Shown here piece after piece: positions 1-64,000 of a DNA stretch of 64,000 bases (within the stretch, counting starts at the first letter, position 1; the number at the start of each line of letters is the position of its first letter). The stretch spans positions 1 through 64,000 of the forward strand of contig NZ_JAAEEB010000001.1 in assembly GCF_013346935.1 (NCBI RefSeq), written 5' to 3'. The position numbers were made by a program, and so were the translations under genes. The DNA is from Lactobacillus melliventris (lineage in GTDB: Bacteria; Bacillota; Bacilli; Lactobacillales; Lactobacillaceae). Below the pieces are notes generated by a model that had not been told where the DNA came from, did not search any database, and saw only the letters and a list, made by a program, of their open reading frames with translations.

Positions 1-95
1 TATTCGCGTTCTAGTTTAGCTAAAGAGGTTTGGTGGGATAAGTATTTACTGCAAATTTCCATTTTCAAAGTAGTTGAATATTTAGTCATGAAAAA

Positions 96-179
96 AGTGC
101 TCCTAATAGTCAGATTAATGTCTAACTATTATGGAGCACTTCAAATCTAGAGGGTTAACTTCAAAGGCAGTGCTTTTTT
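96..179 (+). promoter_or_regulatory. overlapping hairpins upstream of the ABC importer
   Basis: A long imperfect hairpin spans 96-140, with arms starting AGTGCTCC and ending GGAGCACT. The last part of its right arm, AGCACT (135-140), can instead pair with AGTGCT at 169-174, which runs straight into six T. The two pairings exclude each other, as in an attenuator. The competing stem is only 6 bp. On the minus strand the first hairpin is followed by a T run and could simply terminate a transcript. A third short stem (203-210 with 227-234) precedes the ribosome site. Nothing else is recognised in 1-285. Confidence 0.3.
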
Positions 180-285
180 GTGCTTCTTTTTTAATATAAA
201 AAGAGCATAAAATGGTCAATTGTTGATTATGCTCCATTTACTTGTTAGGATTAAATTAAGGAAATATTGAAAAGGAGGAAAATTT

Positions 286-1464
286 ATGGGAGAAAAAATA
301 CCAATGGTTGAGTTCAAAGATGTATCCAAGATATATCCTAAAATGAAAAATCCGGCTGTTAACCATATCAGTTTTGAAATAGATAAAGGTGATTTTTGCT
401 GCCTAATTGGCACCTCCGGTTCAGGAAAGACTACTTTGATGCGGATGATTAATCGCATGAACAGCGTAACTAAAGGCGAGGTGCTGGTTAACGGCAAAAA
501 CGTTAAAAGTTTTAATCCCGTCAACTTGAGACGTCATATTGGGTATGTTATTCAAAATAATGGTTTGATGCCTCATATGACCATTAGGGAAAATATCATT
601 TTAGTACCTAAGTTATTAAAATGGCCTAAGGAAAAATTGGCTGGTGAAGCGCAAAAGTTAATTCAAATGGCTGAATTGCCGGAATCATATTTAGACAGAT
701 ATCCGACTGAGCTATCTGGTGGTCAACAACAAAGAATTGGAGTTGTACGCGCACTGGCAGCAAACCAAAATCTCATATTAATGGATGAGCCTTTTGGTGC
801 ATTAGATCCGATAACTCGTGAAAGTTTACAGAATTTGGTACAAAACTTACAAGTGCGATTAGGCAAAACAATTGTTTTTGTCACTCATGACATGGATGAG
901 GCATTAAAGCTTGCAACTAAAGTAGTTGTTTTGCATGATGGGCAGTTGATTCAAGTAGGAACGCCTGAGGAAATTTTACATCATCCTGCAAATGACTATG
1001 TTAAAAGTTTGATCGGTGAAGAGCGCCTGTCCGAAGCAAAATATGAAACCGTAAAAGTTAAAAACGTGATGCTAACTAATCCGATTAAGATTGACTTGGG
1101 TGCTTCTTTATCCGATGCCTTAACCATGATGAAGGAAAACCGTGTTGATACCCTTTTAGTGGTTGATAACAGCGATCACCTGAAAGGCTATATTTCAATT
1201 GATGATTTGCAACGAAATTATTCTAAGGCAAGCAGCGTTAGTGATATCTTGATTACTAAAGTAAGCACAGTTGGTCCGGATGAATATTTGCGTGATAACT
1301 TTAGTCGTATTATGAGCCGTAACAAGAGTTATATTCCGGTAATTGATTCGGATAATAAATTAGTCGGTATAGTTACTCGTGCAAGTTTGGTTAATGTCGT
1401 TTATCAAAAAATATGGGGCGATAAGGGCCACATGCAAAATAATACGGGAAAAGAGGCGAACTGA
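286..1464 (+). CDS. opuCA: ABC importer ATPase, OpuCA-type (glycine betaine/carnitine/choline)
   Basis: This is the cytoplasmic ATPase that powers uptake of quaternary-amine osmolytes. The Walker A motif GTSGSGKT is at residues 42-49, the signature LSGGQQQR starts at 143, and Walker B LILMDEP is at 163-169. Two CBS domains fill roughly residues 255-375, as in OpuCA/OpuAA proteins, where they sense ionic strength or c-di-AMP; a c-di-AMP cyclase is encoded further on in this window. The ATG has an AGGAGG site about 8 bases upstream. The next gene starts 2 bases after the stop. The order ATPase-permease-binding protein-permease matches opuC/opuB operons. The family call is firm and the exact substrate is not. 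Confidence 0.93.
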
Positions 1465-1465
1465 A

Positions 1466-2089
1466 ATGTCAGCCTTTTTTGCACAACATGGCTCAGAATT
1501 ATTGGTAAAAACTTGGCAACAAATATATATTTCAGCTATTTCACTGGGCGTGGGAATTGCTGTAGCAGTTCCATTAAGTATCATATTAATGAAATTTCCG
1601 CGCGTGGCAAAAGTCGTGATTGCTATTGCCAGTATGTTACAGACCATACCTGCTTTGGCATTGCTTGCGATCATGATTCCATTTTTTGGTGTTGGTAAGC
1701 TGCCCGCAATTATTGCACTTTTTCTCTATAGTTTAATGCCCATTTTGCGTAACACATATGTGGGTCTGATGGGGGTAAACCCGGACACTATTGATTCTGC
1801 ACGTGGCTTAGGTATGACTAATCTGCAATTAATTTTGAAAGTTGATATTCCTTTAGCAATGCCTGTAATCATGGCGGGAATAAGACTTTCTGCTATTTAT
1901 GTTATTGCGTGGGCGACTCTAGCTTCTTATATAGGTGCTGGGGGCCTTGGCGACTTTATCTTTAATGGCCTTAGTTTATATCAGACTGATCTAATTTTTG
2001 GTGGTACCATTCCTGTTATCATATTGGCACTTCTAACTGATTATCTCTTGGGTAAGCTTGAACGTAAATTAACACCAAAAGGAATATAA
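1466..2089 (+). CDS. opuCB: ABC importer permease, OpuCB-type
   Basis: This inner permease subunit has about 207 residues and five or six hydrophobic segments. The EAA-like loop that docks on the ATPase is visible as [13 protein letters not shown]. The open frame extends upstream to 1379, but those extra 29 codons overlap opuCA and are basic and hydrophilic. The ATG at 1466 directly follows the opuCA stop, has a purine-rich GGGAAAAGAGG upstream, and gives the usual length of the family. It is translationally coupled to opuCA and works with the binding protein that follows and the second permease at 3038. Confidence 0.9.
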
Positions 2090-2102
2090 GGAGGTATTCA
2101 TC

Positions 2103-3038
2103 ATGAAAAAGTATTTTAAAAAGATATTCCTGATGATAACAGCCTTGTTTATTATGTTAACTACTAGTGCTTGTGGCTTGCCTGGACTTTCTGATAGTCA
2201 AGGCAGTCAGGAAAATATTAGAATTACGGCACTAACAACTACTGAATCACAAATTATGGCTAATATTGTTGCCCAATTGATTGAACATGAAACTTCATAC
2301 AAAACTTCAATTGTTAATAATTTGGGTTCTGCTCCTATGCAGCATCAGGCTCTAATTCGTCATGACGCCGATATTCAAGCTGCTGCTTATGATGGTGGTG
2401 AATTAACTGCAAATCTTTTATTGCCAGCTATTAAGGATTCCAAAAAGGCAAATGATACGGTCAGACGTGAAGTAAAAAAGAGATGGGATCAAACTTATTT
2501 GCATACATATGGCTTCGTTAATAATTATGCTTTTATGGTGAGAGCAAAAGACCAAAAGAAGTACCATCTGTATCAGATTTCTGATTTAAAGAAAGTTAAA
2601 GATAAATTTTCTTTCGGTGTAGCATCCGAATGGGTAAATGCTCCAGGAGTCGGTTATCCTGCTTTTCAAACAGCTTACGGATTAACCTTTTCTAAAGCAC
2701 ACCCAATGAATATCGGCTTAGTATATTCAGCACTGAAAAGTGGTAAGATGGATGTTATTCTAGGCTATTCTACTGATGGCCGAATTGATAGCTACAATTT
2801 GCACCTGTTGAAGGATGATAAGCATTTCTTTCCGCCATATAATTGTGGCATGCTAATTAATAACTATTTATTAAGAGAGCATCCTGAACTAAAGGCAATT
2901 CTGGAAAGATTAGTGGGTAATGTGAGTGTTCATGATATCCGTAAAATGAACTTCCAAGTAGATGACAAGCTACTTGAACCCGCTACGGTTGCACGGCAGT
3001 TTTTAGAAAAACATAATTACTTTAGGGGGGAGAAATAA
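2103..3038 (+). CDS. opuCC: substrate-binding lipoprotein, OpuCC/OpuBC-type
   Basis: This is an extracellular lipid-anchored binding protein of the OpuAC/ProX-like fold. A signal peptide ends in a lipobox with cysteine 24 (TSAC). The strong site AAGGAGG precedes the ATG. Where family members carry the block RYTGT, this protein reads AYDGG (residues 95-99), so the key position is Asp97, or Asp74 counted from the lipidated Cys. From memory, Asp versus Thr at this place separates choline-specific OpuBC from broad-range OpuCC of Bacillus subtilis. Choline is therefore a reasonable guess, but it rests on one aligned residue. The stop overlaps the next start (TAATG). Confidence 0.88.
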   Translation: MKKYFKKIFLMITALFIMLTTSACGLPGLSDSQGSQENIRITALTTTESQIMANIVAQLIEHETSYKTSIVNNLGSAPMQHQALIRHDADIQAAAYDGGELTANLLLPAIKDSKKANDTVRREVKKRWDQTYLHTYGFVNNYAFMVRAKDQKKYHLYQISDLKKVKDKFSFGVASEWVNAPGVGYPAFQTAYGLTFSKAHPMNIGLVYSALKSGKMDVILGYSTDGRIDSYNLHLLKDDKHFFPPYNCGMLINNYLLREHPELKAILERLVGNVSVHDIRKMNFQVDDKLLEPATVARQFLEKHNYFRGEK

Positions 3039-3697
3039 TGTCTCATTTATCTTTATGGCAGCAATTTATTTACTATTATGTCCATAATGGTAGTTATGTA
3101 TTAGCACAATTTAATCGTACTTTCCTCATTTCAATCTATGGCGTTTTATTTGCAGCTATTATTGGTATACCGGTTGGAATTTTTATTTCGCGCAATGGAC
3201 ATTTAGGAGATTTTGTTGTAGAAATTGCGAACTTTATTCAAACGATTCCTTCGCTTGCCCTTTTGTCTATTGTAATGATTGGTTTGGGTCTAGGCGTTAT
3301 GACCGTTATTGTCACCGTTACGCTTTATTCACTTTTGCCAATTATTAAGAATACATATACTGGTATGAGGAACGTTAATAAGAATGTCATTGATTCAGGA
3401 AAAGGAATGGGAATGACAAAGCTGCAACTGCTTTATATGGTGAGATTACCGCTCTCAATGTCTGTTATTATAGCCGGCTTGAAAAACGCTTTGGTAATAG
3501 CAATTGGTATCACTTCAATTGGTTCGTTCGTTGGAGCAGGTGGCTTAGGAGACATAATTATTCGCGGCACCAATGCTACTAATGGCAGTGCGATTATACT
3601 AGCTGGTGCCCTTCCTACAGCATTGATGGCAATCTTGGCAGATGTGATTTTGAATTTCTTGCAAAAAGTTTTGGAACCCAAAGGCCTTAAAAAATAA
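3038..3697 (+). CDS. opuCD: ABC importer permease, OpuCD-type
   Basis: This is the second permease subunit, 219 residues, multi-spanning, with the EAA-like loop DSGKGMGMTKLQL. It is clearly paralogous to the permease at 1466. The start codon overlaps the stop of the binding-protein gene by one base, and AGGGGGG lies just upstream. It completes a four-gene importer. No clear intrinsic terminator follows; the downstream sequence only shows T-rich stretches before the recA promoter region. Confidence 0.9.
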   Translation: MSHLSLWQQFIYYYVHNGSYVLAQFNRTFLISIYGVLFAAIIGIPVGIFISRNGHLGDFVVEIANFIQTIPSLALLSIVMIGLGLGVMTVIVTVTLYSLLPIIKNTYTGMRNVNKNVIDSGKGMGMTKLQLLYMVRLPLSMSVIIAGLKNALVIAIGITSIGSFVGAGGLGDIIIRGTNATNGSAIILAGALPTALMAILADVILNFLQKVLEPKGLKK

Positions 3698-3748
3698 ATT
3701 AAAAGTTTTTTGCATTTTTTTCGTATTTAATAATGTGAATAAAAATAA

Positions 3749-3762
3749 TAAACATTTGTTCG
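3749..3762 (+). promoter_or_regulatory. candidate LexA (SOS) box of recA
   Basis: The sequence TAAAC-ATTT-GTTCG closely matches the Gram-positive LexA consensus CGAAC-N4-GTTCG, with a perfect right half. It lies 10 bases upstream of the recA -35 element. A second, better box lies upstream of uvrB at 25898. Confidence 0.6.
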
Positions 3763-3771
3763 CCTTTTTTC

Positions 3772-3801
3772 TTGCAAATATACACTAAAGCAAAGTATAA
3801 T
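3772..3801 (+). promoter_or_regulatory. recA promoter
   Basis: The -35 TTGCAA (3772-3777) and a perfect -10 TATAAT (3796-3801) are separated by 18 bases. The expected start leaves a leader of about 40 bases before the recA ribosome site. Confidence 0.7.
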
Positions 3802-3848
3802 TATTACGTACTAAATTAAAGAAATTTTGATAGAGGAGGACAAGAGTC

Positions 3849-4958
3849 TTGGCCAAGGATGAAAAACAAGCTGCACTGGAAAATGCGCTTAAGAAAATTG
3901 AAAAGAATTTTGGTAAAGGCGCTGTTATGCGTATGGGTGATAAAGCTGACACCAAAATCTCGACCGTTCCCTCAGGTTCGCTTGCTCTTGATGCAGCCCT
4001 GGGAGTTGGTGGCTATCCCCGGGGTAGAATAGTAGAAATTTACGGACCAGAATCTTCTGGTAAAACAACGGTTGCATTACATGCAGTAGCTGAAGTGCAA
4101 AAAAGAGGTGGTACAGCCGCTTATATCGATGCCGAAAATGCTATGGATCCGGCTTATGCGGAGGCATTAGGTGTTGATGTTGATTCACTTATTTTGTCTC
4201 AGCCAAATACTGGTGAAGAAGGTTTACAAATTGCTGATACGTTGATTACAAGTGGTGCAATTGATATTTTAGTTGTTGACTCTGTTGCAGCACTTGTGCC
4301 TCAAGCTGAAATTGACGGAGAAATGGGTGACAGTCATGTTGGTCTGCAAGCTCGTTTAATGAGTCAAGCTCTGCGTAAGCTTTCGGGTAATATTAATAAG
4401 ACCAAAACTATTGCAATTTTTATCAATCAAATTCGTGAAAAAGTTGGAATTATGTTTGGTAATCCTGAAACTACTCCTGGTGGTCGGGCACTGAAGTTTT
4501 ATGCCACTATTCGTTTGGAAATCAGAAGAGCGGAAAAGATCAAGCAAACCGGTGGAGAAATTACTGGTAACCGTGTAAAAATCAAGGTAGTTAAAAACAA
4601 AGTTGCACCGCCTTTTAAAGTTGCTGAAGTTGACATGATGTATGGCAAGGGTATTTCACAGAGTGGTGAACTGTTGGATATGGCGGCCGACAAAGACATT
4701 ATAGCCAAGGCCGGCTCCTGGTATTCATATCACGATGAACGAATTGGTCAGGGCCGAGAAAATGCTAAGAAGTACCTTGAGGATCACCCTGATGTCTATG
4801 ACGATGTTCAAAAGCAGGTTCGTCAAGCTTTCGGTATTGATGAAGAATCAGTTGCTGAAAGAGAAGATCCTGAAAAAATAAAAGCTAAGAGAGCCCAAAA
4901 GGCTGCTGATACAGAAAAGGAAGCTTCTGCTAAAAAAGAAGCAGACAGCAAAAGCTAA
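3849..4958 (+). CDS. recA: recombinase RecA
   Basis: RecA forms the ATP-dependent strand-exchange filament and is the co-protease for LexA. The Walker A motif GPESSGKT is at residues 66-73. The ssDNA-binding and core motifs of the family ([27 protein letters not shown]) are in order. The C-terminal 40 residues are a low-complexity Lys/Glu/Ala/Asp tail. The start is TTG at 3849, preceded by GAGGAGG; no ATG gives the conserved N-terminus. The gene is monocistronic, with a promoter, a LexA-like box and a downstream terminator, which agrees with SOS control. Confidence 0.98.
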
Positions 4959-4970
4959 TTACGAGGAAAT

Positions 4971-5006
4971 AAACCTTGACCTGTGAAAATGGGTTAAGGT
5001 TTTTTC
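4971..5006 (+). terminator. recA terminator
   Basis: The arms AACCTTGACC and GGGTTAAGGTT form a hairpin closed by a run of six T. Confidence 0.8.
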
Positions 5007-5013
5007 ATGTCGT

Positions 5014-5042
5014 TTGACATAAGTCCCATCGTTCTTTATTAT
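5014..5042 (+). promoter_or_regulatory. rny promoter
   Basis: A consensus -35 TTGACA (5014-5019) and the -10 TATTAT (5037-5042) are separated by 17 bases. They sit directly after the recA terminator. Confidence 0.75.
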
Positions 5043-5089
5043 TAATATTGTGTGAATAATCTAAAAAAATAAAAAAGGCGATAGAAATC

Positions 5090-6721
5090 ATGATAAGTAA
5101 ATTTTTGATTCCCGTCGCGATAGCTATAATTTCAATTATTGTTGGCGTTGTTGTAGGATACTTTATTCGTAAAAGGATCTGGGAGAAAAGGGCTCAGAAC
5201 GCTCAAAACGATGCCGACCATATTTTAACCGAAGCAAAAGCACGAGTTGACGCTGCTAAAGCTGAAGTCAATGCACAAAAGCAAGCGGCTGATGCTATTA
5301 AACAAAGTGCGCAAAACACTAAAAAAGAAAAAATTCTTGAAGCTCAAGAACAAATTCAAGACTATCGACAAAAAGTTGAAGATGAATTAAACGACAAACG
5401 TGACAAAATTGCACGCGATCAAAATCGCTTAACCCAACGAGAGGATACTCTTGATCATAAAAACTCTTTGCTAAAAGAAAAAGAGGATGATTTAACTAAA
5501 AAAGATGAACAGCTAGAGCAAAAGCAAACAGAATTAGCTGCTAAATTGCAAAAAGCTGATGCATTAGTTGAACAGACTACGCAGAAGCTTTACGAAGTGG
5601 CTCATTTAGACAAAGAGCAGGCAAAAAAGCTTGTTTTAGATCAATTAGCAGATGAATTAGTTAAAGAACGGGCAGAGTTGATTAGTAATAGTAATCAAGA
5701 AGTAAAAGCTAAAGCTGACCATTATGCGCGCAAAATAATTATTGATGCAATTCAAAGTAGCTCGGCAGATACAGTAGCTGAAACAACAGTATCTGTAGTT
5801 GATTTGCCTAATGAGGAAATGAAGGGTCGAATTATTGGTCGTGAAGGACGTAATATTAGATCTTTTGAAGCTCTTACTGGAGTTGATCTTATAATTGATG
5901 ACACTCCAAAAGTTGTAACTTTAAGTGGTTTTGATGCCATCAGGCGTGAAATTGCGAAAAGGGCAATGGAACGTTTGATTAAGGATGGACGCATTCATCC
6001 GGCTCGAATAGAGGAAACAGTTGATAAAGCTCGTAAAGAAGTAAACGATGATATTTACGAAGCTGGAGAAAGCGCTCTAATGGAGCTGGGAATTCATAAA
6101 ATGAATCCAGAACTGGTTAAAATATTGGGTAGACTCAAATACCGGACATCTTATGGTCAAAATGTTTTGGGTCATTCAATTGAAGTTGCAAAATTAGCTG
6201 GTACAATGGCTGCGGAGCTTGGATTAAATGAAAAATTAGCCGTTCGCGCGGGATTATTACACGATATTGGAAAAGCAGTCGACCATGACATTGAAGGTTC
6301 ACACGTAGAAATTGGTGTAGAACTGACAAGGAAGTATCATGAGCCGGATGTGGTTGTTAATGCAATTGCAGCACACCATGGGGATGTGCCTAAGTTATCA
6401 TTTATTGCTGAATTGGTAGTTGCAGCGGATACCATTTCTTCTGCAAGACCTGGTGCTAGAAGCGAAAGTTTGGAAAATTATATCAGAAGACTTACCGACC
6501 TCGAGCAAATAGCAAATAGGTATGATGGAGTCAAACAAGCGTATGCTATTCAAGCTGGTCGAGAAGTCCGCGTGATGGTTGAACCTGACAAGATTTCAGA
6601 TGATCGTATTACAGTTTTAGCACGCGACATTCGCAATCAAATTGAAAAAGAACTTGATTACCCGGGTAATATTAAAATAACAGTTATTCGTGAAAAACGT
6701 GCTGTATCAATTGCAAAGTAA
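5090..6721 (+). CDS. rny: ribonuclease Y
   Basis: This membrane-anchored endoribonuclease starts bulk mRNA decay in Firmicutes. Its parts in order are an N-terminal transmembrane helix (about residues 5-26), a long charged coiled coil (about 30-200), a KH RNA-binding domain with the GREG loop at 250-253, and an HD hydrolase domain with the metal-binding His391-Asp392. The length of 543 residues is close to that of B. subtilis Rny. The upstream site AAGGCG is weak. The gene has its own promoter and a strong terminator. Confidence 0.97.
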
Positions 6722-6724
6722 ATA

Positions 6725-6756
6725 AAAGGATTGAATGCAAAATTCAATCCTTTTTT
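6725..6756 (+). terminator. rny terminator
   Basis: AAAGGATTGAA pairs with TTCAATCCTTT and is followed by six T. Confidence 0.88.
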
Positions 6757-6796
6757 GTTTTGTAATATATCTTCAAAATATGGCGTAAATTAACAT

Positions 6797-6816
6797 AAAA
6801 AAGCGCAAAAAAGCAC
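6797..6816 (+). repeat. 10-bp tandem direct repeat upstream of the AraC gene
   Basis: Two copies of AAAAAAGCRC (6797-6806 and 6807-6816) lie head to tail, one helical turn apart, about 50 bases before the regulator start. Paired direct half-sites in phase are typical of AraC-family binding sites, so this may be its operator. No convincing -35 was found; a TATACAAT string near 6838 may be part of a -10. Confidence 0.3.
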
Positions 6817-6868
6817 ATTTTGGTAAAATGAAAGGGTATACAATACGGATTGAATGGAGGAACCTGCT

Positions 6869-7864
6869 ATGAATCTAAAAATAACAACTGAATTAAAAGA
6901 TTTCCTACTAGAATTAGGTTACCCATTTAATTCAATTTCTGGTTTACTTGATTCTAGCGTAATGGACAAATATCTGAATGCAAAGTGGATTAAAAATTCT
7001 CATGTATTTGAAATGTTAGACAAAGAAGCAAATGATAAACAGCTGTTGAAGTGTAGTGATGTTCGTAATTTTTACCAATTTGTTCCCCCATATTTTGCAG
7101 CTTTGTCAAGCAAAAATGGCTTACAGGCAATTTCCCGCCTAGCAGCTTACCAGCAGCTTATAGGTCCAATTGAAATGGGAACTTTTGAGGAAGGTGAAAA
7201 ATTAAGAATTCATATTAAATATTTGGACAAATATCGTAAATTTTCACGTTTTAGCCTATTAGTAGATCAAATTTCTTTAGTAAGTCTGATTAGAGCAGGT
7301 ACAAATAAATGTGTTATACCCGTATCTATTGGGAGCAAATATGAGTATGGATCAAGAATAAATAAATATTTAGGTATTGAAGCTCAAAATAGCTTAGACA
7401 ATTATTTGGTGTTTAGAAAGTATGATTTGGAGCAGTCATTTGTAACCAAAAATGATGTAATGTGGAATTTCATGGAGCCTGGTTTGAAAAAGTACATAAA
7501 AGAATTAAATATAAATCCTCCAATTTCTGCAGTGGTACAAAACACTCTGTTTAAATTGATAGCCGGAGGTAATTTTCAGGTAAAAGACGTAGCAAATAAA
7601 CTGGGTATTTCATCAAGAACATTACAAAGATGGCTGCAAAATGAAGGCACAACTTTTAAAAAACAGTTAAGTATTGTGCAGAAAATTTTGGCTCAAAATC
7701 TACTTCAAGACAGAACTTTAAATACTGTAGAAGTAAGTTTTCTAGTTGGCTTTAATAGTGTTTCTTCGTTCTATAAAGCCTTTAAGAAATGGACAGGAGT
7801 GACTGTTAAAGAATATAGGCTTCAAGCAATATTAAAAACTAATAGTATAAATGCGGTAATTTAA
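6869..7864 (+). CDS. AraC-family transcriptional regulator
   Basis: The protein has 331 residues. The N-terminal two thirds resemble the ligand-binding domain found in OruR/XylS-like AraC proteins (PF12625 type). The C-terminal 100 residues hold the double helix-turn-helix, with VANKLGISSRTLQRWLQ as the first reading helix and the FNSVSSFYKAFKKWTG block as the second. The open frame begins 5 codons earlier at 6854, but GGAGG at 6856-6860 lies inside that stretch and is well placed for the ATG at 6869. Only 15 bases separate its stop from the first reductase, so it probably heads that operon and controls it. Confidence 0.88.
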   Translation: MNLKITTELKDFLLELGYPFNSISGLLDSSVMDKYLNAKWIKNSHVFEMLDKEANDKQLLKCSDVRNFYQFVPPYFAALSSKNGLQAISRLAAYQQLIGPIEMGTFEEGEKLRIHIKYLDKYRKFSRFSLLVDQISLVSLIRAGTNKCVIPVSIGSKYEYGSRINKYLGIEAQNSLDNYLVFRKYDLEQSFVTKNDVMWNFMEPGLKKYIKELNINPPISAVVQNTLFKLIAGGNFQVKDVANKLGISSRTLQRWLQNEGTTFKKQLSIVQKILAQNLLQDRTLNTVEVSFLVGFNSVSSFYKAFKKWTGVTVKEYRLQAILKTNSINAVI

Positions 7865-7879
7865 TTAGGAGGAAACAAA

Positions 7880-9685
7880 ATGTTTTTAAAAGATAACGAA
7901 TCATGGAATGCAACTTATGATGTTGTGGTAATCGGTTTTGGTGGAGCAGGTGCTACAGCAGCACGTTTCGCTGCAGATAAAGGAGCAAAAGTCCTTTTAG
8001 TAGATAGTGCACCAGAGGGACATGAAGGTGGTAATACCAGATATTGTGGACAGATTGTTGAAGCAGGTTATGATTATGAAAAGCTAAAAAAGTATTATCA
8101 AAAAATGACTGCTCCACTTGATTTAGATGAGCAGGTGCTAGAAACTTTTGTAAAAGGGATGGTCAATTTACCAGATTACTTCGAAAAGTATCTCGGTGGT
8201 AAAGCATTCAGCGTTAAAAATAACCCAGGTAACAAAAATGTTGCTATGTTGGCATACATGAGTGCTGAATATCCCGAATTTGAAGGTGCAGATACAAACG
8301 ACGACTTGTTAGTGCATGATCAAATATTCGATGCTGCTCTTTGGAAGAAATTGCGCCAGAATGTTTTAGATCGCAGCGACAAGATTGATGTGCTTTATTC
8401 AACGCCAGCAAAGCATTTAATTCAGGATACTGATAAGACAATAATAGGTGTACAGATTAAAAATAAAGGCAAGTTGTTCAACGTCCATGCAAAAAATGGT
8501 GTAGTTTTAGCACTTGGTGGATTTGAAAATAACGAACAAATGGTGCAGGATTATTTAGGTGAAACTAATTTATTACCATACGGTACGCTTTATAACAATG
8601 GCGATGGCATCAAAATGGCTATAGAAGTTGGTGCAGATTTGTGGCACATGAATAATTATGAACCAGGTGGAACTGTTAATTTAGCTGCTCCCAAAGGCCA
8701 AAGAGCTCATAACATTATGGCCTGGAAAGCATTATTTGCCGGTTCACTGATCACAGTTGGCGATGATGGTACACGTTATGTAGCAGAAGACGATCCAACC
8801 CGTCATGGTCATCGCTATAATCATGGTATTTGGAGAATCCCTTTAGCCCAAGTGCATCCTCATATGATTTTTGATCAGAATAAATACGATGAACTATTCT
8901 CAGCTGAGAATGATGAATTTCAAAAGGAAGCTTTAACTAAAGTGGTTAAGTCAGAAACTATCGCTGACTTAGCTCAAGAAATAAAAGTTGATCCGGCAGT
9001 TTTAGAAAATACTTTGAACACGTATAATTTCTTCGTTGATCGAGGAGTTGATTACCAATGTGGACGTAAGCCAGAGTCAATGACCAAAATTTCACTTACG
9101 GGTCCATTTTATTCGTTAGCTCAACAACACACCATGTTAAACACCCAGGGTGGCCCACGCCGAAATAAAAATGCTGAAGTATTAGATACAGATCAGAAAA
9201 TTTTGCCACACTTATATGCTGCTGGTGAACTGGGTCATATAGGTGCAAATCAATATAATGGCGGGGGTGACATGGCTGACTGCTTAATATTTGGTAAGAT
9301 AGCTGGAGAAAATGCCGCCAAAATTAAAGATGATCAAGTTGTTTCAGGTGCCAGTGTTAGTGAAAATAATGCTGATACTGCATTTCCTGAATCAGATGTT
9401 AAAGAAGAAAGCTATTCAACTGCTGAAAATCAATACATTGGTAAATCTTCAAGTGGCATGGGCAATGAAATCGTAGTGCGAGTAACAGTTGACAGTGATA
9501 AGCGTCCAAGCAATATTGAAGTTTTAAAAGAAAGCGAATCACCTGACTACGGTGAAAAAGCAATTAAGGAAATGAAAACAGAAATGCTAGCTAAGAAAAC
9601 AGCTAACGTAGATGCTGTTTCTGGAGCTTCTGCATCAAGTCGCGCATTTAAAGAAGCTGTAGTATCTGCTTTGAAGCAGGCATAG
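7880..9685 (+). CDS. FAD-dependent reductase with C-terminal covalent-FMN domain
   Basis: Residues 1-500 are an FAD_binding_2 (fumarate reductase/urocanate reductase-like) flavoprotein with the dinucleotide loop GFGGAG at 19-24. Residues about 525-600 are an FMN_bind domain ending in DAVSGAS (578-584), the site type that ApbE flavinylates, so Ser584 is the likely attachment residue. No signal peptide is present, suggesting a cytoplasmic enzyme. By hand alignment with Shewanella Fcc3, the catalytic HHTMGG block reads MLNTQGG and the ANRLGG block reads ANQYNGG, so the substrate-binding His and Arg of true fumarate reductases are missing. An Arg near 305 (PTRHG) may keep the proton-donor position. 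The substrate is unknown; an unsaturated organic acid or enone is likely. It is cotranscribed with the AraC gene and the next reductase. Confidence 0.85.
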   Translation: MFLKDNESWNATYDVVVIGFGGAGATAARFAADKGAKVLLVDSAPEGHEGGNTRYCGQIVEAGYDYEKLKKYYQKMTAPLDLDEQVLETFVKGMVNLPDYFEKYLGGKAFSVKNNPGNKNVAMLAYMSAEYPEFEGADTNDDLLVHDQIFDAALWKKLRQNVLDRSDKIDVLYSTPAKHLIQDTDKTIIGVQIKNKGKLFNVHAKNGVVLALGGFENNEQMVQDYLGETNLLPYGTLYNNGDGIKMAIEVGADLWHMNNYEPGGTVNLAAPKGQRAHNIMAWKALFAGSLITVGDDGTRYVAEDDPTRHGHRYNHGIWRIPLAQVHPHMIFDQNKYDELFSAENDEFQKEALTKVVKSETIADLAQEIKVDPAVLENTLNTYNFFVDRGVDYQCGRKPESMTKISLTGPFYSLAQQHTMLNTQGGPRRNKNAEVLDTDQKILPHLYAAGELGHIGANQYNGGGDMADCLIFGKIAGENAAKIKDDQVVSGASVSENNADTAFPESDVKEESYSTAENQYIGKSSSGMGNEIVVRVTVDSDKRPSNIEVLKESESPDYGEKAIKEMKTEMLAKKTANVDAVSGASASSRAFKEAVVSALKQA

Positions 9686-9706
9686 ATTTTAACGAAAGGA
9701 TAAGAA

Positions 9707-11503
9707 ATGGCAAATTTAAAAGATGGTATTTATCAGGGAAAAGGCTCTGGTAATCGTGGTGAAGTCAAGGTTTCGGTAAAAGTCAAAGACAATAAAATTA
9801 CGGATATAACAATTGATCAACAAGATGAAACTTCTGGCATAAGCACTGCTGCTTTAAAAAAAGCACCGAAGCTAATTGTTGAGCATCAGTCATATAATAT
9901 TGACGCAGTCACCGGAGCAACTATTAGTTTTCAAGCTGTACAAAAAGCAGTCAAAGTTGCTGTTTCAAAAGCTGGCGATCCCAGTGGTCTTGATAAAAGA
10001 GTTGATCTTAGAAATACAGTGAAAAAGGATGATGGTAAGGACTACCGTAACGTCAATCCAGATGATTTGCAATTTGAAGATCATGCTGACGTGTTGGTAA
10101 TTGGTGCTGGAGCTGCTGGACTTGCAGCTTCCATTACAGCAAGGCAAAAAAGTGCTTCCGTAATATGTTTGGAATATACATCAAGCTATATGCTATCTGA
10201 TATGACTCTGTCTGGAGGTTATTACAATGCTGGTGGTGGTACTAGCTTGCAAAAAGCGCAAGGTATTAAAGACTCTAAAGACAATTGGAATAATTATTTG
10301 AAAGCAGTCGGTCAAGGATACGAAGATGCGGATATGCGTGAAATAATAGTAGAACATGCTGCTGAAGATTATGAATGGCTTGCTGGAGAAGTTGGGGTCA
10401 ATTTCCAAGAAGTACAAGAAATTGGCAATGAAGAAGCAATGAAAGAATATGCGACTCCGGCAGCAAGGTCTCATTTAACTGTCGAAAAAAGTGGCTATGG
10501 TCTTTCAAAGCCACTTTACAATAAGGCAAAAGCAGTTGGCACAAAATTTATTTTTAATATTACAGCTGAGAACTTAATTACTGATGAGAAAAATAATGTA
10601 GTTGGTGTACATACTAATAAAGGTAACTACAAAGCTCAAAGCGTTGTTATTGCAACTGCAGGTTTTTCACGCAATAAAGAAATGCTTAAAAGCTTTGCAC
10701 CAGATTTTGCTGTAGGAGAATCATATGGTTCTATTAGGCAAATGGGTGATGGTATCACAATGGGTGCAGAAATTGGCGCCAAGTTAAAAGATATGTGGAT
10801 GCCAATAGCAAATTCTATTGGAACTCAATCAGGCGATAATGTTTGTATTGGGCCTTTGTGCACAGCTTGGACAAAACCTTATATTTGGGTTGGAACAGAT
10901 GCTAAAAGACACTTTAGAGAAGATATGTATTTCGAATACGCTTCTAAGAAAATTGCTGATCTAGATCATGGTTTCGTGTGGCTGATTTTCGATGAAGGAA
11001 TGGCAAATGAAATGCCAGCTGCCTTTTCTGCCCCAGCTCCTTCACCGCATTTAAAACGCGAAGTAGAAGATGGCTACTTTAAAAAAGCAGATACTATCGC
11101 GGAATTAGCAGAGCAAATTAATTTAAACCCTAATGTGTTAGAGAAAACAATTGCTAAATGGAATAATGATGTAAACAATGGTCAAGATACGGAATTTGGT
11201 CGCCAAAAAGATTTAACTGCTTTTAAGGCTCCATACTATGCCGCTAAACTTGCGCCATCAACACCGGATATGGCTGGAGGATTGTGCATCAATACTAAAG
11301 CAGAAGTTTTGGATAATTTTGATAGAAAAATTAGTAATCTCTTTGCTGCTGGTAGTACGACAGGCGGATGGCGAGGAATGACCTATCCAGGTTGCGGAAT
11401 GGGTATTACAAACGCTATTGTTTTTGGCAGAATTGCCGGTGAAAGTGCTGCAAAGAATGCTCAAGTAAAAACTGATACTAATTCTGGTGCTTCACAGAAT
11501 TAG
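9707..11503 (+). CDS. FAD-dependent reductase with N-terminal covalent-FMN domain
   Basis: The domain order is the mirror of the preceding gene. An FMN_bind domain comes first (residues 1-90, flavinylation motif DAVTGAT at 66-72, Thr72 the likely site), then an FAD_binding_2 domain with GAGAAG at 133-138. There is no signal peptide. The fumarate-reductase catalytic blocks are absent: the HHTMGG equivalent is PDMAGG, and the C-terminal block reads GMTYPGCGMG, closer to the YPGPG block of 3-ketosteroid dehydrogenase-like enzymes. Its substrate therefore probably differs from fumarate and from that of its neighbour. It lies 21 bases after the previous stop with an AAAGGA site, and a terminator follows. 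No apbE gene lies in the window. Confidence 0.85.
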   Translation: MANLKDGIYQGKGSGNRGEVKVSVKVKDNKITDITIDQQDETSGISTAALKKAPKLIVEHQSYNIDAVTGATISFQAVQKAVKVAVSKAGDPSGLDKRVDLRNTVKKDDGKDYRNVNPDDLQFEDHADVLVIGAGAAGLAASITARQKSASVICLEYTSSYMLSDMTLSGGYYNAGGGTSLQKAQGIKDSKDNWNNYLKAVGQGYEDADMREIIVEHAAEDYEWLAGEVGVNFQEVQEIGNEEAMKEYATPAARSHLTVEKSGYGLSKPLYNKAKAVGTKFIFNITAENLITDEKNNVVGVHTNKGNYKAQSVVIATAGFSRNKEMLKSFAPDFAVGESYGSIRQMGDGITMGAEIGAKLKDMWMPIANSIGTQSGDNVCIGPLCTAWTKPYIWVGTDAKRHFREDMYFEYASKKIADLDHGFVWLIFDEGMANEMPAAFSAPAPSPHLKREVEDGYFKKADTIAELAEQINLNPNVLEKTIAKWNNDVNNGQDTEFGRQKDLTAFKAPYYAAKLAPSTPDMAGGLCINTKAEVLDNFDRKISNLFAAGSTTGGWRGMTYPGCGMGITNAIVFGRIAGESAAKNAQVKTDTNSGASQN

Positions 11504-11524
11504 TTTTTGGAGTTAAATATAATT

Positions 11525-11555
11525 AAAACTGGATACATTTGCATCCAGTTTTTTA
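11525..11555 (+). terminator. terminator of the AraC-reductase operon
   Basis: AACTGGAT and ATCCAGTT form a perfect 8-bp stem running into a T run. Confidence 0.85.
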
Positions 11556-11585
11556 TTTGGAAATATTTATGATAATCAACCTAAT

Positions 11586-11614
11586 TTGTGCATTTTTGCT
11601 CTACCCTGTATAAT
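11586..11614 (+). promoter_or_regulatory. tagO promoter
   Basis: The -35 TTGTGC (11586-11591) and a perfect -10 TATAAT (11609-11614) are separated by 17 bases, about 30 bases before the start codon. Confidence 0.7.
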
Positions 11615-11644
11615 TAAGACAACTTTAAATGAAAGTAGCCGACT

Positions 11645-12799
11645 ATGTTTAAAATTATTGTTGAATTATTCTTTTTAGTGATTATACAGGCTGCGATCAC
11701 ACCTTTTATTAGGCGATTAGCTTTCGTATTAGGTGCTGTCGACATTCCCAATAAAAGAAGAGTAAATAAAAAACCGATGCCAACCCTAGGGGGATTGGGT
11801 ATTTTTGTCACCTTCAATATAGGAGCTTTTATTCTCCTGCGCGATCAGTTTCCAACTCATGAAGCATTTAGCATACTTTTAGGCTCAAGTGTAATTGTCT
11901 TGACTGGCATAATCGATGATATTATGGAGCTGAAGCCAAGACAAAAAATGCTGGGTATTTTTATTGGCGCTTTAGTAATTTATTTTCTTGCCGGTATTAA
12001 AATGAATGTTCTCAACCTGCCATTTTTGAATAAACAAATAAATCTGGGATGGTGGAGTCTGCCAATTACCATTTTTTGGATCTTAGCTTTAACTAATGCT
12101 GTTGACTTAATTGATGGACTTGACGGATTGGCTGATGGTGTCTCTATGATTTCACTCATAACGATGGGAATTGTCGGCTATTTCTTTTTGCACACCGGCC
12201 AACTCTATATTCCGATCGGCTGTTTTATGCTGGCAGCTTGTTTACTGGGCTTTTTACCATATAATTTTCACCCGGCTAAAATATTTTTAGGCGATACCGG
12301 TGCTTTATACATCGGATTTATGATTGCCGTATTTTCTCTAAAAGGCTTGAAGAACGTAACTTTCATTTCGCTGCTTGTGCCGGTTACTATTCTAGGCGTG
12401 CCGATTACCGATACGCTTTATGCTATGATTCGGCGCAAACTTAATAATCGACCCGTTTCCCAAGCTGATAAGCACCATTTGCATCATCAACTAATGAGAA
12501 TGGGCTTAACCCACAGACAAACGGTTTTAAGTATTTATGCAATATCACTGGTCTTTTCTTTTATTTCCCTGTTATTTTTATTGTCACCAATGTGGGGCAT
12601 GTGGGTCTTAATTGCTGGTCTGGCAGTTGCACTTGAATTTTTCGTAGAGTCCATTGGGCTTTTAGGTGAAAAATATAAGCCTCTGCTGAATTTAACCCAA
12701 AAATTAATTAATTCACGCAGTAAAAAAGATCCAACAGTTGAGGTATGGCATTTGGGACAAGATAAACCTGAGCAATTAAAAAAGAAGAAAAAAGAATAA
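11645..12799 (+). CDS. tagO: undecaprenyl-phosphate GlcNAc-1-phosphate transferase
   Basis: This polytopic enzyme transfers GlcNAc-1-P from UDP-GlcNAc to undecaprenyl phosphate, the first step of wall teichoic acid and other wall polysaccharides. The MraY/WecA/TagO family blocks are present: GIIDDIMELKP (metal-binding Asp pair), NAVDLIDGLDGLADG, FLGDTG, and the cytoplasmic His loop HHLHHQL that marks the GlcNAc-type enzymes. There are about eleven membrane spans and a Lys-rich tail. The ribosome site is weak (GAAAG). It has its own promoter and terminator. Confidence 0.93.
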   Translation: MFKIIVELFFLVIIQAAITPFIRRLAFVLGAVDIPNKRRVNKKPMPTLGGLGIFVTFNIGAFILLRDQFPTHEAFSILLGSSVIVLTGIIDDIMELKPRQKMLGIFIGALVIYFLAGIKMNVLNLPFLNKQINLGWWSLPITIFWILALTNAVDLIDGLDGLADGVSMISLITMGIVGYFFLHTGQLYIPIGCFMLAACLLGFLPYNFHPAKIFLGDTGALYIGFMIAVFSLKGLKNVTFISLLVPVTILGVPITDTLYAMIRRKLNNRPVSQADKHHLHHQLMRMGLTHRQTVLSIYAISLVFSFISLLFLLSPMWGMWVLIAGLAVALEFFVESIGLLGEKYKPLLNLTQKLINSRSKKDPTVEVWHLGQDKPEQLKKKKKE

Positions 12800-12808
12800 A
12801 TTTTAAAC

Positions 12809-12839
12809 TTGACTCACATTTCACATGTGAGTCTTTTTT
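12809..12839 (+). terminator. tagO terminator
   Basis: GACTCACAT pairs with ATGTGAGTC and is followed by seven T. The end of the convergent minus-strand gene touches its T run. Confidence 0.88.
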
Positions 12840-13506
12840 ACTGCTCATGGTAGTTGTGTTGAGTGACAGGTACTTCGTTATATCTTTGGGGAAGAAGCTC
12901 AAATTCTACTTTGCCCGCCAAAATATTGATTAAGTCATTTTCAAGCTGCTTTAACTTATCTTCATCAATAAAAATGGAAATTGTGACTTTCGCTCCATAA
13001 TCTATATTATCAATGAAAATCTTTTTTTGATTAAGATAATGCTGAGTTTCGTCAAATTTTTTATAATCGACTTGAAATTTCAAGCCCTGTTGCTGCACGC
13101 GCTTAACCACTCCAATAGCTTCAACAGCCTTAGTGACACTGTTGGAATAAGCACGGATTAAACCGCCAGCTCCCAGTTTTATCCCACCAAAATAGCGCGT
13201 TACTACCACGGTAACGTTTTTAAGATTCATTAATTGAAGTGCCTTTAACTCCGGGACACCTGCGGTTCCAGATGGTTCACCATTATCGCTTGCTTTAACA
13301 TGCTCGTCGTTTAATCCAATAGTGTAAGCAAAAGTGTTATGGGTAGCATCACGGTATTTTTGGGTAACAGCATTAATTGCTTTTTCGGCCTCTTTAACGG
13401 TTAAAGTTCTTATAACAGTGGCAATAAAGCGACTTTTTTTAATTATTAATTCGTGGTCACCGTTTTCCTTAATGGTTAAATAATCTTCTTTTTCGTTTTC
13501 GTTCAA
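12838..13506 (-). CDS. yvyE: YvyE/YigZ (IMPACT) family protein
   Basis: This is a cytoplasmic protein of the UPF0029/IMPACT family, of unsettled role; relatives are linked to translation stress and amino-acid starvation. The signature block VTRYFGGIKLGAGGL and the preceding ASDNGEPSGTAG are intact, followed by the usual small ferredoxin-like C-terminal domain. The length of 222 residues is normal. The start is TTG at 13506, with AAAGGG upstream, because no ATG lies before the conserved KKSRFIA block. It is divergent from comFA with only 42 bases between the starts, an arrangement often seen next to comFA in lactobacilli. Confidence 0.9.
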   Translation of the reverse strand: MNENEKEDYLTIKENGDHELIIKKSRFIATVIRTLTVKEAEKAINAVTQKYRDATHNTFAYTIGLNDEHVKASDNGEPSGTAGVPELKALQLMNLKNVTVVVTRYFGGIKLGAGGLIRAYSNSVTKAVEAIGVVKRVQQQGLKFQVDYKKFDETQHYLNQKKIFIDNIDYGAKVTISIFIDEDKLKQLENDLINILAGKVEFELLPQRYNEVPVTQHNYHEQ

Positions 13507-13548
13507 AAAAATCAGCCCTTTTTTGCGTATTTATCATTGGAGGACAAA

Positions 13549-14832
13549 ATGGAAAATATTTCTCATCTTGCTGGTCGTCAATGGCTTAGTAGTCAACTGG
13601 ATTTTAGCACAAAGAAAGGTATAACAAAAATCAAGTCTGTTATCAACGATCGGTGTTCACGCTGCAATGCTAAAGTTTGGGCTAAATTGCCGAATGGCAA
13701 AAGATATTGTCGCGAATGTATCGGTTTAGGAAGAGTGGTTGAAGGCGATTATCTTATTCGTAATGAAGAGAAAGTAAACTTTCCCCGCACAAAAAACGGT
13801 GGCTTAACTTGGAGTGGTAAATTAACAGCTCAACAAGAAAAAATTGCTCAGGATTTGGTTAAGAACTATATGAATAAGCAAAATACTTTAGTTCATGCAG
13901 TAACCGGTGCTGGTAAAACTGAAATGATGTTTCCTTTGATTGCTCACTGTTTAGCAGAAGGTAAGCGGTGCTGCATAGCCGCACCAAGAATCGATGTAGT
14001 TAATGAATTATTTCCCCGCTTGCAAGTGGCATTCACTGAAATCAAAATTGGTAAATATCATGGGCATGAATACCAAGAGCCAGGCTTAGAGCAATTAACC
14101 ATCTGTACCACCCATCAATTATTAAAATTTTTCTGTGCTTTTGACCTATTGATCATTGATGAAGCTGATTCTTTTCCATATGTGCAGAACCCTGAGCTTA
14201 ATTTTGCTTCGAAAAATGCGCTTAAGAATAATGGCCAGATGGTCTATCTGACAGCAACACCTACAAAAGATTTATTAAAACTGGTTAAAAAGGGCCAAAT
14301 TCAGCAATTAAAGTTAAATAGACGTTTTCATGGCTATTCCTTGCCTGTACCAAAAGAAAAACTGTTTTTACGTCCATTTTTAGAAGGTAAACGAATTAAT
14401 CCAAAACTTGTGCAAGAAATTAGCAAAGTAATTAAGTCTAAGCATCCACTACTTTTATTTTTGCCCAGAATTGATTTGATTAAGCCATATGTTAGCGCAC
14501 TTAGAAATGAGCCTGAATTTAAGCAAATAACAATAGAGGGTGTACATGCTAATGATGTACAGAGAATTGCAAAAGTTGATAATTTCAGGCGTGGACAAAT
14601 ACAATTGCTTGTTACCACTACTATTTTGGAACGTGGTGTAACCTTTAATCATGTTTGGGTGATTGTAGTTCAAGCAGATGATAAAATTTATAATACTTCT
14701 AGTTTAGTCCAAATTGCTGGTAGAGTTGGTCGCGCTAAGACTGATCCAACGGGTTTAATATTATTTTGCTACCAAAAATATACTTCAAGTCTGCGTAATG
14801 CTATGAAACAAATTCGTGAGATGAATAAATGA
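13549..14832 (+). CDS. comFA: competence DNA-uptake helicase ComFA
   Basis: This DEAD-box-like ATPase helps pull single-stranded DNA into the cell during transformation. A four-Cys zinc motif (Cys36, Cys39, Cys54, Cys57) precedes the helicase core. Walker A TGAGKT is at 119-124, Walker B is DEAD at 204-207, and motif VI is in the QIAGRVGRAK region. The frame opens at a TTG (13537), but GGAGG overlaps that codon and fits the ATG at 13549. The gene is intact and overlaps comFC. No ComX-type CIN box or other competence promoter was recognised in the short intergenic space. Confidence 0.95.
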   Translation: MENISHLAGRQWLSSQLDFSTKKGITKIKSVINDRCSRCNAKVWAKLPNGKRYCRECIGLGRVVEGDYLIRNEEKVNFPRTKNGGLTWSGKLTAQQEKIAQDLVKNYMNKQNTLVHAVTGAGKTEMMFPLIAHCLAEGKRCCIAAPRIDVVNELFPRLQVAFTEIKIGKYHGHEYQEPGLEQLTICTTHQLLKFFCAFDLLIIDEADSFPYVQNPELNFASKNALKNNGQMVYLTATPTKDLLKLVKKGQIQQLKLNRRFHGYSLPVPKEKLFLRPFLEGKRINPKLVQEISKVIKSKHPLLLFLPRIDLIKPYVSALRNEPEFKQITIEGVHANDVQRIAKVDNFRRGQIQLLVTTTILERGVTFNHVWVIVVQADDKIYNTSSLVQIAGRVGRAKTDPTGLILFCYQKYTSSLRNAMKQIREMNK

Positions 14833-15518
14833 AAAAATGCCTATTATGTGGACAATATTTTATTTCAAAAATGTCATTTTTAAATTTATTTTCCTTGCAC
14901 CGAAAGGATCGAAAAAGTATTTGTGACCACTGTTTAAAAAAGTTCATTCATGTACCTGAAAAGCATTGTCCAATATGCTCAGGCAGTTCGAAGCAAAATC
15001 AGATTTGTTCAGACTGTGTGAATTGGCAAAAAATATACGGCGAAAAGTTGTTAATTAATCACTCTGTGTATTTATATAACAGAGCATTTCATGATTTAAT
15101 GGTTAACTATAAGCGCTATGGTGACTACATTTTATACGCTGCACTGCAAGAATTGTGTGTTAAAGAACTATCTGAATTTAAAGCTGATGTTTATGTTCCA
15201 GTTCCAACTTCTCCTGAGCACATCGCTAAAAGACAATTCGATACAATCACTGCACTGTACGGTAGTCTTGTTCCTTTAACAAACATGCTGGGTAAGAAAG
15301 CAGGACTAGGAGCCCAAGGAGAGAAGAATCGGGCCGAAAGATTAACTAGTGAGCAAAGTTTTTTTGTTAAGGAAAACTTTACGATTAATTTTCAAAAATG
15401 CACTGTCCTCTTGCTGGATGACATATACACTACTGGCAGAACGCTTTATCATGCTCGAGATGCGCTGGCAAAAATTTTCCCTAATGCGAAAATCAGTAGT
15501 TTTACCTTATGTAGATAA
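14829..15518 (+). CDS. comFC: competence protein ComFC (phosphoribosyltransferase fold)
   Basis: ComFC is the cytoplasmic partner of ComFA in DNA uptake. The N-terminus holds three CxxC pairs (CLLCG, CDHC, CPIC) and a CSDC pair, consistent with zinc fingers. The C-terminus has the phosphoribosyltransferase loop LLLDDIYTTGRT. The start overlaps the comFA stop (ATGA), so the two are translationally coupled. At 229 residues it is full length. Confidence 0.95.
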   Translation: MKKCLLCGQYFISKMSFLNLFSLHRKDRKSICDHCLKKFIHVPEKHCPICSGSSKQNQICSDCVNWQKIYGEKLLINHSVYLYNRAFHDLMVNYKRYGDYILYAALQELCVKELSEFKADVYVPVPTSPEHIAKRQFDTITALYGSLVPLTNMLGKKAGLGAQGEKNRAERLTSEQSFFVKENFTINFQKCTVLLLDDIYTTGRTLYHARDALAKIFPNAKISSFTLCR

Positions 15519-15525
15519 AACAAAA

Positions 15526-15566
15526 TTGTTCAGCGCTTTCATGTTTTGTTATAATTTTGCTATAAT
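15526..15566 (+). promoter_or_regulatory. hpf promoter
   Basis: TTGTTC (15526-15531) is followed after 18 bases by TATAAT (15550-15555). A second TATAAT lies at 15561-15566 with a poorer -35 (TTTCAT), so there may be two starts. Confidence 0.6.
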
Positions 15567-15612
15567 ATAGATAACATAAGACTGCCTCTAGCAGTTGAAA
15601 GGAGAATCTCAT

Positions 15613-16161
15613 ATGTTAAAGTATAATGTTCGTGGTGAAAATATCGAGGTAACGGATGCTTTAAGAAGTTACGTAGAAAAGCGCCTTAAAAAATTAGAAA
15701 AATATTTCGATTTAAATCAAGATATGATTGCTCATGTTAATTTAAAGGTGTATCGTGATCACAAGGCTAAAGTCGAGGTAACTATACCACTACCATACTT
15801 AGTATTGAGAGCTGAAGAAACAACTGACGATATGTATCGCAGTATTGATTTTGTTTCTGAAAAATTGGAAAGACAAATTAGAAAATATAAGACACGTGTA
15901 AATCGTAAGAGCCGTGAAAAAGGAATTAATGATTTCTTCGTTGAAAGTGCGGAGGAAGATTCGAAAGACAAAGAAAGTAATGAATTTACAATTGTTCGTA
16001 ATAAACAAATTGGGTTGAAACCAATGAGTCCTGAAGAAGCAATCTTGCAAATGAATATGCTAGAGCATGATTTCTTTGTTTTTCAAGATGGTGAAACCAG
16101 CGGTACAAGTGTGGTCTATCGCAGAAATGACGGCCGTTATGGTTTGATTGAGACCAAATAG
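15613..16161 (+). CDS. hpf: long-form ribosome hibernation promoting factor
   Basis: Long HPF dimerises 70S ribosomes into inactive 100S particles in stationary phase and stress. The N-terminal domain (about residues 1-100) is the ribosome-binding fold, followed by a charged linker. The C-terminal dimerisation domain contains KPMSPEEAILQMNML and ends YGLIETK. It has 182 residues from the ATG at 15613. The frame extends to a TTG at 15595, but AAAGGAG lies between the two and fits the ATG. It is monocistronic and sits just before secA, as in many Firmicutes. Confidence 0.96.
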   Translation: MLKYNVRGENIEVTDALRSYVEKRLKKLEKYFDLNQDMIAHVNLKVYRDHKAKVEVTIPLPYLVLRAEETTDDMYRSIDFVSEKLERQIRKYKTRVNRKSREKGINDFFVESAEEDSKDKESNEFTIVRNKQIGLKPMSPEEAILQMNMLEHDFFVFQDGETSGTSVVYRRNDGRYGLIETK

Positions 16162-16180
16162 TAATAATATTATTAAGTAA

Positions 16181-16215
16181 GGGCCCCACATTTAGTGTGA
16201 GGTCTTTGTTTTGTT
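16181..16215 (+). terminator. hpf terminator
   Basis: CCCCACA pairs imperfectly with TGTGAGG (one mismatch), followed by a broken T run. Confidence 0.5.
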
Positions 16216-16224
16216 TATTTTTCA

Positions 16225-16253
16225 TTTAGCGCTAATCATGGTAAAATTATAAT
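16225..16253 (+). promoter_or_regulatory. secA promoter
   Basis: A perfect -10 TATAAT (16248-16253) has a weak -35 TTTAGC (16225-16230) at 17 bases. Confidence 0.5.
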
Positions 16254-16291
16254 GTGTTTTTATACTTTAACTACATATAAGGATCGATTAA

Positions 16292-18691
16292 ATGGTAAAC
16301 ATTTTAAAGAAACTATACAATAACGATAAAAGAGAACTGAAAAAATTTGAAAAAATTGCAGATAAAGTTGAAAGTCATGCAGACGAATACAGTCGGCTTT
16401 CAGACGAAGAATTACAGGCAAAAACACCTGAATTTCGTGATAGATTGAAAAATGGTGAAAGCTTAGATTCGCTCTTGCCGGAAGCTTTTGCAGTTTCTCG
16501 TGAAGGAGCTAAAAGAGTTTTAGGCCTATACCCATTTCATGTTCAAGTATTAGGTGGTATTGCGCTGCACTACGGTAACATTGCCGAAATGATGACTGGT
16601 GAAGGTAAGACCTTAACTGCGACTATGCCTGTTTATCTGAATGCACTAACAGGAAAAGGCGTTCACGTTGTTACCGTTAACGAATACCTGTCCAGTCGTG
16701 ATGCCGAAGAAATGGGCCAGTTGTACAAATGGTTAGGCTTAACCGTTGGTCTTAATTTGAATGCTATGTCTCCTGATGAAAAGCGTGAAGCATATAATTG
16801 TGATGTTACTTATTCCACTAACTCAGAACTAGGCTTTGATTATCTGCGTGATAATATGGTCGTTTACAAGGAGCAAATGGTTCAACGTGAACTTAACTAT
16901 GCTATTATCGATGAGGTTGACTCAATTTTAATTGATGAGGCCAGAACTCCATTAATTATTTCTGGCGAAGCAGAACAAGCTAATGGTGACTATATTCGTG
17001 CTGACCGCTTTGTTAAAACTCTTAAAGAAGACAAAAGTGATGATGATGCGGATGATGATAAGGACTATGGTGATTACAAAATTGACTGGCCAACTAAGAC
17101 TATTTCTTTAACTAGAACTGGTATTCAAAAAGCTTGTGATCATTTTGGCCTTAAAAACTTGTATGACGTTGAAAATCAGAAATTAGTGCATCACCTTGAT
17201 CAGGCTTTAAGAGCAAATTACATTATGCTTAAAGACATCGATTATGTTGTGCAAAACGGTGAAGTCCTGATTGTTGATTCTTTCACTGGTCGTGTTATGC
17301 AGGGACGGCGCTATTCTGATGGCCTACACCAGGCTATTGAAGCTAAAGAAGGCGTTAAGATTCAAGAAGAATCCAAGACGCAGGCGACAATTACTTACCA
17401 GAACTTCTTTAGAATGTATAAAAAACTTGCCGGTATGACAGGTACTGCTAAAACTGAAGAAGAAGAATTCCGTGAAATTTACAACATGCAGGTAATTACT
17501 ATCCCGACTAACCGTCCTTTGATCAGGATAGATAATCCGGATATTCTTTATCCTACTTTGTCATCCAAGTTTGCGGCAGTAGTTAATGAAATTAAAAAGC
17601 GGCACTCAAAAGGTCAACCGGTATTAGTTGGTACCGTTGCGGTTGAAAGTTCTGAAAGACTGAGTAAGTTACTTGACAAAGAAGGAATTCCTCACGCCGT
17701 TTTGAATGCTAAAAACCATGCTAAGGAAGCTCAGATTATCATGAACGCCGGTCAACGCGGTGCGGTCACTATTGCGACCAACATGGCTGGCCGTGGTACC
17801 GACATTAAATTAGGGCCAGGTGTGAAAGAACTAGGTGGACTTTCTGTTATAGGTACTGAACGTCATGAGTCTCGTAGAATTGATAACCAGCTCCGTGGAC
17901 GTTCAGGTCGTCAAGGTGACCCTGGTGTTACTCGTTTCTATCTCTCACTTGAAGATGATTTGATGAAACGCTTTGGTGGCGATAGAGTCAAAGACTTCCT
18001 TGACCGTTTGTCTGACAATGATGATGACAAGGTAATTGAGAGTCGCTTGATCACTAGACAAGTTGAGTCTGCTCAAAAACGTGTTGAAGGTAATAACTAT
18101 GATACCCGTAAGCAAACATTGCAGTATGATGATGTTATGCGTATTCAACGTGAGATTATTTATGGTGAACGGATGCAGGTTATTGGTGAAGAAAAGTCAC
18201 TTAAGGATGTTTTAATCCCAATGATTCGCCGTACTATTAATAGTCAAGTTGATATGTTTACACAGGGTGATCGTAGTAAATGGCGGCTTGATTCACTGCG
18301 TGACTTCATTTCTTCAAGTTTGACGAACGAAGAAGAAACTGATGCAATTGACTTCAAGACAATTACGGTTCCTGACTTAAAGCAAAAGCTGTATGATATC
18401 GTTGAAGCCAACTATGAAGAAAAAGAAGCGATTTTGGCTGATCCTTCAGAAATGCTTGAATTTGAAAAAGTAGTTATCTTGCGGGTAGTTGACGATCGCT
18501 GGACTGATCATATAGATGCTATGGACCAATTACGGCAATCAATCAGTTTACGTGGCTACGGTCAACTTAATCCGCTGGTAGAATACCAGGATTCTGGCTA
18601 CAACATGTTTGAAGAAATGGTATCAAATATTGAATTTGACGTGACTCGTTTATTTATGAAAGCTGAAATTAGACAAAATCTTAGTCGTTAA
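16292..18691 (+). CDS. secA: preprotein translocase ATPase SecA
   Basis: SecA drives secretory proteins through SecYEG, including the several signal-peptide proteins in this window. Walker A MTGEGKT is at 101-107, followed by Walker [10 protein letters not shown] and the second nucleotide fold with [12 protein letters not shown]. The scaffold and wing domains follow. The protein ends at residue 799 (RQNLSR) directly after the two-helix finger and scaffold. The C-terminal linker with the CxCxSGKKY zinc motif of E. coli and Bacillus SecA is absent, which appears usual for lactobacilli. An AAGGA site precedes the ATG. Confidence 0.98.
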
Positions 18692-18704
18692 TAGTTAAGA
18701 TGGG

Positions 18705-18732
18705 AGGAGAAAGCAGCTGCTTTCTCTTTTTT
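18705..18732 (+). terminator. secA terminator
   Basis: GAGAAAGC and GCTTTCTC form a perfect stem with an AGCT loop, followed by a run of T. Confidence 0.85.
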
Positions 18733-18771
18733 ACTGAAATTTTATTAAAAATAAAGGAGCTATTGTAAAAT

Positions 18772-19888
18772 ATGGAAATAAGTGACATTCAAAATGAATT
18801 GGATAGTTTGAAAAAGCGGTTAGACCACTTTAGGGGGTCTCTTTGACTTAGATTCAATAAACGAAAGTATCATTGTTAATGAAAATAAGATGCAAGATCC
18901 GACTTTTTGGGATGATCAGGAAAAAGCACAAGGTTTGATTAGTGAGACAAATGTGTTGAAAGAAAAACGTGATTCTTTTGTCAAGTTGGAAAAGGATTAT
19001 CAAAATGAAATAACAGCACTAGAATTACTGCGTGAAGAAGCAGATCAAGATTTACAAAAAGAAGTTGAAACCGATCTGCAAAAACTGCAAACTGAGTTTC
19101 ATGATTATGAGTTAGATTTACTCTTATCTGGCAAATATGATGATCACAATGCGCTGATTGAAATTCATCCGGGAGCAGGTGGCACTGAGGCGATGGACTG
19201 GGGCCAAATGCTCTTGCGGATGTACCAGAGATATGCCGATATTTGCGGCTTTAAATTTGAAATTAGTAATTATGAACCTGGAGAAGAAGCTGGTCTTAAA
19301 AGCGTTAGTGCCAAGATTACTGGTAAAAATGCCTACGGCCTGATGAAATCGGAAAATGGTGTTCACCGTTTGGTGAGAATTTCTCCCTTCGATTCGGCCA
19401 AGAGGAGACATACATCTTTTGCTTCGGTTGAAGTTATTCCGGAAATTGATGAGAGTATTAAGGTGGATATCGATCCTAAAGATCTCCGTGTTGACGTTTA
19501 CCGGTCGAGTGGTGCAGGCGGTCAGCATATTAATAAAACATCAAGCGCTGTCAGAATCACTCATTTACCGACAGGAATCGTAACTACGTCTCAGGCGCAG
19601 CGTTCACAGTTGCAGAATCGGGAAACCGCAATGAATGAACTGCGAGCAAAATTATTTCACCTGGAAGAAGAAAAGAAACGTAAGCACAAGCAGGAGCTTA
19701 AAGGTGACCAAAAAGAAATTGGTTGGGGCTCACAAATTAGATCTTATGTTTTTCATCCTTATAATTTGGTTAAAGATCTGCGCACAGGCTATGAAACTTC
19801 CGATACAAGTGGTGTAATGGATGGCAAGCTGCAACCGTTTGTTTATGCATATTTACAATGGCTTTTGAGCCAGGAAAATCCAGAGTAG
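18772..19888 (+). CDS. prfB: peptide chain release factor 2 (programmed +1 frameshift)
   Basis: RF2 recognises UAA and UGA stops. Translation starts at the ATG at 18772 (AAGGAG upstream), reads 24 codons ending in CTT (18841-18843), and meets an in-frame TGA at 18844. It must shift +1 to GAC at 18845 to continue to 19888, so the coding sequence is join(18772..18843,18845..19888), 371 residues. The codon-recognition tripeptide SPF is at 204-206 and the catalytic GGQ at 249-251. Annotation from the internal ATG at 18890 alone would lose the first 39 residues. A small membrane-protein gene follows after 8 bases. Confidence 0.96.
18832..18846 (+). promoter_or_regulatory. RF2 autoregulatory frameshift site
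   Basis: An internal Shine-Dalgarno AGGGGG (18832-18837) lies just ahead of CTT-TGA-C. This is the classic arrangement in which low RF2 stalls the ribosome at UGA and promotes a +1 slip. Confidence 0.93.
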
Positions 19889-19896
19889 GTGATTAG

Positions 19897-20178
19897 ATGA
19901 GTTTTTGGGGAATTGTTGGTTTAGTATTATTGGCAGTTGTTATTTTAAGTATTATTTTTGCCATATTTCACATCTTTTTCATGATATTACCGGCAGCCTT
20001 AGTAATTATTGGTATTATCTGGTTAATCAATCATTTTACCAAAAATGATGATAATAATGCTGGACACTCTGATCTTAATTCTGGTTCTTATAGCTGGGAC
20101 AATTGGAATGAAAATAATCAAACTAAACCAAAACGGAAAAAAGTACGCGATGCTAAAACCAAAGATGTCGACAAATAA
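19897..20178 (+). CDS. small membrane protein of unknown function
   Basis: I do not recognise this 93-residue protein. Two hydrophobic segments (about residues 5-27 and 30-46) form a hairpin in the membrane. The tail is polar, Asn/Asp-rich, and ends in a strongly basic stretch ([13 protein letters not shown]), presumably cytoplasmic. It lies 8 bases after prfB and 17 bases before hprK, so it is probably cotranscribed with both. Small membrane genes of the PspC/YvlD type also sit near hprK in other Firmicutes, but I see no PspC domain here. Confidence 0.7.
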
Positions 20179-20195
20179 TAAAGGGGCATTTTGAA

Positions 20196-21158
20196 ATGAC
20201 AAACGCTGTTAAATTAAGAAATTTAATTCGTGATAATAAAATTGTTCATGTTGTGCAGGGAAAACAATATATCAATAATAAGGAGATTGTTGTATCTGAT
20301 ATTTATAGACCAGGACTGGAGTTAACAGGCTACTTTGACTTTTACCCCCGCCAGCGTATTCAGTTACTTGGGCGTACAGAAATTTCTTATGCCGCTAGAC
20401 TAGACCACGATAGTTTAGTGCAGGTTTTTAAAAAACTTTGTACTCCTGATACGCCCTGCTTTTTTGTATCGCGTTCTCTGCGAATACCACCGGAACTAGC
20501 TCAAGCTGCTGATGAGGCAGAGATTCCTATTCTTTCTTCACCAGAGTCAACTACCTATGTTTCCAGTATTTTGACGGAATATTTAAGAGAGCGACTAGCT
20601 GTCCGTGATACGATTCACGGCGTCTTAGTTGAAGTTAAAGGTATGGGCGTGTTACTGACTGGTGATTCAGGTGTTGGGAAATCTGAAACTGCTTTAGGCT
20701 TAATTCATCGTGGTCACCGTTTAATAGCTGATGATCGAGTTGATGTTTATCAAAAAGATGTGGAAACCGTGATGGGTGAAGCTCCGGAAATATTAAAACA
20801 CCTAATGGAAATTCGTGGTATTGGTATCATTGATGTTATGGATTTATTCGGTGTTGGAGCTGTTAAAAACCGTGAAAGCATCCAGCTGGTTATCAAACTT
20901 GTCAATTGGGATAAGAAAGCTAATTATGATCGTTTAGGTTTTGAGGAAAGCAAACGAGATATTTGTAATGTTGAAGTTCCCCAAATCACTATTCCTGTTA
21001 AAGTCGGTCGTAACATGGAAGATATTATTGAAATTGCAACTATGAATTTCCGCGCCAAGAGAAGCGGCTATAATGCTACCAAAACTTTTGACAGTAATTT
21101 AACGAAATTAATTAAGAAAAACTCTCAAGCAGACACAGCAAAGGATAAGAATAAATGA
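20196..21158 (+). CDS. hprK: HPr kinase/phosphorylase
   Basis: HprK phosphorylates HPr on Ser46 in response to glycolytic intermediates and reverses this, setting carbon catabolite control through CcpA. The N-terminal domain covers about residues 1-130. The kinase domain has Walker A GDSGVGKS at 156-163 and the HprK signature block [17 protein letters not shown]. At 320 residues it is full length. An AAAGGGG site precedes the ATG. The stop overlaps the lgt start by 4 bases, the usual hprK-lgt coupling. Confidence 0.97.
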
Positions 21159-21991
21159 TATTGACCATCAATCCTGTAGCATTTAAATTAGGAAACCTAA
21201 GTGTCAAGTGGTATGGCATTATTATGGCTGTCGCAATTATTTTAGCTGTCTCAATGGCAATTTTTGAAGGGCGTAAACGTCAAATTGAAAGTGATGACTT
21301 CATGGATTTGCTGTTATGGGCTGTTCCTCTTGGATATGTGGGTGCACGCATTTACTATGTTATTTTTGAATGGCATTATTATTCTCAGCATCTTGACGAG
21401 ATAATTGCTATTTGGAATGGTGGCATAGCTATCTATGGCGGCTTACTGGCCGGATTGGCAGTTTTACTGGTATTTTGTTATAAGAGAATGTTGCCACCAT
21501 TTCTGATGCTGGACATCATTACGCCAGGAGTAATGGCTGCTCAAATATTAGGCCGCTGGGGTAATTTTATTAATCAAGAAGCTCATGGTGGGCCCACAAC
21601 CTTGGCGTTTTTACAAAGCTTACACTTACCTGATTTTATTATTAATCAGATGAAAATCGGTGGAGTATACTATCAGCCAACTTTTCTATATGAATCTTTT
21701 TTTAATTTGATTGGTTTACTGATAATATTGTTATTAAGACACAGAAAGCATCTGTTTAAACAAGGCGAAATATTTATGCTCTATTTGGCATGGTATTCTG
21801 TCGTACGTTTTTTCGTAGAAGGCATGCGGACAGATAGTCTTTACCTTTGGGGATCGATTCGGGTTTCGCAAATGCTTAGTGTAATATTGCTGATAGTGGT
21901 TATAGTATTATTTATTTATCGCAGGCGAATTGTTAAACCCAAATGGTATTTAGACGGCAGTGGCTTGAAATACCCTTATAGTCGAGATTAA
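21155..21991 (+). CDS. lgt: prolipoprotein diacylglyceryl transferase
   Basis: Lgt adds diacylglycerol to the lipobox cysteine of lipoproteins, such as the binding protein at 2103, at the membrane. The Lgt signature [14 protein letters not shown] starts at residue 133, with about seven membrane spans and a basic C-terminal end. The start overlaps the hprK stop (ATGA). Confidence 0.96.
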
Positions 21992-22019
21992 TAATTATTT
22001 TAGTGAAAGAGAGTAAAAA

Positions 22020-23039
22020 ATGACAAAAATTGCAGTTTTAGGAGCAGGTTCATGGGGTACGGTTTTAGGATCAATGCTTGCTGATAAAGGATATAATATC
22101 GTTCTGTATGGTAATAACGAAAAAGTTAATGACGAAATTAACCAGAATCATACCAATGAGCACTACATGAAAAACTGGCAGGTAAATAAAACGGCTGTTG
22201 CGACAGGTGACTTAAATGAAGCTTTAACGGAAGCCGAAATTGTATTATTTGTTTTACCTACTCAAGCTATTCGCAGTGTTGCTCAGAATGTAAGTAAAAT
22301 TTTAAGACAAACTAATTCAAAGCCGCTTATAGTCACTGCTACCAAAGGTATTGAACCGGGTTCCAAAAAACTGATATCGGAAATTTTAACTGAAGAAATC
22401 TATCCGGATGATGAGGATAAAATTGTAGCTATTTCAGGACCTAGCCATGCTGAAAGTGTTGCTCAAAAAGATTTGACTGCCATTTCATGTGCTTCAAGCA
22501 GCATGGAAAATGCACAAAAAGTGCAGCGGTTATTTTCAAATGACTATTTCCGTTTATATACCAATAGCGACTTGATTGGTGTCGAAGTAGCTGGTGCGGT
22601 TAAAAATGTTATTGCAATCGCGGCTGGGATTTTAGTTGGTAAGCACTATGGTGACGATGCTAAGGCGGCTTTAATGACCCGAGGTTTAGCAGAGATTACA
22701 CGCCTAGGAGTTAATTATTTTGGTGCCGACCCAATGACTTTTAGTGGTCTTGCAGGAATAGGTGATTTAATTGTTACTTGTACATCAGTCAATTCTCGTA
22801 ATTGGCGCTGTGGTAAGCAATTAGGTGAGGGCAAGAGTCTTGACTATGTCTTGCAAAATATGGGTCAGGTTGTTGAAGGTGCTACAACAGTAAAGGCTGT
22901 GCACGAATTATGCGCAGAAAAGCATATTGATATGCCGATTAGTGAAGCTATCTACCGCGTTTTATACCAAAATTCTAATGTAGATGATGAAATTACCCAG
23001 ATGATGGGTAGAAGTCCTAAACAGGAGATTAGACTTTAA
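22020..23039 (+). CDS. gpsA: glycerol-3-phosphate dehydrogenase (NAD(P)+)
   Basis: GpsA reduces dihydroxyacetone phosphate to sn-glycerol-3-phosphate for phospholipid and teichoic acid synthesis. The N-terminal dinucleotide loop GAGSWG is at residues 8-13. The catalytic Lys lies in the VAGAVKNVIAIAAG block, and GLAGIGDLIVTC marks the C-terminal helical domain. The order hprK-lgt-gpsA-trxB is common in Firmicutes. The start has a GAAAGAG site 28 bases after lgt. Confidence 0.97.
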   Translation: MTKIAVLGAGSWGTVLGSMLADKGYNIVLYGNNEKVNDEINQNHTNEHYMKNWQVNKTAVATGDLNEALTEAEIVLFVLPTQAIRSVAQNVSKILRQTNSKPLIVTATKGIEPGSKKLISEILTEEIYPDDEDKIVAISGPSHAESVAQKDLTAISCASSSMENAQKVQRLFSNDYFRLYTNSDLIGVEVAGAVKNVIAIAAGILVGKHYGDDAKAALMTRGLAEITRLGVNYFGADPMTFSGLAGIGDLIVTCTSVNSRNWRCGKQLGEGKSLDYVLQNMGQVVEGATTVKAVHELCAEKHIDMPISEAIYRVLYQNSNVDDEITQMMGRSPKQEIRL

Positions 23040-23097
23040 CATGCAAATCGTTGTAATATTTACTTACGAAAAATAAGAAAGTACTGGGGGTAAAACT

Positions 23098-24033
23098 ATG
23101 ACGGAAAAATATGACGTAATCATTATCGGAGCAGGACCTGGTGGCTTAACTGCTGCTCTTTATGCTTCTCGTGCAAACCTTTCAGTGTTAATGCTTGATC
23201 GTGGTTTGTATGGTGGGCAAATGAATAACACCGATGCAATTGATAACTATCCCGGCTTTAGTGAAATTAAAGGACCAGAGTTGGGCGAAAAAATGTACAA
23301 TTCTGTTATGAAGTTTGGTGCCAAATTTGAATATGGCGACGTTCAATCTGTAACCACTGATGGTGACCTAAAAATAGTTAAAACAGATACTGGCGAGTAC
23401 AGTGCACCTGCCTTAATTATTGCTACCGGAGCGGATCATCGTCATTTAGGTGTTCCTGGTGAAGATGAATATTCCGGTAAGGGTGTTTCTTATTGCGCTG
23501 TTTGTGATGCTGCCTTTTTTAAAGATGAAGATATTGCGGTTATAGGTGGCGGCGATTCAGCTATTGAAGAAGGAATTTACTTGGCTCAAAGTGCTAAGTC
23601 AGTTACGGTTATTCACCGGCGTGATCAACTACGCGCTCAACCAACTCTGCAAAAACGTGCTTTTGCCAATCCTAAAATGCATTTCATTTGGAATGGCTTA
23701 ACTCAATCTATTGATGGTGACGGCAATAAGGTGACTGGCGTTACCTATAAAGATAAAGAGACCGGTGAAGAAAAACACTTAAAGACTCGCGGTGTTTTTA
23801 TCTACGTTGGCGTTATTCCTCAAACTGCTCCTTTTAAAGATTTGGGCGTAACTGATGAGAATGGTTGGATTCCAACAGATGAGCATATGAGAACTAAGGT
23901 TGATGGTATTTTTGCCCTGGGTGATGTAAGGGCAAAAGACTTGCGCCAAATTGCTAATGCAGTTGGTGACGGCAGTATTGCTGGCCAACAGGCATACAAT
24001 TATTTGCAAGATTTAAATGATCGGAAAATATAA
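23098..24033 (+). CDS. trxB: thioredoxin-disulfide reductase
   Basis: This NADPH-dependent flavoenzyme reduces thioredoxin. The FAD loop GAGPGG is at residues 11-16, the redox pair CAVC at 133-136, and the NADPH loop GGGDSA follows. The middle residues of the redox pair are Ala-Val rather than the usual Ala-Thr. It ends the hprK-lgt-gpsA-trxB run with a strong terminator. Lactobacilli lack glutathione reductase in many cases, so this is probably a main thiol-redox enzyme. Confidence 0.96.
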   Translation: MTEKYDVIIIGAGPGGLTAALYASRANLSVLMLDRGLYGGQMNNTDAIDNYPGFSEIKGPELGEKMYNSVMKFGAKFEYGDVQSVTTDGDLKIVKTDTGEYSAPALIIATGADHRHLGVPGEDEYSGKGVSYCAVCDAAFFKDEDIAVIGGGDSAIEEGIYLAQSAKSVTVIHRRDQLRAQPTLQKRAFANPKMHFIWNGLTQSIDGDGNKVTGVTYKDKETGEEKHLKTRGVFIYVGVIPQTAPFKDLGVTDENGWIPTDEHMRTKVDGIFALGDVRAKDLRQIANAVGDGSIAGQQAYNYLQDLNDRKI

Positions 24034-24041
24034 GGATTACA

Positions 24042-24073
24042 AAAAGAATTCAGCTTAAATGAATTCTTTTTTT
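24042..24073 (+). terminator. trxB terminator
   Basis: AAAGAATTCA and TGAATTCTTT form a 10-bp stem followed by T. Confidence 0.88.
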
Positions 24074-24084
24074 ATTTTTACAGA

Positions 24085-24114
24085 TAGCAATAGTGATAAA
24101 TGCTAGAATATAAT
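24085..24114 (+). promoter_or_regulatory. pgm promoter
   Basis: A perfect -10 TATAAT (24109-24114) has only a weak -35 (TAGCAA at 24085, 18-base spacer). Confidence 0.4.
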
Positions 24115-24159
24115 TTATGAAAACGAATTAAAAGCTAGAAAAAGAGGAACTTTACTGAA

Positions 24160-25884
24160 ATGAAAGCAAGAGAAACATTTCAAAAATGGCAACAGACACA
24201 AAATTTGCCCGATTATTTAAAAGATCAACTGTCTAAACTTGGTCAAGATTCAAATTGGATTGAAGATGCGTTTGGGCAAGATATTAATTTCGGTACTGCC
24301 GGTATGAGAGGCAGACTGGAGCCGGGGACTAATCGCATCAATTTATACACTGTTGGCCGTGTAACAGAAGGTTTAGCTCGGTTAATAGATGAAAAGGGTG
24401 AGCAAGCTCAAAATAATGGGGTAGTAATTTCTTTTGATTCACGTTATCACTCACGTGAATTTGCGGATCATGCGGCCAGAATTCTAGGAAGCCATAATAT
24501 CCATGTTTATCTGTTTGATGATTTAAGACCGACACCTGAATTATCATTTGCTGTTAGGTACTTACACGCTGCAGCCGGAATTAATATTACTGCTTCTCAT
24601 AATGCCAAACAATATAATGGATACAAGGTCTATGGTGCTGATGGCGCCCAAATGGGTCCTGAAGATGCAGAGCGAGTTTTTGAGTATTCTCAAAGAGTAA
24701 CAGATATTTTTAACGTTAAAGCAGCGCCAGTAGGGCAACTCCGTGCACGAAAAACTTTACAGCTGATTGGTGAAGACATTGATGAAGCATATTTAGCAGC
24801 ATTGAAAACGGTAAATGTTAACACCGACCTTATCCGGCAAAATGCCGACAAATTAACCATTATTTATACCCCATTGCATGGTACAGGTAAAATGATTTAT
24901 GATCGCGCATTCAGGCAAGGAGGTTTTACTAATGTAATTCCGGTTCCCAGCCAGACAATCATTGATCCGGAATTTCCAACAACTAAAAAACCAAATCCGG
25001 AATACCGTGATGTTTTTGATCCGGGAATAAAGTTAGCAAATGAAAAACAGGCAGACTTAATCATTGCCACCGATCCTGATGCTGATCGAATGGGTGCATG
25101 CGTGCGTACTAAAAACGGTGATTTTCAGGTACTAACTGGTAACCAAATTGCCACGCTGATGATTTATTATTTGCTGGTTAATTTAAAAAATAATGGTCAA
25201 TTAGCCAGCGATTATGAATTAATTACCTCGGTAGTTTCCAGTAGCATGCCGTTTAAAATTGCCCAAGATTTTGGTATTAAAACCAAATATGTTTTGACCG
25301 GTTTCAAGTTTATTGGCGAAGAAATCGATCGCATGAGTAAGATGCATGATGGTAAATTCTTGATGGGCTTTGAAGAAAGCTATGGCTATCTTTTTAAGCC
25401 TTTTGCGCGAGATAAAGACGCTATGCAGGGTGCACTAATGTTTGCTGAAGTAGCTTCTTATTATGCTTCACGCAACATGACCGTGCTAGATGGTCTCAAT
25501 GAAATTTGGCAAAAATACGGTACTTCATACGAAATTACTAAAGCTATTGAAATGCCGGGTATTGGTGGACAAAAGAAAATGGCGCTTTTGATGTCAAAAT
25601 TACGTTCAGAGCATTTAGAAGAAATAAATGGGGTTAAGGTTAACAAAATCCAAGACTTTTTAAAGCAGCAAGAAATTACCGAGAATGGTGGTAAACCGCT
25701 AGCAGGGCTACCTAAATCCAATGTATTAAAATATTATTTGGCAGATGAAACTTGGCTGGCCTTAAGACCATCTGGTACAGAACCAGTAATTAAAGCCTAC
25801 GTCGGAGTTAATAAGCCCGATATTGCAACTGCTCATGAGGCGGCTGAAAGTTATCAAAAGGCAATGGCAAAACTGTTAAAATAA
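24160..25884 (+). CDS. pgcA: alpha-phosphoglucomutase (PgcA type)
   Basis: The enzyme interconverts glucose-1-phosphate and glucose-6-phosphate, linking glycolysis to UDP-glucose and surface polysaccharide. Motifs in order are FGTAGMRGRL near the N-terminus, the phosphoserine loop ITASHNAKQYNGYK, the metal loop TDPDADRMG, the sugar-binding EESYGY, and the phosphate-binding RPSGTEP near the end. The 574-residue length fits the bacterial PgcA branch and not the shorter GlmM type at 59245. Confidence 0.95.
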   Translation: MKARETFQKWQQTQNLPDYLKDQLSKLGQDSNWIEDAFGQDINFGTAGMRGRLEPGTNRINLYTVGRVTEGLARLIDEKGEQAQNNGVVISFDSRYHSREFADHAARILGSHNIHVYLFDDLRPTPELSFAVRYLHAAAGINITASHNAKQYNGYKVYGADGAQMGPEDAERVFEYSQRVTDIFNVKAAPVGQLRARKTLQLIGEDIDEAYLAALKTVNVNTDLIRQNADKLTIIYTPLHGTGKMIYDRAFRQGGFTNVIPVPSQTIIDPEFPTTKKPNPEYRDVFDPGIKLANEKQADLIIATDPDADRMGACVRTKNGDFQVLTGNQIATLMIYYLLVNLKNNGQLASDYELITSVVSSSMPFKIAQDFGIKTKYVLTGFKFIGEEIDRMSKMHDGKFLMGFEESYGYLFKPFARDKDAMQGALMFAEVASYYASRNMTVLDGLNEIWQKYGTSYEITKAIEMPGIGGQKKMALLMSKLRSEHLEEINGVKVNKIQDFLKQQEITENGGKPLAGLPKSNVLKYYLADETWLALRPSGTEPVIKAYVGVNKPDIATAHEAAESYQKAMAKLLK

Positions 25885-25897
25885 GACAAAAAGGATG

Positions 25898-25911
25898 CGA
25901 AAATACGTTCG
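25898..25911 (+). promoter_or_regulatory. LexA (SOS) box of uvrB
   Basis: CGAAA-ATAC-GTTCG matches the consensus CGAAC-N4-GTTCG at all but one defined base. It lies just upstream of a perfect -10 TATAAT at 25923-25928, where bound LexA would block polymerase. Confidence 0.75.
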
Positions 25912-25940
25912 AGAGAGTAAAATATAATAAGTCAAATAAG

Positions 25941-25966
25941 AGTTGGGCAATTTTGTCCAACTTTTT
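25941..25966 (+). terminator. leader hairpin between the SOS promoter and uvrB
   Basis: AGTTGG and CCAACT form a stem followed by TTTTT. It lies downstream of the predicted uvrB start and upstream of the uvrB ribosome site, so it could end read-through from pgm, attenuate uvrB, or protect the 5' end. Confidence 0.6.
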
Positions 25967-25983
25967 CTACGAGGAGTCTTTCG

Positions 25984-28026
25984 ATGATTAAACGACAAGA
26001 AGAACGTAAATTTGAACTCGTTTCTAAATTTAATCCAGCAGGCGATCAGCAACAAGCCATTGATAAATTGGCTGCTGGCTTTAAAAAAGGGTATAAAGAA
26101 CAGATTTTGGAAGGTGCTACCGGTACTGGTAAAACTTTCACTATGGCCAATATTATTGCTAAGTTAAATAAACCCACTTTAGTCATTTCTCATAATAAGA
26201 CTTTGGTGGGACAGCTATATGGAGAATTTAAAGAGTTTTTCCCACATAATGCCGTTGACTATTTCGTGTCATACTATGATTATTACCAACCTGAAGCATA
26301 TGTGCCGCAATCAGACACATATATTGAAAAGGACTCAGCAATTAATGATGAAATTGACCAGTTGCGTCACCAAGCTACCAGCGACTTAATGGAACGTAAC
26401 GATGTTATTGTCGTAGCGTCAGTTTCATGCATTTACGGCTTAGGTGACCCGAAAGAATATGCTGCGAGTGTGATTACGGTTCATGAAGGTGAAGAATATA
26501 ACAGGAATACTTTGCTGCGTGATTTAGTTAATATTCAATATGATCGCAATGATATTGACTTTCAACGTGGTCGTTTTCGCGTTCGTGGAGATGTTGTAGA
26601 AGTTTTTCCTGCAGGCAACTCTAACCACGCTTATCGGATTGAATTTTTCGGTGATGAAATTGACAGAATTGTAGAAGTTGATGCCTTAACTGGTGAAGTT
26701 ATTGGTGAAAGAGAGAGTATTTCACTTTTCCCAGCAACGCACTTCATGACCAATGAAGAGCAAATGAGACGGGCTCTTAAGGCCATTTCACAAGAAATGA
26801 AAATTCAAGTGAAAAAGTTTGAAGGCGAGGGAAAGTTGCTGGAAGCTGAACGTATTAAGCAACGGACCACTTTTGATATGGAAATGATGGGTGAAGTTGG
26901 CTATACCAACGGTATTGAAAACTATTCTCGTCATATGGAAGGAAGAAAAGAAGGAGAACCCCCTTATACTTTACTTGACTTTTTCCCCGATGATTTTCTC
27001 ATTCTAATTGATGAGTCTCACGCAACTATGCCGGAAATTAGGGCAATGTACAACGGAGACCGCAACCGTAAAAAGACTTTGATTGATTACGGCTTTCGTT
27101 TACCTTCTGCGCTTGATAACAGGCCCTTGAAGCTGGCTGAATTTGAAAAACACGTTAACCAAATATTATATGTTTCAGCAACCCCGGGAGATTATGAACT
27201 AGAGCGTACTGATCACAAAGTTGAGCAAATCATCAGACCAACTGGTTTGCTTGATCCTAAAATTGAGGTTAAACCGGTTGAGGGTCAAATTGATGATCTA
27301 GTTGCTGAAATTAACAAGCGGATTGAAAAGAATGAACGTGTTTTCGTTACTACATTAACGAAAAAAATGGCTGAGGACTTAACAGATTATTTGAAAGATC
27401 TCGGGATTAAAGTGCAATATTTACACTCTGACGTGAAGACACTGGAACGGATGCAAATATTACGTGATTTACGTACTGGCAAGTATGATGTTCTAATTGG
27501 TATTAACTTATTGCGTGAGGGTATTGATGTACCGGAAGTTTCACTGGTCGCAATTCTTGATGCTGATAAAGAAGGCTTTCTACGTGCATACCGGCCACTA
27601 GTGCAAACAATGGGGCGTGCTTCCAGAAACGCAGATGGGGCTGTAATTATGTATGCCGATACAATCACAGACTCAATGCGGGAAGCTATTGATGCAACGC
27701 AGAGAAGACGTAAATTACAGATTAAGTTTAATGAAGAACATGGTATGAAACCAAAAACTATCGTTAAACCGATCAGGGATGTTATTTCTGCTACAAAAGT
27801 GGCGGATGAAGATACGCAAACTGATAGTTTTGCTGATTTGAACTTTGACGAATTAACCGTTAAACAAAAGAGAACCATGATTAAAGACTTGCGTAAGCAA
27901 ATGCAGGAAGCTGCTAAGAAACTTGATTTCGAAGGTGCTGCAACCTTGCGGGATGCTATCATGGAACTGGAAAGTTCAACTAGAAGTCCAATTAAGAAAA
28001 AAGGGAAAGCATTAAATGGTAAATGA
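25984..28026 (+). CDS. uvrB: excinuclease ABC subunit B
   Basis: UvrB verifies damage and recruits UvrC in nucleotide excision repair. Walker A GATGTGKT is at residues 44-51, the beta-hairpin block [12 protein letters not shown] is intact, and the helicase motifs and the C-terminal UVR domain ([13 protein letters not shown]) are present. The GAGGAG site precedes the ATG. It overlaps uvrA by 11 bases, and the LexA box upstream puts the pair under SOS control. Confidence 0.98.
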
Positions 28027-30865
28027 TAAAATTGTTATTCGGGGTGCGCGTGAACACAATTTAAAAGACATTAACCTGTCTATACCTAAGGATAAATTAG
28101 TTGTTATTACCGGCCTGTCGGGTTCTGGCAAAAGTTCTTTGGCTTTTGATACTTTGTATGCCGAAGGGCGCAGAAGATATGTTCAATCACTGTCAAGCTA
28201 TGCGCGCCAATTTTTAGGACAAATGGATAAGCCGGATGTTGATTCAATTGATGGCTTAAATCCTGCAATCTCAATTGACCAAAAAACGACATCGCATAAC
28301 CCCAGATCAACCGTGGGCACGGTTACTGAAATAAATGACTATCTCAGATTATTATGGGCTCGAGTTGGGCACCCAGTTTGTCCTAACGATGGTACTTTAA
28401 TTGAAAGACAGTCGGTTGAGCAAATGGTTAATCGCATTTTGGCTTTGCCTGAACGTAGCCGTATTCAAATTTTGGCACCAGTAATTAGAGCTAAAAGAGG
28501 AGCACATAAAGAAGTCTTTAAACGGGTACAAAGAGCAGGCTATGTTCGTGTAATCGTTGATGGCGCTATGCATGAAATCGGTGAAAAATTTGATTTAGAA
28601 AAAAATAAGCGCCATTCAATTGATATCGTGGTTGACCGTTTGATTGTTAAAGAAGGCATTCGCTCACGGCTTTTTGATTCGGTAGAGGCAGCTCTGCGCC
28701 TATCAGACGGCTATATGAATGTCGATGTTATCGGCGCAGAAACGATCAACTTTTCAGAATACTATGCTTGTCCTAAATGCGGCTTTACTGTAGGAGAAAT
28801 GGAACCACGGCTTTTCTCTTTTAATGCGCCGTTTGGCGCTTGTCCTGATTGTGACGGCTTAGGCGTTAAGTTAGCAGTTGATGAGGACTTGGTTGTTCCG
28901 GATCAAAGCAAAACTTTAGCCGAAGGGGCAGTTGCACCTTGGAAAAATTCTAAGTACTACGGGGAAATGCTTGAACAGGCATGTACGGCTTTGAAAATTC
29001 CGCTTGATAAACCATTTTCTAAGTTGACGAAGAAGCAACAAGAGACAATTTTACACGGCTCAACTAAAAAAATTAAGTTTCATGTTACCGGTGATTTCGG
29101 AGTTAATAATACGACAGCGCCTTTTGAAGGCGCTATGGAGAATGTTGAAAGACGTTATTATCATCCGATGTCCAAATTCATGCGTGATGTTATGGGCAAA
29201 TATATGACAGAACTTACTTGCTCAACTTGTCATGGTAAAAGATTAAATCGTAAAGCATTAGCGGTTAAAGTTAATGGTAAGGATATCGCTGAAGCATCAG
29301 AATTGGCAATCAGTCATGCCCTTGAATTTTTCAATAATATCAAACTTGATGAGCAGGAATCTGTCATTGCTAAGCCAATACTAAAGGAGGTGCGCGACAG
29401 GCTTACTTTCTTAAATAGCGTGGGCCTGGACTATTTGACTTTGTCGCGTTCTGCTAATACTCTTTCTGGTGGGGAAGCTCAGAGAATCCGACTTGCGACC
29501 CAAATTGGTTCCAATCTTTCAGGAGTCATGTATGTTTTGGATGAACCATCAATCGGTTTACATCAGCGTGATAATGACCGGCTGATAGCTGCTTTAAAGC
29601 GCATGCGTGATTTAGGTAATTCCTTAATTGTAGTTGAACATGATGACGAGACTATGAGACAAGCCGATTACCTGATCGATATGGGTCCGGGTGCTGGGAC
29701 TTATGGCGGTGAAGTCATGGCTGCCGGTACGCCTGAAGAAGTTGAACAGAATGAAAAATCTCTAACTGGACAATATATGGCAGGTAAAAAGTTTGTACCT
29801 GTTCCGTTAAAAAGGCGTAAAGGTAATGGTAAAAAAATTACGATTACCGGTGCAGCTGAAAATAATCTCAAAAATTTAAAGGTTGAATTTCCTTTAGGCA
29901 AATTAATTGTGGTTACTGGAGTTTCAGGTTCTGGTAAATCAACTTTGGTAAATATGATATTAAAACGTGCTTTAGCACAAAAATTGAATCGAAATCAAAC
30001 TAAACCTGGCAAATATAAAACTATCAGTGGCTACCAAAACATTGAAAAAATCATTGATATTGATCAAAGTCCGATCGGTCGCACTCCTCGAAGTAATCCC
30101 GCTACTTATACCAGTGTTTTTGATGATATTAGAGCTTTATTTGCCCAAACAAATGAAGCCAAGCTTCGTGGTTACACTAAGGCGCGCTTTTCTTTTAATG
30201 TTAAAGGCGGTCGTTGTGAAGCCTGCCATGGCGATGGCATTATTAAAATAGAAATGAATTTTTTACCGGACGTCTATGTTCCGTGTGAAGTTTGTCATGG
30301 CAGTCGTTATAATTCTGAAACTCTTGAAGTAACCTATCGCAAGAAAAATATTGCACAGGTTTTAGATATGACAATTAGTGAGGCTTGCTTGTTCTTTAAA
30401 AATATTCCTAAAATTGCGCGCAAATTACAAACAATTGTGGATGTCGGTTTAGGTTATGTCAAACTAGGTCAGTCTGCTACTACCTTATCTGGTGGTGAAG
30501 CGCAAAGGATGAAGCTTGCTGCGGAGTTGCAGAAGTTATCAACAGGTAAGAACTTTTACATTTTAGATGAGCCGACAACTGGTTTGCATACAGATGATAT
30601 CAAGCGTTTACTGGAAGTATTGCAAAGACTCGTTGATCAAGGCAATACAGTTTTGATAATCGAACACAATTTGGATGTGATTAAAAATGCTGATTGGTTA
30701 ATTGATCTGGGTCCTGAAGGAGGAGAAGGTGGTGGCCAAATAGTTGCCACTGGCACACCAGAGCAGGTAGCACAAGTTAAGGAAAGTTATACCGGTCAGT
30801 ATTTAAAGCCAGTTCTTATGCGTGACACGTCACTAACAAAAAAGGCTAGTGCAAAAAGTAATTAA
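28016..30865 (+). CDS. uvrA: excinuclease ABC subunit A
   Basis: UvrA is the damage-sensing dimeric ATPase of excision repair. It has two ABC modules, with Walker [10 protein letters not shown] in the first and GVSGSGKST in the second, each with an LSGGEAQR signature. The zinc modules show CPKCG/CPDC and CEAC/CEVC pairs. At 949 residues it is full length. It starts inside the end of uvrB, so the two are translationally coupled. Confidence 0.98.
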
Positions 30866-30919
30866 ATAGTATTAATTGTTTGTGATAAAGTGTAAAATAT
30901 AGCGCAAGGAGGAATAAAA

Positions 30920-31462
30920 ATGGATAATTTTTCTAGTTACGGACAAAATCGTGGTTTTAATTGGGCCGCATTTATTTCTGGTATTTTAATGGTAATTGCC
31001 GGGTTATTTCTATTGCGGCACCCTGGTAAAGCACTACACGCATTTGTCTTGCTGTTTGCTATTGTCTCTATTGTCCAGGGATTTGTTTGGCTGGTATTTT
31101 ACAGCCGTTTTCGGTATTTTATCCCTTCTAGCTGGTGGTCAATTGTTTCAGGAGTATTGGACATTATCGTTGGAATTTTGTTTCTTTACTCATACGACGC
31201 TGCTGGATTAACAATTGCCTACCTTTTTGCTTTTTGGTTCTTATTTGATTCGATTACCGGTATAGTTTTTTCATGGCAGATGAGAAGAATTTCTAATTTC
31301 TTCTTTTGGCTAAACCTAATATTAAATATACTAGGATTATTGATAGCAATCAGCCTGATGTTTAATCCGGCATTGTCTGCTTTAACACTAATTTGGTTAG
31401 TGTCATTCTGGTTATTAATTTTTGGAATTAATCAAATTATTGCAGCTTTTGTTAATCGCTAA
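30920..31462 (+). CDS. HdeD/DUF308 family membrane protein
   Basis: This 180-residue protein has six hydrophobic spans in three pairs, each pair carrying the Gly-rich pattern of the DUF308/HdeD family (for example GILMVIAGLFLL and SGVLDIIVGILFL). HdeD is tied to acid resistance in E. coli; the role here is not known, though an acid-producing host would make that sensible. A strong AGGAGG site precedes the ATG and a terminator follows the stop. Confidence 0.8.
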   Translation: MDNFSSYGQNRGFNWAAFISGILMVIAGLFLLRHPGKALHAFVLLFAIVSIVQGFVWLVFYSRFRYFIPSSWWSIVSGVLDIIVGILFLYSYDAAGLTIAYLFAFWFLFDSITGIVFSWQMRRISNFFFWLNLILNILGLLIAISLMFNPALSALTLIWLVSFWLLIFGINQIIAAFVNR

Positions 31463-31467
31463 TAAAT

Positions 31468-31492
31468 AAAAAGTTCATTAGAACTTTTTTTT
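31468..31492 (+). terminator. terminator of the HdeD-like gene
   Basis: AAAGTTC and GAACTTT flank an ATTA loop, followed by a run of T. Confidence 0.85.
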
Positions 31493-31520
31493 ACTCAAAA
31501 AAGTTAGGAAAAACCTGGTA

Positions 31521-31529
31521 TGGTATAAT
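31521..31529 (+). promoter_or_regulatory. extended -10 promoter of rapZ-yvcK-whiA
   Basis: TGGTATAAT is a perfect extended -10 (TGn plus TATAAT at 31524-31529). No good -35 is seen, which is usual for this promoter class. Confidence 0.6.
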
Positions 31530-31555
31530 TTTATTAATAGGGGGGTAGTTTGAAA

Positions 31556-32434
31556 ATGGCTGAGCACAAAAAGCAACTACTGATTATTACAGGAATGAGT
31601 GGAGCGGGCAAAACCGTGGCTTCTCATGCTTTGGAAGATATGGGCTATTTTATAGTTGATAATTTGCCTCCATCGCTTTTACCTAGTTTTTGGGAATTAA
31701 TTGTCAGGTCGGATGATTTTACTAAAGTAGCAGTGGTAATTGATTTACGAGTTAGACGGTTTTATAAAGACTTAGATAACGAGATCAATTCGCTTGAAGA
31801 TAATGGCAACGCTCAAACTAGAATTGTATTTCTGGATGCTTCCGATAACACTTTAGTAGCCCGTTACAAAGAGACAAGGCGTGTGCCACCATTGGCAAGC
31901 AATGGTCGTCTGCTTGACGGTATTTTAGAAGAAAGACGAATTTTAACAGGTATAAAGAATCGAGCTAATGACATTATAGATACCTCTAATTTGTCACCTA
32001 AGGAACTAAAGCAGGAGCTGATTAATAGATTTAGTAAACAGCATAAACAGCCATTTTCCATTGAAGTGTTATCTTTCGGCTTTAAATACGGTATGCCGAT
32101 TGATGCAGATATTGTGATGGATGTCAGGTTTTTGCCTAACCCATTTTATATACCTGAATTAAGGCCATTTACGGGACTCGATAAACGGGTTTTTAATTAT
32201 GTAATGGATAAAAAACAAACCCAAACTTTTTATCAAAAATTTTTGGATTTGTTAAAAGTCGCTTTGCCAGGGTACATTAATGAAGGCAAAAGCAAATTAA
32301 CTATTGCAATTGGATGTACGGGTGGTCAGCATCGCAGCGTTGCAATTGCACAGCAATTGGCACATGATTTGGCTGAAGACTATACAGTTGATATTACGCA
32401 CCGCGAAATTAGTCGTTACACTAGAAAAAGGTGA
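31556..32434 (+). CDS. rapZ: RapZ-family nucleotide-binding protein
   Basis: This P-loop protein of the YvcJ/RapZ family has the Walker A loop GMSGAGKT at residues 13-20 and the C-terminal block [10 protein letters not shown]. In E. coli RapZ controls glmS mRNA through small RNAs; in Bacillus the homologue YvcJ affects competence, and no glmS route is established. The frame opens at TTG 31550, but the ATG at 31556 is better spaced from AGGGGGG (10 bases). It is the first gene of the conserved rapZ-yvcK-whiA operon. Confidence 0.95.
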
Positions 32435-32439
32435 TTTTC

Positions 32440-33465
32440 ATGACATATGCTGAAAAAGTGATTCGTGTAACTAGAAGTAGAAGACCACAGATTGTGGTCA
32501 TTGGTGGTGGAACTGGGTTGCCAGTTGTTTTGAATGCGCTTAAAGAACAAGAAGCTGAAATTACTGCCATTGTGACGGTATCAGATGATGGTGGTTCATC
32601 AGGATCAATTCGCAACTTTATTAATGTTGTTCCACCTGGTGATATTCGCAATGTTTTGGTTTCTTTAAGTGGAATTTCACAGGAAGAAAAAGATATTTTT
32701 CAATATCGCTTTGATTCCTCCGATTCATTTTTTTCAGGGCATGCTATCGGAAACTTAATCATTGCTGCTTTGAATGAGATGCATGGCAATATTTTTGATG
32801 CTGTCCAGTCTTTGTCTAAAATGATGCATGTAGATGGACACGTGTATCCTGCCTCTAACGAGCCCTTAACACTTAATGCTGAGTTTGTTGATGGGACCAT
32901 TCAAGCAGGAGAAAAAGAAATCACTGATAAGGATAAGAGGATAAAACGAGTTTGGGTTACCAATACAAACTCAAATTCTGAACCAAAAGCCGTGTCTAAA
33001 GTGCTAAATGCTATTAAAAATGCTGATGCAGTAGTGTTAGGACCCGGAAGCTTGTTTACTTCAATCTTACCTAACCTGATGATACCTAATTTAGGCGAAG
33101 CTGTTAGGAAAACTAGTGCAGAAGTAATATATATTTGCAATATTATGACGCAGCTTGGTGAAACCGATCATTTTTCAGACTGTGATCACGTTAAAGTAAT
33201 TAACGCACATCTTGGTGGTCATTATATTAATACTGCTTTAGTTAATGGTGCCAAAATTGACATGTCTAAGTTTAATCCTAGTGATTACGATGCCTATATT
33301 GAGCCGGTGAAAAGAGACTTTAACGGACTGCGCGAGCAGGGCTGTCGGGTGATTACCGATGATTTTATTGACCAGCGTAGCGGATTGGTTTTTCATGACG
33401 GTAAGAAAGTAGCAAAAGAGATCATCAACCTGGCATTTGCCGCAATGGCTCGCAGGAAGGAATAA
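32440..33465 (+). CDS. yvcK: gluconeogenesis/cell-shape factor YvcK
   Basis: YvcK proteins bind UDP-sugars and are needed for normal shape and growth on gluconeogenic carbon. The N-terminal nucleotide loop [12 protein letters not shown] and the blocks [12 protein letters not shown] and PPGDIRNVL are intact. The frame opens at GTG 32431, but AAAGGTGAT overlaps that codon and suits the ATG at 32440, giving 341 residues. The rapZ stop lies 5 bases before the start. Confidence 0.94.
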
Positions 33466-33471
33466 CAAATA

Positions 33472-34407
33472 ATGGCCAGCTATGCTAGTAACGTAAAAAA
33501 AGAGTTGACTTCGCTGCCCATTCACCGTGAACATGCCAAAGCTGAATTGGCTGCTTTCCTGCGTATGAATGGCGTTTTGAATTTTCATGAACACAAATTT
33601 AGTCTTGATATCACTACTGAAAATCCTGCCATAGCTAGACGTATTTTTTCATTGATAAAAACTGCATATAAGGTTGAACCACAACTGATAGTTTCTCGCA
33701 AAATGAAGCTTAAAAAAAATAATCAATATTTGGTGAGATTACAAAATCACGTTAAAGAAATACTGAATAATTTGGAAATTTTGACCCCAAGCTTGAATTT
33801 AATTACTAGCATTCCTAAAAGAATAATTAATTCACGGGAAGGGTCGATGTCATATTTGCGTGGTGCTTTTTTAGCCAGTGGCAGTGTGAATAATCCTAAT
33901 ACGAGTCGGTATCATTTGGAAATTTATTCTATTTATAAAGACCATAATGACGATTTGCTTCATATTATGAATGACCGCTTTAATCTGAATGCTAAAAGTA
34001 CACCAAGAAGGCGTGGCTATATTGTTTATTTAAAAGAAGCCGAAAAAATTGGTGACTTTTTACATATTGTCGGAGCATTAAATGCAATGTTGTCTTTTGA
34101 AGATTTGCGCATTATGCGGGATATGCGTAATTCTGTTAACAGGTTGGTCAATTGTGATACAGCTAATTTAAAAAAGACGGCTAATGCAGCAGCCAAGCAG
34201 GTTGAAGATATTGAGTTGATTGAACGTAAAATTGGGCTAGAAAACATTCCTGAAAAATTGCAGGGATTAGCACGATTGCGACTTGAAGAGCCTGAATTGT
34301 CTTTAAAAGAAATAGCGCAACAGGTGCCGGATGGTCCGATTTCAAAATCTGGCGTCAATCATCGTTTTAAAAAAATTCACGATATTGCTGCAAGCTTAGA
34401 GCAATAA
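33472..34407 (+). CDS. whiA: DNA-binding protein WhiA
   Basis: WhiA combines an N-terminal LAGLIDADG-like domain (about residues 1-200), which has lost nuclease function in this family, with a C-terminal helix-turn-helix (LSLKEIAQQVPDGPISKSGVNHR region). In Firmicutes it affects cell division and chromosome segregation. It has 311 residues and an AGGAAGGA site upstream. It ends the rapZ-yvcK-whiA operon. Confidence 0.96.
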   Translation: MASYASNVKKELTSLPIHREHAKAELAAFLRMNGVLNFHEHKFSLDITTENPAIARRIFSLIKTAYKVEPQLIVSRKMKLKKNNQYLVRLQNHVKEILNNLEILTPSLNLITSIPKRIINSREGSMSYLRGAFLASGSVNNPNTSRYHLEIYSIYKDHNDDLLHIMNDRFNLNAKSTPRRRGYIVYLKEAEKIGDFLHIVGALNAMLSFEDLRIMRDMRNSVNRLVNCDTANLKKTANAAAKQVEDIELIERKIGLENIPEKLQGLARLRLEEPELSLKEIAQQVPDGPISKSGVNHRFKKIHDIAASLEQ

Positions 34408-34408
34408 A

Positions 34409-34443
34409 AAAAGAAGCTCATCAATTGATGGGTTTCTTTTTTA
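34409..34443. terminator. bidirectional terminator between whiA and clpP
   Basis: AAGAAGCTCATC and GATGGGTTTCTT form a stem with an AATT loop. It has T runs on both strands, serving both convergent genes. Confidence 0.85.
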
Positions 34444-34459
34444 TTGCAGTTTATTGATA

Positions 34460-35044
34460 TTATTTCTTTTGATTGACCATAATTTCATCGATTAAACCAT
34501 AGTCTTTAGCTTGCTGTGCGGTCATGTAATTGTCCCGTTCAGTGTCCTTTTGAATCTTTTCTAAAGGTTGACCAGTAGTTTCATGTAAGATCCGGTTAAT
34601 TTTTTCACGGCTCTTTAAAATTTCATTGGCTGCAATTTGAATATCAGTTTGCTGACCCTGTGCACCACCTAAAGGTTGATGGATCAAAACAGTCGAATTA
34701 GGTAATGCAAAACGCTTACCTTTTGCTCCGCTAGTCAGTAAAATGGAAGCCATAGAAGCTGCCATGCCGATGGCAATAGTTGAAACATCTGATTTAATAA
34801 AGTTCATGGTATCCATAATTGCCAAACCAGAAGTAATCACACCACCCGGTGAATTAATGTAAAGTGAAATATCCTTGGTGTTGTCTTGAGCATCAAGAAA
34901 TAGTAATTGTGCAATAATTGAATTGGCCATATCATCGTTAATTTCGCCGCTAAGCATGATGATTCTGTCTTTCAATAAACGTGAATATATATCATATGCG
35001 CGTTCGCCACGTGCAGTTTGTTCAATAACTGTAGGTACAAGCAT
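34460..35044 (-). CDS. clpP: ATP-dependent Clp protease proteolytic subunit
   Basis: ClpP forms the tetradecameric serine protease chamber that works with ClpC, ClpE or ClpX. The triad Ser97, His122 and Asp171 is in place ([25 protein letters not shown]). The 194-residue length is normal. A strong AGGAGGT site precedes the ATG. The upstream region has a sigma-A promoter with a CIRCE element over the start point, so HrcA is the likely repressor. I found no CtsR heptad repeat. Confidence 0.98.
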
Positions 35045-35065
35045 CTTTCTACCTCCTAAATATAA

Positions 35066-35092
35066 TTAGCACTCTATCAAGTACAGTGCTAA
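35066..35092 (-). promoter_or_regulatory. CIRCE element (HrcA operator) of clpP
   Basis: The half-sites TTAGCACTC and CAGTGCTAA are separated by 9 bases. This matches the CIRCE consensus TTAGCACTC-N9-GAGTGCTAA except for one base. It lies between the -10 box and the ribosome site. Confidence 0.85.
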
Positions 35093-35120
35093 TTAAATCA
35101 CTTACATTACTTGCTGTCAA
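35092..35120 (-). promoter_or_regulatory. clpP promoter
   Basis: Read on the minus strand, TTGACA (35120-35115) and TTTAAT (35097-35092) are separated by 17 bases. Confidence 0.75.
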
Positions 35121-35165
35121 TGAAAGTGTATTAATTTTGTATTCTTTTTAGTGAGAGTTTTATTA

Positions 35166-35171
35166 TATAAT
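35166..35171 (+). promoter_or_regulatory. -10 element of the 35.2 kb secreted-protein gene
   Basis: A perfect TATAAT follows TATTA; the -35 is poor (TTCTTT at 35142). The paralogue at 39267 has the same TATTATATAAT string (TATAAT at 39238-39243) with no clear -35, so both may need an activator. Confidence 0.4.
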
Positions 35172-35203
35172 TTAAAGGTAAACTAAATATTGGAGGATAT
35201 ATT

Positions 35204-36913
35204 TTGAAGCTTTATAAGAAAAAATTACCATATTTACTGACATTGGTTGTCGGATTACTAGTTTGTACCGGCTTGTCAACTACATCAGTTGCGGCAGATT
35301 CGAATAGCGCTCAACCGCCAGTTCAAGATGACAGCAACAAGTCATCAAGCAACTCAACTGATGTAAATAATGATAATAATGCCACTAATGATCAAACAGG
35401 TAAATCTGATCAAACTGGGACAGACGACACCAATACTAAAAAACCTAAGCCTAAGCAAATTGTTACTGGTTTTTCTATGATGACCAAAGTTGCGGGCAAC
35501 AAAAATTATAAGGTCTGGAAAGAAGTAAATAACGGAAAAGTTAGCACCAAAGTAGCTGACGGCATTAACTTTCGTTACAGTCATATTCAATCAGACCAGT
35601 TGATTGAAACTAAAAAATACCGCTATTGGCGCATTTATGTTAATGGCAGACAAGTAGGGTATGTTAATGAACGTTACTTTGCCAGAAATCAAATTGCGGT
35701 TCCTAAGACTATATCTCTAGTGCGCAATGAGTTCTACAACTTCCCTACCAGAGATGCTATTTCTTATATAACTAACAGCATGGGTACAGTAATTGACAAC
35801 AGTCAAGTAACTGTATCAAAAGATAGCATTAATTGCGGGACTCCTAAGACATATAAAGTTAAATATACTTATGGAGATGCAACTGCTACAGTTAAAATAA
35901 CTGTTAGAAAGAGTAAAAAAGAAGGGGTGGTCGATGCGAATACCGTTGCCTCCTTCCCAGCGCAACCTGGTACAAATGATTATCAGGCTTGGAAAACTCA
36001 TTACGGTTCATCATTAAATTATATTAGCCCTACAGAATACACGCCTGAAACCAATAAACATACTTTGACTAGTGGTGATTTGACCTTAAAGACACGGTTA
36101 TATCAACCAGTCTTATTAAGTGTAGCTGATCCATCAGACGATAATATTAACCGTGTTGGTCACATTCCAGAAGGTGTTACCGTTTCTAATGGCTGGGCAT
36201 ATACCAGTCTTTTAAGTCACACAAATTTGGTATCTGGTCATATTGTTGGTTATGATTTGAAAACTTTAACTGATCCGTTTGATGCGCAACATTTACTTGA
36301 TATGTCGCAAAAGAAGTTTAACAATTATGTTAAAAACATCAAGGTAAGTCCCTATATTCCAATTGGTCATGGTCAGGCATTGGGCGCAAGTGATAAGTAT
36401 ATTTATGTGTTAAATAATGATAATACGCTAAATGACACTAACGACTCTGAAGAATTACTTCAAATCCGTAAGAGTGATTTGCAAATTAACAAGATTTGGA
36501 CAATCAAAACTTGGATTGATGATGGCAAGAGTAATCGCTATTTCCAAAATGGTGTAATTGTATCAGATAAGGATATGTACACTGTTTACCATGACACAGA
36601 AAATAATTGTTATGAATACTGGGAATTCACTCGTACTGGAGATAATTGGTATCCAAAATTAGTCGGTAAAACCGATGGCAACTTTGTAAACAATAATTCA
36701 CCTGTTCAAGGTTTTACTTATGATACCAAGAATAAAAACTTTTACTTGGCATTCAATGACTTAATCTTTAAGATTGGCCGCGATGGCAAGTTAAAAGATA
36801 CTTATTCTTTTGATACCGGTCGTGAAATTGAAGGTTTATCAGTTAGTGATAATAAATTGTATGTAAACCTTGCACAAAGAGCTGAATTATTGGTAAGCAT
36901 GAATATTAAATAA
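35204..36913 (+). CDS. secreted protein with SH3/GW-like, Ig-like and propeller-like regions
   Basis: I do not recognise a named family. The start is TTG with GGAGG 7 bases upstream. A signal peptide ends near residue 31 (SVAA). A Ser/Asn/Asp/Thr-rich linker covers about 32-84. An SH3/GW-like module (YWRIYVNGRQVGYVNERYF) covers about 88-160 and an Ig-like strand repeat about 160-235. The C-terminal 330 residues have repeated beta-strand blocks, including GHGQA at 388-392, PVQGFTYD and REIEGLS, that suggest a beta-propeller. There is no LPXTG motif, so attachment would be through the GW-like module or none. A paralogue with the same plan lies at 39267. Both are intact. Confidence 0.75.
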   Translation: MKLYKKKLPYLLTLVVGLLVCTGLSTTSVAADSNSAQPPVQDDSNKSSSNSTDVNNDNNATNDQTGKSDQTGTDDTNTKKPKPKQIVTGFSMMTKVAGNKNYKVWKEVNNGKVSTKVADGINFRYSHIQSDQLIETKKYRYWRIYVNGRQVGYVNERYFARNQIAVPKTISLVRNEFYNFPTRDAISYITNSMGTVIDNSQVTVSKDSINCGTPKTYKVKYTYGDATATVKITVRKSKKEGVVDANTVASFPAQPGTNDYQAWKTHYGSSLNYISPTEYTPETNKHTLTSGDLTLKTRLYQPVLLSVADPSDDNINRVGHIPEGVTVSNGWAYTSLLSHTNLVSGHIVGYDLKTLTDPFDAQHLLDMSQKKFNNYVKNIKVSPYIPIGHGQALGASDKYIYVLNNDNTLNDTNDSEELLQIRKSDLQINKIWTIKTWIDDGKSNRYFQNGVIVSDKDMYTVYHDTENNCYEYWEFTRTGDNWYPKLVGKTDGNFVNNNSPVQGFTYDTKNKNFYLAFNDLIFKIGRDGKLKDTYSFDTGREIEGLSVSDNKLYVNLAQRAELLVSMNIK

Positions 36914-36930
36914 AATAAATATTTTTAGAT

Positions 36931-36957
36931 GAGAGCTGAAAAGCTCTTATTTTTTTG
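36931..36957 (+). terminator. terminator of the 35.2 kb secreted-protein gene
   Basis: AGAGCT and AGCTCT flank a GAAA loop, followed by a T-rich run. Confidence 0.8.
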
Positions 36958-37045
36958 GTTTAGGAAATGTCGTAAAAAACCTGAAAGTTATCTATTTTAG
37001 GAATTTTGCCATATTGTGATTGAGATATTTATTAAGAAAGTAACA

Positions 37046-37083
37046 TAAAAAGACTAACCTAAATCAAATATTGAAAGTTAGTC
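37046..37083 (-). terminator. perR terminator
   Basis: On the minus strand GACTAAC pairs with GTTAGTC, followed by TTTTT. Confidence 0.7.
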
Positions 37084-37130
37084 CATAATTCGAATCTGAT
37101 TGCTGTCTGAATTTTAAGATTTTGCATCTT

Positions 37131-37577
37131 TCAGCTCTTTTTTTCTTTGCTTTGGCAGTCAGGACAAAGGCCATAGATTTCAACGTGGCTGGATGAAGTG
37201 ACAAAACCAGTTTGCTTATCTGCTTCAGTTCTCATCTGTTCTTCAATTCTACCAAAGTCAGGATAATAAACATCGGCGATTTTACCGCACCTTTTACAAA
37301 TAATATGAAAGTGTGGTTTTACAAAATAGTCATAGTGCAGAGAATCATCACCATTTTTTATTTCAGTTACGATCCCCGCGTCTACTAATTTGTTGAGATT
37401 GTTATAAACGGTTGCACGATAAGCTGGCTCGTCTCCACTAATTGCTGTAAAAATTGTGGAAGCGGTGGGATGATTATGATGTACCATTAAATATTCAAGT
37501 ATTTTTAAACGCGGTTTAGTTACTTTTAAGTGATGGCTACGTAGCAGACTTCCTGCTTCATCAGAAAAATTAGGCAT
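37131..37577 (-). CDS. perR: peroxide-responsive Fur-family repressor PerR
   Basis: PerR represses peroxide-stress genes with Fe or Mn and is inactivated by His oxidation. All five regulatory ligands of B. subtilis PerR are found at matching spacing: His36, Asp83, His89, His91 and Asp102. The Asp at the last position favours PerR over Fur or Zur. Structural zinc cysteines are Cys94, Cys97, Cys138 and Cys141. The frame allows a start at 37586, but GAGGAG abuts that ATG and fits the one at 37577, giving 148 residues. A partial PerR-box-like sequence overlaps its -10. Confidence 0.92.
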   Translation of the reverse strand: MPNFSDEAGSLLRSHHLKVTKPRLKILEYLMVHHNHPTASTIFTAISGDEPAYRATVYNNLNKLVDAGIVTEIKNGDDSLHYDYFVKPHFHIICKRCGKIADVYYPDFGRIEEQMRTEADKQTGFVTSSSHVEIYGLCPDCQSKEKKS

Positions 37578-37589
37578 GATTCTCATCTC

Positions 37590-37604
37590 CTCAATTAATT
37601 ATAG
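37590..37604 (-). promoter_or_regulatory. perR -10 and possible autoregulatory Per box
   Basis: A TATAAT -10 occupies 37603-37598 on the minus strand. The 15 bases around it match the Per-box consensus TTATAATNATTATAA at 10 of 14 defined positions. The right half is poor, so autoregulation is only a suggestion. Confidence 0.35.
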
Positions 37605-37621
37605 TGTAGCATTTTTTATGT

Positions 37622-37648
37622 AAAAAAACCGCCTATTGCTAGGCGGTT
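37622..37648 (-). terminator. terminator of the amino-acid permease gene
   Basis: On the minus strand AACCGCC pairs with GGCGGTT, followed by seven T. It separates the permease from perR. Confidence 0.88.
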
Positions 37649-37662
37649 AAGTATTATTTAGC

Positions 37663-39099
37663 TTATTTTTCTTCTTGTTTTCGTCTGATTGTTGGCATAA
37701 TTAAACCAAGTAGGAATAATACCACTGGAGTGGCAATATTTAAACAAAGTGTGAATGGATCATTTGAATACATTCCCATTAAACAACAAGCAACTGTAAC
37801 GGCTAATCCCCAAATTCCGGCAGTATAGGCTAACCACTGATGCTTAGTCATTTGATAGTTATCAGTACCGTTATGGAATTTTTCATGTTGTTTACGCAAA
37901 GCTAAGTAGGCAATGAAAACCCATAAATAACGCATTGGCATCACTATCGAATTTAGTTTAACTAATTGTGCCATTACGGTTTGTGCATCAGGCATAACGG
38001 CTTGCAATGCAATGATACCGCCAGAAAGAATGACAATCATCCAGATACCGTTAATATAAGCTCCATGTTTATTGACTTTTAATAACTTTTTCGGGATAAA
38101 GTCTTTTGCTTCTTTGCCTCCTAAAAGCATTCTCAAAGGAGCATCAATACTAATAACCAGTGCGGAAAATTGTCCAATGACGTTGCACCAGGCATAAATA
38201 TAGAGGAATAATCCGCCCACGCCATAATATTCACCTAATTTTTGAAAAGCAATGTACGGACCATTTGAAATGTATTCATTCAAATTACCATTAACTACTT
38301 TAGGATCAAACATTAATGCTAAAGCAATGGTACCTAAGATGGCAGAAATCATAACCATTCCCGCTAATCCTAGCATAGCTTTCGGGAAATTTTTTGCAGG
38401 CTTTTTCAACTTGTTAACATATGGCGAAATCTTTTCAGCTCCACCTATAGCAAATACCAAAATTGAAAGTGAAGTAAAGTACTTCGTATTAAAATCTGGC
38501 ATAAAGTTTTGCCAATTCCAGTTTATGCTGTTAAAACTAGCATGCGGATTAATCATCGGTGCCGCAAACATCATGATAATAAAAAGAATTGACATGATAA
38601 ACATTGAAGTTCCAGCAATTGTTGATAAAGTTTTAATTACTGGAATCCCCCGGCTGGCTACCCAGCAAAAGAACAAAAATACTGCCAGCGTAGCTAATTG
38701 CGTCCAAGCTGTTGGCAAACTATCATACCATTTAGTATTACCAAAAATGCCCCAAGCCATGCCTCTTAAGCCCGTTGTACCTTTACTGGAAATATAAACC
38801 ACATGTACTGCCCAGAATGTCCAACCAGCATAATAGGCCCATTTAGGTCCGATAGTGGCGTTAATCCAAGAAGCAACGCCACCCTCTGAATCTTTAAAAA
38901 CTGATCCGAGTTCACCGACCATCAAGGCGTAAGGAATAAAGAAAAGCAGGAAAATAATAATCCAGCTGAAAATTACCTTGGTACCATCAAAGTATATGAA
39001 TCCGTTAACAACGTTGCCAAAGCTCCACACAATAGAGAAAGCCATAGTGGCCAGCGTTGTCCACATCATCTTTTTAGAATTGTTTGGTGTTTCACCCAT
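37663..39099 (-). CDS. amino-acid permease, APC superfamily (glutamate:GABA antiporter/YjeM type)
   Basis: This 478-residue transporter has about twelve membrane spans. The N-terminal half carries the blocks GELGSVFKDSEGGVASW and AYYAGWTFW, typical of the glutamate/GABA antiporter branch (TC 2.A.3.7), near YjeM. The substrate cannot be read from sequence, and no decarboxylase gene is nearby, so acid resistance by GABA exchange is not supported. A GGGAG site precedes the ATG. It is monocistronic, with its own terminator. Confidence 0.85.
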   Translation of the reverse strand: MGETPNNSKKMMWTTLATMAFSIVWSFGNVVNGFIYFDGTKVIFSWIIIFLLFFIPYALMVGELGSVFKDSEGGVASWINATIGPKWAYYAGWTFWAVHVVYISSKGTTGLRGMAWGIFGNTKWYDSLPTAWTQLATLAVFLFFCWVASRGIPVIKTLSTIAGTSMFIMSILFIIMMFAAPMINPHASFNSINWNWQNFMPDFNTKYFTSLSILVFAIGGAEKISPYVNKLKKPAKNFPKAMLGLAGMVMISAILGTIALALMFDPKVVNGNLNEYISNGPYIAFQKLGEYYGVGGLFLYIYAWCNVIGQFSALVISIDAPLRMLLGGKEAKDFIPKKLLKVNKHGAYINGIWMIVILSGGIIALQAVMPDAQTVMAQLVKLNSIVMPMRYLWVFIAYLALRKQHEKFHNGTDNYQMTKHQWLAYTAGIWGLAVTVACCLMGMYSNDPFTLCLNIATPVVLFLLGLIMPTIRRKQEEK

Positions 39100-39266
39100 G
39101 AAACTTCTCCCTTATATAAAAATAACAATTTTTTATTTTAACTTAAATGTTTTTAAAAATCTAATAATAAGTCACTTGAAATTAACAACAAAAATAATTA
39201 TTGATATATGAATTAAAAAAGTGTAAAACTATTATTATATAATAGAAGAAGGGGGTTGTAAGTTTA

Positions 39267-40793
39267 ATGAAAAGAAAATTTAAAAGCAAGCTGCTGGTTG
39301 CTGGGACAATAGCTGCACTTGGCTTATTTGTTGGGAGTAATAATTCTTATATTTCTGCAAAAACTTACCACAAGGCTGTTACTAAAATAGCCGGTAATGG
39401 TAATTATGCAGTTTATCATTATGCTTCAAAAATGGGACCATCTGGCAAGTTTACGTCGACTAAATATTTTAAGCACGCACAGATTCAATCTAAACAGTCA
39501 ATTGCCACTAAGAAAGGCAAGTTTTGGAAGATAATTGTTGACGGGCGTACGGTCGGCTGGGTTAACCAGAACTTTTTTGCCAGAAACAAGATTTCTGTTG
39601 CGCAGAACGTAAGTTTAGTGCAAAACAATCAATATTCGTTTAATACTAAAGACGCCATTAACTATGTGACTAATAGTGCAGGTACTGCTGTAGATACCAG
39701 CAAGGTAACAGTTTCTAAGTCAAAAATTAGTTCGGGCACTCCAGGTAAGACCACGGTTGACTATAGTTATGGCAAGGCTAAGGCAACAGTCAATGTTACT
39801 GTTCGCTCAGATAAGAATGAGGGTATAGCAAGAGCTGATAAAAAGCCTATGAATGAACCAAAGGAAGTCTCAACTTGGAAAGGTAGTTCCAAGTCTTCTT
39901 CAAGAAACTGGAACGCAGCGCATCATTATACTTCCGAAACTAGATCTAATACATTTAAAGCTAACGGTTTAACTTTAAAAACAAAGCTGTTCCAACCTCG
40001 TTTTGTCAGTCTTGGTTACAATCAATCTGGTGATAAGATGGGACAAGTAGGTGTAATTCCTGAGGGCATTACCGTGAATGGTTCAAACTTTACAGTTGCA
40101 TTATTTAATTCAAGTAGTGCACAAAAGGGTCACTTAGTTTCTTATAATTTAAAGCATATTAATAAATTTAAGGCGCAAAATTTACAAACATTGAGCTGGT
40201 CAACCTTCAAGAAATATGCTTCACATATTAAAGTTAGTCCTTATATCAAGTTGGGTCATGGTCAGGCTATCGGCTCATCAGCTAATTACATTTATGTAAT
40301 TGCTAATAACAACACTTCCAGCAATTCAAATGCTTCTGAAGAAATTTTACAGATACGTAAATCAGATATGAAGATTAATCAAATCTGGACCTTTAGAATT
40401 TCTAACTATGGTAGTCCTAGATACATTCATAATGCCACCTTTGCCGGTGACAACACGATGTATTGCCTCTTCCATAACGGTGGAAACGGCTATTATGAAT
40501 ATTGGAAAGTAACTCGCAATGGTGATTCCTGGATTCCAGTTGAAGTAGGGGCTACTAAAGGCAACTTTGTAAGCAATGGTTCACCAGTACAAGGATTTAC
40601 GTACGATCAAAATCATAACCAATTTTATATCGGTTTTAATGATTATATCTTTAAAGTTGGTGAAGACGGAACCTATAAGAGCACCCATCACCTTCACGTA
40701 AGGCGTGAGATTGAAGGCTTGTCTTCATCAGGTAATAAACTGTACGTTGAATTTGCCCAACGCGGAGAGTTAACAGCTGGTAACACAAATTAG
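39267..40793 (+). CDS. secreted protein, paralogue of the 35.2 kb protein
   Basis: This 508-residue protein shares the plan of the protein at 35204 but lacks the low-complexity linker. A signal peptide ends near residue 30 (ISA). An SH3/GW-like module follows (FWKIIVDGRTVGWVNQNFF), then an Ig-like region and the propeller-like C-terminus with GHGQA at 330-334, PVQGFTYD and REIEGLS. The family is unknown to me. AGGGGGTT lies 11 bases before the ATG. The two genes flank perR and the permease, so they are dispersed duplicates and not a simple tandem. There is no sortase signal. Confidence 0.75.
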   Translation: MKRKFKSKLLVAGTIAALGLFVGSNNSYISAKTYHKAVTKIAGNGNYAVYHYASKMGPSGKFTSTKYFKHAQIQSKQSIATKKGKFWKIIVDGRTVGWVNQNFFARNKISVAQNVSLVQNNQYSFNTKDAINYVTNSAGTAVDTSKVTVSKSKISSGTPGKTTVDYSYGKAKATVNVTVRSDKNEGIARADKKPMNEPKEVSTWKGSSKSSSRNWNAAHHYTSETRSNTFKANGLTLKTKLFQPRFVSLGYNQSGDKMGQVGVIPEGITVNGSNFTVALFNSSSAQKGHLVSYNLKHINKFKAQNLQTLSWSTFKKYASHIKVSPYIKLGHGQAIGSSANYIYVIANNNTSSNSNASEEILQIRKSDMKINQIWTFRISNYGSPRYIHNATFAGDNTMYCLFHNGGNGYYEYWKVTRNGDSWIPVEVGATKGNFVSNGSPVQGFTYDQNHNQFYIGFNDYIFKVGEDGTYKSTHHLHVRREIEGLSSSGNKLYVEFAQRGELTAGNTN

Positions 40794-40874
40794 AAAAATT
40801 ATTTTAAGCATTTTGTTAATCATATAAGTGCTCGACAACTGGCAAAATCAGGATTGGCAATTAAATAAATTATG

Positions 40875-40904
40875 AAAGTCACTGAAATTTCTCAGTGGCT
40901 TTTT
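40875..40904 (+). terminator. terminator of the 39.3 kb secreted-protein gene
   Basis: AAAGTCACTGA pairs with TCAGTGGCTTT through one G-T pair, followed by T. Confidence 0.75.
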
Positions 40905-41037
40905 CATTTTAGTAAGACTTTTATTCCTAAAATATTTAAGACTTTCTATATTTGAATGTAATTGTTTTTCAAATAAACTTAGTTTCTGTATTATGGTAGG
41001 CGATAAGAAAAGTAAAGAATACAAAAAGGAGGATTTT

Positions 41038-42060
41038 TTGGTTAAAAAAGACTTTATTGATACTTGTACCTTTTCAAGAGACGAAATGCAATTTTTAGCT
41101 GATTTAGGTCTAAAAATTAAGGAGACTATCAACCATGGCTATTACCCTCAGCTTTTAAAAGGTAAAAGCTTAGGTATGATCTTTGATCAGGTATCTACTA
41201 GAACGCGCTGCTCTGCTGAAACAGCAATGACTGAATTAGGAGGACATGCTTTGTATTTAGCTCCAGGGCAGATACAACTAGGAGAAAATGGTCATGAGGG
41301 TTTGGCTGATACTAGTCATGCTTTAGGTGACTTAGTTGATATCATTGGAGTGCGAACGGCTAGTCAAGAAGATATTGTGGAAATTGCCCAAAATTCGCAT
41401 GCACCTGTAGTTAACTTCATGAGCGATGATGACCATCCTACTCAGGCTTTAGGTGATTTGATTACAATTAAAGAATTTTTACCGCAAAGTAAAAAATTAT
41501 CTGATATTAAGCTGGTCTTTGTAGGGGATACAACGCAAATTACTGTTTCTGCATTATTTTTATGCGCTCAAATGGGAATGCACTTTGTGCAATACGGTCC
41601 TAAAGAAAAGCAATTATCTCCAAAATTATTGCGCAAAGCAGAAAAAATAGCTCAGCAAAATGGCGCCACAATTACTCTATCTGATGATGAAAAAGTCTTA
41701 GAAAATGCTGATTTTATTTATACTGATGTTTGGTATGGTCTATATGATCAAGAGCTTGATCAAACAGAGTATATGAAAATATTTTATCCTAAGTATCAGG
41801 TTAACGCAGAGATGCTGGCTAAAACAAACAATTCTGCGGTTAAATTTATGCATTGTTTACCTGCAAACAGGGGTGAAGAAGTGACAGCTTCTGTGCTTGA
41901 CGGTGAAAACTCGATTGTCTGGCAACAAGCAGCAAACAAAAAGACGGCAATGAGAGCAATATTTACTTATTTGCTTAAAGATAAATTAGCTAAAGAAGAC
42001 TTTTCGAACCAGATTGATAATGAGTTTCAAAGAGATTTAAAAAACATGCTTGAAAATTAA
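41038..42060 (+). CDS. ptcA: putrescine carbamoyltransferase-like enzyme
   Basis: The protein belongs to the aspartate/ornithine carbamoyltransferase superfamily. Carbamoyl-phosphate motif STRTR is at residues 53-57 and HCLP at 272-275. Blocks YYPQLLKGKSLGMIF, YLAPGQIQLG, DVWYGLY and FYPKYQVN match Enterococcus putrescine carbamoyltransferase better than ornithine carbamoyltransferase. The frame starts at an ATG at 40993, but AAGGAGG at 41026-41032 fits the TTG at 41038, and a likely -10 (TATTAT, 40989-40994) overlaps the upstream ATG. No agmatine deiminase, antiporter or carbamate kinase gene is adjacent, which is unusual. A strong terminator follows. Confidence 0.82.
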   Translation: MVKKDFIDTCTFSRDEMQFLADLGLKIKETINHGYYPQLLKGKSLGMIFDQVSTRTRCSAETAMTELGGHALYLAPGQIQLGENGHEGLADTSHALGDLVDIIGVRTASQEDIVEIAQNSHAPVVNFMSDDDHPTQALGDLITIKEFLPQSKKLSDIKLVFVGDTTQITVSALFLCAQMGMHFVQYGPKEKQLSPKLLRKAEKIAQQNGATITLSDDEKVLENADFIYTDVWYGLYDQELDQTEYMKIFYPKYQVNAEMLAKTNNSAVKFMHCLPANRGEEVTASVLDGENSIVWQQAANKKTAMRAIFTYLLKDKLAKEDFSNQIDNEFQRDLKNMLEN

Positions 42061-42064
42061 AATA

Positions 42065-42104
42065 AAAGAGTAGCTACTGCTAGATTGCAACAGCTACTCT
42101 TTTT
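42065..42104. terminator. bidirectional terminator between ptcA and tRNA-Arg
   Basis: AAAAGAGTAGCT pairs with AGCTACTCTTTT, with T runs on both strands. It serves ptcA and the opposing tRNA gene. Confidence 0.88.
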
Positions 42105-42116
42105 AAATTAATTCAA

Positions 42117-42188
42117 TGGGTCCCCTGAGAGTCGAACTCAGATTTTAAGAACCGGAATCTTACGTGCGATCCATTACACTAAGGACCC
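42117..42188 (-). tRNA. tRNA-Arg (anticodon CCG)
   Basis: On the minus strand a 72-base cloverleaf folds: acceptor GGGTCCT with GGGACCC, D stem GTGT/GCAC, anticodon stem TAAGA/TCTTA with loop TTCCGGT, and T arm CTGAG-TTCGACT-CTCAG. The anticodon CCG reads the CGG codon. The 3' CCA is not encoded. It has its own promoter and a shared terminator. Confidence 0.93.
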
Positions 42189-42205
42189 GAATTTGCACAA
42201 CAACA

Positions 42206-42234
42206 AGTATAACAGAAAAGAAACAAAAATTGAA
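42206..42234 (-). promoter_or_regulatory. tRNA-Arg promoter
   Basis: On the minus strand TTCAAT (42234-42229) and TATACT (42211-42206) are separated by 17 bases, about 17 bases before the tRNA. Confidence 0.55.
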
Positions 42235-42332
42235 TTGTTTTTTATTGATATTGACAAAAGAGCTTCAGTTTTGCATGTTTTAGTATCAATATCGACTAAT
42301 TTATTAAGACTTTCTAATTGCGGCAATTTAAC

Positions 42333-42361
42333 TTGAATTATTTTTGGAGTGTTGCTATACT
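42333..42361 (+). promoter_or_regulatory. cggR-gap promoter
   Basis: TTGAAT (42333-42338) and TATACT (42356-42361) are separated by 17 bases, with an extended TGC before the -10. Confidence 0.75.
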
Positions 42362-42430
42362 GTATTTGTCGATTGAGGAATGGCTAAATTGATTAATGTC
42401 AATTTACGTTTCTCATATATTTTTAGACAA

Positions 42431-42474
42431 TCTGGGACACCTAATGACAACAATTGGGTCAATTTGGTCCCAGA
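42431..42474 (+). promoter_or_regulatory. CggR operator in the cggR leader
   Basis: Two tandem copies of GGGAC-N6-TGTC type are seen: GGGAC-N6-TGAC from 42434 and GGGTC-N6-GTCC from 42456, 22 bases apart. The outer arms TCTGGGAC and GTCCCAGA also form a perfect 8-bp inverted repeat. The site lies between the promoter and cggR, as in B. subtilis, where CggR acts as a roadblock. Confidence 0.7.
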
Positions 42475-42490
42475 AGAAGGAGAGAAATTA

Positions 42491-43522
42491 ATGTACTCGG
42501 AATTTCCTGTGCTTGAAGCTCTCGTTCCTGACATCTTAAAAGTTTTTCGGCAAAGATATCTTGTTCTTGAGCAAATATCGCTTAATGCACCTGTAGGTCG
42601 CAGAAGCGTAGCTCAGTCTTTAGGACTATCTGAAAGAAACGTGCGAACAGAAACTGAGTATCTGCGTGATCGAGGTTTGATTGAGATTAAAAGCTTTGGC
42701 ATGTTTATGACAGAGAAGGGCAAAAAGATATTGCAAGAGGCGGCACCTCTGATAGATCGGTTGTTTAACGCACGCAAAACAGAAATTGATTTAGCGCGTA
42801 AACTCGGTATCGAGCGCACAATTATTGTGCCAGGCGATAGTGATTTACAAGAACTGGTATATGAGAGAATGGGTGAAGAGCTTAATGCAGCTCTTGATTT
42901 ACTGTTACCCCTGGGACATTCAATTATTACTGTTTTGGGTGGTGAAGCTCTTGCAAAATCGACTAGGAATTTGTCTAAAAGTTTAAGTAAAAATCGACAA
43001 CTGGAATTTGTGCCAGGTCGTGGGGCTCTGGGTGAAAATGTTGCTATTCAAAGCAATACTATTGTTCAGAAAATGGCTGCTGAAACTGGTGGTAAATATA
43101 AAACATTGTATTTACCGGAGCAGATTTCTCAAGCAGCTTACAATTCTTTGATCCGGGAATCCACTTTTACTGACGTGCTGGAAGATATTTCTCAGACGGA
43201 TGTAGTAATTCATGGAATTGGACTAGCTCACGACATGGCAAGACGCAGAGGATACGATTCAATTCGCTTATCTGAATTGCGTGAAAAAAAAGTAGTCACC
43301 GAATGTTTCGGGTGTTTCTTCGATGGCGAAGGGAAGATTGTCGACCGCGTACATCAGGTTGGTTTGCAGTTTGAGAATCTAAATAAAATACCTCACATAT
43401 TTGCATTTGCTTGTGGTGGCCGCAAGGCTAAAGCAATCAAGGCTTATATGCCAAATGCTCCGCATCAAACCTGGTTAATTACTGATGAAGGAGCCTCAGA
43501 GAAGATTTTAAAGGAGAAGTAA
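42491..43522 (+). CDS. cggR: central glycolytic genes regulator CggR
   Basis: CggR is a SorC/DeoR-type repressor of gap and downstream glycolytic genes, released by fructose-1,6-bisphosphate. A winged helix occupies roughly residues 10-90 (GRRSVAQSLGLSERNVRTE) and the sugar-phosphate-binding domain the rest. The frame opens at 42380, but that would place the operator inside the coding region. AAGGAGAG just before the ATG at 42491 gives 343 residues, the expected size. gap starts 63 bases after the stop. Confidence 0.95.
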   Translation: MYSEFPVLEALVPDILKVFRQRYLVLEQISLNAPVGRRSVAQSLGLSERNVRTETEYLRDRGLIEIKSFGMFMTEKGKKILQEAAPLIDRLFNARKTEIDLARKLGIERTIIVPGDSDLQELVYERMGEELNAALDLLLPLGHSIITVLGGEALAKSTRNLSKSLSKNRQLEFVPGRGALGENVAIQSNTIVQKMAAETGGKYKTLYLPEQISQAAYNSLIRESTFTDVLEDISQTDVVIHGIGLAHDMARRRGYDSIRLSELREKKVVTECFGCFFDGEGKIVDRVHQVGLQFENLNKIPHIFAFACGGRKAKAIKAYMPNAPHQTWLITDEGASEKILKEK

Positions 43523-43585
43523 TTCTCATTTAAAATAAATTGATGTTTACAGTTCTTACATAGTTCTTAAGGAGGACTTTAGAAT

Positions 43586-44602
43586 ATGACAGTTAAAATT
43601 GGTATTAACGGCTTTGGCCGTATTGGTCGTTTGGCATTCCGTCGGATCATGGATTTAGGCGAAAAGTCAAAGGATATTGAAGTTGTTGCTATTAACGACT
43701 TGACTACCCCAGCACTTTTGGCACACTTGCTAAAATATGACTCAACTCATGGTACTTTTGACCACGAAGTTTCAGCTACTGAAGATTCAATCGTTGTAGA
43801 TGGTAAGAAATACCGTGTATACGCAGAACCACAAGCTCAAAACATTCCTTGGGTTAAGAATGATGGTGTTGACTTTGTTCTTGAATGTACTGGTTTCTAC
43901 ACCAGCAAGGCAAAGTCACAAGCTCACCTTGACGCAGGTGCCAAGAGAGTCTTGATTTCAGCTCCTGCCGGCAATGACTTGAAGACTATTGTTTACTCAG
44001 TAAACGATGACACTTTAGATGCAAACGACAAGATCGTTTCAGCTGGTTCATGTACTACTAACTCATTAGCACCAATGGTTGACGCTTTGCAAAAAGAATT
44101 TGGCATCAAGGTAGCTACTATGACTACTATCCACGCTTACACTTCAACCCAAATGCTTTTGGATGGACCTGTTCGTGGTGGTAACATGCGTGCTGCTCGT
44201 GCTGCTGCAGTTAACATTATTCCTCACTCAACTGGTGCTGCTAAGGCTATTGGTCTTGTTGTTCCAGAATTGAACGGTAAAGTTAACGGTCACGCACAAC
44301 GTGTTCCAGTTACTGATGGTTCATTAACTGAATTAGTTTCAATCCTTGACAAGAAAGTTACTGCTGACGAAGTTAACTCAGCATTGAAGAAGTACGAAAG
44401 CCCATCATTTGCTTACAACGATGACGAAATCGTTTCAAGTGATGTAGTTGGTATGACTGCTGGTTCAATCTTTGACCCAACTCAAACTATGGTAACTACT
44501 GCCGGTGACAATCAATTAGTTAAGACTGTTGCTTGGTATGACAATGAATACTCATTCACTTGCCAAATGGTTCGTACTTTGTTGAAATTTGCTACTCTTT
44601 AA
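43586..44602 (+). CDS. gap: glyceraldehyde-3-phosphate dehydrogenase
   Basis: This is the NAD-dependent enzyme of lower glycolysis. The nucleotide loop GINGFGRIG is at residues 6-14 and the catalytic Cys156 lies in [10 protein letters not shown] very strong TAAGGAGG site precedes the ATG, and codon use is strongly biased (GGT, GAC, AAG), as expected for a very highly expressed gene. It is under CggR and is followed by a terminator before pgk. Confidence 0.98.
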
Positions 44603-44638
44603 TCTGTAATATTTGATTACTGTTAAGTGGTGAAAGAG

Positions 44639-44673
44639 AAGGCGGAGGGAAATTCTTCCTTCCGCCTTTTTTT
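44639..44673 (+). terminator. gap terminator
   Basis: AAGGCGGA and TCCGCCTT form the core stem, with GGAA/TTCC inside, followed by seven T. Only 35 bases remain before pgk, so pgk may depend partly on read-through. Confidence 0.85.
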
Positions 44674-44708
44674 CAAAATAAAAATAATTAAGTTATCGGA
44701 GGATATAG

Positions 44709-45920
44709 ATGGCTAAATTAATTGTTTCTGACCTTGATGTAAAAGACAAAAAGGTTTTAGTTCGTGTTGATTTTAACGTGCCAATTAAAGATGGTGTGAT
44801 TGGCGATGACAACAGAATTGTTGCTGCACTTCCTACTATTAACTACATCATTGAAAATGGTGGTAAGGCAATTTTACTCAGTCACTTGGGACGTGTAAAG
44901 TCAGATGATGATAAGAAAGAATTGTCATTAAAACCAGTTGCTGACCGTTTGAGCGAGCTCTTAAAGAAGCCAGTTACCTTTGTTCCAGCTAACGAAGGTA
45001 AAGAAGTTGAAGATGCCGTTGCCAAGATGCAAGACGGTGACGTTGCTGTTCTTGAAAACACTCGTTTCCAAGATATTGACAATGACTTTGGCAAGCGTGA
45101 AAGCAAAAATGATCCTAAGTTAGGTGAATACTGGGCTTCATTAGGTGACATGTATGTTAACGATGCCTTTGGTACTGCTCACAGAAGTCACGCATCCAAT
45201 GTTGGTATCGCTGAAGCTATGAAGAAAGATGGCAAGCCTGTTGCTGCTGGTTTCTTAATGGAAAAGGAAATCAAGTTTTTAGGTGATGCTGTTGCTAATC
45301 CTGTACACCCATTTGTTACCATCTTAGGTGGTGCTAAGGTTTCAGACAAGATTGATGTTATTACCAACCTAATTCCTAAATCAGACCACATTTTAATTGG
45401 TGGCGGTATGGCTTATACTTTCTTAGCTGCCCAAGGTCATGAAATCGGCAAATCATTGTTTGAACCAGATAAAGTTGACCTTGCTAAAAAATTGTTAAAA
45501 GACGCTGATGGCAAGATTGTATTACCTGTTGACAATGTTGCAGCAACAGAATTTTCAAACGATGCTGCCCGTAAAGTTGTGGGCGATGACATTCCAGAAA
45601 ACATGATGGGTCTTGATATCGGTCCTAAGACTGTTGCCAAGTTCAAGGATGTTTTAAAAGATGCCAAGACTGTTGTTTGGAATGGACCAATGGGTGCCTT
45701 TGAAATGTCCAACTTTGCTGAAGGTACTCTAGAAGTTGGTAAGGCTCTTGCTGATTTAACTGATGCTACTACTATTATCGGTGGTGGTGACTCAACTGCA
45801 GCCGCTAAACAACTTGGTATCGCTCCAAAGATCACCCACATTTCAACTGGTGGTGGTGCTTCTTTGCAATATCTTGAGGGTAAAGAATTACCAGGAATTG
45901 CCTGCATTTCAGACAAGTAA
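44709..45920 (+). CDS. pgk: phosphoglycerate kinase
   Basis: Pgk transfers phosphate from 1,3-bisphosphoglycerate to ADP. The substrate block VRVDFNVPI is near residue 20, the SHLGR block follows, and the nucleotide-binding GGGDSTAA lies near the C-terminus. At 403 residues it is full length. GGAGG precedes the ATG. Codon use shows the same strong bias as gap. tpiA follows after 24 bases. Confidence 0.98.
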
Positions 45921-45944
45921 ACTTTAAGAAAGGACATTATTTAC

Positions 45945-46700
45945 ATGCGTACACCAATTATTGCTGGTAACTGGAAATTACATATGAATCCTAAGCAAAC
46001 AACTGAATTTGTTGCTGCTGTAAAGGATAAATTGCCAGAAGCAAGTAAGGTTGAAGCACTAATTTGTGCTCCTGCCGTCGATCTTGAAAGTTTAGCGAAC
46101 GCAGCAGCTGGCACAAACCTGCGCGTCGGTGCAGAAAATGCTTATTTTGAAGATGAAGGTGCCTTCACTGGTGAAACTTCACCTAAAGTTTTAAAAGAAA
46201 TGGGCATGAACTATTGTATTATTGGTCACTCCGAACGCCGTGGCTATTTTCACGAAACAGATGATGACATTAACAAGAAAGCTAAGGCTTTATTTGCTAA
46301 TGGCGTTACTCCAATTATTTGCTGTGGTGAATCACTTGAAACACGTGAAGCTAACAAGCAAGAAGATTGGGTAGTTAGTCAAATTAAGGCTGCACTTGCC
46401 GGTTTGTCAGCTGATCAAGTTTCAAGTTTAGTTATTGCTTATGAACCTATCTGGGCTATTGGTACCGGTAAGACTGCCAGTTCTGACCAAGCTGAAGAAA
46501 TGTGCAAGACTATTCGTGATACTGTTAAAGATCTGTACAACGAAGAAACTGCTGAGAATGTTAGAATTCAATATGGTGGTTCAGTAAATCCAGGTAATGT
46601 TAAAGAATTAATGGCTAAACCTGATATTGATGGTGGTTTAGTCGGTGGAGCTTCACTTAAACCTGATTCATTCTTAGAATTAGTAAATTACCAAGATTAA
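45945..46700 (+). CDS. tpiA: triose-phosphate isomerase
   Basis: TpiA interconverts dihydroxyacetone phosphate and glyceraldehyde-3-phosphate. The catalytic residues are Lys11 (GNWKLHMN), His95 (GHSERR) and Glu167 ([11 protein letters not shown]). It has 251 residues and an AGAAAGGA site. It is cotranscribed with pgk and ends at a strong terminator. Confidence 0.98.
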
Positions 46701-46723
46701 TTTTTAACTGTATACGATAAAAT

Positions 46724-46752
46724 AAGTCTCTGATTTTTCAGAGACTTTTTTT
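46724..46752 (+). terminator. tpiA terminator
   Basis: AAGTCTCTGA and TCAGAGACTT form a perfect 10-bp stem followed by seven T. Confidence 0.9.
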
Positions 46753-46773
46753 GTTTAATATTTCCACTATCGC

Positions 46774-46802
46774 TTGCTTTTATCATAGTGCGTGTCCATA
46801 AT
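46774..46802 (+). promoter_or_regulatory. promoter of the 46.8 kb secreted-protein gene
   Basis: TTGCTT (46774-46779) and CATAAT (46797-46802) are separated by 17 bases. Confidence 0.5.
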
Positions 46803-46837
46803 AGGATGAAATAATTCCAATATGGGAGGTAAAGACT

Positions 46838-47470
46838 ATGAAATTACGTAAAACAATTACTTGGTCAGTTATTGTGGCTGCCTTAGCTGCAGCAAGTGGA
46901 ATTAGTGTTAATCAGACGAATTTGGTTCAGGCGGCAAGTACTTCAAAAAATGCCAAAATTACTACTAATAAAACAAAATATGGCTTTAAGAGAGACTTTA
47001 AGTTTCCTAAATCATGGCGTGGTAAATGGTTTAGTAACACACATGATAAGGTAAGCAAAATGACCATTAAAAAGAATGGTTTCAATACGCCTTGGATCGG
47101 AGAATATGTCGAATTGGTATCTGCAGGTAAAGTAAAAGGTACTAATAAATACTTGTGGCAAATGCCGCAAAGTTGGTTTACCAAGCATGATAAAATTTTT
47201 AAACATTTAGGTAGAGTAACCACTAATAAGATTAGCAACAAAAAATGGCTTGTCTTTAGTCCAATAGATGAAAACAATATTGAAATTGGCTTCGCTTTTA
47301 GATTAAGGAATGAAAAAGTTGCAGGTAAAACGCAACAAGTAATATTTGAAGCTAATCCTAAAACCGGTGAAATCGTTGACCAGTTCTTCCGTTCACCAAA
47401 ATTAGCGCAAAAATATCAACACTATAATTTTAAGGGTGAAACTTATGCACCTTCATTTAACCAGTATTAA
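46838..47470 (+). CDS. small secreted protein, FPKxWRGKW family, copy 1
   Basis: I do not recognise a named family. The protein has 210 residues. A signal peptide ends near residue 32 (VQAAS). After a short linker comes the block KYGFKRDFKFPKSWRGKW, then KGTNKYLWQMPQSW, KWLVFSPIDE and the tail NPKTGEIVDQFF. Many Trp and Tyr residues and a beta-rich pattern suggest a compact barrel such as a lipocalin-like fold, but that is a guess. A GGGAGG site precedes the ATG. It has its own promoter and terminator. The next gene encodes a paralogue. Confidence 0.75.
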   Translation: MKLRKTITWSVIVAALAAASGISVNQTNLVQAASTSKNAKITTNKTKYGFKRDFKFPKSWRGKWFSNTHDKVSKMTIKKNGFNTPWIGEYVELVSAGKVKGTNKYLWQMPQSWFTKHDKIFKHLGRVTTNKISNKKWLVFSPIDENNIEIGFAFRLRNEKVAGKTQQVIFEANPKTGEIVDQFFRSPKLAQKYQHYNFKGETYAPSFNQY

Positions 47471-47492
47471 GTAAAGTAAATATGTGATTTTA

Positions 47493-47524
47493 AAACTAAT
47501 TCTCAATTAAGGAATTAGTTTTTT
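47493..47524 (+). terminator. terminator of secreted-protein copy 1
   Basis: AAACTAATTC pairs with GAATTAGTTT, followed by T. Confidence 0.85.
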
Positions 47525-47535
47525 AATAAATTGAA

Positions 47536-47564
47536 TTACTTTATACAATCAACCAGTTTATAAT
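47536..47564 (+). promoter_or_regulatory. promoter of the 47.6 kb secreted-protein gene
   Basis: TTACTT (47536-47541) and a perfect TATAAT (47559-47564) are separated by 17 bases. Confidence 0.55.
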
Positions 47565-47609
47565 TATTACTATAAATAAAAACACGATATTGTTTTACAG
47601 GAGAGAAAA

Positions 47610-48215
47610 ATGGCTAAAAAAATTATTACTATATTTGCATTAGCAGGCTTAGCTATACCTATGACAGTGCCACTTGCAAGTGTTCAACCGAAAACAGTGC
47701 AAGCTAAGAAAACCAATAAAAACAAATATGGTTTTGCAAAACAATTTAAATTTCCCAAAACCTGGCGTGGCAAATGGTATAGTAATAACAATTTTACCCC
47801 CAATCCAATGATTATTCATGCGTCTGCGATCAATATGCCGTTAACTAATGATTATTTTAAAGTAATAAAAGTCGGAATGGTCAAAGGCACAAAGAAATAT
47901 CCTTGGGAAATGCCTTCAGCTTGGCAAGAGGAAAATCAGAGCGTTTTAGGAAAATATTTACGAGCATCTAGTAAAAAAATGCATGGGAGTAAGTGGATCA
48001 TACTAAGTCCGGTACAGGAAAAAGCAATTAAAAACGGAAATGCTTTCACAGTTAAGACTGAAAAAATAGCTGGTAAAAAACATAAAGTTTTATTTCAAAG
48101 TAATCCAGAAGATGGTTTAGTAACTAACCAATTTTTTAAAACAAAATCTATAACAAATAAGTATAGTGCATTTGAATTTAAAGATATGAAATATAGTAAA
48201 GTTAACCCACGTTAA
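47610..48215 (+). CDS. small secreted protein, FPKxWRGKW family, copy 2
   Basis: This 201-residue paralogue of the preceding protein has a signal peptide ending near residue 32 (VQAKK) and the shared blocks KYGFAKQFKFPKTWRGKW, KGTKKYPWEMPSAW, KWIILSP and NPEDGLVTNQFF. Identity to copy 1 is moderate outside these blocks, so the duplication is not recent. A GGAGAG site precedes the ATG. It has its own promoter and terminator, so the two copies can be regulated separately. Confidence 0.75.
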   Translation: MAKKIITIFALAGLAIPMTVPLASVQPKTVQAKKTNKNKYGFAKQFKFPKTWRGKWYSNNNFTPNPMIIHASAINMPLTNDYFKVIKVGMVKGTKKYPWEMPSAWQEENQSVLGKYLRASSKKMHGSKWIILSPVQEKAIKNGNAFTVKTEKIAGKKHKVLFQSNPEDGLVTNQFFKTKSITNKYSAFEFKDMKYSKVNPR

Positions 48216-48221
48216 TTATTG

Positions 48222-48257
48222 AAACTGTAGTCGCAACTAATTGTGATTACAGTTTTT
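48222..48257 (+). terminator. terminator of secreted-protein copy 2
   Basis: AAACTGTAGTCGCAA and TTGTGATTACAGTTT form a long stem followed by T. Confidence 0.8.
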
Positions 48258-48277
48258 AGTTTTAAAAAGGAGAAAAA

Positions 48278-48847
48278 GTGAAACTATTATTAACAGGAGA
48301 TAGCATTATTGCTCGCAAAGAAGGTTTAAAATTACCTCGTATTAACAATGCAATTAAAGCAAAAATACCTGATATTGAGATTGCCAATACTGCAGTTTCC
48401 GGAGTAAACTCGGGAGCTTTTTATGCATTATTGCCTGACTTGATCCTAAAAGTTGAATGCTGCGATGAGTTGGTATTGCTTTTGGGAACAAACGATATAG
48501 CAAAACACAAGCGGGTACCTATCGCTCAATTCAAGAGAAACATGGCTCTTATTATATCTAGCATAATTTGTTTATATTATCCTCAAAATGTAATTTTAAT
48601 TTCCCCGCCTGCTGTTGATCAAAATAGGCAAAATAAGCGGACCAACCGTGAAATTGCTGTTTATACTGTTGAGCTGATTAAGTTAGCAGAAACCTACAAT
48701 TTAAATTTTATTAATCTATTCCAAGCTATGATTGATCATGGCAATTTAACAACACTCTGTAAAGGGCAATTGGATGACGGCTTACATTTTGGAAAAGAAG
48801 GATATAACCTATTAGCAAATTTAATAGTTAAAAAACTGCAAGAATAG
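48278..48847 (+). CDS. SGNH/GDSL-family hydrolase
   Basis: This is a small cytoplasmic esterase-like protein of 189 residues. Block I GDS is at residues 7-9 (nucleophile Ser9), a block II Gly lies in VSGVNSG, block III GTND is at 70-73, and the catalytic Asp167 and His170 lie in DGLH. All catalytic residues are present. The start is GTG with AAGGAG upstream. The substrate is unknown; relatives include lysophospholipases and sugar-ester hydrolases. There is no signal peptide. Confidence 0.85.
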   Translation: MKLLLTGDSIIARKEGLKLPRINNAIKAKIPDIEIANTAVSGVNSGAFYALLPDLILKVECCDELVLLLGTNDIAKHKRVPIAQFKRNMALIISSIICLYYPQNVILISPPAVDQNRQNKRTNREIAVYTVELIKLAETYNLNFINLFQAMIDHGNLTTLCKGQLDDGLHFGKEGYNLLANLIVKKLQE

Positions 48848-48874
48848 GAATCAAGCTCAGTATTAGAAAAATCC

Positions 48875-48905
48875 TTGCTATGGAGCTAACTCTAAGGTAT
48901 ACACT
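48875..48905 (+). promoter_or_regulatory. MerR-type promoter of the aldo/keto reductase operon
   Basis: TTGCTA (48875-48880) and TACACT (48900-48905) are separated by 19 bases, the overlong spacer typical of MerR-activated promoters. An imperfect dyad (TGGAG and CTCTA around CTAA) fills the spacer. A MerR gene follows the reductase. Confidence 0.65.
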
Positions 48906-48934
48906 TTATTACAAATTAATAAAGGAGTACCAAA

Positions 48935-49789
48935 ATGATAGAAACAACACTAAATAATGGTATATCAATTCCTACTCTAGGTATAGGCGTTTTTCAAATA
49001 ACTGACCTGACTATGGCTGAAAATGTAGTTGTGGATGCAATCCGAATAGGATATCGTCTAATTGACACAGCTTCATCATATGGTAATGAAGAGGCTGTAG
49101 GAAAGGCCATTAAAAACAGTGGAGTTGATAGAACCGATTTGTTTATCACCACTAAATTGTGGGTATCTGATACAGGTTATGAGGCAACCAAACGGGCAAT
49201 TACCAATTCTCTAAGAAAATTACAGCTTGATTATTTAGATCTGTATCTAATACACCAACCTTATGGTGATGTTTATGGTTCCTGGCGTGCAATGGAAGAA
49301 GCATATAAGGCCGGAATTATCAGAGCAATTGGAGTTTCTAATTTTTCACCAGACCGTGTTCTCGATTTAAGTTTGTATAATGATATCCGTCCTGTTGTTG
49401 ACCAAATTGAAATTAATCCTTGGATGCAAGAAGCAAAAGAAGTTTCTTTCCTCCAAGAAAATAAAATTCAACCCGAAGCTTGGGCACCTTTCGCGGAAGG
49501 AAAGCATCATATGTTTACTAATTCACTAATTAGGCAAATAGCTGCAGATCATCATAAAACAACTGGTCAAGTTATCTTACGCTGGTTAGTTCAAAGAGGA
49601 ATAGTAGTAATTCCAAAATCAATTCATCACGATCGCTTGGTAGAAAACAGTAAAATTTTTGATTTTGAATTAAATCCAGCTGAAATGGCACAAATAAAAA
49701 ATCTGGATAAAAATGAAAGTCAGTTTTTTGATCATCGTGATCCAGCATCAGTGAAAAATATTCATGATTTAATTAGAAACGTAGATTAA
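48935..49789 (+). CDS. aldo/keto reductase
   Basis: This NADPH-dependent carbonyl reductase has the AKR tetrad Asp44, Tyr49, Lys74 and His107 intact, and the block GVSNFSPD typical of the bacterial 2,5-diketogluconate reductase-like branch. It has 284 residues. AAAGGAG precedes the ATG. The MerR regulator follows 13 bases after the stop, and the promoter has MerR geometry, so expression probably responds to a reactive aldehyde or a related stress. The substrate is not known. Confidence 0.92.
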   Translation: MIETTLNNGISIPTLGIGVFQITDLTMAENVVVDAIRIGYRLIDTASSYGNEEAVGKAIKNSGVDRTDLFITTKLWVSDTGYEATKRAITNSLRKLQLDYLDLYLIHQPYGDVYGSWRAMEEAYKAGIIRAIGVSNFSPDRVLDLSLYNDIRPVVDQIEINPWMQEAKEVSFLQENKIQPEAWAPFAEGKHHMFTNSLIRQIAADHHKTTGQVILRWLVQRGIVVIPKSIHHDRLVENSKIFDFELNPAEMAQIKNLDKNESQFFDHRDPASVKNIHDLIRNVD

Positions 49790-49802
49790 AGGAAAACGAA
49801 TT

Positions 49803-50195
49803 TTGACAATAAACGAAATCAGTAAAAAATTTAGCTTATCTAAAGATACCTTACGTTACTGGGAAAAAGAAAAGCTGATACCTACTGTTAAGAGGGACAA
49901 AAATGGCTATCGCGTGTATGACACAAAAGAACAAAACTGGGTTTTTTACATTATGGTTTTACGTAAAGCAGGTATGTCTATCAAAAAAATAAAGAAGTTT
50001 GTCAATTTATATATGAAAGACTATTCAACTGCAGAAATACGGAAACATTTGCTAATTGTGCAACGAAGCCAGCTGAATAAGGAAATTATAAATATTAAAA
50101 AAACAGTTAATTATCTTGATTATAAAATTGATCATTTTGATGATCAATTGTTAAGTTTTGAAAAAGAAAAACTGGCATATGAAAAACGCATTTAA
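49803..50195 (+). CDS. MerR-family transcriptional regulator
   Basis: The 130-residue protein has an N-terminal MerR winged helix (INEISKKFSLSKDTLRYWEKEKLI) and a C-terminal coiled coil for dimerisation. No cysteine pair is present, so metal sensing is unlikely; it resembles the AdhR/small-molecule branch. The start is TTG, preceded by AAAGGAAA. It is cotranscribed with the reductase and probably acts on the promoter at 48875. Confidence 0.88.
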   Translation: MTINEISKKFSLSKDTLRYWEKEKLIPTVKRDKNGYRVYDTKEQNWVFYIMVLRKAGMSIKKIKKFVNLYMKDYSTAEIRKHLLIVQRSQLNKEIINIKKTVNYLDYKIDHFDDQLLSFEKEKLAYEKRI

Positions 50196-50208
50196 GCCTT
50201 GCCACGAT

Positions 50209-50249
50209 AAACGCTCTTAAAACTAATTAGTAATTTTAGGAGTGTTTTT
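50209..50249 (+). terminator. merR terminator
   Basis: AACGCTC and GAGTGTT, extended by TAAAA/TTTTA, form a stem followed by T. Confidence 0.75.
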
Positions 50250-50399
50250 GTTATTGGTTAGAAGTTAAATTTGGAACAATTACAATTATATCTTGTTTAG
50301 CATAATTTAATTTGTTAATATTACTAATACATTAAAAAATAATTAAATTATTTGCTGAAATTATTTTACTGCCATGTGAACTAATAAAGGAGGGCCAAA

Positions 50400-51968
50400 A
50401 TGTATCATTATCTCAAAAAACATGCATTTGCAGTTATAACATCTTGTCTATTACTTTTAGTAAATTCTGTATTGCAAGTTTTGGCTGCTACCAAAATGGC
50501 CGTACTGGCAAATTATTTAATTGCCGGCAAAATTAGGCCTTTTGTTAGCATGTTGGTAGTGATCTTTTTACTTTGGTTTCTCACGTTTCTTATTTCTTTT
50601 CTAGAAAGTTATATTCAAGAAACAGTTATACAAGATATTCTTAGCAATATTCGCAATGACATTGTTACTAGTCTAATTAAACTTTCTCAAAATGAATTTA
50701 AACAAAATCCAGTGGATTATTATGAGTCTTACCTGCAAAATGATGTCAATTTAATTCAAAAAGAAGGTCTGAATACCTTTTTTCTAATAATACGTTTTAG
50801 TGGTAATGCAATTTTTGCGTTAATAGCTTTATACCTTTATAGCAATATTCTATTTCTTGCAGCTATTTTATTAGTTTTAGTGATTATATTAGTCCCGCGT
50901 TTCTGCAAAAGATTTCTGACAGCAGGGGTTACTAAAATTTCTCAGGCTAACGAAAATTTTTTAAAATTTACTAGTAGCGGTTTACACGGCTATGATACTC
51001 TATACGCTTTTAACGCTTTGGGTGAAATCAAGAAGTTAGTCGCGACGGGATCACAAAGTTTAAAGCAGGCAAATGTACATAACACTGTCAGACGTTCCGC
51101 TGTGGATATTATTACAGGTGTAATCAATATTGGTAGTCAACTTCTTATTCTAGGTATTACAGGACTTCTTCATTTTCAAGGAAAAATTAGTGCAGGTGCT
51201 ATTTTGTCCACTGCTGAATTAGCTACTAAGGTTTTTGACTCTGCCGGAATTATTAATCGTTACTTTGCACAATTGCTTTCTACTTCCAGTATTTTTGCTA
51301 AATTTAATGAGCTGAAAGGACAAGAGGAAAGTGAAAATGAAAATTTTGTTAAAACTAATTTTTCAATGGAGTTTCAGTCACTGGAATTTAAAAATGTCAC
51401 CTTTTCATATCCTAATGCAAAAGAAAAAATTCTGCATAATTTTTCTTATGTCTTTAAAAAAGGTGATTTTTATAAATTAAATGGGATCTCTGGCCGGGGT
51501 AAATCCACGTTACTTAAATTAGCAACGGGTCAACTTACTCCTACTAAAGGCGAAATTTTACTAAATGGGATCAATATTACTGTTATACCCCGTAACGTAA
51601 TAAACTCAATAATTATCTATCTGCCCCAGACAGTGACAGTGTTTCCTCGCAGTATTAATTATAATATCTTGCTGGGACGAAACTATAATAAAGCAAGTCT
51701 AGATAGGGTAAAACAAGATTTTGAAGTTAATGAAAATTGGCATTATAATTCCTTATCTGGCGGTCAAACTCAACGTATTGCGTTAGCTAGACTAATCGAT
51801 ACTAAGGGTAAATTAATTTTACTGGATGAGAGCTTTTCCAGTATTGACCTGAAAACAGCACAAAATTTATTGCAAAAATTATTAAATAGGGTGGAAAGCG
51901 TAATTGTTGTTTCACATCGAAGTGCAGAAGTTGCTAACTTTTCCTTCAAAAATTTGCTATTAAAATAA
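50400..51968 (+). CDS. ABC exporter, fused permease-ATPase
   Basis: This half-transporter of the type I exporter class has six membrane spans in residues 1-290. In the ATPase domain Walker A is at 362-369 (GISGRGKS), followed by the Q-loop LPQTVTVFPRSI, the signature LSGGQTQR, Walker B LILLDES and the H-loop SHR. At 522 residues it is shorter than the usual 570-600. It has no peptidase C39 domain. It probably works as a homodimer exporting a peptide, lipid or drug; no substrate or partner gene is adjacent. AGGAGGG precedes the ATG. Confidence 0.85.
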   Translation: MYHYLKKHAFAVITSCLLLLVNSVLQVLAATKMAVLANYLIAGKIRPFVSMLVVIFLLWFLTFLISFLESYIQETVIQDILSNIRNDIVTSLIKLSQNEFKQNPVDYYESYLQNDVNLIQKEGLNTFFLIIRFSGNAIFALIALYLYSNILFLAAILLVLVIILVPRFCKRFLTAGVTKISQANENFLKFTSSGLHGYDTLYAFNALGEIKKLVATGSQSLKQANVHNTVRRSAVDIITGVINIGSQLLILGITGLLHFQGKISAGAILSTAELATKVFDSAGIINRYFAQLLSTSSIFAKFNELKGQEESENENFVKTNFSMEFQSLEFKNVTFSYPNAKEKILHNFSYVFKKGDFYKLNGISGRGKSTLLKLATGQLTPTKGEILLNGINITVIPRNVINSIIIYLPQTVTVFPRSINYNILLGRNYNKASLDRVKQDFEVNENWHYNSLSGGQTQRIALARLIDTKGKLILLDESFSSIDLKTAQNLLQKLLNRVESVIVVSHRSAEVANFSFKNLLLK

Positions 51969-51985
51969 TATTTTGTAAACTAGCC

Positions 51986-52041
51986 TAAAAAAGCGTTACT
52001 AGCAGTTTAGCTAAGCTATCATGCAAGTAGCGCCTTTTTAA
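51986..52041. terminator. bidirectional terminator after the ABC exporter
   Basis: AAAGCG-TTACT pairs with AGTAGCGCCTTT around an inner AGC-rich stem. T runs lie on both sides, shared with the convergent LURP-like gene. Confidence 0.7.
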
Positions 52042-52559
52042 TTAAAATTAACATTATATTTACGACCAACGGGTGGAAAAGTTGGCAGTCGTAACGGGGT
52101 GGTATGCCATTGAGTAAAAAGCGTGGCACACAATAGGATAAAGGGTACATCTTCAGGACGATCAATATCACAAATTAAAACGACACCCTCACTGCGAACA
52201 ACAGTCCTAACTGTGGCAACTTTTTTGACACCAAAAAGAAATTTATAGCTTCCTTTTTTAATACTGCCAGTAACTATGTAGTTTAAGCGAGTAACATAGA
52301 AAAGGTTAGCTACCTTATTGTTTAACCTTTTAACTTTAACCAAAGAGTGATTAACCACATCAATGGTGTAAGAAGAGATAATGCCATTACCATCAGTGTA
52401 CAGTCGTCCTATTTCTTTGCCGGTAAACCTTTTTAAGTACAGGGTGTGATTAGGATTATCTAAATTACCTTGAATAATATATTCAATTTGGTCTTCTTCA
52501 TTTGCGACAGGTATTTGACCATATTCCTGTTTCTGAGTTAATTCCAATAAGTAGCGCAT
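52038..52559 (-). CDS. LURP-one-related/YxjI-like protein
   Basis: This 173-residue protein is a predicted tubby-like beta barrel of the LURP-one-related family. It has repeated beta strands with short turns (GRLYTDGNG, TVRTVVRSEG) and a hydrophobic last helix (VPFILLCATLFTQ) that ends the fold. Its function is unknown in bacteria. A GAGGTG site precedes the ATG. It lies 10 bases after the HAD hydrolase gene and is probably cotranscribed with it. Confidence 0.65.
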   Translation of the reverse strand: MRYLLELTQKQEYGQIPVANEEDQIEYIIQGNLDNPNHTLYLKRFTGKEIGRLYTDGNGIISSYTIDVVNHSLVKVKRLNNKVANLFYVTRLNYIVTGSIKKGSYKFLFGVKKVATVRTVVRSEGVVLICDIDRPEDVPFILLCATLFTQWHTTPLRLPTFPPVGRKYNVNFN

Positions 52560-52569
52560 TTAAGCACCT

Positions 52570-53445
52570 CTATTCTTTTGCGTTATTTTTAATAAATTTC
52601 CTTAAAATATAAGCAACTCCATTATCATTGTTTGATTTAGTCCGGACTTGTGCTAATTTCTTAATAGCGGGTACTGCATTTGCCATAGCTACTCCAACAC
52701 CTGCATCCCTAATCATACTGGCATCATTGAGATTATCCCCAATTGCGGCTACTTCCTCTGTTTTGATACCTTTTTTTCTGGCATAATCTAAAAGAGCAGG
52801 GCCTTTCTGTGCTTTAATATCGTTAATCTCAATGTTAGCTGCAGAGCTTGATGTCACAACAACACCGTCTACATCCTTGATTTCTTTTTTAACTTTAGTA
52901 AAAGCAGCAGGTCCGTGTGCATCAAAAGCAATTATTTTCATAATTTCGGTTTTGGGGTTAGTTAATAACTTATCAAAGTCTTTTTCCAATGTCATACTAA
53001 ACATAGCGTTACTACCAGCCGCGGTTGCAACTGCTTTTTTAAAAGTTACTCCTGGATTCAGAGTCATTAGTGCACGAGCTAAGTTAACCACACGTTTACT
53101 GATATCACTTGAATATATTTGCTCGGCGGTAACTAATTCAAAATAAATATTGTTTTGTTCAAGAATATTTGCGATTACACGTGCCTTCTCATTAGGTAAT
53201 TTATGCTTAATCTGCAAATTATCATTTTCATCATATACTAAGGCACCATTGATATTAATAAAACCCGTTTTTAAGCCATAATCTCTAATAGTTTTCCGTG
53301 ATTGCCGTGGTGCACGCCCCGTAGCTACTAAAAATTCAATTCCATTTCTTTGTGCTGCTCGAATTGCAGACGCGTTTTCGTCTGAAATTCTCATATCGCT
53401 GTTAAAAAGGGTTCCGTCTAAATCACAAGCTACTAATTTAATCAC
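52570..53445 (-). CDS. HAD-superfamily Cof-type phosphatase
   Basis: A cytoplasmic Cof/YidA-type sugar or nucleotide phosphatase of 291 residues. Motif I DLDGT holds the nucleophile Asp8 and acid Asp10, motif II is in VATGR, and motif IV is IGDNLND, with a C2-type cap between. The start is GTG, 10 bases from AGGAGGAG. The substrate cannot be inferred. It heads a two-gene minus-strand unit with the LURP-like gene. Confidence 0.9.
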   Translation of the reverse strand: MIKLVACDLDGTLFNSDMRISDENASAIRAAQRNGIEFLVATGRAPRQSRKTIRDYGLKTGFININGALVYDENDNLQIKHKLPNEKARVIANILEQNNIYFELVTAEQIYSSDISKRVVNLARALMTLNPGVTFKKAVATAAGSNAMFSMTLEKDFDKLLTNPKTEIMKIIAFDAHGPAAFTKVKKEIKDVDGVVVTSSSAANIEINDIKAQKGPALLDYARKKGIKTEEVAAIGDNLNDASMIRDAGVGVAMANAVPAIKKLAQVRTKSNNDNGVAYILRKFIKNNAKE

Positions 53446-53626
53446 AGATAATTAACTCCTCCTAGTTACAGATCATTTCTTTATCTACCATATTACCATA
53501 TATGAAGAAATTCTTACTTTTATAATTTTAGATAATAAAAAGAGCTAAAATGTATTAAATTTCACCACATCGATAATTAATTTCATGATACCATAAAAGT
53601 TAGTGAAAGAGAGGCCTGTTGAAGTA

Positions 53627-54322
53627 ATGAAAAAGTTTATTGGTAACGACTGGGATGAAATATTAGCTCCCGTTTTCGCAAGCAAAGAATATCAGCAATT
53701 ACATGAATTTTTAAAAACAGAATATGCTACAAAGAAAATTTATCCTGATATGTATCATATTTTTACTGCTTTCAAACTAACCTCGTTTGCAAATACGAAA
53801 GTTGTGATTTTAGGACAAGATCCATATCACAATCCTGGTCAGGCAACTGGAATGAGTTTTTCGGTTAATCCGGGAGTGAAATTGCCTCCTTCCCTTCAAA
53901 ATATTTATAAAGAATTATATGACGATGTTGGTTGCCGTCCAGTTAATCACGGCTACTTAAAAAAATGGGCAGATCAGGGAGTATTATTGTTAAATGCTGT
54001 TTTGACAGTTCCTTATGGTCATGCTAATGGTCATCAGGGAAAGGGCTGGGAAGCTGTGACCGATGCCGCAATTAAAGCTTTGAGCGATCGTGGTAAAGTA
54101 GTCTTTATTTTGTGGGGGCGCTTTGCTCAAAACAAAATCGTTTTAATTGACCAAGACAAAAATTTTGTGATTAAATCAGCTCATCCAAGTCCATATTCAG
54201 CTGACAGGGGATTTTTTGGTTCAAGACCATTTTCGCGTTGTAATGAAGCGCTGAAAAATTTTGACGAAACCCCAATCGATTGGCAATTACCCACAAAGGT
54301 TACACAAGCAGATTTAGCATAG
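53627..54322 (+). CDS. ung: uracil-DNA glycosylase
   Basis: Ung removes uracil from DNA by base excision. The water-activating loop GQDPYH is at residues 63-68 (Asp65), and the second motif [13 protein letters not shown] is intact. The frame opens at GTG 53603, but AAAGAGAGG lies downstream of it and suits the ATG at 53627, giving 231 residues. pta follows 11 bases after the stop; the set ung-pta-tsaE is conserved in lactobacilli. Confidence 0.97.
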
Positions 54323-54333
54323 GTAGGAGATAA

Positions 54334-55332
54334 ATGAGCGTTTTTGATCTATTAAAAAATAAGGTGCAAAATTCGAAAAAAGTATATCAAATAGTTTTTC
54401 CGGAAGGAAATGACATACGTATTTTAAATGCAGCCAGTCAGTTATCCCTGGCAAATATTATCAAGCCTATTTTATTAGGTAATACTGAAAAAATAACCAA
54501 TATAATCCGCAAAAACAATTTAGCTTTTAACGAATTAGCAATAGTTGATCCGATTCACTATAAAAGCAAAAAAGCGATGGTCCAGAGCTTTGTAAAGGCA
54601 CGTAGAAAAAATGTCCCGCAGGCTGATATTGCTGAAATATTAAATGAGCCCAATTATTTTGGTACTATGTTGGTGAAAATGGGTCTGGCCGATGGCATGG
54701 TATCTGGAGCAACTCATTCAACCGCTGAAACGGTTAGACCTGCTCTACAATTGATTCATACCTCTGAAGGGATGAAACGCGTTTCTGGCAGTTTCATTAT
54801 GGAACGCCAAGATGAGAAATATATTTTTGCAGATTGTGCTATCAATTTAGAGCCAGATAGTGAAACATTGGCGGAAATTGCATACCAATCAGTTCAAACC
54901 GCACAAATGATTGATATAAATCCTAAAGTTGCATTTTTGAGTTTTTCAACTAAAGGTTCAGCTAAAGGCGATATGGTTACCAAAGTTAAGAAAGCCGCTG
55001 CGCTTTTTCATAAAGAGCACCCTGAAATTCCAGCAGATGGCGAACTGCAATTCGATGCCGCTTTTGTGCCGGATGTGGCGGCTAAAAAGGCTCCTGCTTC
55101 CGCAATAAAGGGCCAAGCAAATATCTTCATATTTCCTGAACTGCAATCTGGTAATATTTCCTATAAAATTGCTCAGCGTTTGGGCAATTTTGCAGCTATT
55201 GGTCCTATTTTGCAGGGATTACAGAAACCTGTTAACGACCTGTCACGCGGTGCCAGTACACAGGACGTTTATAATATCGCAATTTTAACTGCTGCGCAGG
55301 CGTTATTAAGGGATGAAAACAATGAAGCTTAG
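54334..55332 (+). CDS. pta: phosphate acetyltransferase
   Basis: Pta interconverts acetyl-CoA and acetyl phosphate. The PTA_PTB domain covers the whole 332 residues, with the motif block GLADGMVSGATHSTAETVRP and the C-terminal LQGLQKPVNDLSRG. A GGTAGGAG site precedes the ATG. It overlaps tsaE and follows ung. In a mainly fermentative host it provides acetyl-CoA or ATP, depending on direction. Confidence 0.97.
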   Translation: MSVFDLLKNKVQNSKKVYQIVFPEGNDIRILNAASQLSLANIIKPILLGNTEKITNIIRKNNLAFNELAIVDPIHYKSKKAMVQSFVKARRKNVPQADIAEILNEPNYFGTMLVKMGLADGMVSGATHSTAETVRPALQLIHTSEGMKRVSGSFIMERQDEKYIFADCAINLEPDSETLAEIAYQSVQTAQMIDINPKVAFLSFSTKGSAKGDMVTKVKKAAALFHKEHPEIPADGELQFDAAFVPDVAAKKAPASAIKGQANIFIFPELQSGNISYKIAQRLGNFAAIGPILQGLQKPVNDLSRGASTQDVYNIAILTAAQALLRDENNEA

Positions 55333-55795
55333 TATTGATTCTGCTCAGAAAATGCAGGAGCTTGGTGCAGCTATTGCTCAGACTGCCCAGGCACATGACT
55401 TATTGCTGTTAAATGGCGATCTCGGAGCTGGTAAAACGACTTTAACTCAGGGAATTGGCAGGGCACTGGGAATTAAACGCCCAGTAAAAAGTCCCACTTT
55501 TACTATTGTGAGGGAATATCCTGAAGCCAAACTGCCTCTATTTCATATGGATTTTTATCGCTTAGAAAATGATGATTTATCTTCCATCGATTTAACTAAC
55601 TATTTGTCTGAACCGGGAATAGTTGTAATCGAATGGCCAGACGTAATCCAAAAAGAGCTTCCTGAGCAATTTTTACAACTGACCATTAAAAGAGTAGATG
55701 ATAGTTGGTCTTCAACTAAACGAGTAGTTGAATTTGAGGCAAAGGGTGAAAGATATAAACAATGGGTCAAAAATATTTTGCAGCTACTAGCCTAA
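55322..55795 (+). CDS. tsaE: tRNA threonylcarbamoyladenosine synthesis ATPase TsaE
   Basis: TsaE is the small P-loop partner of TsaB and TsaD in t6A modification of tRNA. Walker A GDLGAGKTT is at residues 32-40, and the block SPTFTIVREY is typical. The frame opens at an ATG at 55313, but AAGGG sits too close to it and fits the ATG at 55322 inside the end of pta. The protein has 157 residues. A terminator follows. Confidence 0.94.
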   Translation: MKLSIDSAQKMQELGAAIAQTAQAHDLLLLNGDLGAGKTTLTQGIGRALGIKRPVKSPTFTIVREYPEAKLPLFHMDFYRLENDDLSSIDLTNYLSEPGIVVIEWPDVIQKELPEQFLQLTIKRVDDSWSSTKRVVEFEAKGERYKQWVKNILQLLA

Positions 55796-55824
55796 AAAGT
55801 AGGGTTTTTAAACCCTGCTTTTTT
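55794..55824. terminator. bidirectional terminator after tsaE
   Basis: AAAGTAGGGTTT and AAACCCTGCTTT form a stem with T runs on both strands. It also serves the convergent exonuclease gene. Confidence 0.85.
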
Positions 55825-55826
55825 GC

Positions 55827-56360
55827 TTATATTTGGTAGACCAAACCTTTGAGAGCCTCGTCTCCATATTTTTCATTTTGTGCTATCAAAATACCTGCAC
55901 AGGCCTCACTATCGCTAAGAGCATTATGATGGTGCCATAATTCCACATTAAGAGCTTTAGAAACTGTATCCAGTTTGTGATTAGGTAGCTTGGGTTCAAA
56001 TAATTTGCTGGTCTGCAAGGTATCGATGACGAAATAATGCGGTTCAGGAATATCATAGCGAGCTAAGCTTTGCCGCATTACATTAGTATCGAACCGAGCA
56101 TTGTGCGCTGTAACCAACATCCCAGGCTGATAAAGTGCCTTAATTTTAGGCCAGACTTCAGCCATAGTCGGGGCATCCTTAACGTCTTCTGCAGTGATAT
56201 CGTGGATTTGAATATTGCGTGCATCAAAAGGCATTTGCGGATTAATTACCGTATAAAAGCGATCTACAATTTGGTTGTTGCGAACCATTACCAAGGCCAA
56301 AGAGCAGGCACTTTCAGGATGTCTGTTGGCTGTTTCGAAATCCATCGCAATAAAATTCAT
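55827..56360 (-). CDS. DnaQ-like 3'-5' exonuclease
   Basis: A DEDDh-type exonuclease of 177 residues, with Asp7 and Glu9 in MDFETA, a second Asp in AHNARFD, and the final His and Asp in HHNALSDSEA. It lacks a helicase or polymerase domain, so it is a stand-alone proofreading or repair nuclease related to the DNA polymerase III epsilon domain. AAAGGAG precedes the ATG. It is divergent from murB. Confidence 0.92.
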   Translation of the reverse strand: MNFIAMDFETANRHPESACSLALVMVRNNQIVDRFYTVINPQMPFDARNIQIHDITAEDVKDAPTMAEVWPKIKALYQPGMLVTAHNARFDTNVMRQSLARYDIPEPHYFVIDTLQTSKLFEPKLPNHKLDTVSKALNVELWHHHNALSDSEACAGILIAQNEKYGDEALKGLVYQI

Positions 56361-56385
56361 GTTATCTCCTTTAAATTTTAATTTT

Positions 56386-56391
56386 AGTATA
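56386..56391 (-). promoter_or_regulatory. extended -10 promoter of the exonuclease gene
   Basis: On the minus strand TGT-TATACT forms an extended -10, about 28 bases from the start codon. Confidence 0.5.
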
Positions 56392-56459
56392 ACATATGAT
56401 GAAGCTCTTAACTGAATGAGGTAAAATAGAAAAAGATTAGATAAAAGGGGATTTTGGTT

Positions 56460-57359
56460 TTGAAGTTATCAGATTTAACCAAAAAAGGTTTAGAAATAAA
56501 AAAACAGGTTCCACTTAGTAAATACACATTTACGAAAACAGGAGGTCCAGCTGAATTACTTGCTTTTCCTCACAGTGAAAGTGAATTAAGAGATTTAGTC
56601 CTTGCTGCTTATGATAACCAGATTCCCTTAACTGTAATAGGCAATGCTTCTAACCTAATTATACGTGATGGTGGTATTTCAGGTCTGGTTTTAATATTAA
56701 CCGCGATGAACCAAATTAAGGTTGAAGGTAATCAAGTTGTTGCTCAAGCAGGAGCCACTATTGTGGATACGGCTTTTACAGCTGCACATCACGGCCTAAG
56801 TGGGTTAGAATTCGCAGCTGGGATACCAGGAAGTGTTGGTGGTGCAGTTTTCATGAACGCTGGTGCTTATGGAGGTGAAACTAGTAACGTTATTCAAAGT
56901 GTCAAGGTGATGACGCGGAAGGGAAAAATAAAGCAATATTCTTTGTCTGAAATGAATTTTTCTTATAGACATTCATTAGTCCAGGATAATGGTGATATCG
57001 TTATAGAGGCTGTTTTTGCATTAAAAAGATCTGCCAAAAGTCGTATTTTAGCAGAAATGAATTATCTTAATGCTTTGCGTAAATATAAACAGCCGCTTGA
57101 ATACCCCTCGTGTGGCAGTGTTTTTAAACGACCGGCCGGTCACTATGTTGGTCCAATGATTATTAAGGCAGGATTACAAGGTAAGCAAATTGGTGGCGCT
57201 CAAGATTCCACCAAGCACGCCGGATTTATTGTAAATAAGGGTAATGCTACTGCGACTGATTACCTCAATTTAATTCATCTGATACAGGCAAAAATTAAGT
57301 CTCAATTTGGTTTGGATTTGCAAACTGAAGTTAGAATAATTGGCGAACCTGATGAATAA
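56460..57359 (+). CDS. murB: UDP-N-acetylenolpyruvoylglucosamine reductase
   Basis: MurB makes UDP-MurNAc for peptidoglycan with FAD and NADPH. The FAD-binding blocks GGPAEL and GNASNLIIRDGG, and the catalytic block PSCGSVFKRP, are present, and the C-terminal Glu lies in TEVRIIGEP. The short length of 299 residues is the Gram-positive type II form. The start is a TTG at 56460, 9 bases after AAAAGGGG; another TTG at 56454 is too close to the site. Confidence 0.95.
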   Translation: MKLSDLTKKGLEIKKQVPLSKYTFTKTGGPAELLAFPHSESELRDLVLAAYDNQIPLTVIGNASNLIIRDGGISGLVLILTAMNQIKVEGNQVVAQAGATIVDTAFTAAHHGLSGLEFAAGIPGSVGGAVFMNAGAYGGETSNVIQSVKVMTRKGKIKQYSLSEMNFSYRHSLVQDNGDIVIEAVFALKRSAKSRILAEMNYLNALRKYKQPLEYPSCGSVFKRPAGHYVGPMIIKAGLQGKQIGGAQDSTKHAGFIVNKGNATATDYLNLIHLIQAKIKSQFGLDLQTEVRIIGEPDE

Positions 57360-57370
57360 ACTGCTACAAT
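57340..57370 (+). promoter_or_regulatory. promoter of cdaA-cdaR-glmM
   Basis: TTGGCG (57340-57345) lies inside the end of murB. TACAAT (57365-57370) has an upstream TGC extension. The spacer is 19 bases, so the extended -10 would carry most of the activity. Confidence 0.4.
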
Positions 57371-57403
57371 TATTATGTTCACACATTAGAGAAAGGAGTA
57401 TTT

Positions 57404-58249
57404 ATGCAAACTAGCGGAGCACATATTTTTACTTGGGGCAACTTATCTACGATTCTTGATGTCCTGATTATCTGGTTTGTAGTTTATCACTTAGTTATTT
57501 TAATCAGGGGAACTAAGGCTGTCCAACTAGCCAAGGGAATTGTGCTGATTTTTATCGTGCGTATTATTGCAGGGATACTGCAACTACATACCACGACTTG
57601 GCTGATTGACCAAATTGTTTCTTGGTCTGTAGTTGGAATTATTGTGATTTTTCAACCAGAAATTAGACGTGGTCTCGAACATTTAGGACGCCTGCCAATT
57701 TTTGGCGGTCGCGAGGACAGCGTGCGAAGTGAATCAATTAAATTCATTAATGAAATTGACAAAGCTATTCAATATATGTCAAAAAGAAGAATTGGGGCAC
57801 TCATTACTATCCAGCAAGAAACTGGCCTGGAAGATTATATTGAAACTGGGATTAAGCTTAACGCCGATGTTACAGGAGAATTATTAATTAACATTTTTAT
57901 TCCTAATACTCCATTACACGATGGTGCCGTGATTATTAACAAGGATCACAAAATTGCAGTGGCAGCAGCTTATTTACCATTATCTGATAATAGTATGATT
58001 CCTAAAAGATTGGGAACCCGTCACCGGGCTGCTGTAGGGATTTCCGAAGTGACAGATGCAATTACCGTCGTTGTGTCGGAGGAAACAGGTGGGGTAACAA
58101 TTACCCGTAACGGTCGCTTTATGGTCGATATGACTCGGGATGAATATCTAAAATATCTTACTGCTGAATTGGTACCAAAGAAAAATGATAATGATAAATG
58201 GTATCAAAAAATTATCCGTAAAATATGGAAATGGGGTGCTGACCGATGA
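57404..58249 (+). CDS. cdaA: diadenylate cyclase CdaA
   Basis: CdaA makes the essential second messenger c-di-AMP at the membrane. Three N-terminal membrane spans (about residues 10-90) are followed by the DAC domain, with DGA at 173-175 and RHR at 206-208. It overlaps cdaR by 4 bases and is followed by glmM; CdaR and GlmM regulate CdaA in Bacillus and Lactococcus. Potassium and osmolyte transport are usual targets, which links it to the CBS-containing ATPase at 286. AAAGGAG precedes the ATG. Confidence 0.97.
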   Translation: MQTSGAHIFTWGNLSTILDVLIIWFVVYHLVILIRGTKAVQLAKGIVLIFIVRIIAGILQLHTTTWLIDQIVSWSVVGIIVIFQPEIRRGLEHLGRLPIFGGREDSVRSESIKFINEIDKAIQYMSKRRIGALITIQQETGLEDYIETGIKLNADVTGELLINIFIPNTPLHDGAVIINKDHKIAVAAAYLPLSDNSMIPKRLGTRHRAAVGISEVTDAITVVVSEETGGVTITRNGRFMVDMTRDEYLKYLTAELVPKKNDNDKWYQKIIRKIWKWGADR

Positions 58250-59223
58250 AAGAGTTTTGGAAAAAATCTTGGTTTATCAGGCTGGTTTCCCTTTTAATTG
58301 CAGTTTTATTAGTTATTTATGTCAATTCCACCCAAGAAGGATTTTTATCTCAGGGACAAACTGAAAAGACAAAGCAAACTGCTAATAAGACTGAAACTAT
58401 CAAAGTACCTTTGCAGGTTTCAGTTGATACGGATAAGTATTACGTTGTAGGCTATCCCGAAAGAGTTAGTGTTACTTTGGAAGGGTCTACGGCACTTGTT
58501 ACTTCTACGATCAATACCCAAAATTTTAGAGCTTACATTGACTTGACGAAAAAAAGCATTGGTAAGCATAATGTCAAAATTCATATTAATGGCATTAATA
58601 AGCAAATTTCTTATTCAGTCAAGCCGCGAAATATTACTGTTGACATTCAGCGACGTAAGTCAACTACAATGCCTGTACAAATAGAGTATAATAAGGGTGC
58701 TGTAGCCCCTGGTTATCAGAGAGGTCATTCCAGTGTTTATCCACAACAGGTGGAGGTAACTGGGGCTCGCTCAGAAGTTGATCAAATCGATCAGATTGTT
58801 GCCAGGGTGGTTTTACCTAATGGTATTGATCACACTTATGAGCGCCAGGTAAACCTGATTGCAGTAGATAATAAGGGCAGACAGTTGAATGTAATAATTG
58901 ATCCTGCAACTGCTAAAGTAACAATACCTATTACAACGGCAAAAAAAGTAGTAAAAGTTCAGCTTAAGCCTGAACATGAAAAAACAAATAAAATTTACTC
59001 ATTGACTGCTAAAACTAAATATGTAACTTTATATGGCAATGAAGATGCTCTGGCGAAAGTTAAGCGCTTGAAAGTTCCCATTGATTTAGGTTCTGTTAAT
59101 GTTTCTGCTACCAAAACTATTACTTTCAATTTACCTGACGGTGTAGTTAAATCGAATCCAAGGCAAATCAATGTTGATATAAAGGTAGAAAATACAAAAG
59201 ACACACAAAATGTTGATAAATAA
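58246..59223 (+). CDS. cdaR: CdaA regulator CdaR (YbbR-domain protein)
   Basis: CdaR is an extracellular membrane-anchored protein that tunes CdaA. One N-terminal membrane span (about residues 10-27) precedes three YbbR repeats (about 50-130, 135-220 and 235-315). The start overlaps the cdaA stop (ATGA). The 325-residue length is typical. Confidence 0.94.
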   Translation: MKEFWKKSWFIRLVSLLIAVLLVIYVNSTQEGFLSQGQTEKTKQTANKTETIKVPLQVSVDTDKYYVVGYPERVSVTLEGSTALVTSTINTQNFRAYIDLTKKSIGKHNVKIHINGINKQISYSVKPRNITVDIQRRKSTTMPVQIEYNKGAVAPGYQRGHSSVYPQQVEVTGARSEVDQIDQIVARVVLPNGIDHTYERQVNLIAVDNKGRQLNVIIDPATAKVTIPITTAKKVVKVQLKPEHEKTNKIYSLTAKTKYVTLYGNEDALAKVKRLKVPIDLGSVNVSATKTITFNLPDGVVKSNPRQINVDIKVENTKDTQNVDK

Positions 59224-59244
59224 GAAAGAAAGGTTGTTTTAGTA

Positions 59245-60597
59245 ATGTTAAAATATTTTGGCACTGATGGTGTTCGTGGGGTGGCTAATCAAGATTTATC
59301 TCCTGAATTGGCATTTAAACTAGGGCGAGACGGTGGTTACGTCTTAACTAAAAACAAGTCTAAAGTAGAACAGGCCAAAGTTTTGGTTTCTCGTGATACC
59401 AGGATTTCTGGCCAGATGTTGGAATATGCCTTAATATCGGGACTTCTTTCTGTTGGAATTGAGGTCTTGGAGGTAGGTGTAATTACTACACCGGGATTAT
59501 CGTATCTAGTTCGTGCTCAAGGCGCTGATGCAGGTGTTCAAATCTCTGCTTCCCATAATCCTGTGGAAGACAATGGTATTAAGTTCTTTGGCAGCGATGG
59601 TTTGAAATTGTCGGACGAAATGGAAGGCGAAATTGAAAAATTGATTGATGCTCCTGAAGATAGTTTACCTCGACCTTCTGCTAAAGGATTAGGTTCTGTC
59701 ACCGATTTTCATGAAGGCAGTGCCAAATATTTACAGTTTATTGAAAATACTATTCCCGAAGACCTTAGTGGTATTAAGGTTGTGATCGATGGTGCTAATG
59801 GTGCTGCCAGCAGTCTAATTTCTCGCTTATTTGCTGATTGCGGTGTTGACTTCACTACTATTGCTATTCATCCCAATGGCCTTAATATTAATGATCACGT
59901 TGGAGCCACTCATACTGAAAAACTGCAGGAAGAAGTAGTGAAACAGGGTGCACAACTTGGTCTTGCATTTGACGGTGATGCTGATCGTTGTATCGCTGTC
60001 GATGAAAATGGTCATGAGGTTGATGGCGACCATATTATGTATATACTTGGCAGCTATATGGAAGATGGTGGCCGTTTGAAAAAAGATACAATCGTTACCA
60101 CTGTAATGAGTAATCTGGGATTTACTAAAGCACTGCAAAGACGTGGTATTAAAAATGTTCGGACTCAAGTGGGCGACCGCTATGTTTCAGAAGAAATGCG
60201 TGCGCATGGTTATAATTTAGGTGGAGAACAATCTGGTCACGTGATTATGAGTGATTATCATAATACAGGTGACGGAATGTTGACAGGTTTACATTTGATG
60301 TTAGTGATGAAAAGAACTGGCAAAACTCTAACTGAGTTACTAACTGATTTTAAAGAATATCCACAGTGTCTGGTAAACGTTCCGGTAAAAGATAAGAACT
60401 CCTGGAAAGAGCATCAACCTATTTTAGATGTAATAAAAGAGGTTGAAAACGATATGGGTGACGATGGTAGAGTATTAGTGCGACCTTCCGGAACACAGTC
60501 ACTTTTGCGAGTAATGGCTGAAGGACCAACCCAAGAGGAAACTGATGCCTATGTGAAGAGAATAACTGATGTAGTTGAAAAGGAAATGGGCGTGTAA
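59245..60597 (+). CDS. glmM: phosphoglucosamine mutase
   Basis: GlmM converts glucosamine-6-phosphate to glucosamine-1-phosphate for UDP-GlcNAc. The phosphoserine is Ser103 in SASHNP, the metal loop is DGDADR, and the phosphate-binding block is RPSGTQ. It has 450 residues and starts at an ATG with AAGAAAGG upstream. It supplies the substrate pool used by tagO and murB. The enzyme before it in the pathway, GlmS, is encoded at 62103. Confidence 0.97.
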
Positions 60598-60643
60598 GTA
60601 AAATAAACCCATTGCATTTTTGAGCTAAAAAGCAGGTAAATAA

Positions 60644-60687
60644 ATAATAAGACCCCAAAATTGACTTCAATTTTGGGGTCTTATTAT
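60644..60687. terminator. long perfect inverted repeat, bidirectional terminator
   Basis: Two 21-base arms (60644-60664 and 60667-60687) pair perfectly with a 2-base gap. The core is GACCCCAAAATTGA. T content after each arm is modest. It lies between glmM and the convergent SLAP gene. Confidence 0.75.
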
Positions 60688-60713
60688 ACAAACTTTACTC
60701 AAAAATATTTGTA

Positions 60714-61727
60714 TTATTCTTTTACATCTTTTTCTATATTGGCTGGCGTGACATCAGCTGCTGTATTCACTGGCTTTAAATGTTTACCAAAAATATATTT
60801 AGCAGTAGAAACCTTTACAAAATTACAGTTTAACACTGATGAAGGTGAATCTAAAACTTCATAAAACAGCTCTGCTTTTTTATCTTCTGGAACCCATATA
60901 TATCTTAAACTTGTAACCGAAACCGTATCACCAGGTCTAAATCTTGATTCGTCTCCCAATTCTCCTTTTGTATTATAAAGATATGCGTCATTCACAAATT
61001 TTACAGTCATAATATTGGTATACGGTATTAGACTTTGACGAGGCGGTGTTTTAAGGTCGTCTCTTAAAACAAACAAGTTTTTATTGTTTTTTATGCGGTA
61101 TACTTCTAGAACTACACCATTATCAAGCATATCAATTTTATTCGTACCCGCTAACTCTTCTCTATTACTAAAACGATCAACTACCAGTTTCGTTCCTTTT
61201 TTAACATATTTATCGGTAAATTCACCTTTATTATTAACAAGTCTGGCTTTTGTAAAATCTTTATCAGAAGAAAACGGCCAGGAAGCTATTGTAACAGTAA
61301 CATAATTAGTAACTAGTCTATTTCCATTGATACTGTCAACATTCACAGCTTTAATATACCCACCATGACCGATATTGTAGTATTGCTTCCCCTTAATTGT
61401 CTTATATGGTAGATAATACCAGTTCATATCTTCGTCACTAAACGAATAACGCTTAGTATTTGGATCAGATAAGGCTTTAATTTTGCCAACGTATCTTACT
61501 AAAGCACCCTTTTTTAGCAGCCCATTCGTTTTAAGATAAGAATATTTTTTCTTACCCTTTTTGTTATAAACACGAGTCTTATGATTTAAGGTTAGCTTGC
61601 CTTGCTCAGAATTTACATTTGACGTAGTAGTTTGAGCTTGAGCAATATTAGTTGTAGTAACTGCTAATGATGTTGTTGTCAATATTCCAGCTAATAAGCT
61701 AATAAACAATTTTTTGTTAATTTTCAT
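60714..61727 (-). CDS. secreted surface protein with SLAP-type repeats
   Basis: This 337-residue protein has a signal peptide ending near residue 31 (AQAQ) and about three copies of an SLAP-like (PF03217-type) module, near 43-130, 130-230 and 235-320. Copy 1 is clearest, with TRVYNKKGKKK and YYNIGHGGYIKAVNV. SLAP modules bind wall teichoic acid or the S-layer in acidophilus-group lactobacilli. Later copies are degenerate. One Cys is present near the C-terminus. AAAGGAG precedes the ATG. A palindrome lies upstream. Its function beyond wall attachment is unknown. Confidence 0.78.
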   Translation of the reverse strand: MKINKKLFISLLAGILTTTSLAVTTTNIAQAQTTTSNVNSEQGKLTLNHKTRVYNKKGKKKYSYLKTNGLLKKGALVRYVGKIKALSDPNTKRYSFSDEDMNWYYLPYKTIKGKQYYNIGHGGYIKAVNVDSINGNRLVTNYVTVTIASWPFSSDKDFTKARLVNNKGEFTDKYVKKGTKLVVDRFSNREELAGTNKIDMLDNGVVLEVYRIKNNKNLFVLRDDLKTPPRQSLIPYTNIMTVKFVNDAYLYNTKGELGDESRFRPGDTVSVTSLRYIWVPEDKKAELFYEVLDSPSSVLNCNFVKVSTAKYIFGKHLKPVNTAADVTPANIEKDVKE

Positions 61728-61754
61728 TGTAATTACTCCTTTATCCTTAAATTC

Positions 61755-61770
61755 TAATAGCTAGCTATTA
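61755..61770. promoter_or_regulatory. perfect 16-base palindrome upstream of the SLAP gene
   Basis: TAATAGCT is followed directly by its reverse complement AGCTATTA, about 30 bases upstream of the SLAP start. It looks like a repressor or activator operator, but no regulator can be named. Confidence 0.4.
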
Positions 61771-61976
61771 AATTGTCTATTAAAACTGATAACTTCACGT
61801 AAAACAAAAAGGCAGCAACGAGCCTGCTTATTTTTGAATAATATTTAAATATCATTTTTGATTTTTATCTGACGGCTTATGCTTATTCAAAGATATAACT
61901 ATTTAACTGTTCTCGGTTTAAGATTTTCATCACTTATTTGGGCAAACTTTTGTGTTAGTAATAGTAATTTTACATT

Positions 61977-62092
61977 ATTGTATAGACCAATTTTTAAAAT
62001 ATTGCTTGACCAATTTATTAAAAAAGGCTAATATTCCATACGTAAGTTTAATTAACTAATTAATCCAAATTAATTATTTTTACTAGACCAAA
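61977..62092 (+). promoter_or_regulatory. three GACCAA-type repeats around the glmS promoter
   Basis: Three related sites hold GACCAA with a partial inverted arm: 61977-61991 (ATTG then TAGACCAAT), 62001-62014 (ATTGCTTGACCAAT, overlapping the -35) and 62078-62092 (TTTACTAGACCAAA). They resemble the NagR/YvoA GntR-family operator ATTGGTNTAGACCAAT, one arm being degraded in each. No glmS ribozyme fold is apparent, and the leader is only about 60 bases. The rest of 61728-62102 is AT-rich with nothing recognised. Confidence 0.4.
62006..62034 (+). promoter_or_regulatory. glmS promoter
   Basis: TTGACC (62006-62011) and TAATAT (62029-62034) are separated by 17 bases. Confidence 0.65.
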
Positions 62093-62102
62093 GGAGAAGA
62101 AT

Positions 62103-63914
62103 ATGTGTGGAATTGTTGGCATAGTTGGAAAGTCTGCTAGAGAAATTGTTTTAAATGGGTTGTCTAAGCTTGAATATCGCGGATATGATTCTGCAGGAAT
62201 TTACCTCAATGATTTGGCAGGAAAAGAATATTTAACTAAAACTGCTGGTCGTATTGAGGACTTGAAGAACAAAATGACTCCAGAAGAGCAGGGTATGATT
62301 GGAATTGGTCATACTCGTTGGGCAACACACGGTAAGCCCACTGAAACTAATGCTCACCCCCAATTTGATGAAACTAAGCGCTTTTATTTGGTTCACAATG
62401 GTGTAATTGAAAATTACCAGGAAATAAAAAAGCAGTACTTAGATGACGTTACCTTTAAATCGGACACAGATACCGAGGTAATAGTCCAATTAGTTAGCAA
62501 ATTTGCTCGTGAAAAAAATGAAGACGCCTTTACGGCTTTAAAGCAGGCTCTACAAGTAATAAAGGGATCATATGCTCTTTTATTGGTAGATAATCAAAAT
62601 CCAAATCATATTTTTATTGCTAAAAATAAATCTCCTTTGATGTTGGGACTTGGTAATGGTTTTAATGTGATCGCATCCGACGCTTTGTCTATATTGGATC
62701 AAACCAAAACTTTCGTTGATTTACAAGATGGTGAAGTCGGAGACATTACTCAAAACGGTTATCAGCTTGAAACTATTGCAGGTCAAAAGGTTGAACATCA
62801 ACCCTATGAGTTAAATATTGACGAAAATGCTGCTTCTAAGGGTACTTATGAATTTTACATGCTTAAAGAAATTTGTGAGCAGCCGAGTGTTTTACGGCAC
62901 TTAGATCAACATTATCTTGATCAAAATGGTGACCCTAAAGTAGATGCTAAAATTATTAATGCCCTATCCCGGACAGATAGACTGTATATCTTTGCTGCTG
63001 GTACCAGTTATCATGCGGGCTTAATTGGTAAACAACTTTTTGAAAAGCTGACTAAGATTCCAACTGAAGTAGGATTTGCATCTGAAGCAGGTTACCATTT
63101 TCCAATGATGTCAAAACACCCATTCTTTATTTTCTTATCGCAATCAGGTGAAACGGCTGATTCACGCGTTGTCTTGCAACAAGCGATTAAACGTGGTATT
63201 CCTAGTCTAACTTTGACGAATGTTCCCAATTCTACTTTAGCGCGCGAAGCTAATTATGCCATGTCACTTGAAGCTGGGCCCGAAATTGCTGTAGCTTCAA
63301 CTAAAGCTTATACTGCCCAAGTTGCCGTTCAAGCTATAGTTGCCAAGGCATTAGGTGAAAAATTAGGTGTTAAAGATGCTGCAGCTTTTGACTTGAAAAA
63401 GAATTTCGCTTTAGCTGCAGAAGGAATAGAACAAGTGATTTCCAGTCAAGCCAAAATAGAGCAACTAGCACAAAAAGATTTAATACCTAGTCGCAATGCA
63501 TTTTATATTGGCAGGGGTATTGATTATCCGGTCGCTTTGGAAGCTGCCCTTAAGCTTAAAGAAGTGTCATATATTCAAACAGAAGGTTTTGCAGCAGCGG
63601 AATTAAAGCATGGCACAATTTCATTGATTGAAAAAGGCACGCCTGTAGTCGCTTTAATTAATGACCCTGTTACGGCGGATTTGATGCGGGGAAACATTCA
63701 GGAGGTAATTGCACGTGGAGCAACTGTTATTACTATTGCGCGTAAATCATTAGCTAAACCTAGTGATGATATTGTTTTACCTGAAGTTGATTATTATCTT
63801 TCGCCACTTGTTAGTGTAGTAGCAGCACAATTATTTGCATATTTTGCAGCTAAAGATAAAGGACTAGATGTTGATAAGCCGCGTAATTTGGCGAAAAGCG
63901 TTACTGTAGAATAA
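62103..63914 (+). CDS. glmS: glutamine-fructose-6-phosphate aminotransferase
   Basis: GlmS makes glucosamine-6-phosphate from fructose-6-phosphate and glutamine, the entry to UDP-GlcNAc. The N-terminal nucleophile Cys2 (MCGIVGI) starts the glutaminase domain (about residues 1-240). Two SIS sugar-isomerase domains follow, with the block SQSGETADS in the first and the C-terminal end DKPRNLAKSVTVE. It is 603 residues long and complete. AAAGGAG precedes the ATG. Control appears to be transcriptional, with no ribozyme seen. Confidence 0.98.
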   Translation: MCGIVGIVGKSAREIVLNGLSKLEYRGYDSAGIYLNDLAGKEYLTKTAGRIEDLKNKMTPEEQGMIGIGHTRWATHGKPTETNAHPQFDETKRFYLVHNGVIENYQEIKKQYLDDVTFKSDTDTEVIVQLVSKFAREKNEDAFTALKQALQVIKGSYALLLVDNQNPNHIFIAKNKSPLMLGLGNGFNVIASDALSILDQTKTFVDLQDGEVGDITQNGYQLETIAGQKVEHQPYELNIDENAASKGTYEFYMLKEICEQPSVLRHLDQHYLDQNGDPKVDAKIINALSRTDRLYIFAAGTSYHAGLIGKQLFEKLTKIPTEVGFASEAGYHFPMMSKHPFFIFLSQSGETADSRVVLQQAIKRGIPSLTLTNVPNSTLAREANYAMSLEAGPEIAVASTKAYTAQVAVQAIVAKALGEKLGVKDAAAFDLKKNFALAAEGIEQVISSQAKIEQLAQKDLIPSRNAFYIGRGIDYPVALEAALKLKEVSYIQTEGFAAAELKHGTISLIEKGTPVVALINDPVTADLMRGNIQEVIARGATVITIARKSLAKPSDDIVLPEVDYYLSPLVSVVAAQLFAYFAAKDKGLDVDKPRNLAKSVTVE

Positions 63915-63956
63915 ACTTTTTGAGTTTCTGTTTTGTTTTAAAAGAGAATATTTTTT

Positions 63957-63985
63957 GAAAAAGTCGTAAGTAATTACGACTTTTT
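63957..63985 (+). terminator. glmS terminator
   Basis: AAAAAGTCGTAA and TTACGACTTTTT form a perfect 12-bp stem with its T run inside the right arm. Confidence 0.88.
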
Positions 63986-64000
63986 GTATAATAAAGAAGA

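Follow-up and report, generated by a model that had tools for sequence, protein, structure and literature searches.

Our analysis of the window (the whole stretch of 64,000 nucleotides of Lactobacillus melliventris DNA) points, with a probability of about one half, to a movable cassette encoding an AraC-family regulator and two carbonyl-type ene-reductases with covalent FMN, hereinafter P1 and P2 (Table 1). Both enzymes look like reductases of carbonyl-activated C=C bonds and not of fumarate-like acids. The cassette would be self-contained and would serve to reduce compounds of plant or other dietary origin through two cytosolic proteins of the FAD_binding_2 fold, each with a covalent FMN relay domain, placed at opposite ends of the chain.

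Table 1. Features of the AraC-P1-P2 region (positions in the window).
Feature	Position	Strand	Basis
Terminator-like hairpin after rny, upstream cassette border	6724..6754	+	13 pairs, T-rich tail; consensus match only
AraC-family regulator, 336 aa, HTH at residues 247-322	6854..7864	+	ORF and AraC-type HTH match
P1 flavoreductase, C-FMN type, 601 aa (FAD_binding_2, then C-terminal FMN_bind)	7880..9685	+	ORF and Pfam
P1 Arg308 codon (RHGH), beside Fcc3 Arg402 column	8801..8803	+	alignment; register uncertain by one residue
P1 Tyr459 codon, Fcc3 Arg544 / ketosteroid dehydrogenase Tyr column	9254..9256	+	alignment
P1 predicted flavinylation motif DAVSGAS, residues 578-584 (Ser584)	9611..9631	+	
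P2 flavoreductase, N-FMN type, 598 aa (N-terminal FMN_bind, then FAD_binding_2)	9707..11503	+	ORF and Pfam
P2 predicted flavinylation motif DAVTGAT, residues 66-72 (Thr72)	9902..9922	+	
P2 Tyr560 codon in TYPGCG, Fcc3 Arg544 / ketosteroid dehydrogenase Tyr column	11384..11386	+	alignment
Terminator-like hairpin after P2, downstream cassette border	11525..11552	+	consensus match only

The open reading frames bear out the positions, strand, lengths and tandem order given for P1 and P2 in the original prediction. Pfam matches comprise FAD_binding_2 at residues 14-462 (E 1.2e-32) and FMN_bind at 526-599 (E 1.7e-14) in P1, and FMN_bind at 15-86 (E 1.7e-14) and FAD_binding_2 at 128-567 (E 1.9e-48) in P2; the PF00890 scores (114.1 and 166.1 bits, respectively) are above the cut-off of 20.4, and no match to PF03358 (FMN_red) was found by Pfam in either protein. 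The flavinylation motif is D-x-x-[ST]-G-A-[ST], and both proteins contain it within the FMN_bind domain; the mirror-image placement of the two FMN domains is thus as predicted. The E-values, together with conservation, rule out a chance match as the origin of these similarities. Inspection of the N-termini revealed no signal peptide in P1 or P2, which rules out secretion and, along with an ApbE protein without a signal encoded in the genome, agrees with the predicted cytoplasmic location. None of the titles and abstract openings listed by the literature searches concerns these two genes, and the words fumarate and reductase are absent from the main text of PMC8456714.

The prediction of a single operon with the AraC gene is supported by the intergenic spacers of the window (15 and 21 bp), by the flanking hairpins, and by the occurrence of the trio at two chromosomal sites in 9 of 74 genomes of the same genus (among the matches listed; the twelve rny loci compared are our selection from a larger match list). 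One genome (G035) carries AraC-P1 without P2, and a TGA interrupts P1 in L. kullabergensis (G019), so P1 is not intact everywhere. This small cassette undergoes gain, loss and relocation among sites. GC content is low across the AraC gene (0.320) and nearly as low at positions 14000-14899 (0.334), and composition was therefore not used as evidence. No relatives of P2 are encoded on the eight viral contig stretches that matched the search pattern. A tblastn search of PLSDB with P2 gave 451 matching records, every one below 60% identity, and hence no sign of P2 being plasmid-borne there. The N-terminal part of the regulator has no Pfam match; that it senses a substrate is the ordinary inference, and it would turn the unit on.

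Outside the genus, P2 was found in two Secundilactobacillus species, at both loci immediately following the gene for a zinc alcohol dehydrogenase; the scan used two peptide patterns, and relatives with neither pattern are missed by it. No P1 ortholog was found in these two genomes (one assembly is only 91% complete), their C-FMN relatives matching at 49-54% over long stretches. It is therefore doubtful that P1 and P2 catalyze two consecutive steps on one compound and always work together, with the AraC protein sensing that compound. Such an arrangement is suggested by the short gaps and by the AraC-P1-P2 order, identical in all nine P2-bearing genomes of the genus and at two sites (among the matches listed), but both P2 with no P1 ortholog found and AraC-P1 without P2 argue against it, as does the interrupted P1 frame, and the two-step pathway originally proposed is not supported as an obligate one. 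In the preferred reading of two carbonyl-type ene-reductases, the double bonds reduced by P1 and P2 would most probably be different or successive ones in related compounds, and either enzyme could function without the other.

All seven clusters retrieved for a second type of N-FMN/C-FMN pair likewise begin with an alcohol-dehydrogenase-like gene (the family was checked in two of them). When the Secundilactobacillus alcohol dehydrogenase was searched for in 150 relatives, the best match (49%) was in genome G122, where the genes of the 15 kb retrieved include no FMN_bind/FAD_binding_2 reductase matching P1 or P2; matches within the genus of P1 and P2 are distant (at most 46% identity over short stretches, among the matches listed). 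The link of P2 itself to alcohol dehydrogenase thus comes from the two Secundilactobacillus species.

The assignment to the carbonyl type is based on the active-site columns. By alignment with Fcc3, His504 is replaced by Leu420 in P1 and Pro520 in P2, and Arg544 by Tyr459 and Tyr560, as in ketosteroid dehydrogenases; thus, the predicted loss of the HHTMGG histidine and the ANRLGG arginine was confirmed for both enzymes, which supports non-fumarate active sites. The ketosteroid dehydrogenase-like Tyr, originally noticed in P2, is not a trait of P2 only: Tyr459 of P1 shares the column and is invariant among 29 aligned C-FMN proteins. Fcc3 Arg402 is the proposed proton donor. Its column is occupied in P1 by Thr307 with Arg308 adjoining (register certain to plus or minus one residue), and in P2 by Phe409 preceded by Tyr408, Arg402 being absent from P2. 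Conservation of Arg308 is 90% or higher across 29 aligned relatives, and an arginine beside this column is an acid-reductase-like trait.

Of the 14 proteins listed from one alignment, three are fusions of the order FMN_red+FMN_bind+FAD_binding_2 and retain Arg/His/Arg; in the remaining 11, P1 and P2 among them, Tyr occupies the Arg544 column. The 14 fumarate-reductase-like proteins of one Lactobacillus genome comprise two with Arg/His/Arg, 11 with Tyr at the key column, and one with Ser. Five aligned N-FMN proteins (L012, L067, L068, L074, and L076) keep HHTMGG and NRLGG, and therefore the N-FMN architecture alone does not imply the carbonyl type.

If a carbonyl is held by Tyr, and not a carboxylate by Arg544/His504, enones, enals and quinone-like compounds would be expected as substrates over fumarate, urocanate and cinnamates, and the enoates and cinnamates of the earlier substrate panel become less likely. 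Reduction of alpha,beta-unsaturated carboxylic acids (hydroxycinnamates, etc.) in the manner of HcrAB/Par1, other residues then serving to bind the carboxylate, is rated unlikely. Pollen is rich in hydroxycinnamate-type acids, P1 retains Arg308, and C-FMN reductases fused to FMN_red do exist. HcrB itself, as described in the accessible portion of PMC10295242, has a COG0431 (FMN_red) domain and takes part in NADH-driven hydroxycinnamate reduction. Against this, neither P1 nor P2 retains the Fcc3 residues at the His504 and Arg544 columns, whereas the full set is kept by the three fusions mentioned above, which are taken for HcrB-like from their domains and neighbours only. HcrB has further domains beside FMN_red (COG0431).

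The top solved fold for the predicted structure of P2 is 4at0, ketosteroid-Δ4-(5α)-dehydrogenase (Z 41.8; rmsd 4.1 over 446 residues), followed by 1qo8 (Z 40.1) and 6t85 (Z 39.9), in a re-comparison of Foldseek's best 1000 chains. For P1, fumarate reductase 1qo8 is slightly ahead (Z 37.2), with 6t86 at 36.1, 4at0 at 35.9 and 7p18 at 35.6; ketosteroid dehydrogenases, considered as a distinctive match of P1, were not singled out by this comparison. The ketosteroid-type fold does not in itself fix the direction of the reaction. That P1 and P2 are dehydrogenases run oxidatively, like the ketosteroid dehydrogenases, with electrons passing to extracellular electron transfer or oxygen, is improbable. 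The ketosteroid dehydrogenase-type Tyr in both proteins, the fold of P2, and the extracellular-electron-transfer-like genes of the genome (for ApbE and FMN_bind proteins whose N-termini resemble those of lipoproteins) could fit such a role, but the FMN relay domain, the FMN_red fusions of relatives and the fermentative host would favour NADH-driven reduction.

The apbE search suggested with the original prediction revealed two genes, one encoding a protein with a lipoprotein-like N-terminus and the other a signal-less protein, both by inspection; the latter, encoded at L108:6291-7217, has 309 aa and scores 233.5 bits with PF02424. Close relatives (56-100% identity) of this ApbE were found in 71 of the 74 genomes of the genus and those of FMN_red in 72, the two genes lying at most 4 kb apart in 69 of the 71 genomes having both. 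No FMN_red gene is present within the AraC-P1-P2 cassette. Fusions of FMN_red with either kind of reductase exist, as FMN_red+FAD_binding_2+FMN_bind (L124, L201, and L203) and as FMN_red+FMN_bind+FAD_binding_2 (L195, L197, and L198), which supports the FMN_red pair as the donor for P1 and P2. The ApbE/FMN_red pair also occurs in genomes without close P1 relatives (e.g., G005 and G009, among the matches listed), so its presence alone says little, and, ApbE being nearly universal in the genus, its co-occurrence with the P1 family is unusable as a test. P1 and P2 probably receive electrons from the FMN_red pair linked to the signal-less ApbE.

In the proposed mechanism, the chromosomal FMN_red pair (FRedA/B-type) would oxidize NADH and, as we infer, pass electrons to the flavinylated reductases, namely to the covalent FMN on Ser584 or Thr72, presumably attached by the signal-less ApbE; from FMN they would reach FAD, and a hydride would then be transferred onto the C=C bond. 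In ketosteroid dehydrogenases, the carbonyl oxygen of the substrate is hydrogen-bonded by Tyr with the assistance of a nearby glycine. Tyr459 of P1 or Tyr560 of P2 would play this role, a nearby glycine assisting, and the proton donor would probably be Arg308 in P1 and, in P2, either Tyr408 or water.

Neighbouring N-FMN and C-FMN genes recur: among the matches listed, 22 of 44 N-FMN rows have a C-FMN gene close by and the remaining 22 have no such neighbour. The count covered same-genus rows with a match beginning no later than query residue 62, at least 44 N-FMN rows (24 genomes) and at least 148 C-FMN rows (44 genomes). That P1 and P2 are subunits of a single heteromeric enzyme, with two FMN relays and two FADs sharing or splitting electrons, agrees with the former 22 rows but is highly improbable given the latter 22 and the Secundilactobacillus genomes with P2 and no P1 ortholog found. 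The reductase tree covers types other than the 547-aa N-FMN one, which the pattern missed, and its single C-FMN partner of a third pair type is on a long branch, with unsure placement.

If the reading of P1 and P2 as carbonyl-type ene-reductases is right, the fumarate-reductase-like proteins of one genome would split into acid and carbonyl types, each with a testable substrate class, a physiological acceptor would be proposed for an NADH-FMN reductase so far studied as a source of H2O2, and candidate genes would be at hand for the processing of plant compounds of pollen and nectar by bee-gut Lactobacillus. The host is a Lactobacillus related to bee-gut species. More tentatively, Lactobacillus may possess a plug-in system, in which a fixed core of FMN_red and signal-less ApbE feeds exchangeable cassettes of one or two covalent-FMN ene-reductases. 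There would then be several cassettes with their own regulators, most of them carbonyl-type and each specialised for certain plant compounds; AraC-P1-P2 would be one module, occurring in bee-gut Lactobacillus and, as P2 with alcohol dehydrogenase, in Secundilactobacillus, and H2O2 formed by the FMN_red pair in air would be a by-product of the core, whose real job would be to drive the reductases.

Several known systems resemble P1 and P2. First, ketosteroid dehydrogenases (4AT0, 7P18, and 4C3X) share the fold of the FAD domain; they perform steroid oxidation and are not known to carry an FMN_bind domain. The column of Tyr486 of the 4AT0 chain and Tyr536 of 7P18 contains Tyr459 in P1 and Tyr560 in P2, while that of Tyr339 of the 4AT0 chain contains Tyr408 in P2 and Pro in P1 (the 4AT0 residue numbers we take to be Tyr319/Tyr466); the 7P18 Tyr at the Arg402 column is absent from P2, and P1 has Arg308 nearby. 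Scores with the NCBIfam KstD models PRK07843/PRK12844 (129.9/143.2 bits for P2 and 130.3/128.1 for P1) are below the cut-offs of 788/789. Second, the FAD_binding_2 fold is common to Fcc3, UrdA, P1 and P2. The accessible portion of PMC7921117 describes an N-terminal UrdA domain with covalent FMN, as predicted for P2, and the roles of Arg411/His520/Arg560; however, His504/Arg544 of Fcc3 and His520/Arg560 of UrdA are replaced in both our proteins, P2 also lacks Arg402, and neither protein shows a signal peptide on inspection. Third, vinylphenol reductase VprA acts on a substrate without carboxylate (PMC10295242, accessible portion); P2 matches its family NF053717 at E 3e-41, scores of P1 (123.9 bits) and P2 (141.8 bits) being below the cut-off of 600, and the VprA regulator is LysR while here it is AraC. 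Fourth, HcrAB/Par1 of lactobacilli also carry out NADH-driven C=C reduction involving an FMN_red (COG0431) domain (same source), but P1 and P2 have no fused FMN_red, their regulator is AraC and not LysR, and they lack the carboxylate-binding set kept by the fusions taken for HcrB-like. Finally, the NADH-FMN reductase FRedA/B of L. johnsonii, whose published role is H2O2 production (PMC4500961, accessible portion), represents the likely donor type, an FMN_red pair being linked to ApbE in the genus.

The Lactobacillus genome that contains the window (28 contigs, 2.01 Mb) carries an AraC-type gene and the flavoreductases P1 (601 aa) and P2 (598 aa) between rny and a Glycos_transf_4 gene, the latter taken here to be tagO; presumably, a recA-like gene lies upstream of rny, and yigZ-, comFA-, comFC-, hpf- and secA-like genes follow tagO. 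Terminator-like sites on both strands of 6600-11750 number nine, against 3.0 (sd 1.9) in shuffles. By inspection, no signal peptide was found in P1 or P2; the Rossmann fold starts P1 directly, and FMN_bind starts P2 directly. The mirror-image domain order of the original prediction was recovered, P1 being of the C-FMN type (FMN_bind last) and P2 of the N-FMN type (FMN_bind first), with the predicted flavinylation motifs DAVSGAS (Ser584) and DAVTGAT (Thr72) as described there.

Features of the AraC-P1-P2 unit, its borders and the FMN_red/ApbE locus
Feature	Position	Basis
rny, upstream of AraC-type gene		Pfam hit
Terminator-like hairpin	6724-6754	
AraC-type regulator	6854-7864	Pfam hit
P1	7880-9685	Pfam: FAD_binding_2 then FMN_bind
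P2	9707-11503	Pfam: FMN_bind then FAD_binding_2
Terminator-like hairpin	11525-11552	
Glycos_transf_4 protein (tagO), downstream of P2		Pfam hit
Two FMN_red genes and signal-less ApbE	L108:4297-7220 (contig C3 of the same genome)	

Among the chains compared, the AlphaFold2 model of P2 (pLDDT 81.8, pTM 0.83) best matched 4at0 (Z 41.8, 446 residues, rmsd 4.1), followed by 1qo8 (40.1) and 6t85 (39.9). The P1 model (pLDDT 87.4, pTM 0.88) gave Z scores of 37.2 for 1qo8, 36.1 for 6t86, 35.9 for 4at0 and 35.6 for 7p18, a ranking by which the fold does not set P1 apart as ketosteroid-dehydrogenase-like.

Active-site columns were read from an alignment of P1 and P2 with solved proteins, flavocytochrome c3 serving as reference (its Arg544 is 545 in the 1d4d count used here). 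The loss of the catalytic His and Arg, first proposed from a hand alignment, held in both enzymes: the column of the hinge His504 is occupied by Leu420 in P1 and Pro520 in P2, and that of Arg544 by Tyr459 and Tyr560, respectively. The Arg544 column also holds Tyr536 of 7P18 and Tyr486 of the 4AT0 chain, presumably Tyr466 in the numbering of its paper. The ketosteroid dehydrogenase-like character ascribed to the second enzyme agrees with Tyr560 but is not confined to P2, given Tyr459 in P1. The Arg402 column contains Thr307 in P1; the adjoining Arg308, at least 90% conserved among 29 aligned relatives, would be brought into place by a one-residue shift. In P2 this column is Phe409, and Tyr408 shares a column with Tyr339 of the 4AT0 chain.

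Arg/His/Arg is fully kept in three of the 14 proteins compared, all FMN_red+FMN_bind+FAD_binding_2 fusions (L195, L197 and L198), while the other 11, P1 and P2 among them, have Tyr at the Arg544 column. We term the three fusions HcrB-like on the basis of domain content and of neighbouring FMN_red and ApbE genes, joined in L195 and L197 by LysR-type neighbours. In another alignment, HHTMGG and NRLGG are kept in five N-FMN proteins (L012, L067, L068, L074 and L076), which speaks against a simple rule for residue sets. The 14 FAD_binding_2 reductases of the window's own genome comprise two with Arg/His/Arg, 11 with Tyr and one with Ser at the Arg544 column. The Ser-type protein, an N-FMN reductase, is flanked (L106:5763-10497, contig C3) by a transporter-like gene on one side and, on the other, by two genes that we take to resemble shikimate dehydrogenase and 3-dehydroquinate dehydratase; it is possibly a quinate/shikimate-related reductase.

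Of the 44 N-FMN genes among the matches listed, 22 have a C-FMN gene on the same strand no more than 300 bp away, and the other 22 have no such neighbour. Three types of pairs were distinguished: P1-P2 with the C-FMN gene first (nine); 547-568-aa N-FMN proteins, N first, behind an alcohol-dehydrogenase-like gene (seven, all fetched); and others, N first (six, of which three were fetched, 601-612 aa). In the tree, C-FMN partners fall into separate, fully supported clades for the first two types; the single third-type partner included has a long branch and an unsure place. The pairing looks repeated, the alternative being a single shared origin of the pairs with reshuffling. A lone C-FMN gene of the window's own genome (L105:6055-7866, contig C2) has 84-85% identical orthologs in G071 and G032, which are accompanied, within the same flanking genes, by N-FMN and alcohol-dehydrogenase-like partners. 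Both partners may have been lost from the genome that contains the window.

The AraC-P1-P2 cassette is gained, lost and moved. Among the matches listed, P2 (81-100% identity) occurs in nine of 74 same-genus genomes, each with P1 and AraC alongside; the unit lies at rny-tagO in seven, and in G052 and G010 elsewhere, between what we take to be mevalonate-pathway-like genes and a nitroreductase-like gene. At the latter site G049 has a different cassette, C-FMN/N-FMN/alcohol dehydrogenase, with flanking proteins 84-98% identical to those of G010. One chromosomal site (L094/L095 vs L128) is thereby occupied by unlike reductase-pair cassettes, depending on the genome. Twelve fetched genomes lack the unit at rny-tagO. 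In 11 of them, including G040, whose rny and tagO are 99% and 100% identical to the window's, tagO directly follows rny; in the twelfth, G010, a 680-aa protein lies in between. G035 has AraC-P1 without P2 at rny-tagO. One TGA interrupts the P1 frame of L. kullabergensis (G019), and the 488-aa frame that is left (L088:5325-6791) lacks FMN_bind; either the gene is broken or the sequence contains an error.

Named Lactobacillus records with P2 are L. kullabergensis, L. laiwuensis, L. kimbladii, L. huangpiensis, sp. W8174 and ESL0679, the carriers other than the first being likewise linked to bees; a Lactobacillus MAG has P2 at 99%. L. kullabergensis is described as a honey-bee gut species in PMC8456714. 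Outside the genus, P2 was found in Secundilactobacillus mixtipabuli (71%) and S. paracollinoides (74%), in the latter split into open frames of 166 and 437 aa (L123:8001-9799), where again either the gene is broken or the sequence is in error. When 397 genomes were sampled evenly across the family, P2 (E up to 1e-100) turned up in three: the one that contains the window and a pair from a single different genus, at positions that agree with the two Secundilactobacillus loci. The sample evidently did not include the remaining eight carriers of the window's genus. Both Secundilactobacillus P2 genes sit 3' of a zinc alcohol dehydrogenase gene (49 and 43 bp). No P1 ortholog was found in these two genomes, the second of which (G426) has a completeness of 91% and a contamination of 8%; their C-FMN relatives reach 49-54% over long stretches and up to 60% over fragments.

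The search for apbE in the full genome, proposed originally, yielded two genes. The first has a lipoprotein-like N-terminus and adjoins an FMN_bind protein of the same kind; both (L107:6462-8531, contig C3) lie near a long NADH dehydrogenase-like gene, resembling an extracellular electron transfer cluster. The second (309 aa), signal-less by eye, is 0.9 kb 3' of the nearer of two 182-aa FMN_red genes. Counted as close relatives, with the signal inspected in the own genome only, signal-less ApbE is present in 71 and FMN_red in 72 of 74 same-genus genomes, and the two are at most 4 kb apart in 69 of the 71 having both (exceptions G003 and G057). The ApbE-less genomes G001, G024 and G051 are 57-69% complete.

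FMN_red is fused to C-FMN reductases in L124 (814 aa), L201 (793 aa) and L203 (796 aa), and to N-FMN reductases in L195, L197 and L198 (805-808 aa). Fusion to both kinds supports, without proving, a role of unfused FMN_red proteins in serving reductases that, like P1 and P2, are separate chains. The FMN_red pair with signal-less ApbE may supply electrons generally to flavinylated reductases in the cytosol. For the FRedA/B pair of L. johnsonii, PMC4500961 gives NADH as sole donor and H2O2 formation. A 288-aa protein with FMN_red and FMN_bind only (L197:10604-11467) is a possible stand-alone electron shuttle.

We take P1 and P2 for putative NADH-driven, covalent-FMN ene-reductases of enone/enal-type compounds. 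Their architecture, fold family and maturation all belong to kinds already known, and the additions made here are the AraC-P1-P2 unit, the sorting into acid and carbonyl types, and the connection with the FMN_red/ApbE core. In urocanate reductase (UrdA), Arg411, His520 and Arg560, at the three columns compared here, are assigned to carboxylate binding and proton transfer in PMC7921117, whereas P1 and P2 have Leu420/Tyr459 and Pro520/Tyr560 instead at the His and Arg544 columns. Judging from the alignment, the carboxylate-binding Arg is replaced in both by a Tyr like that of the ketosteroid dehydrogenases 4AT0 and 7P18.
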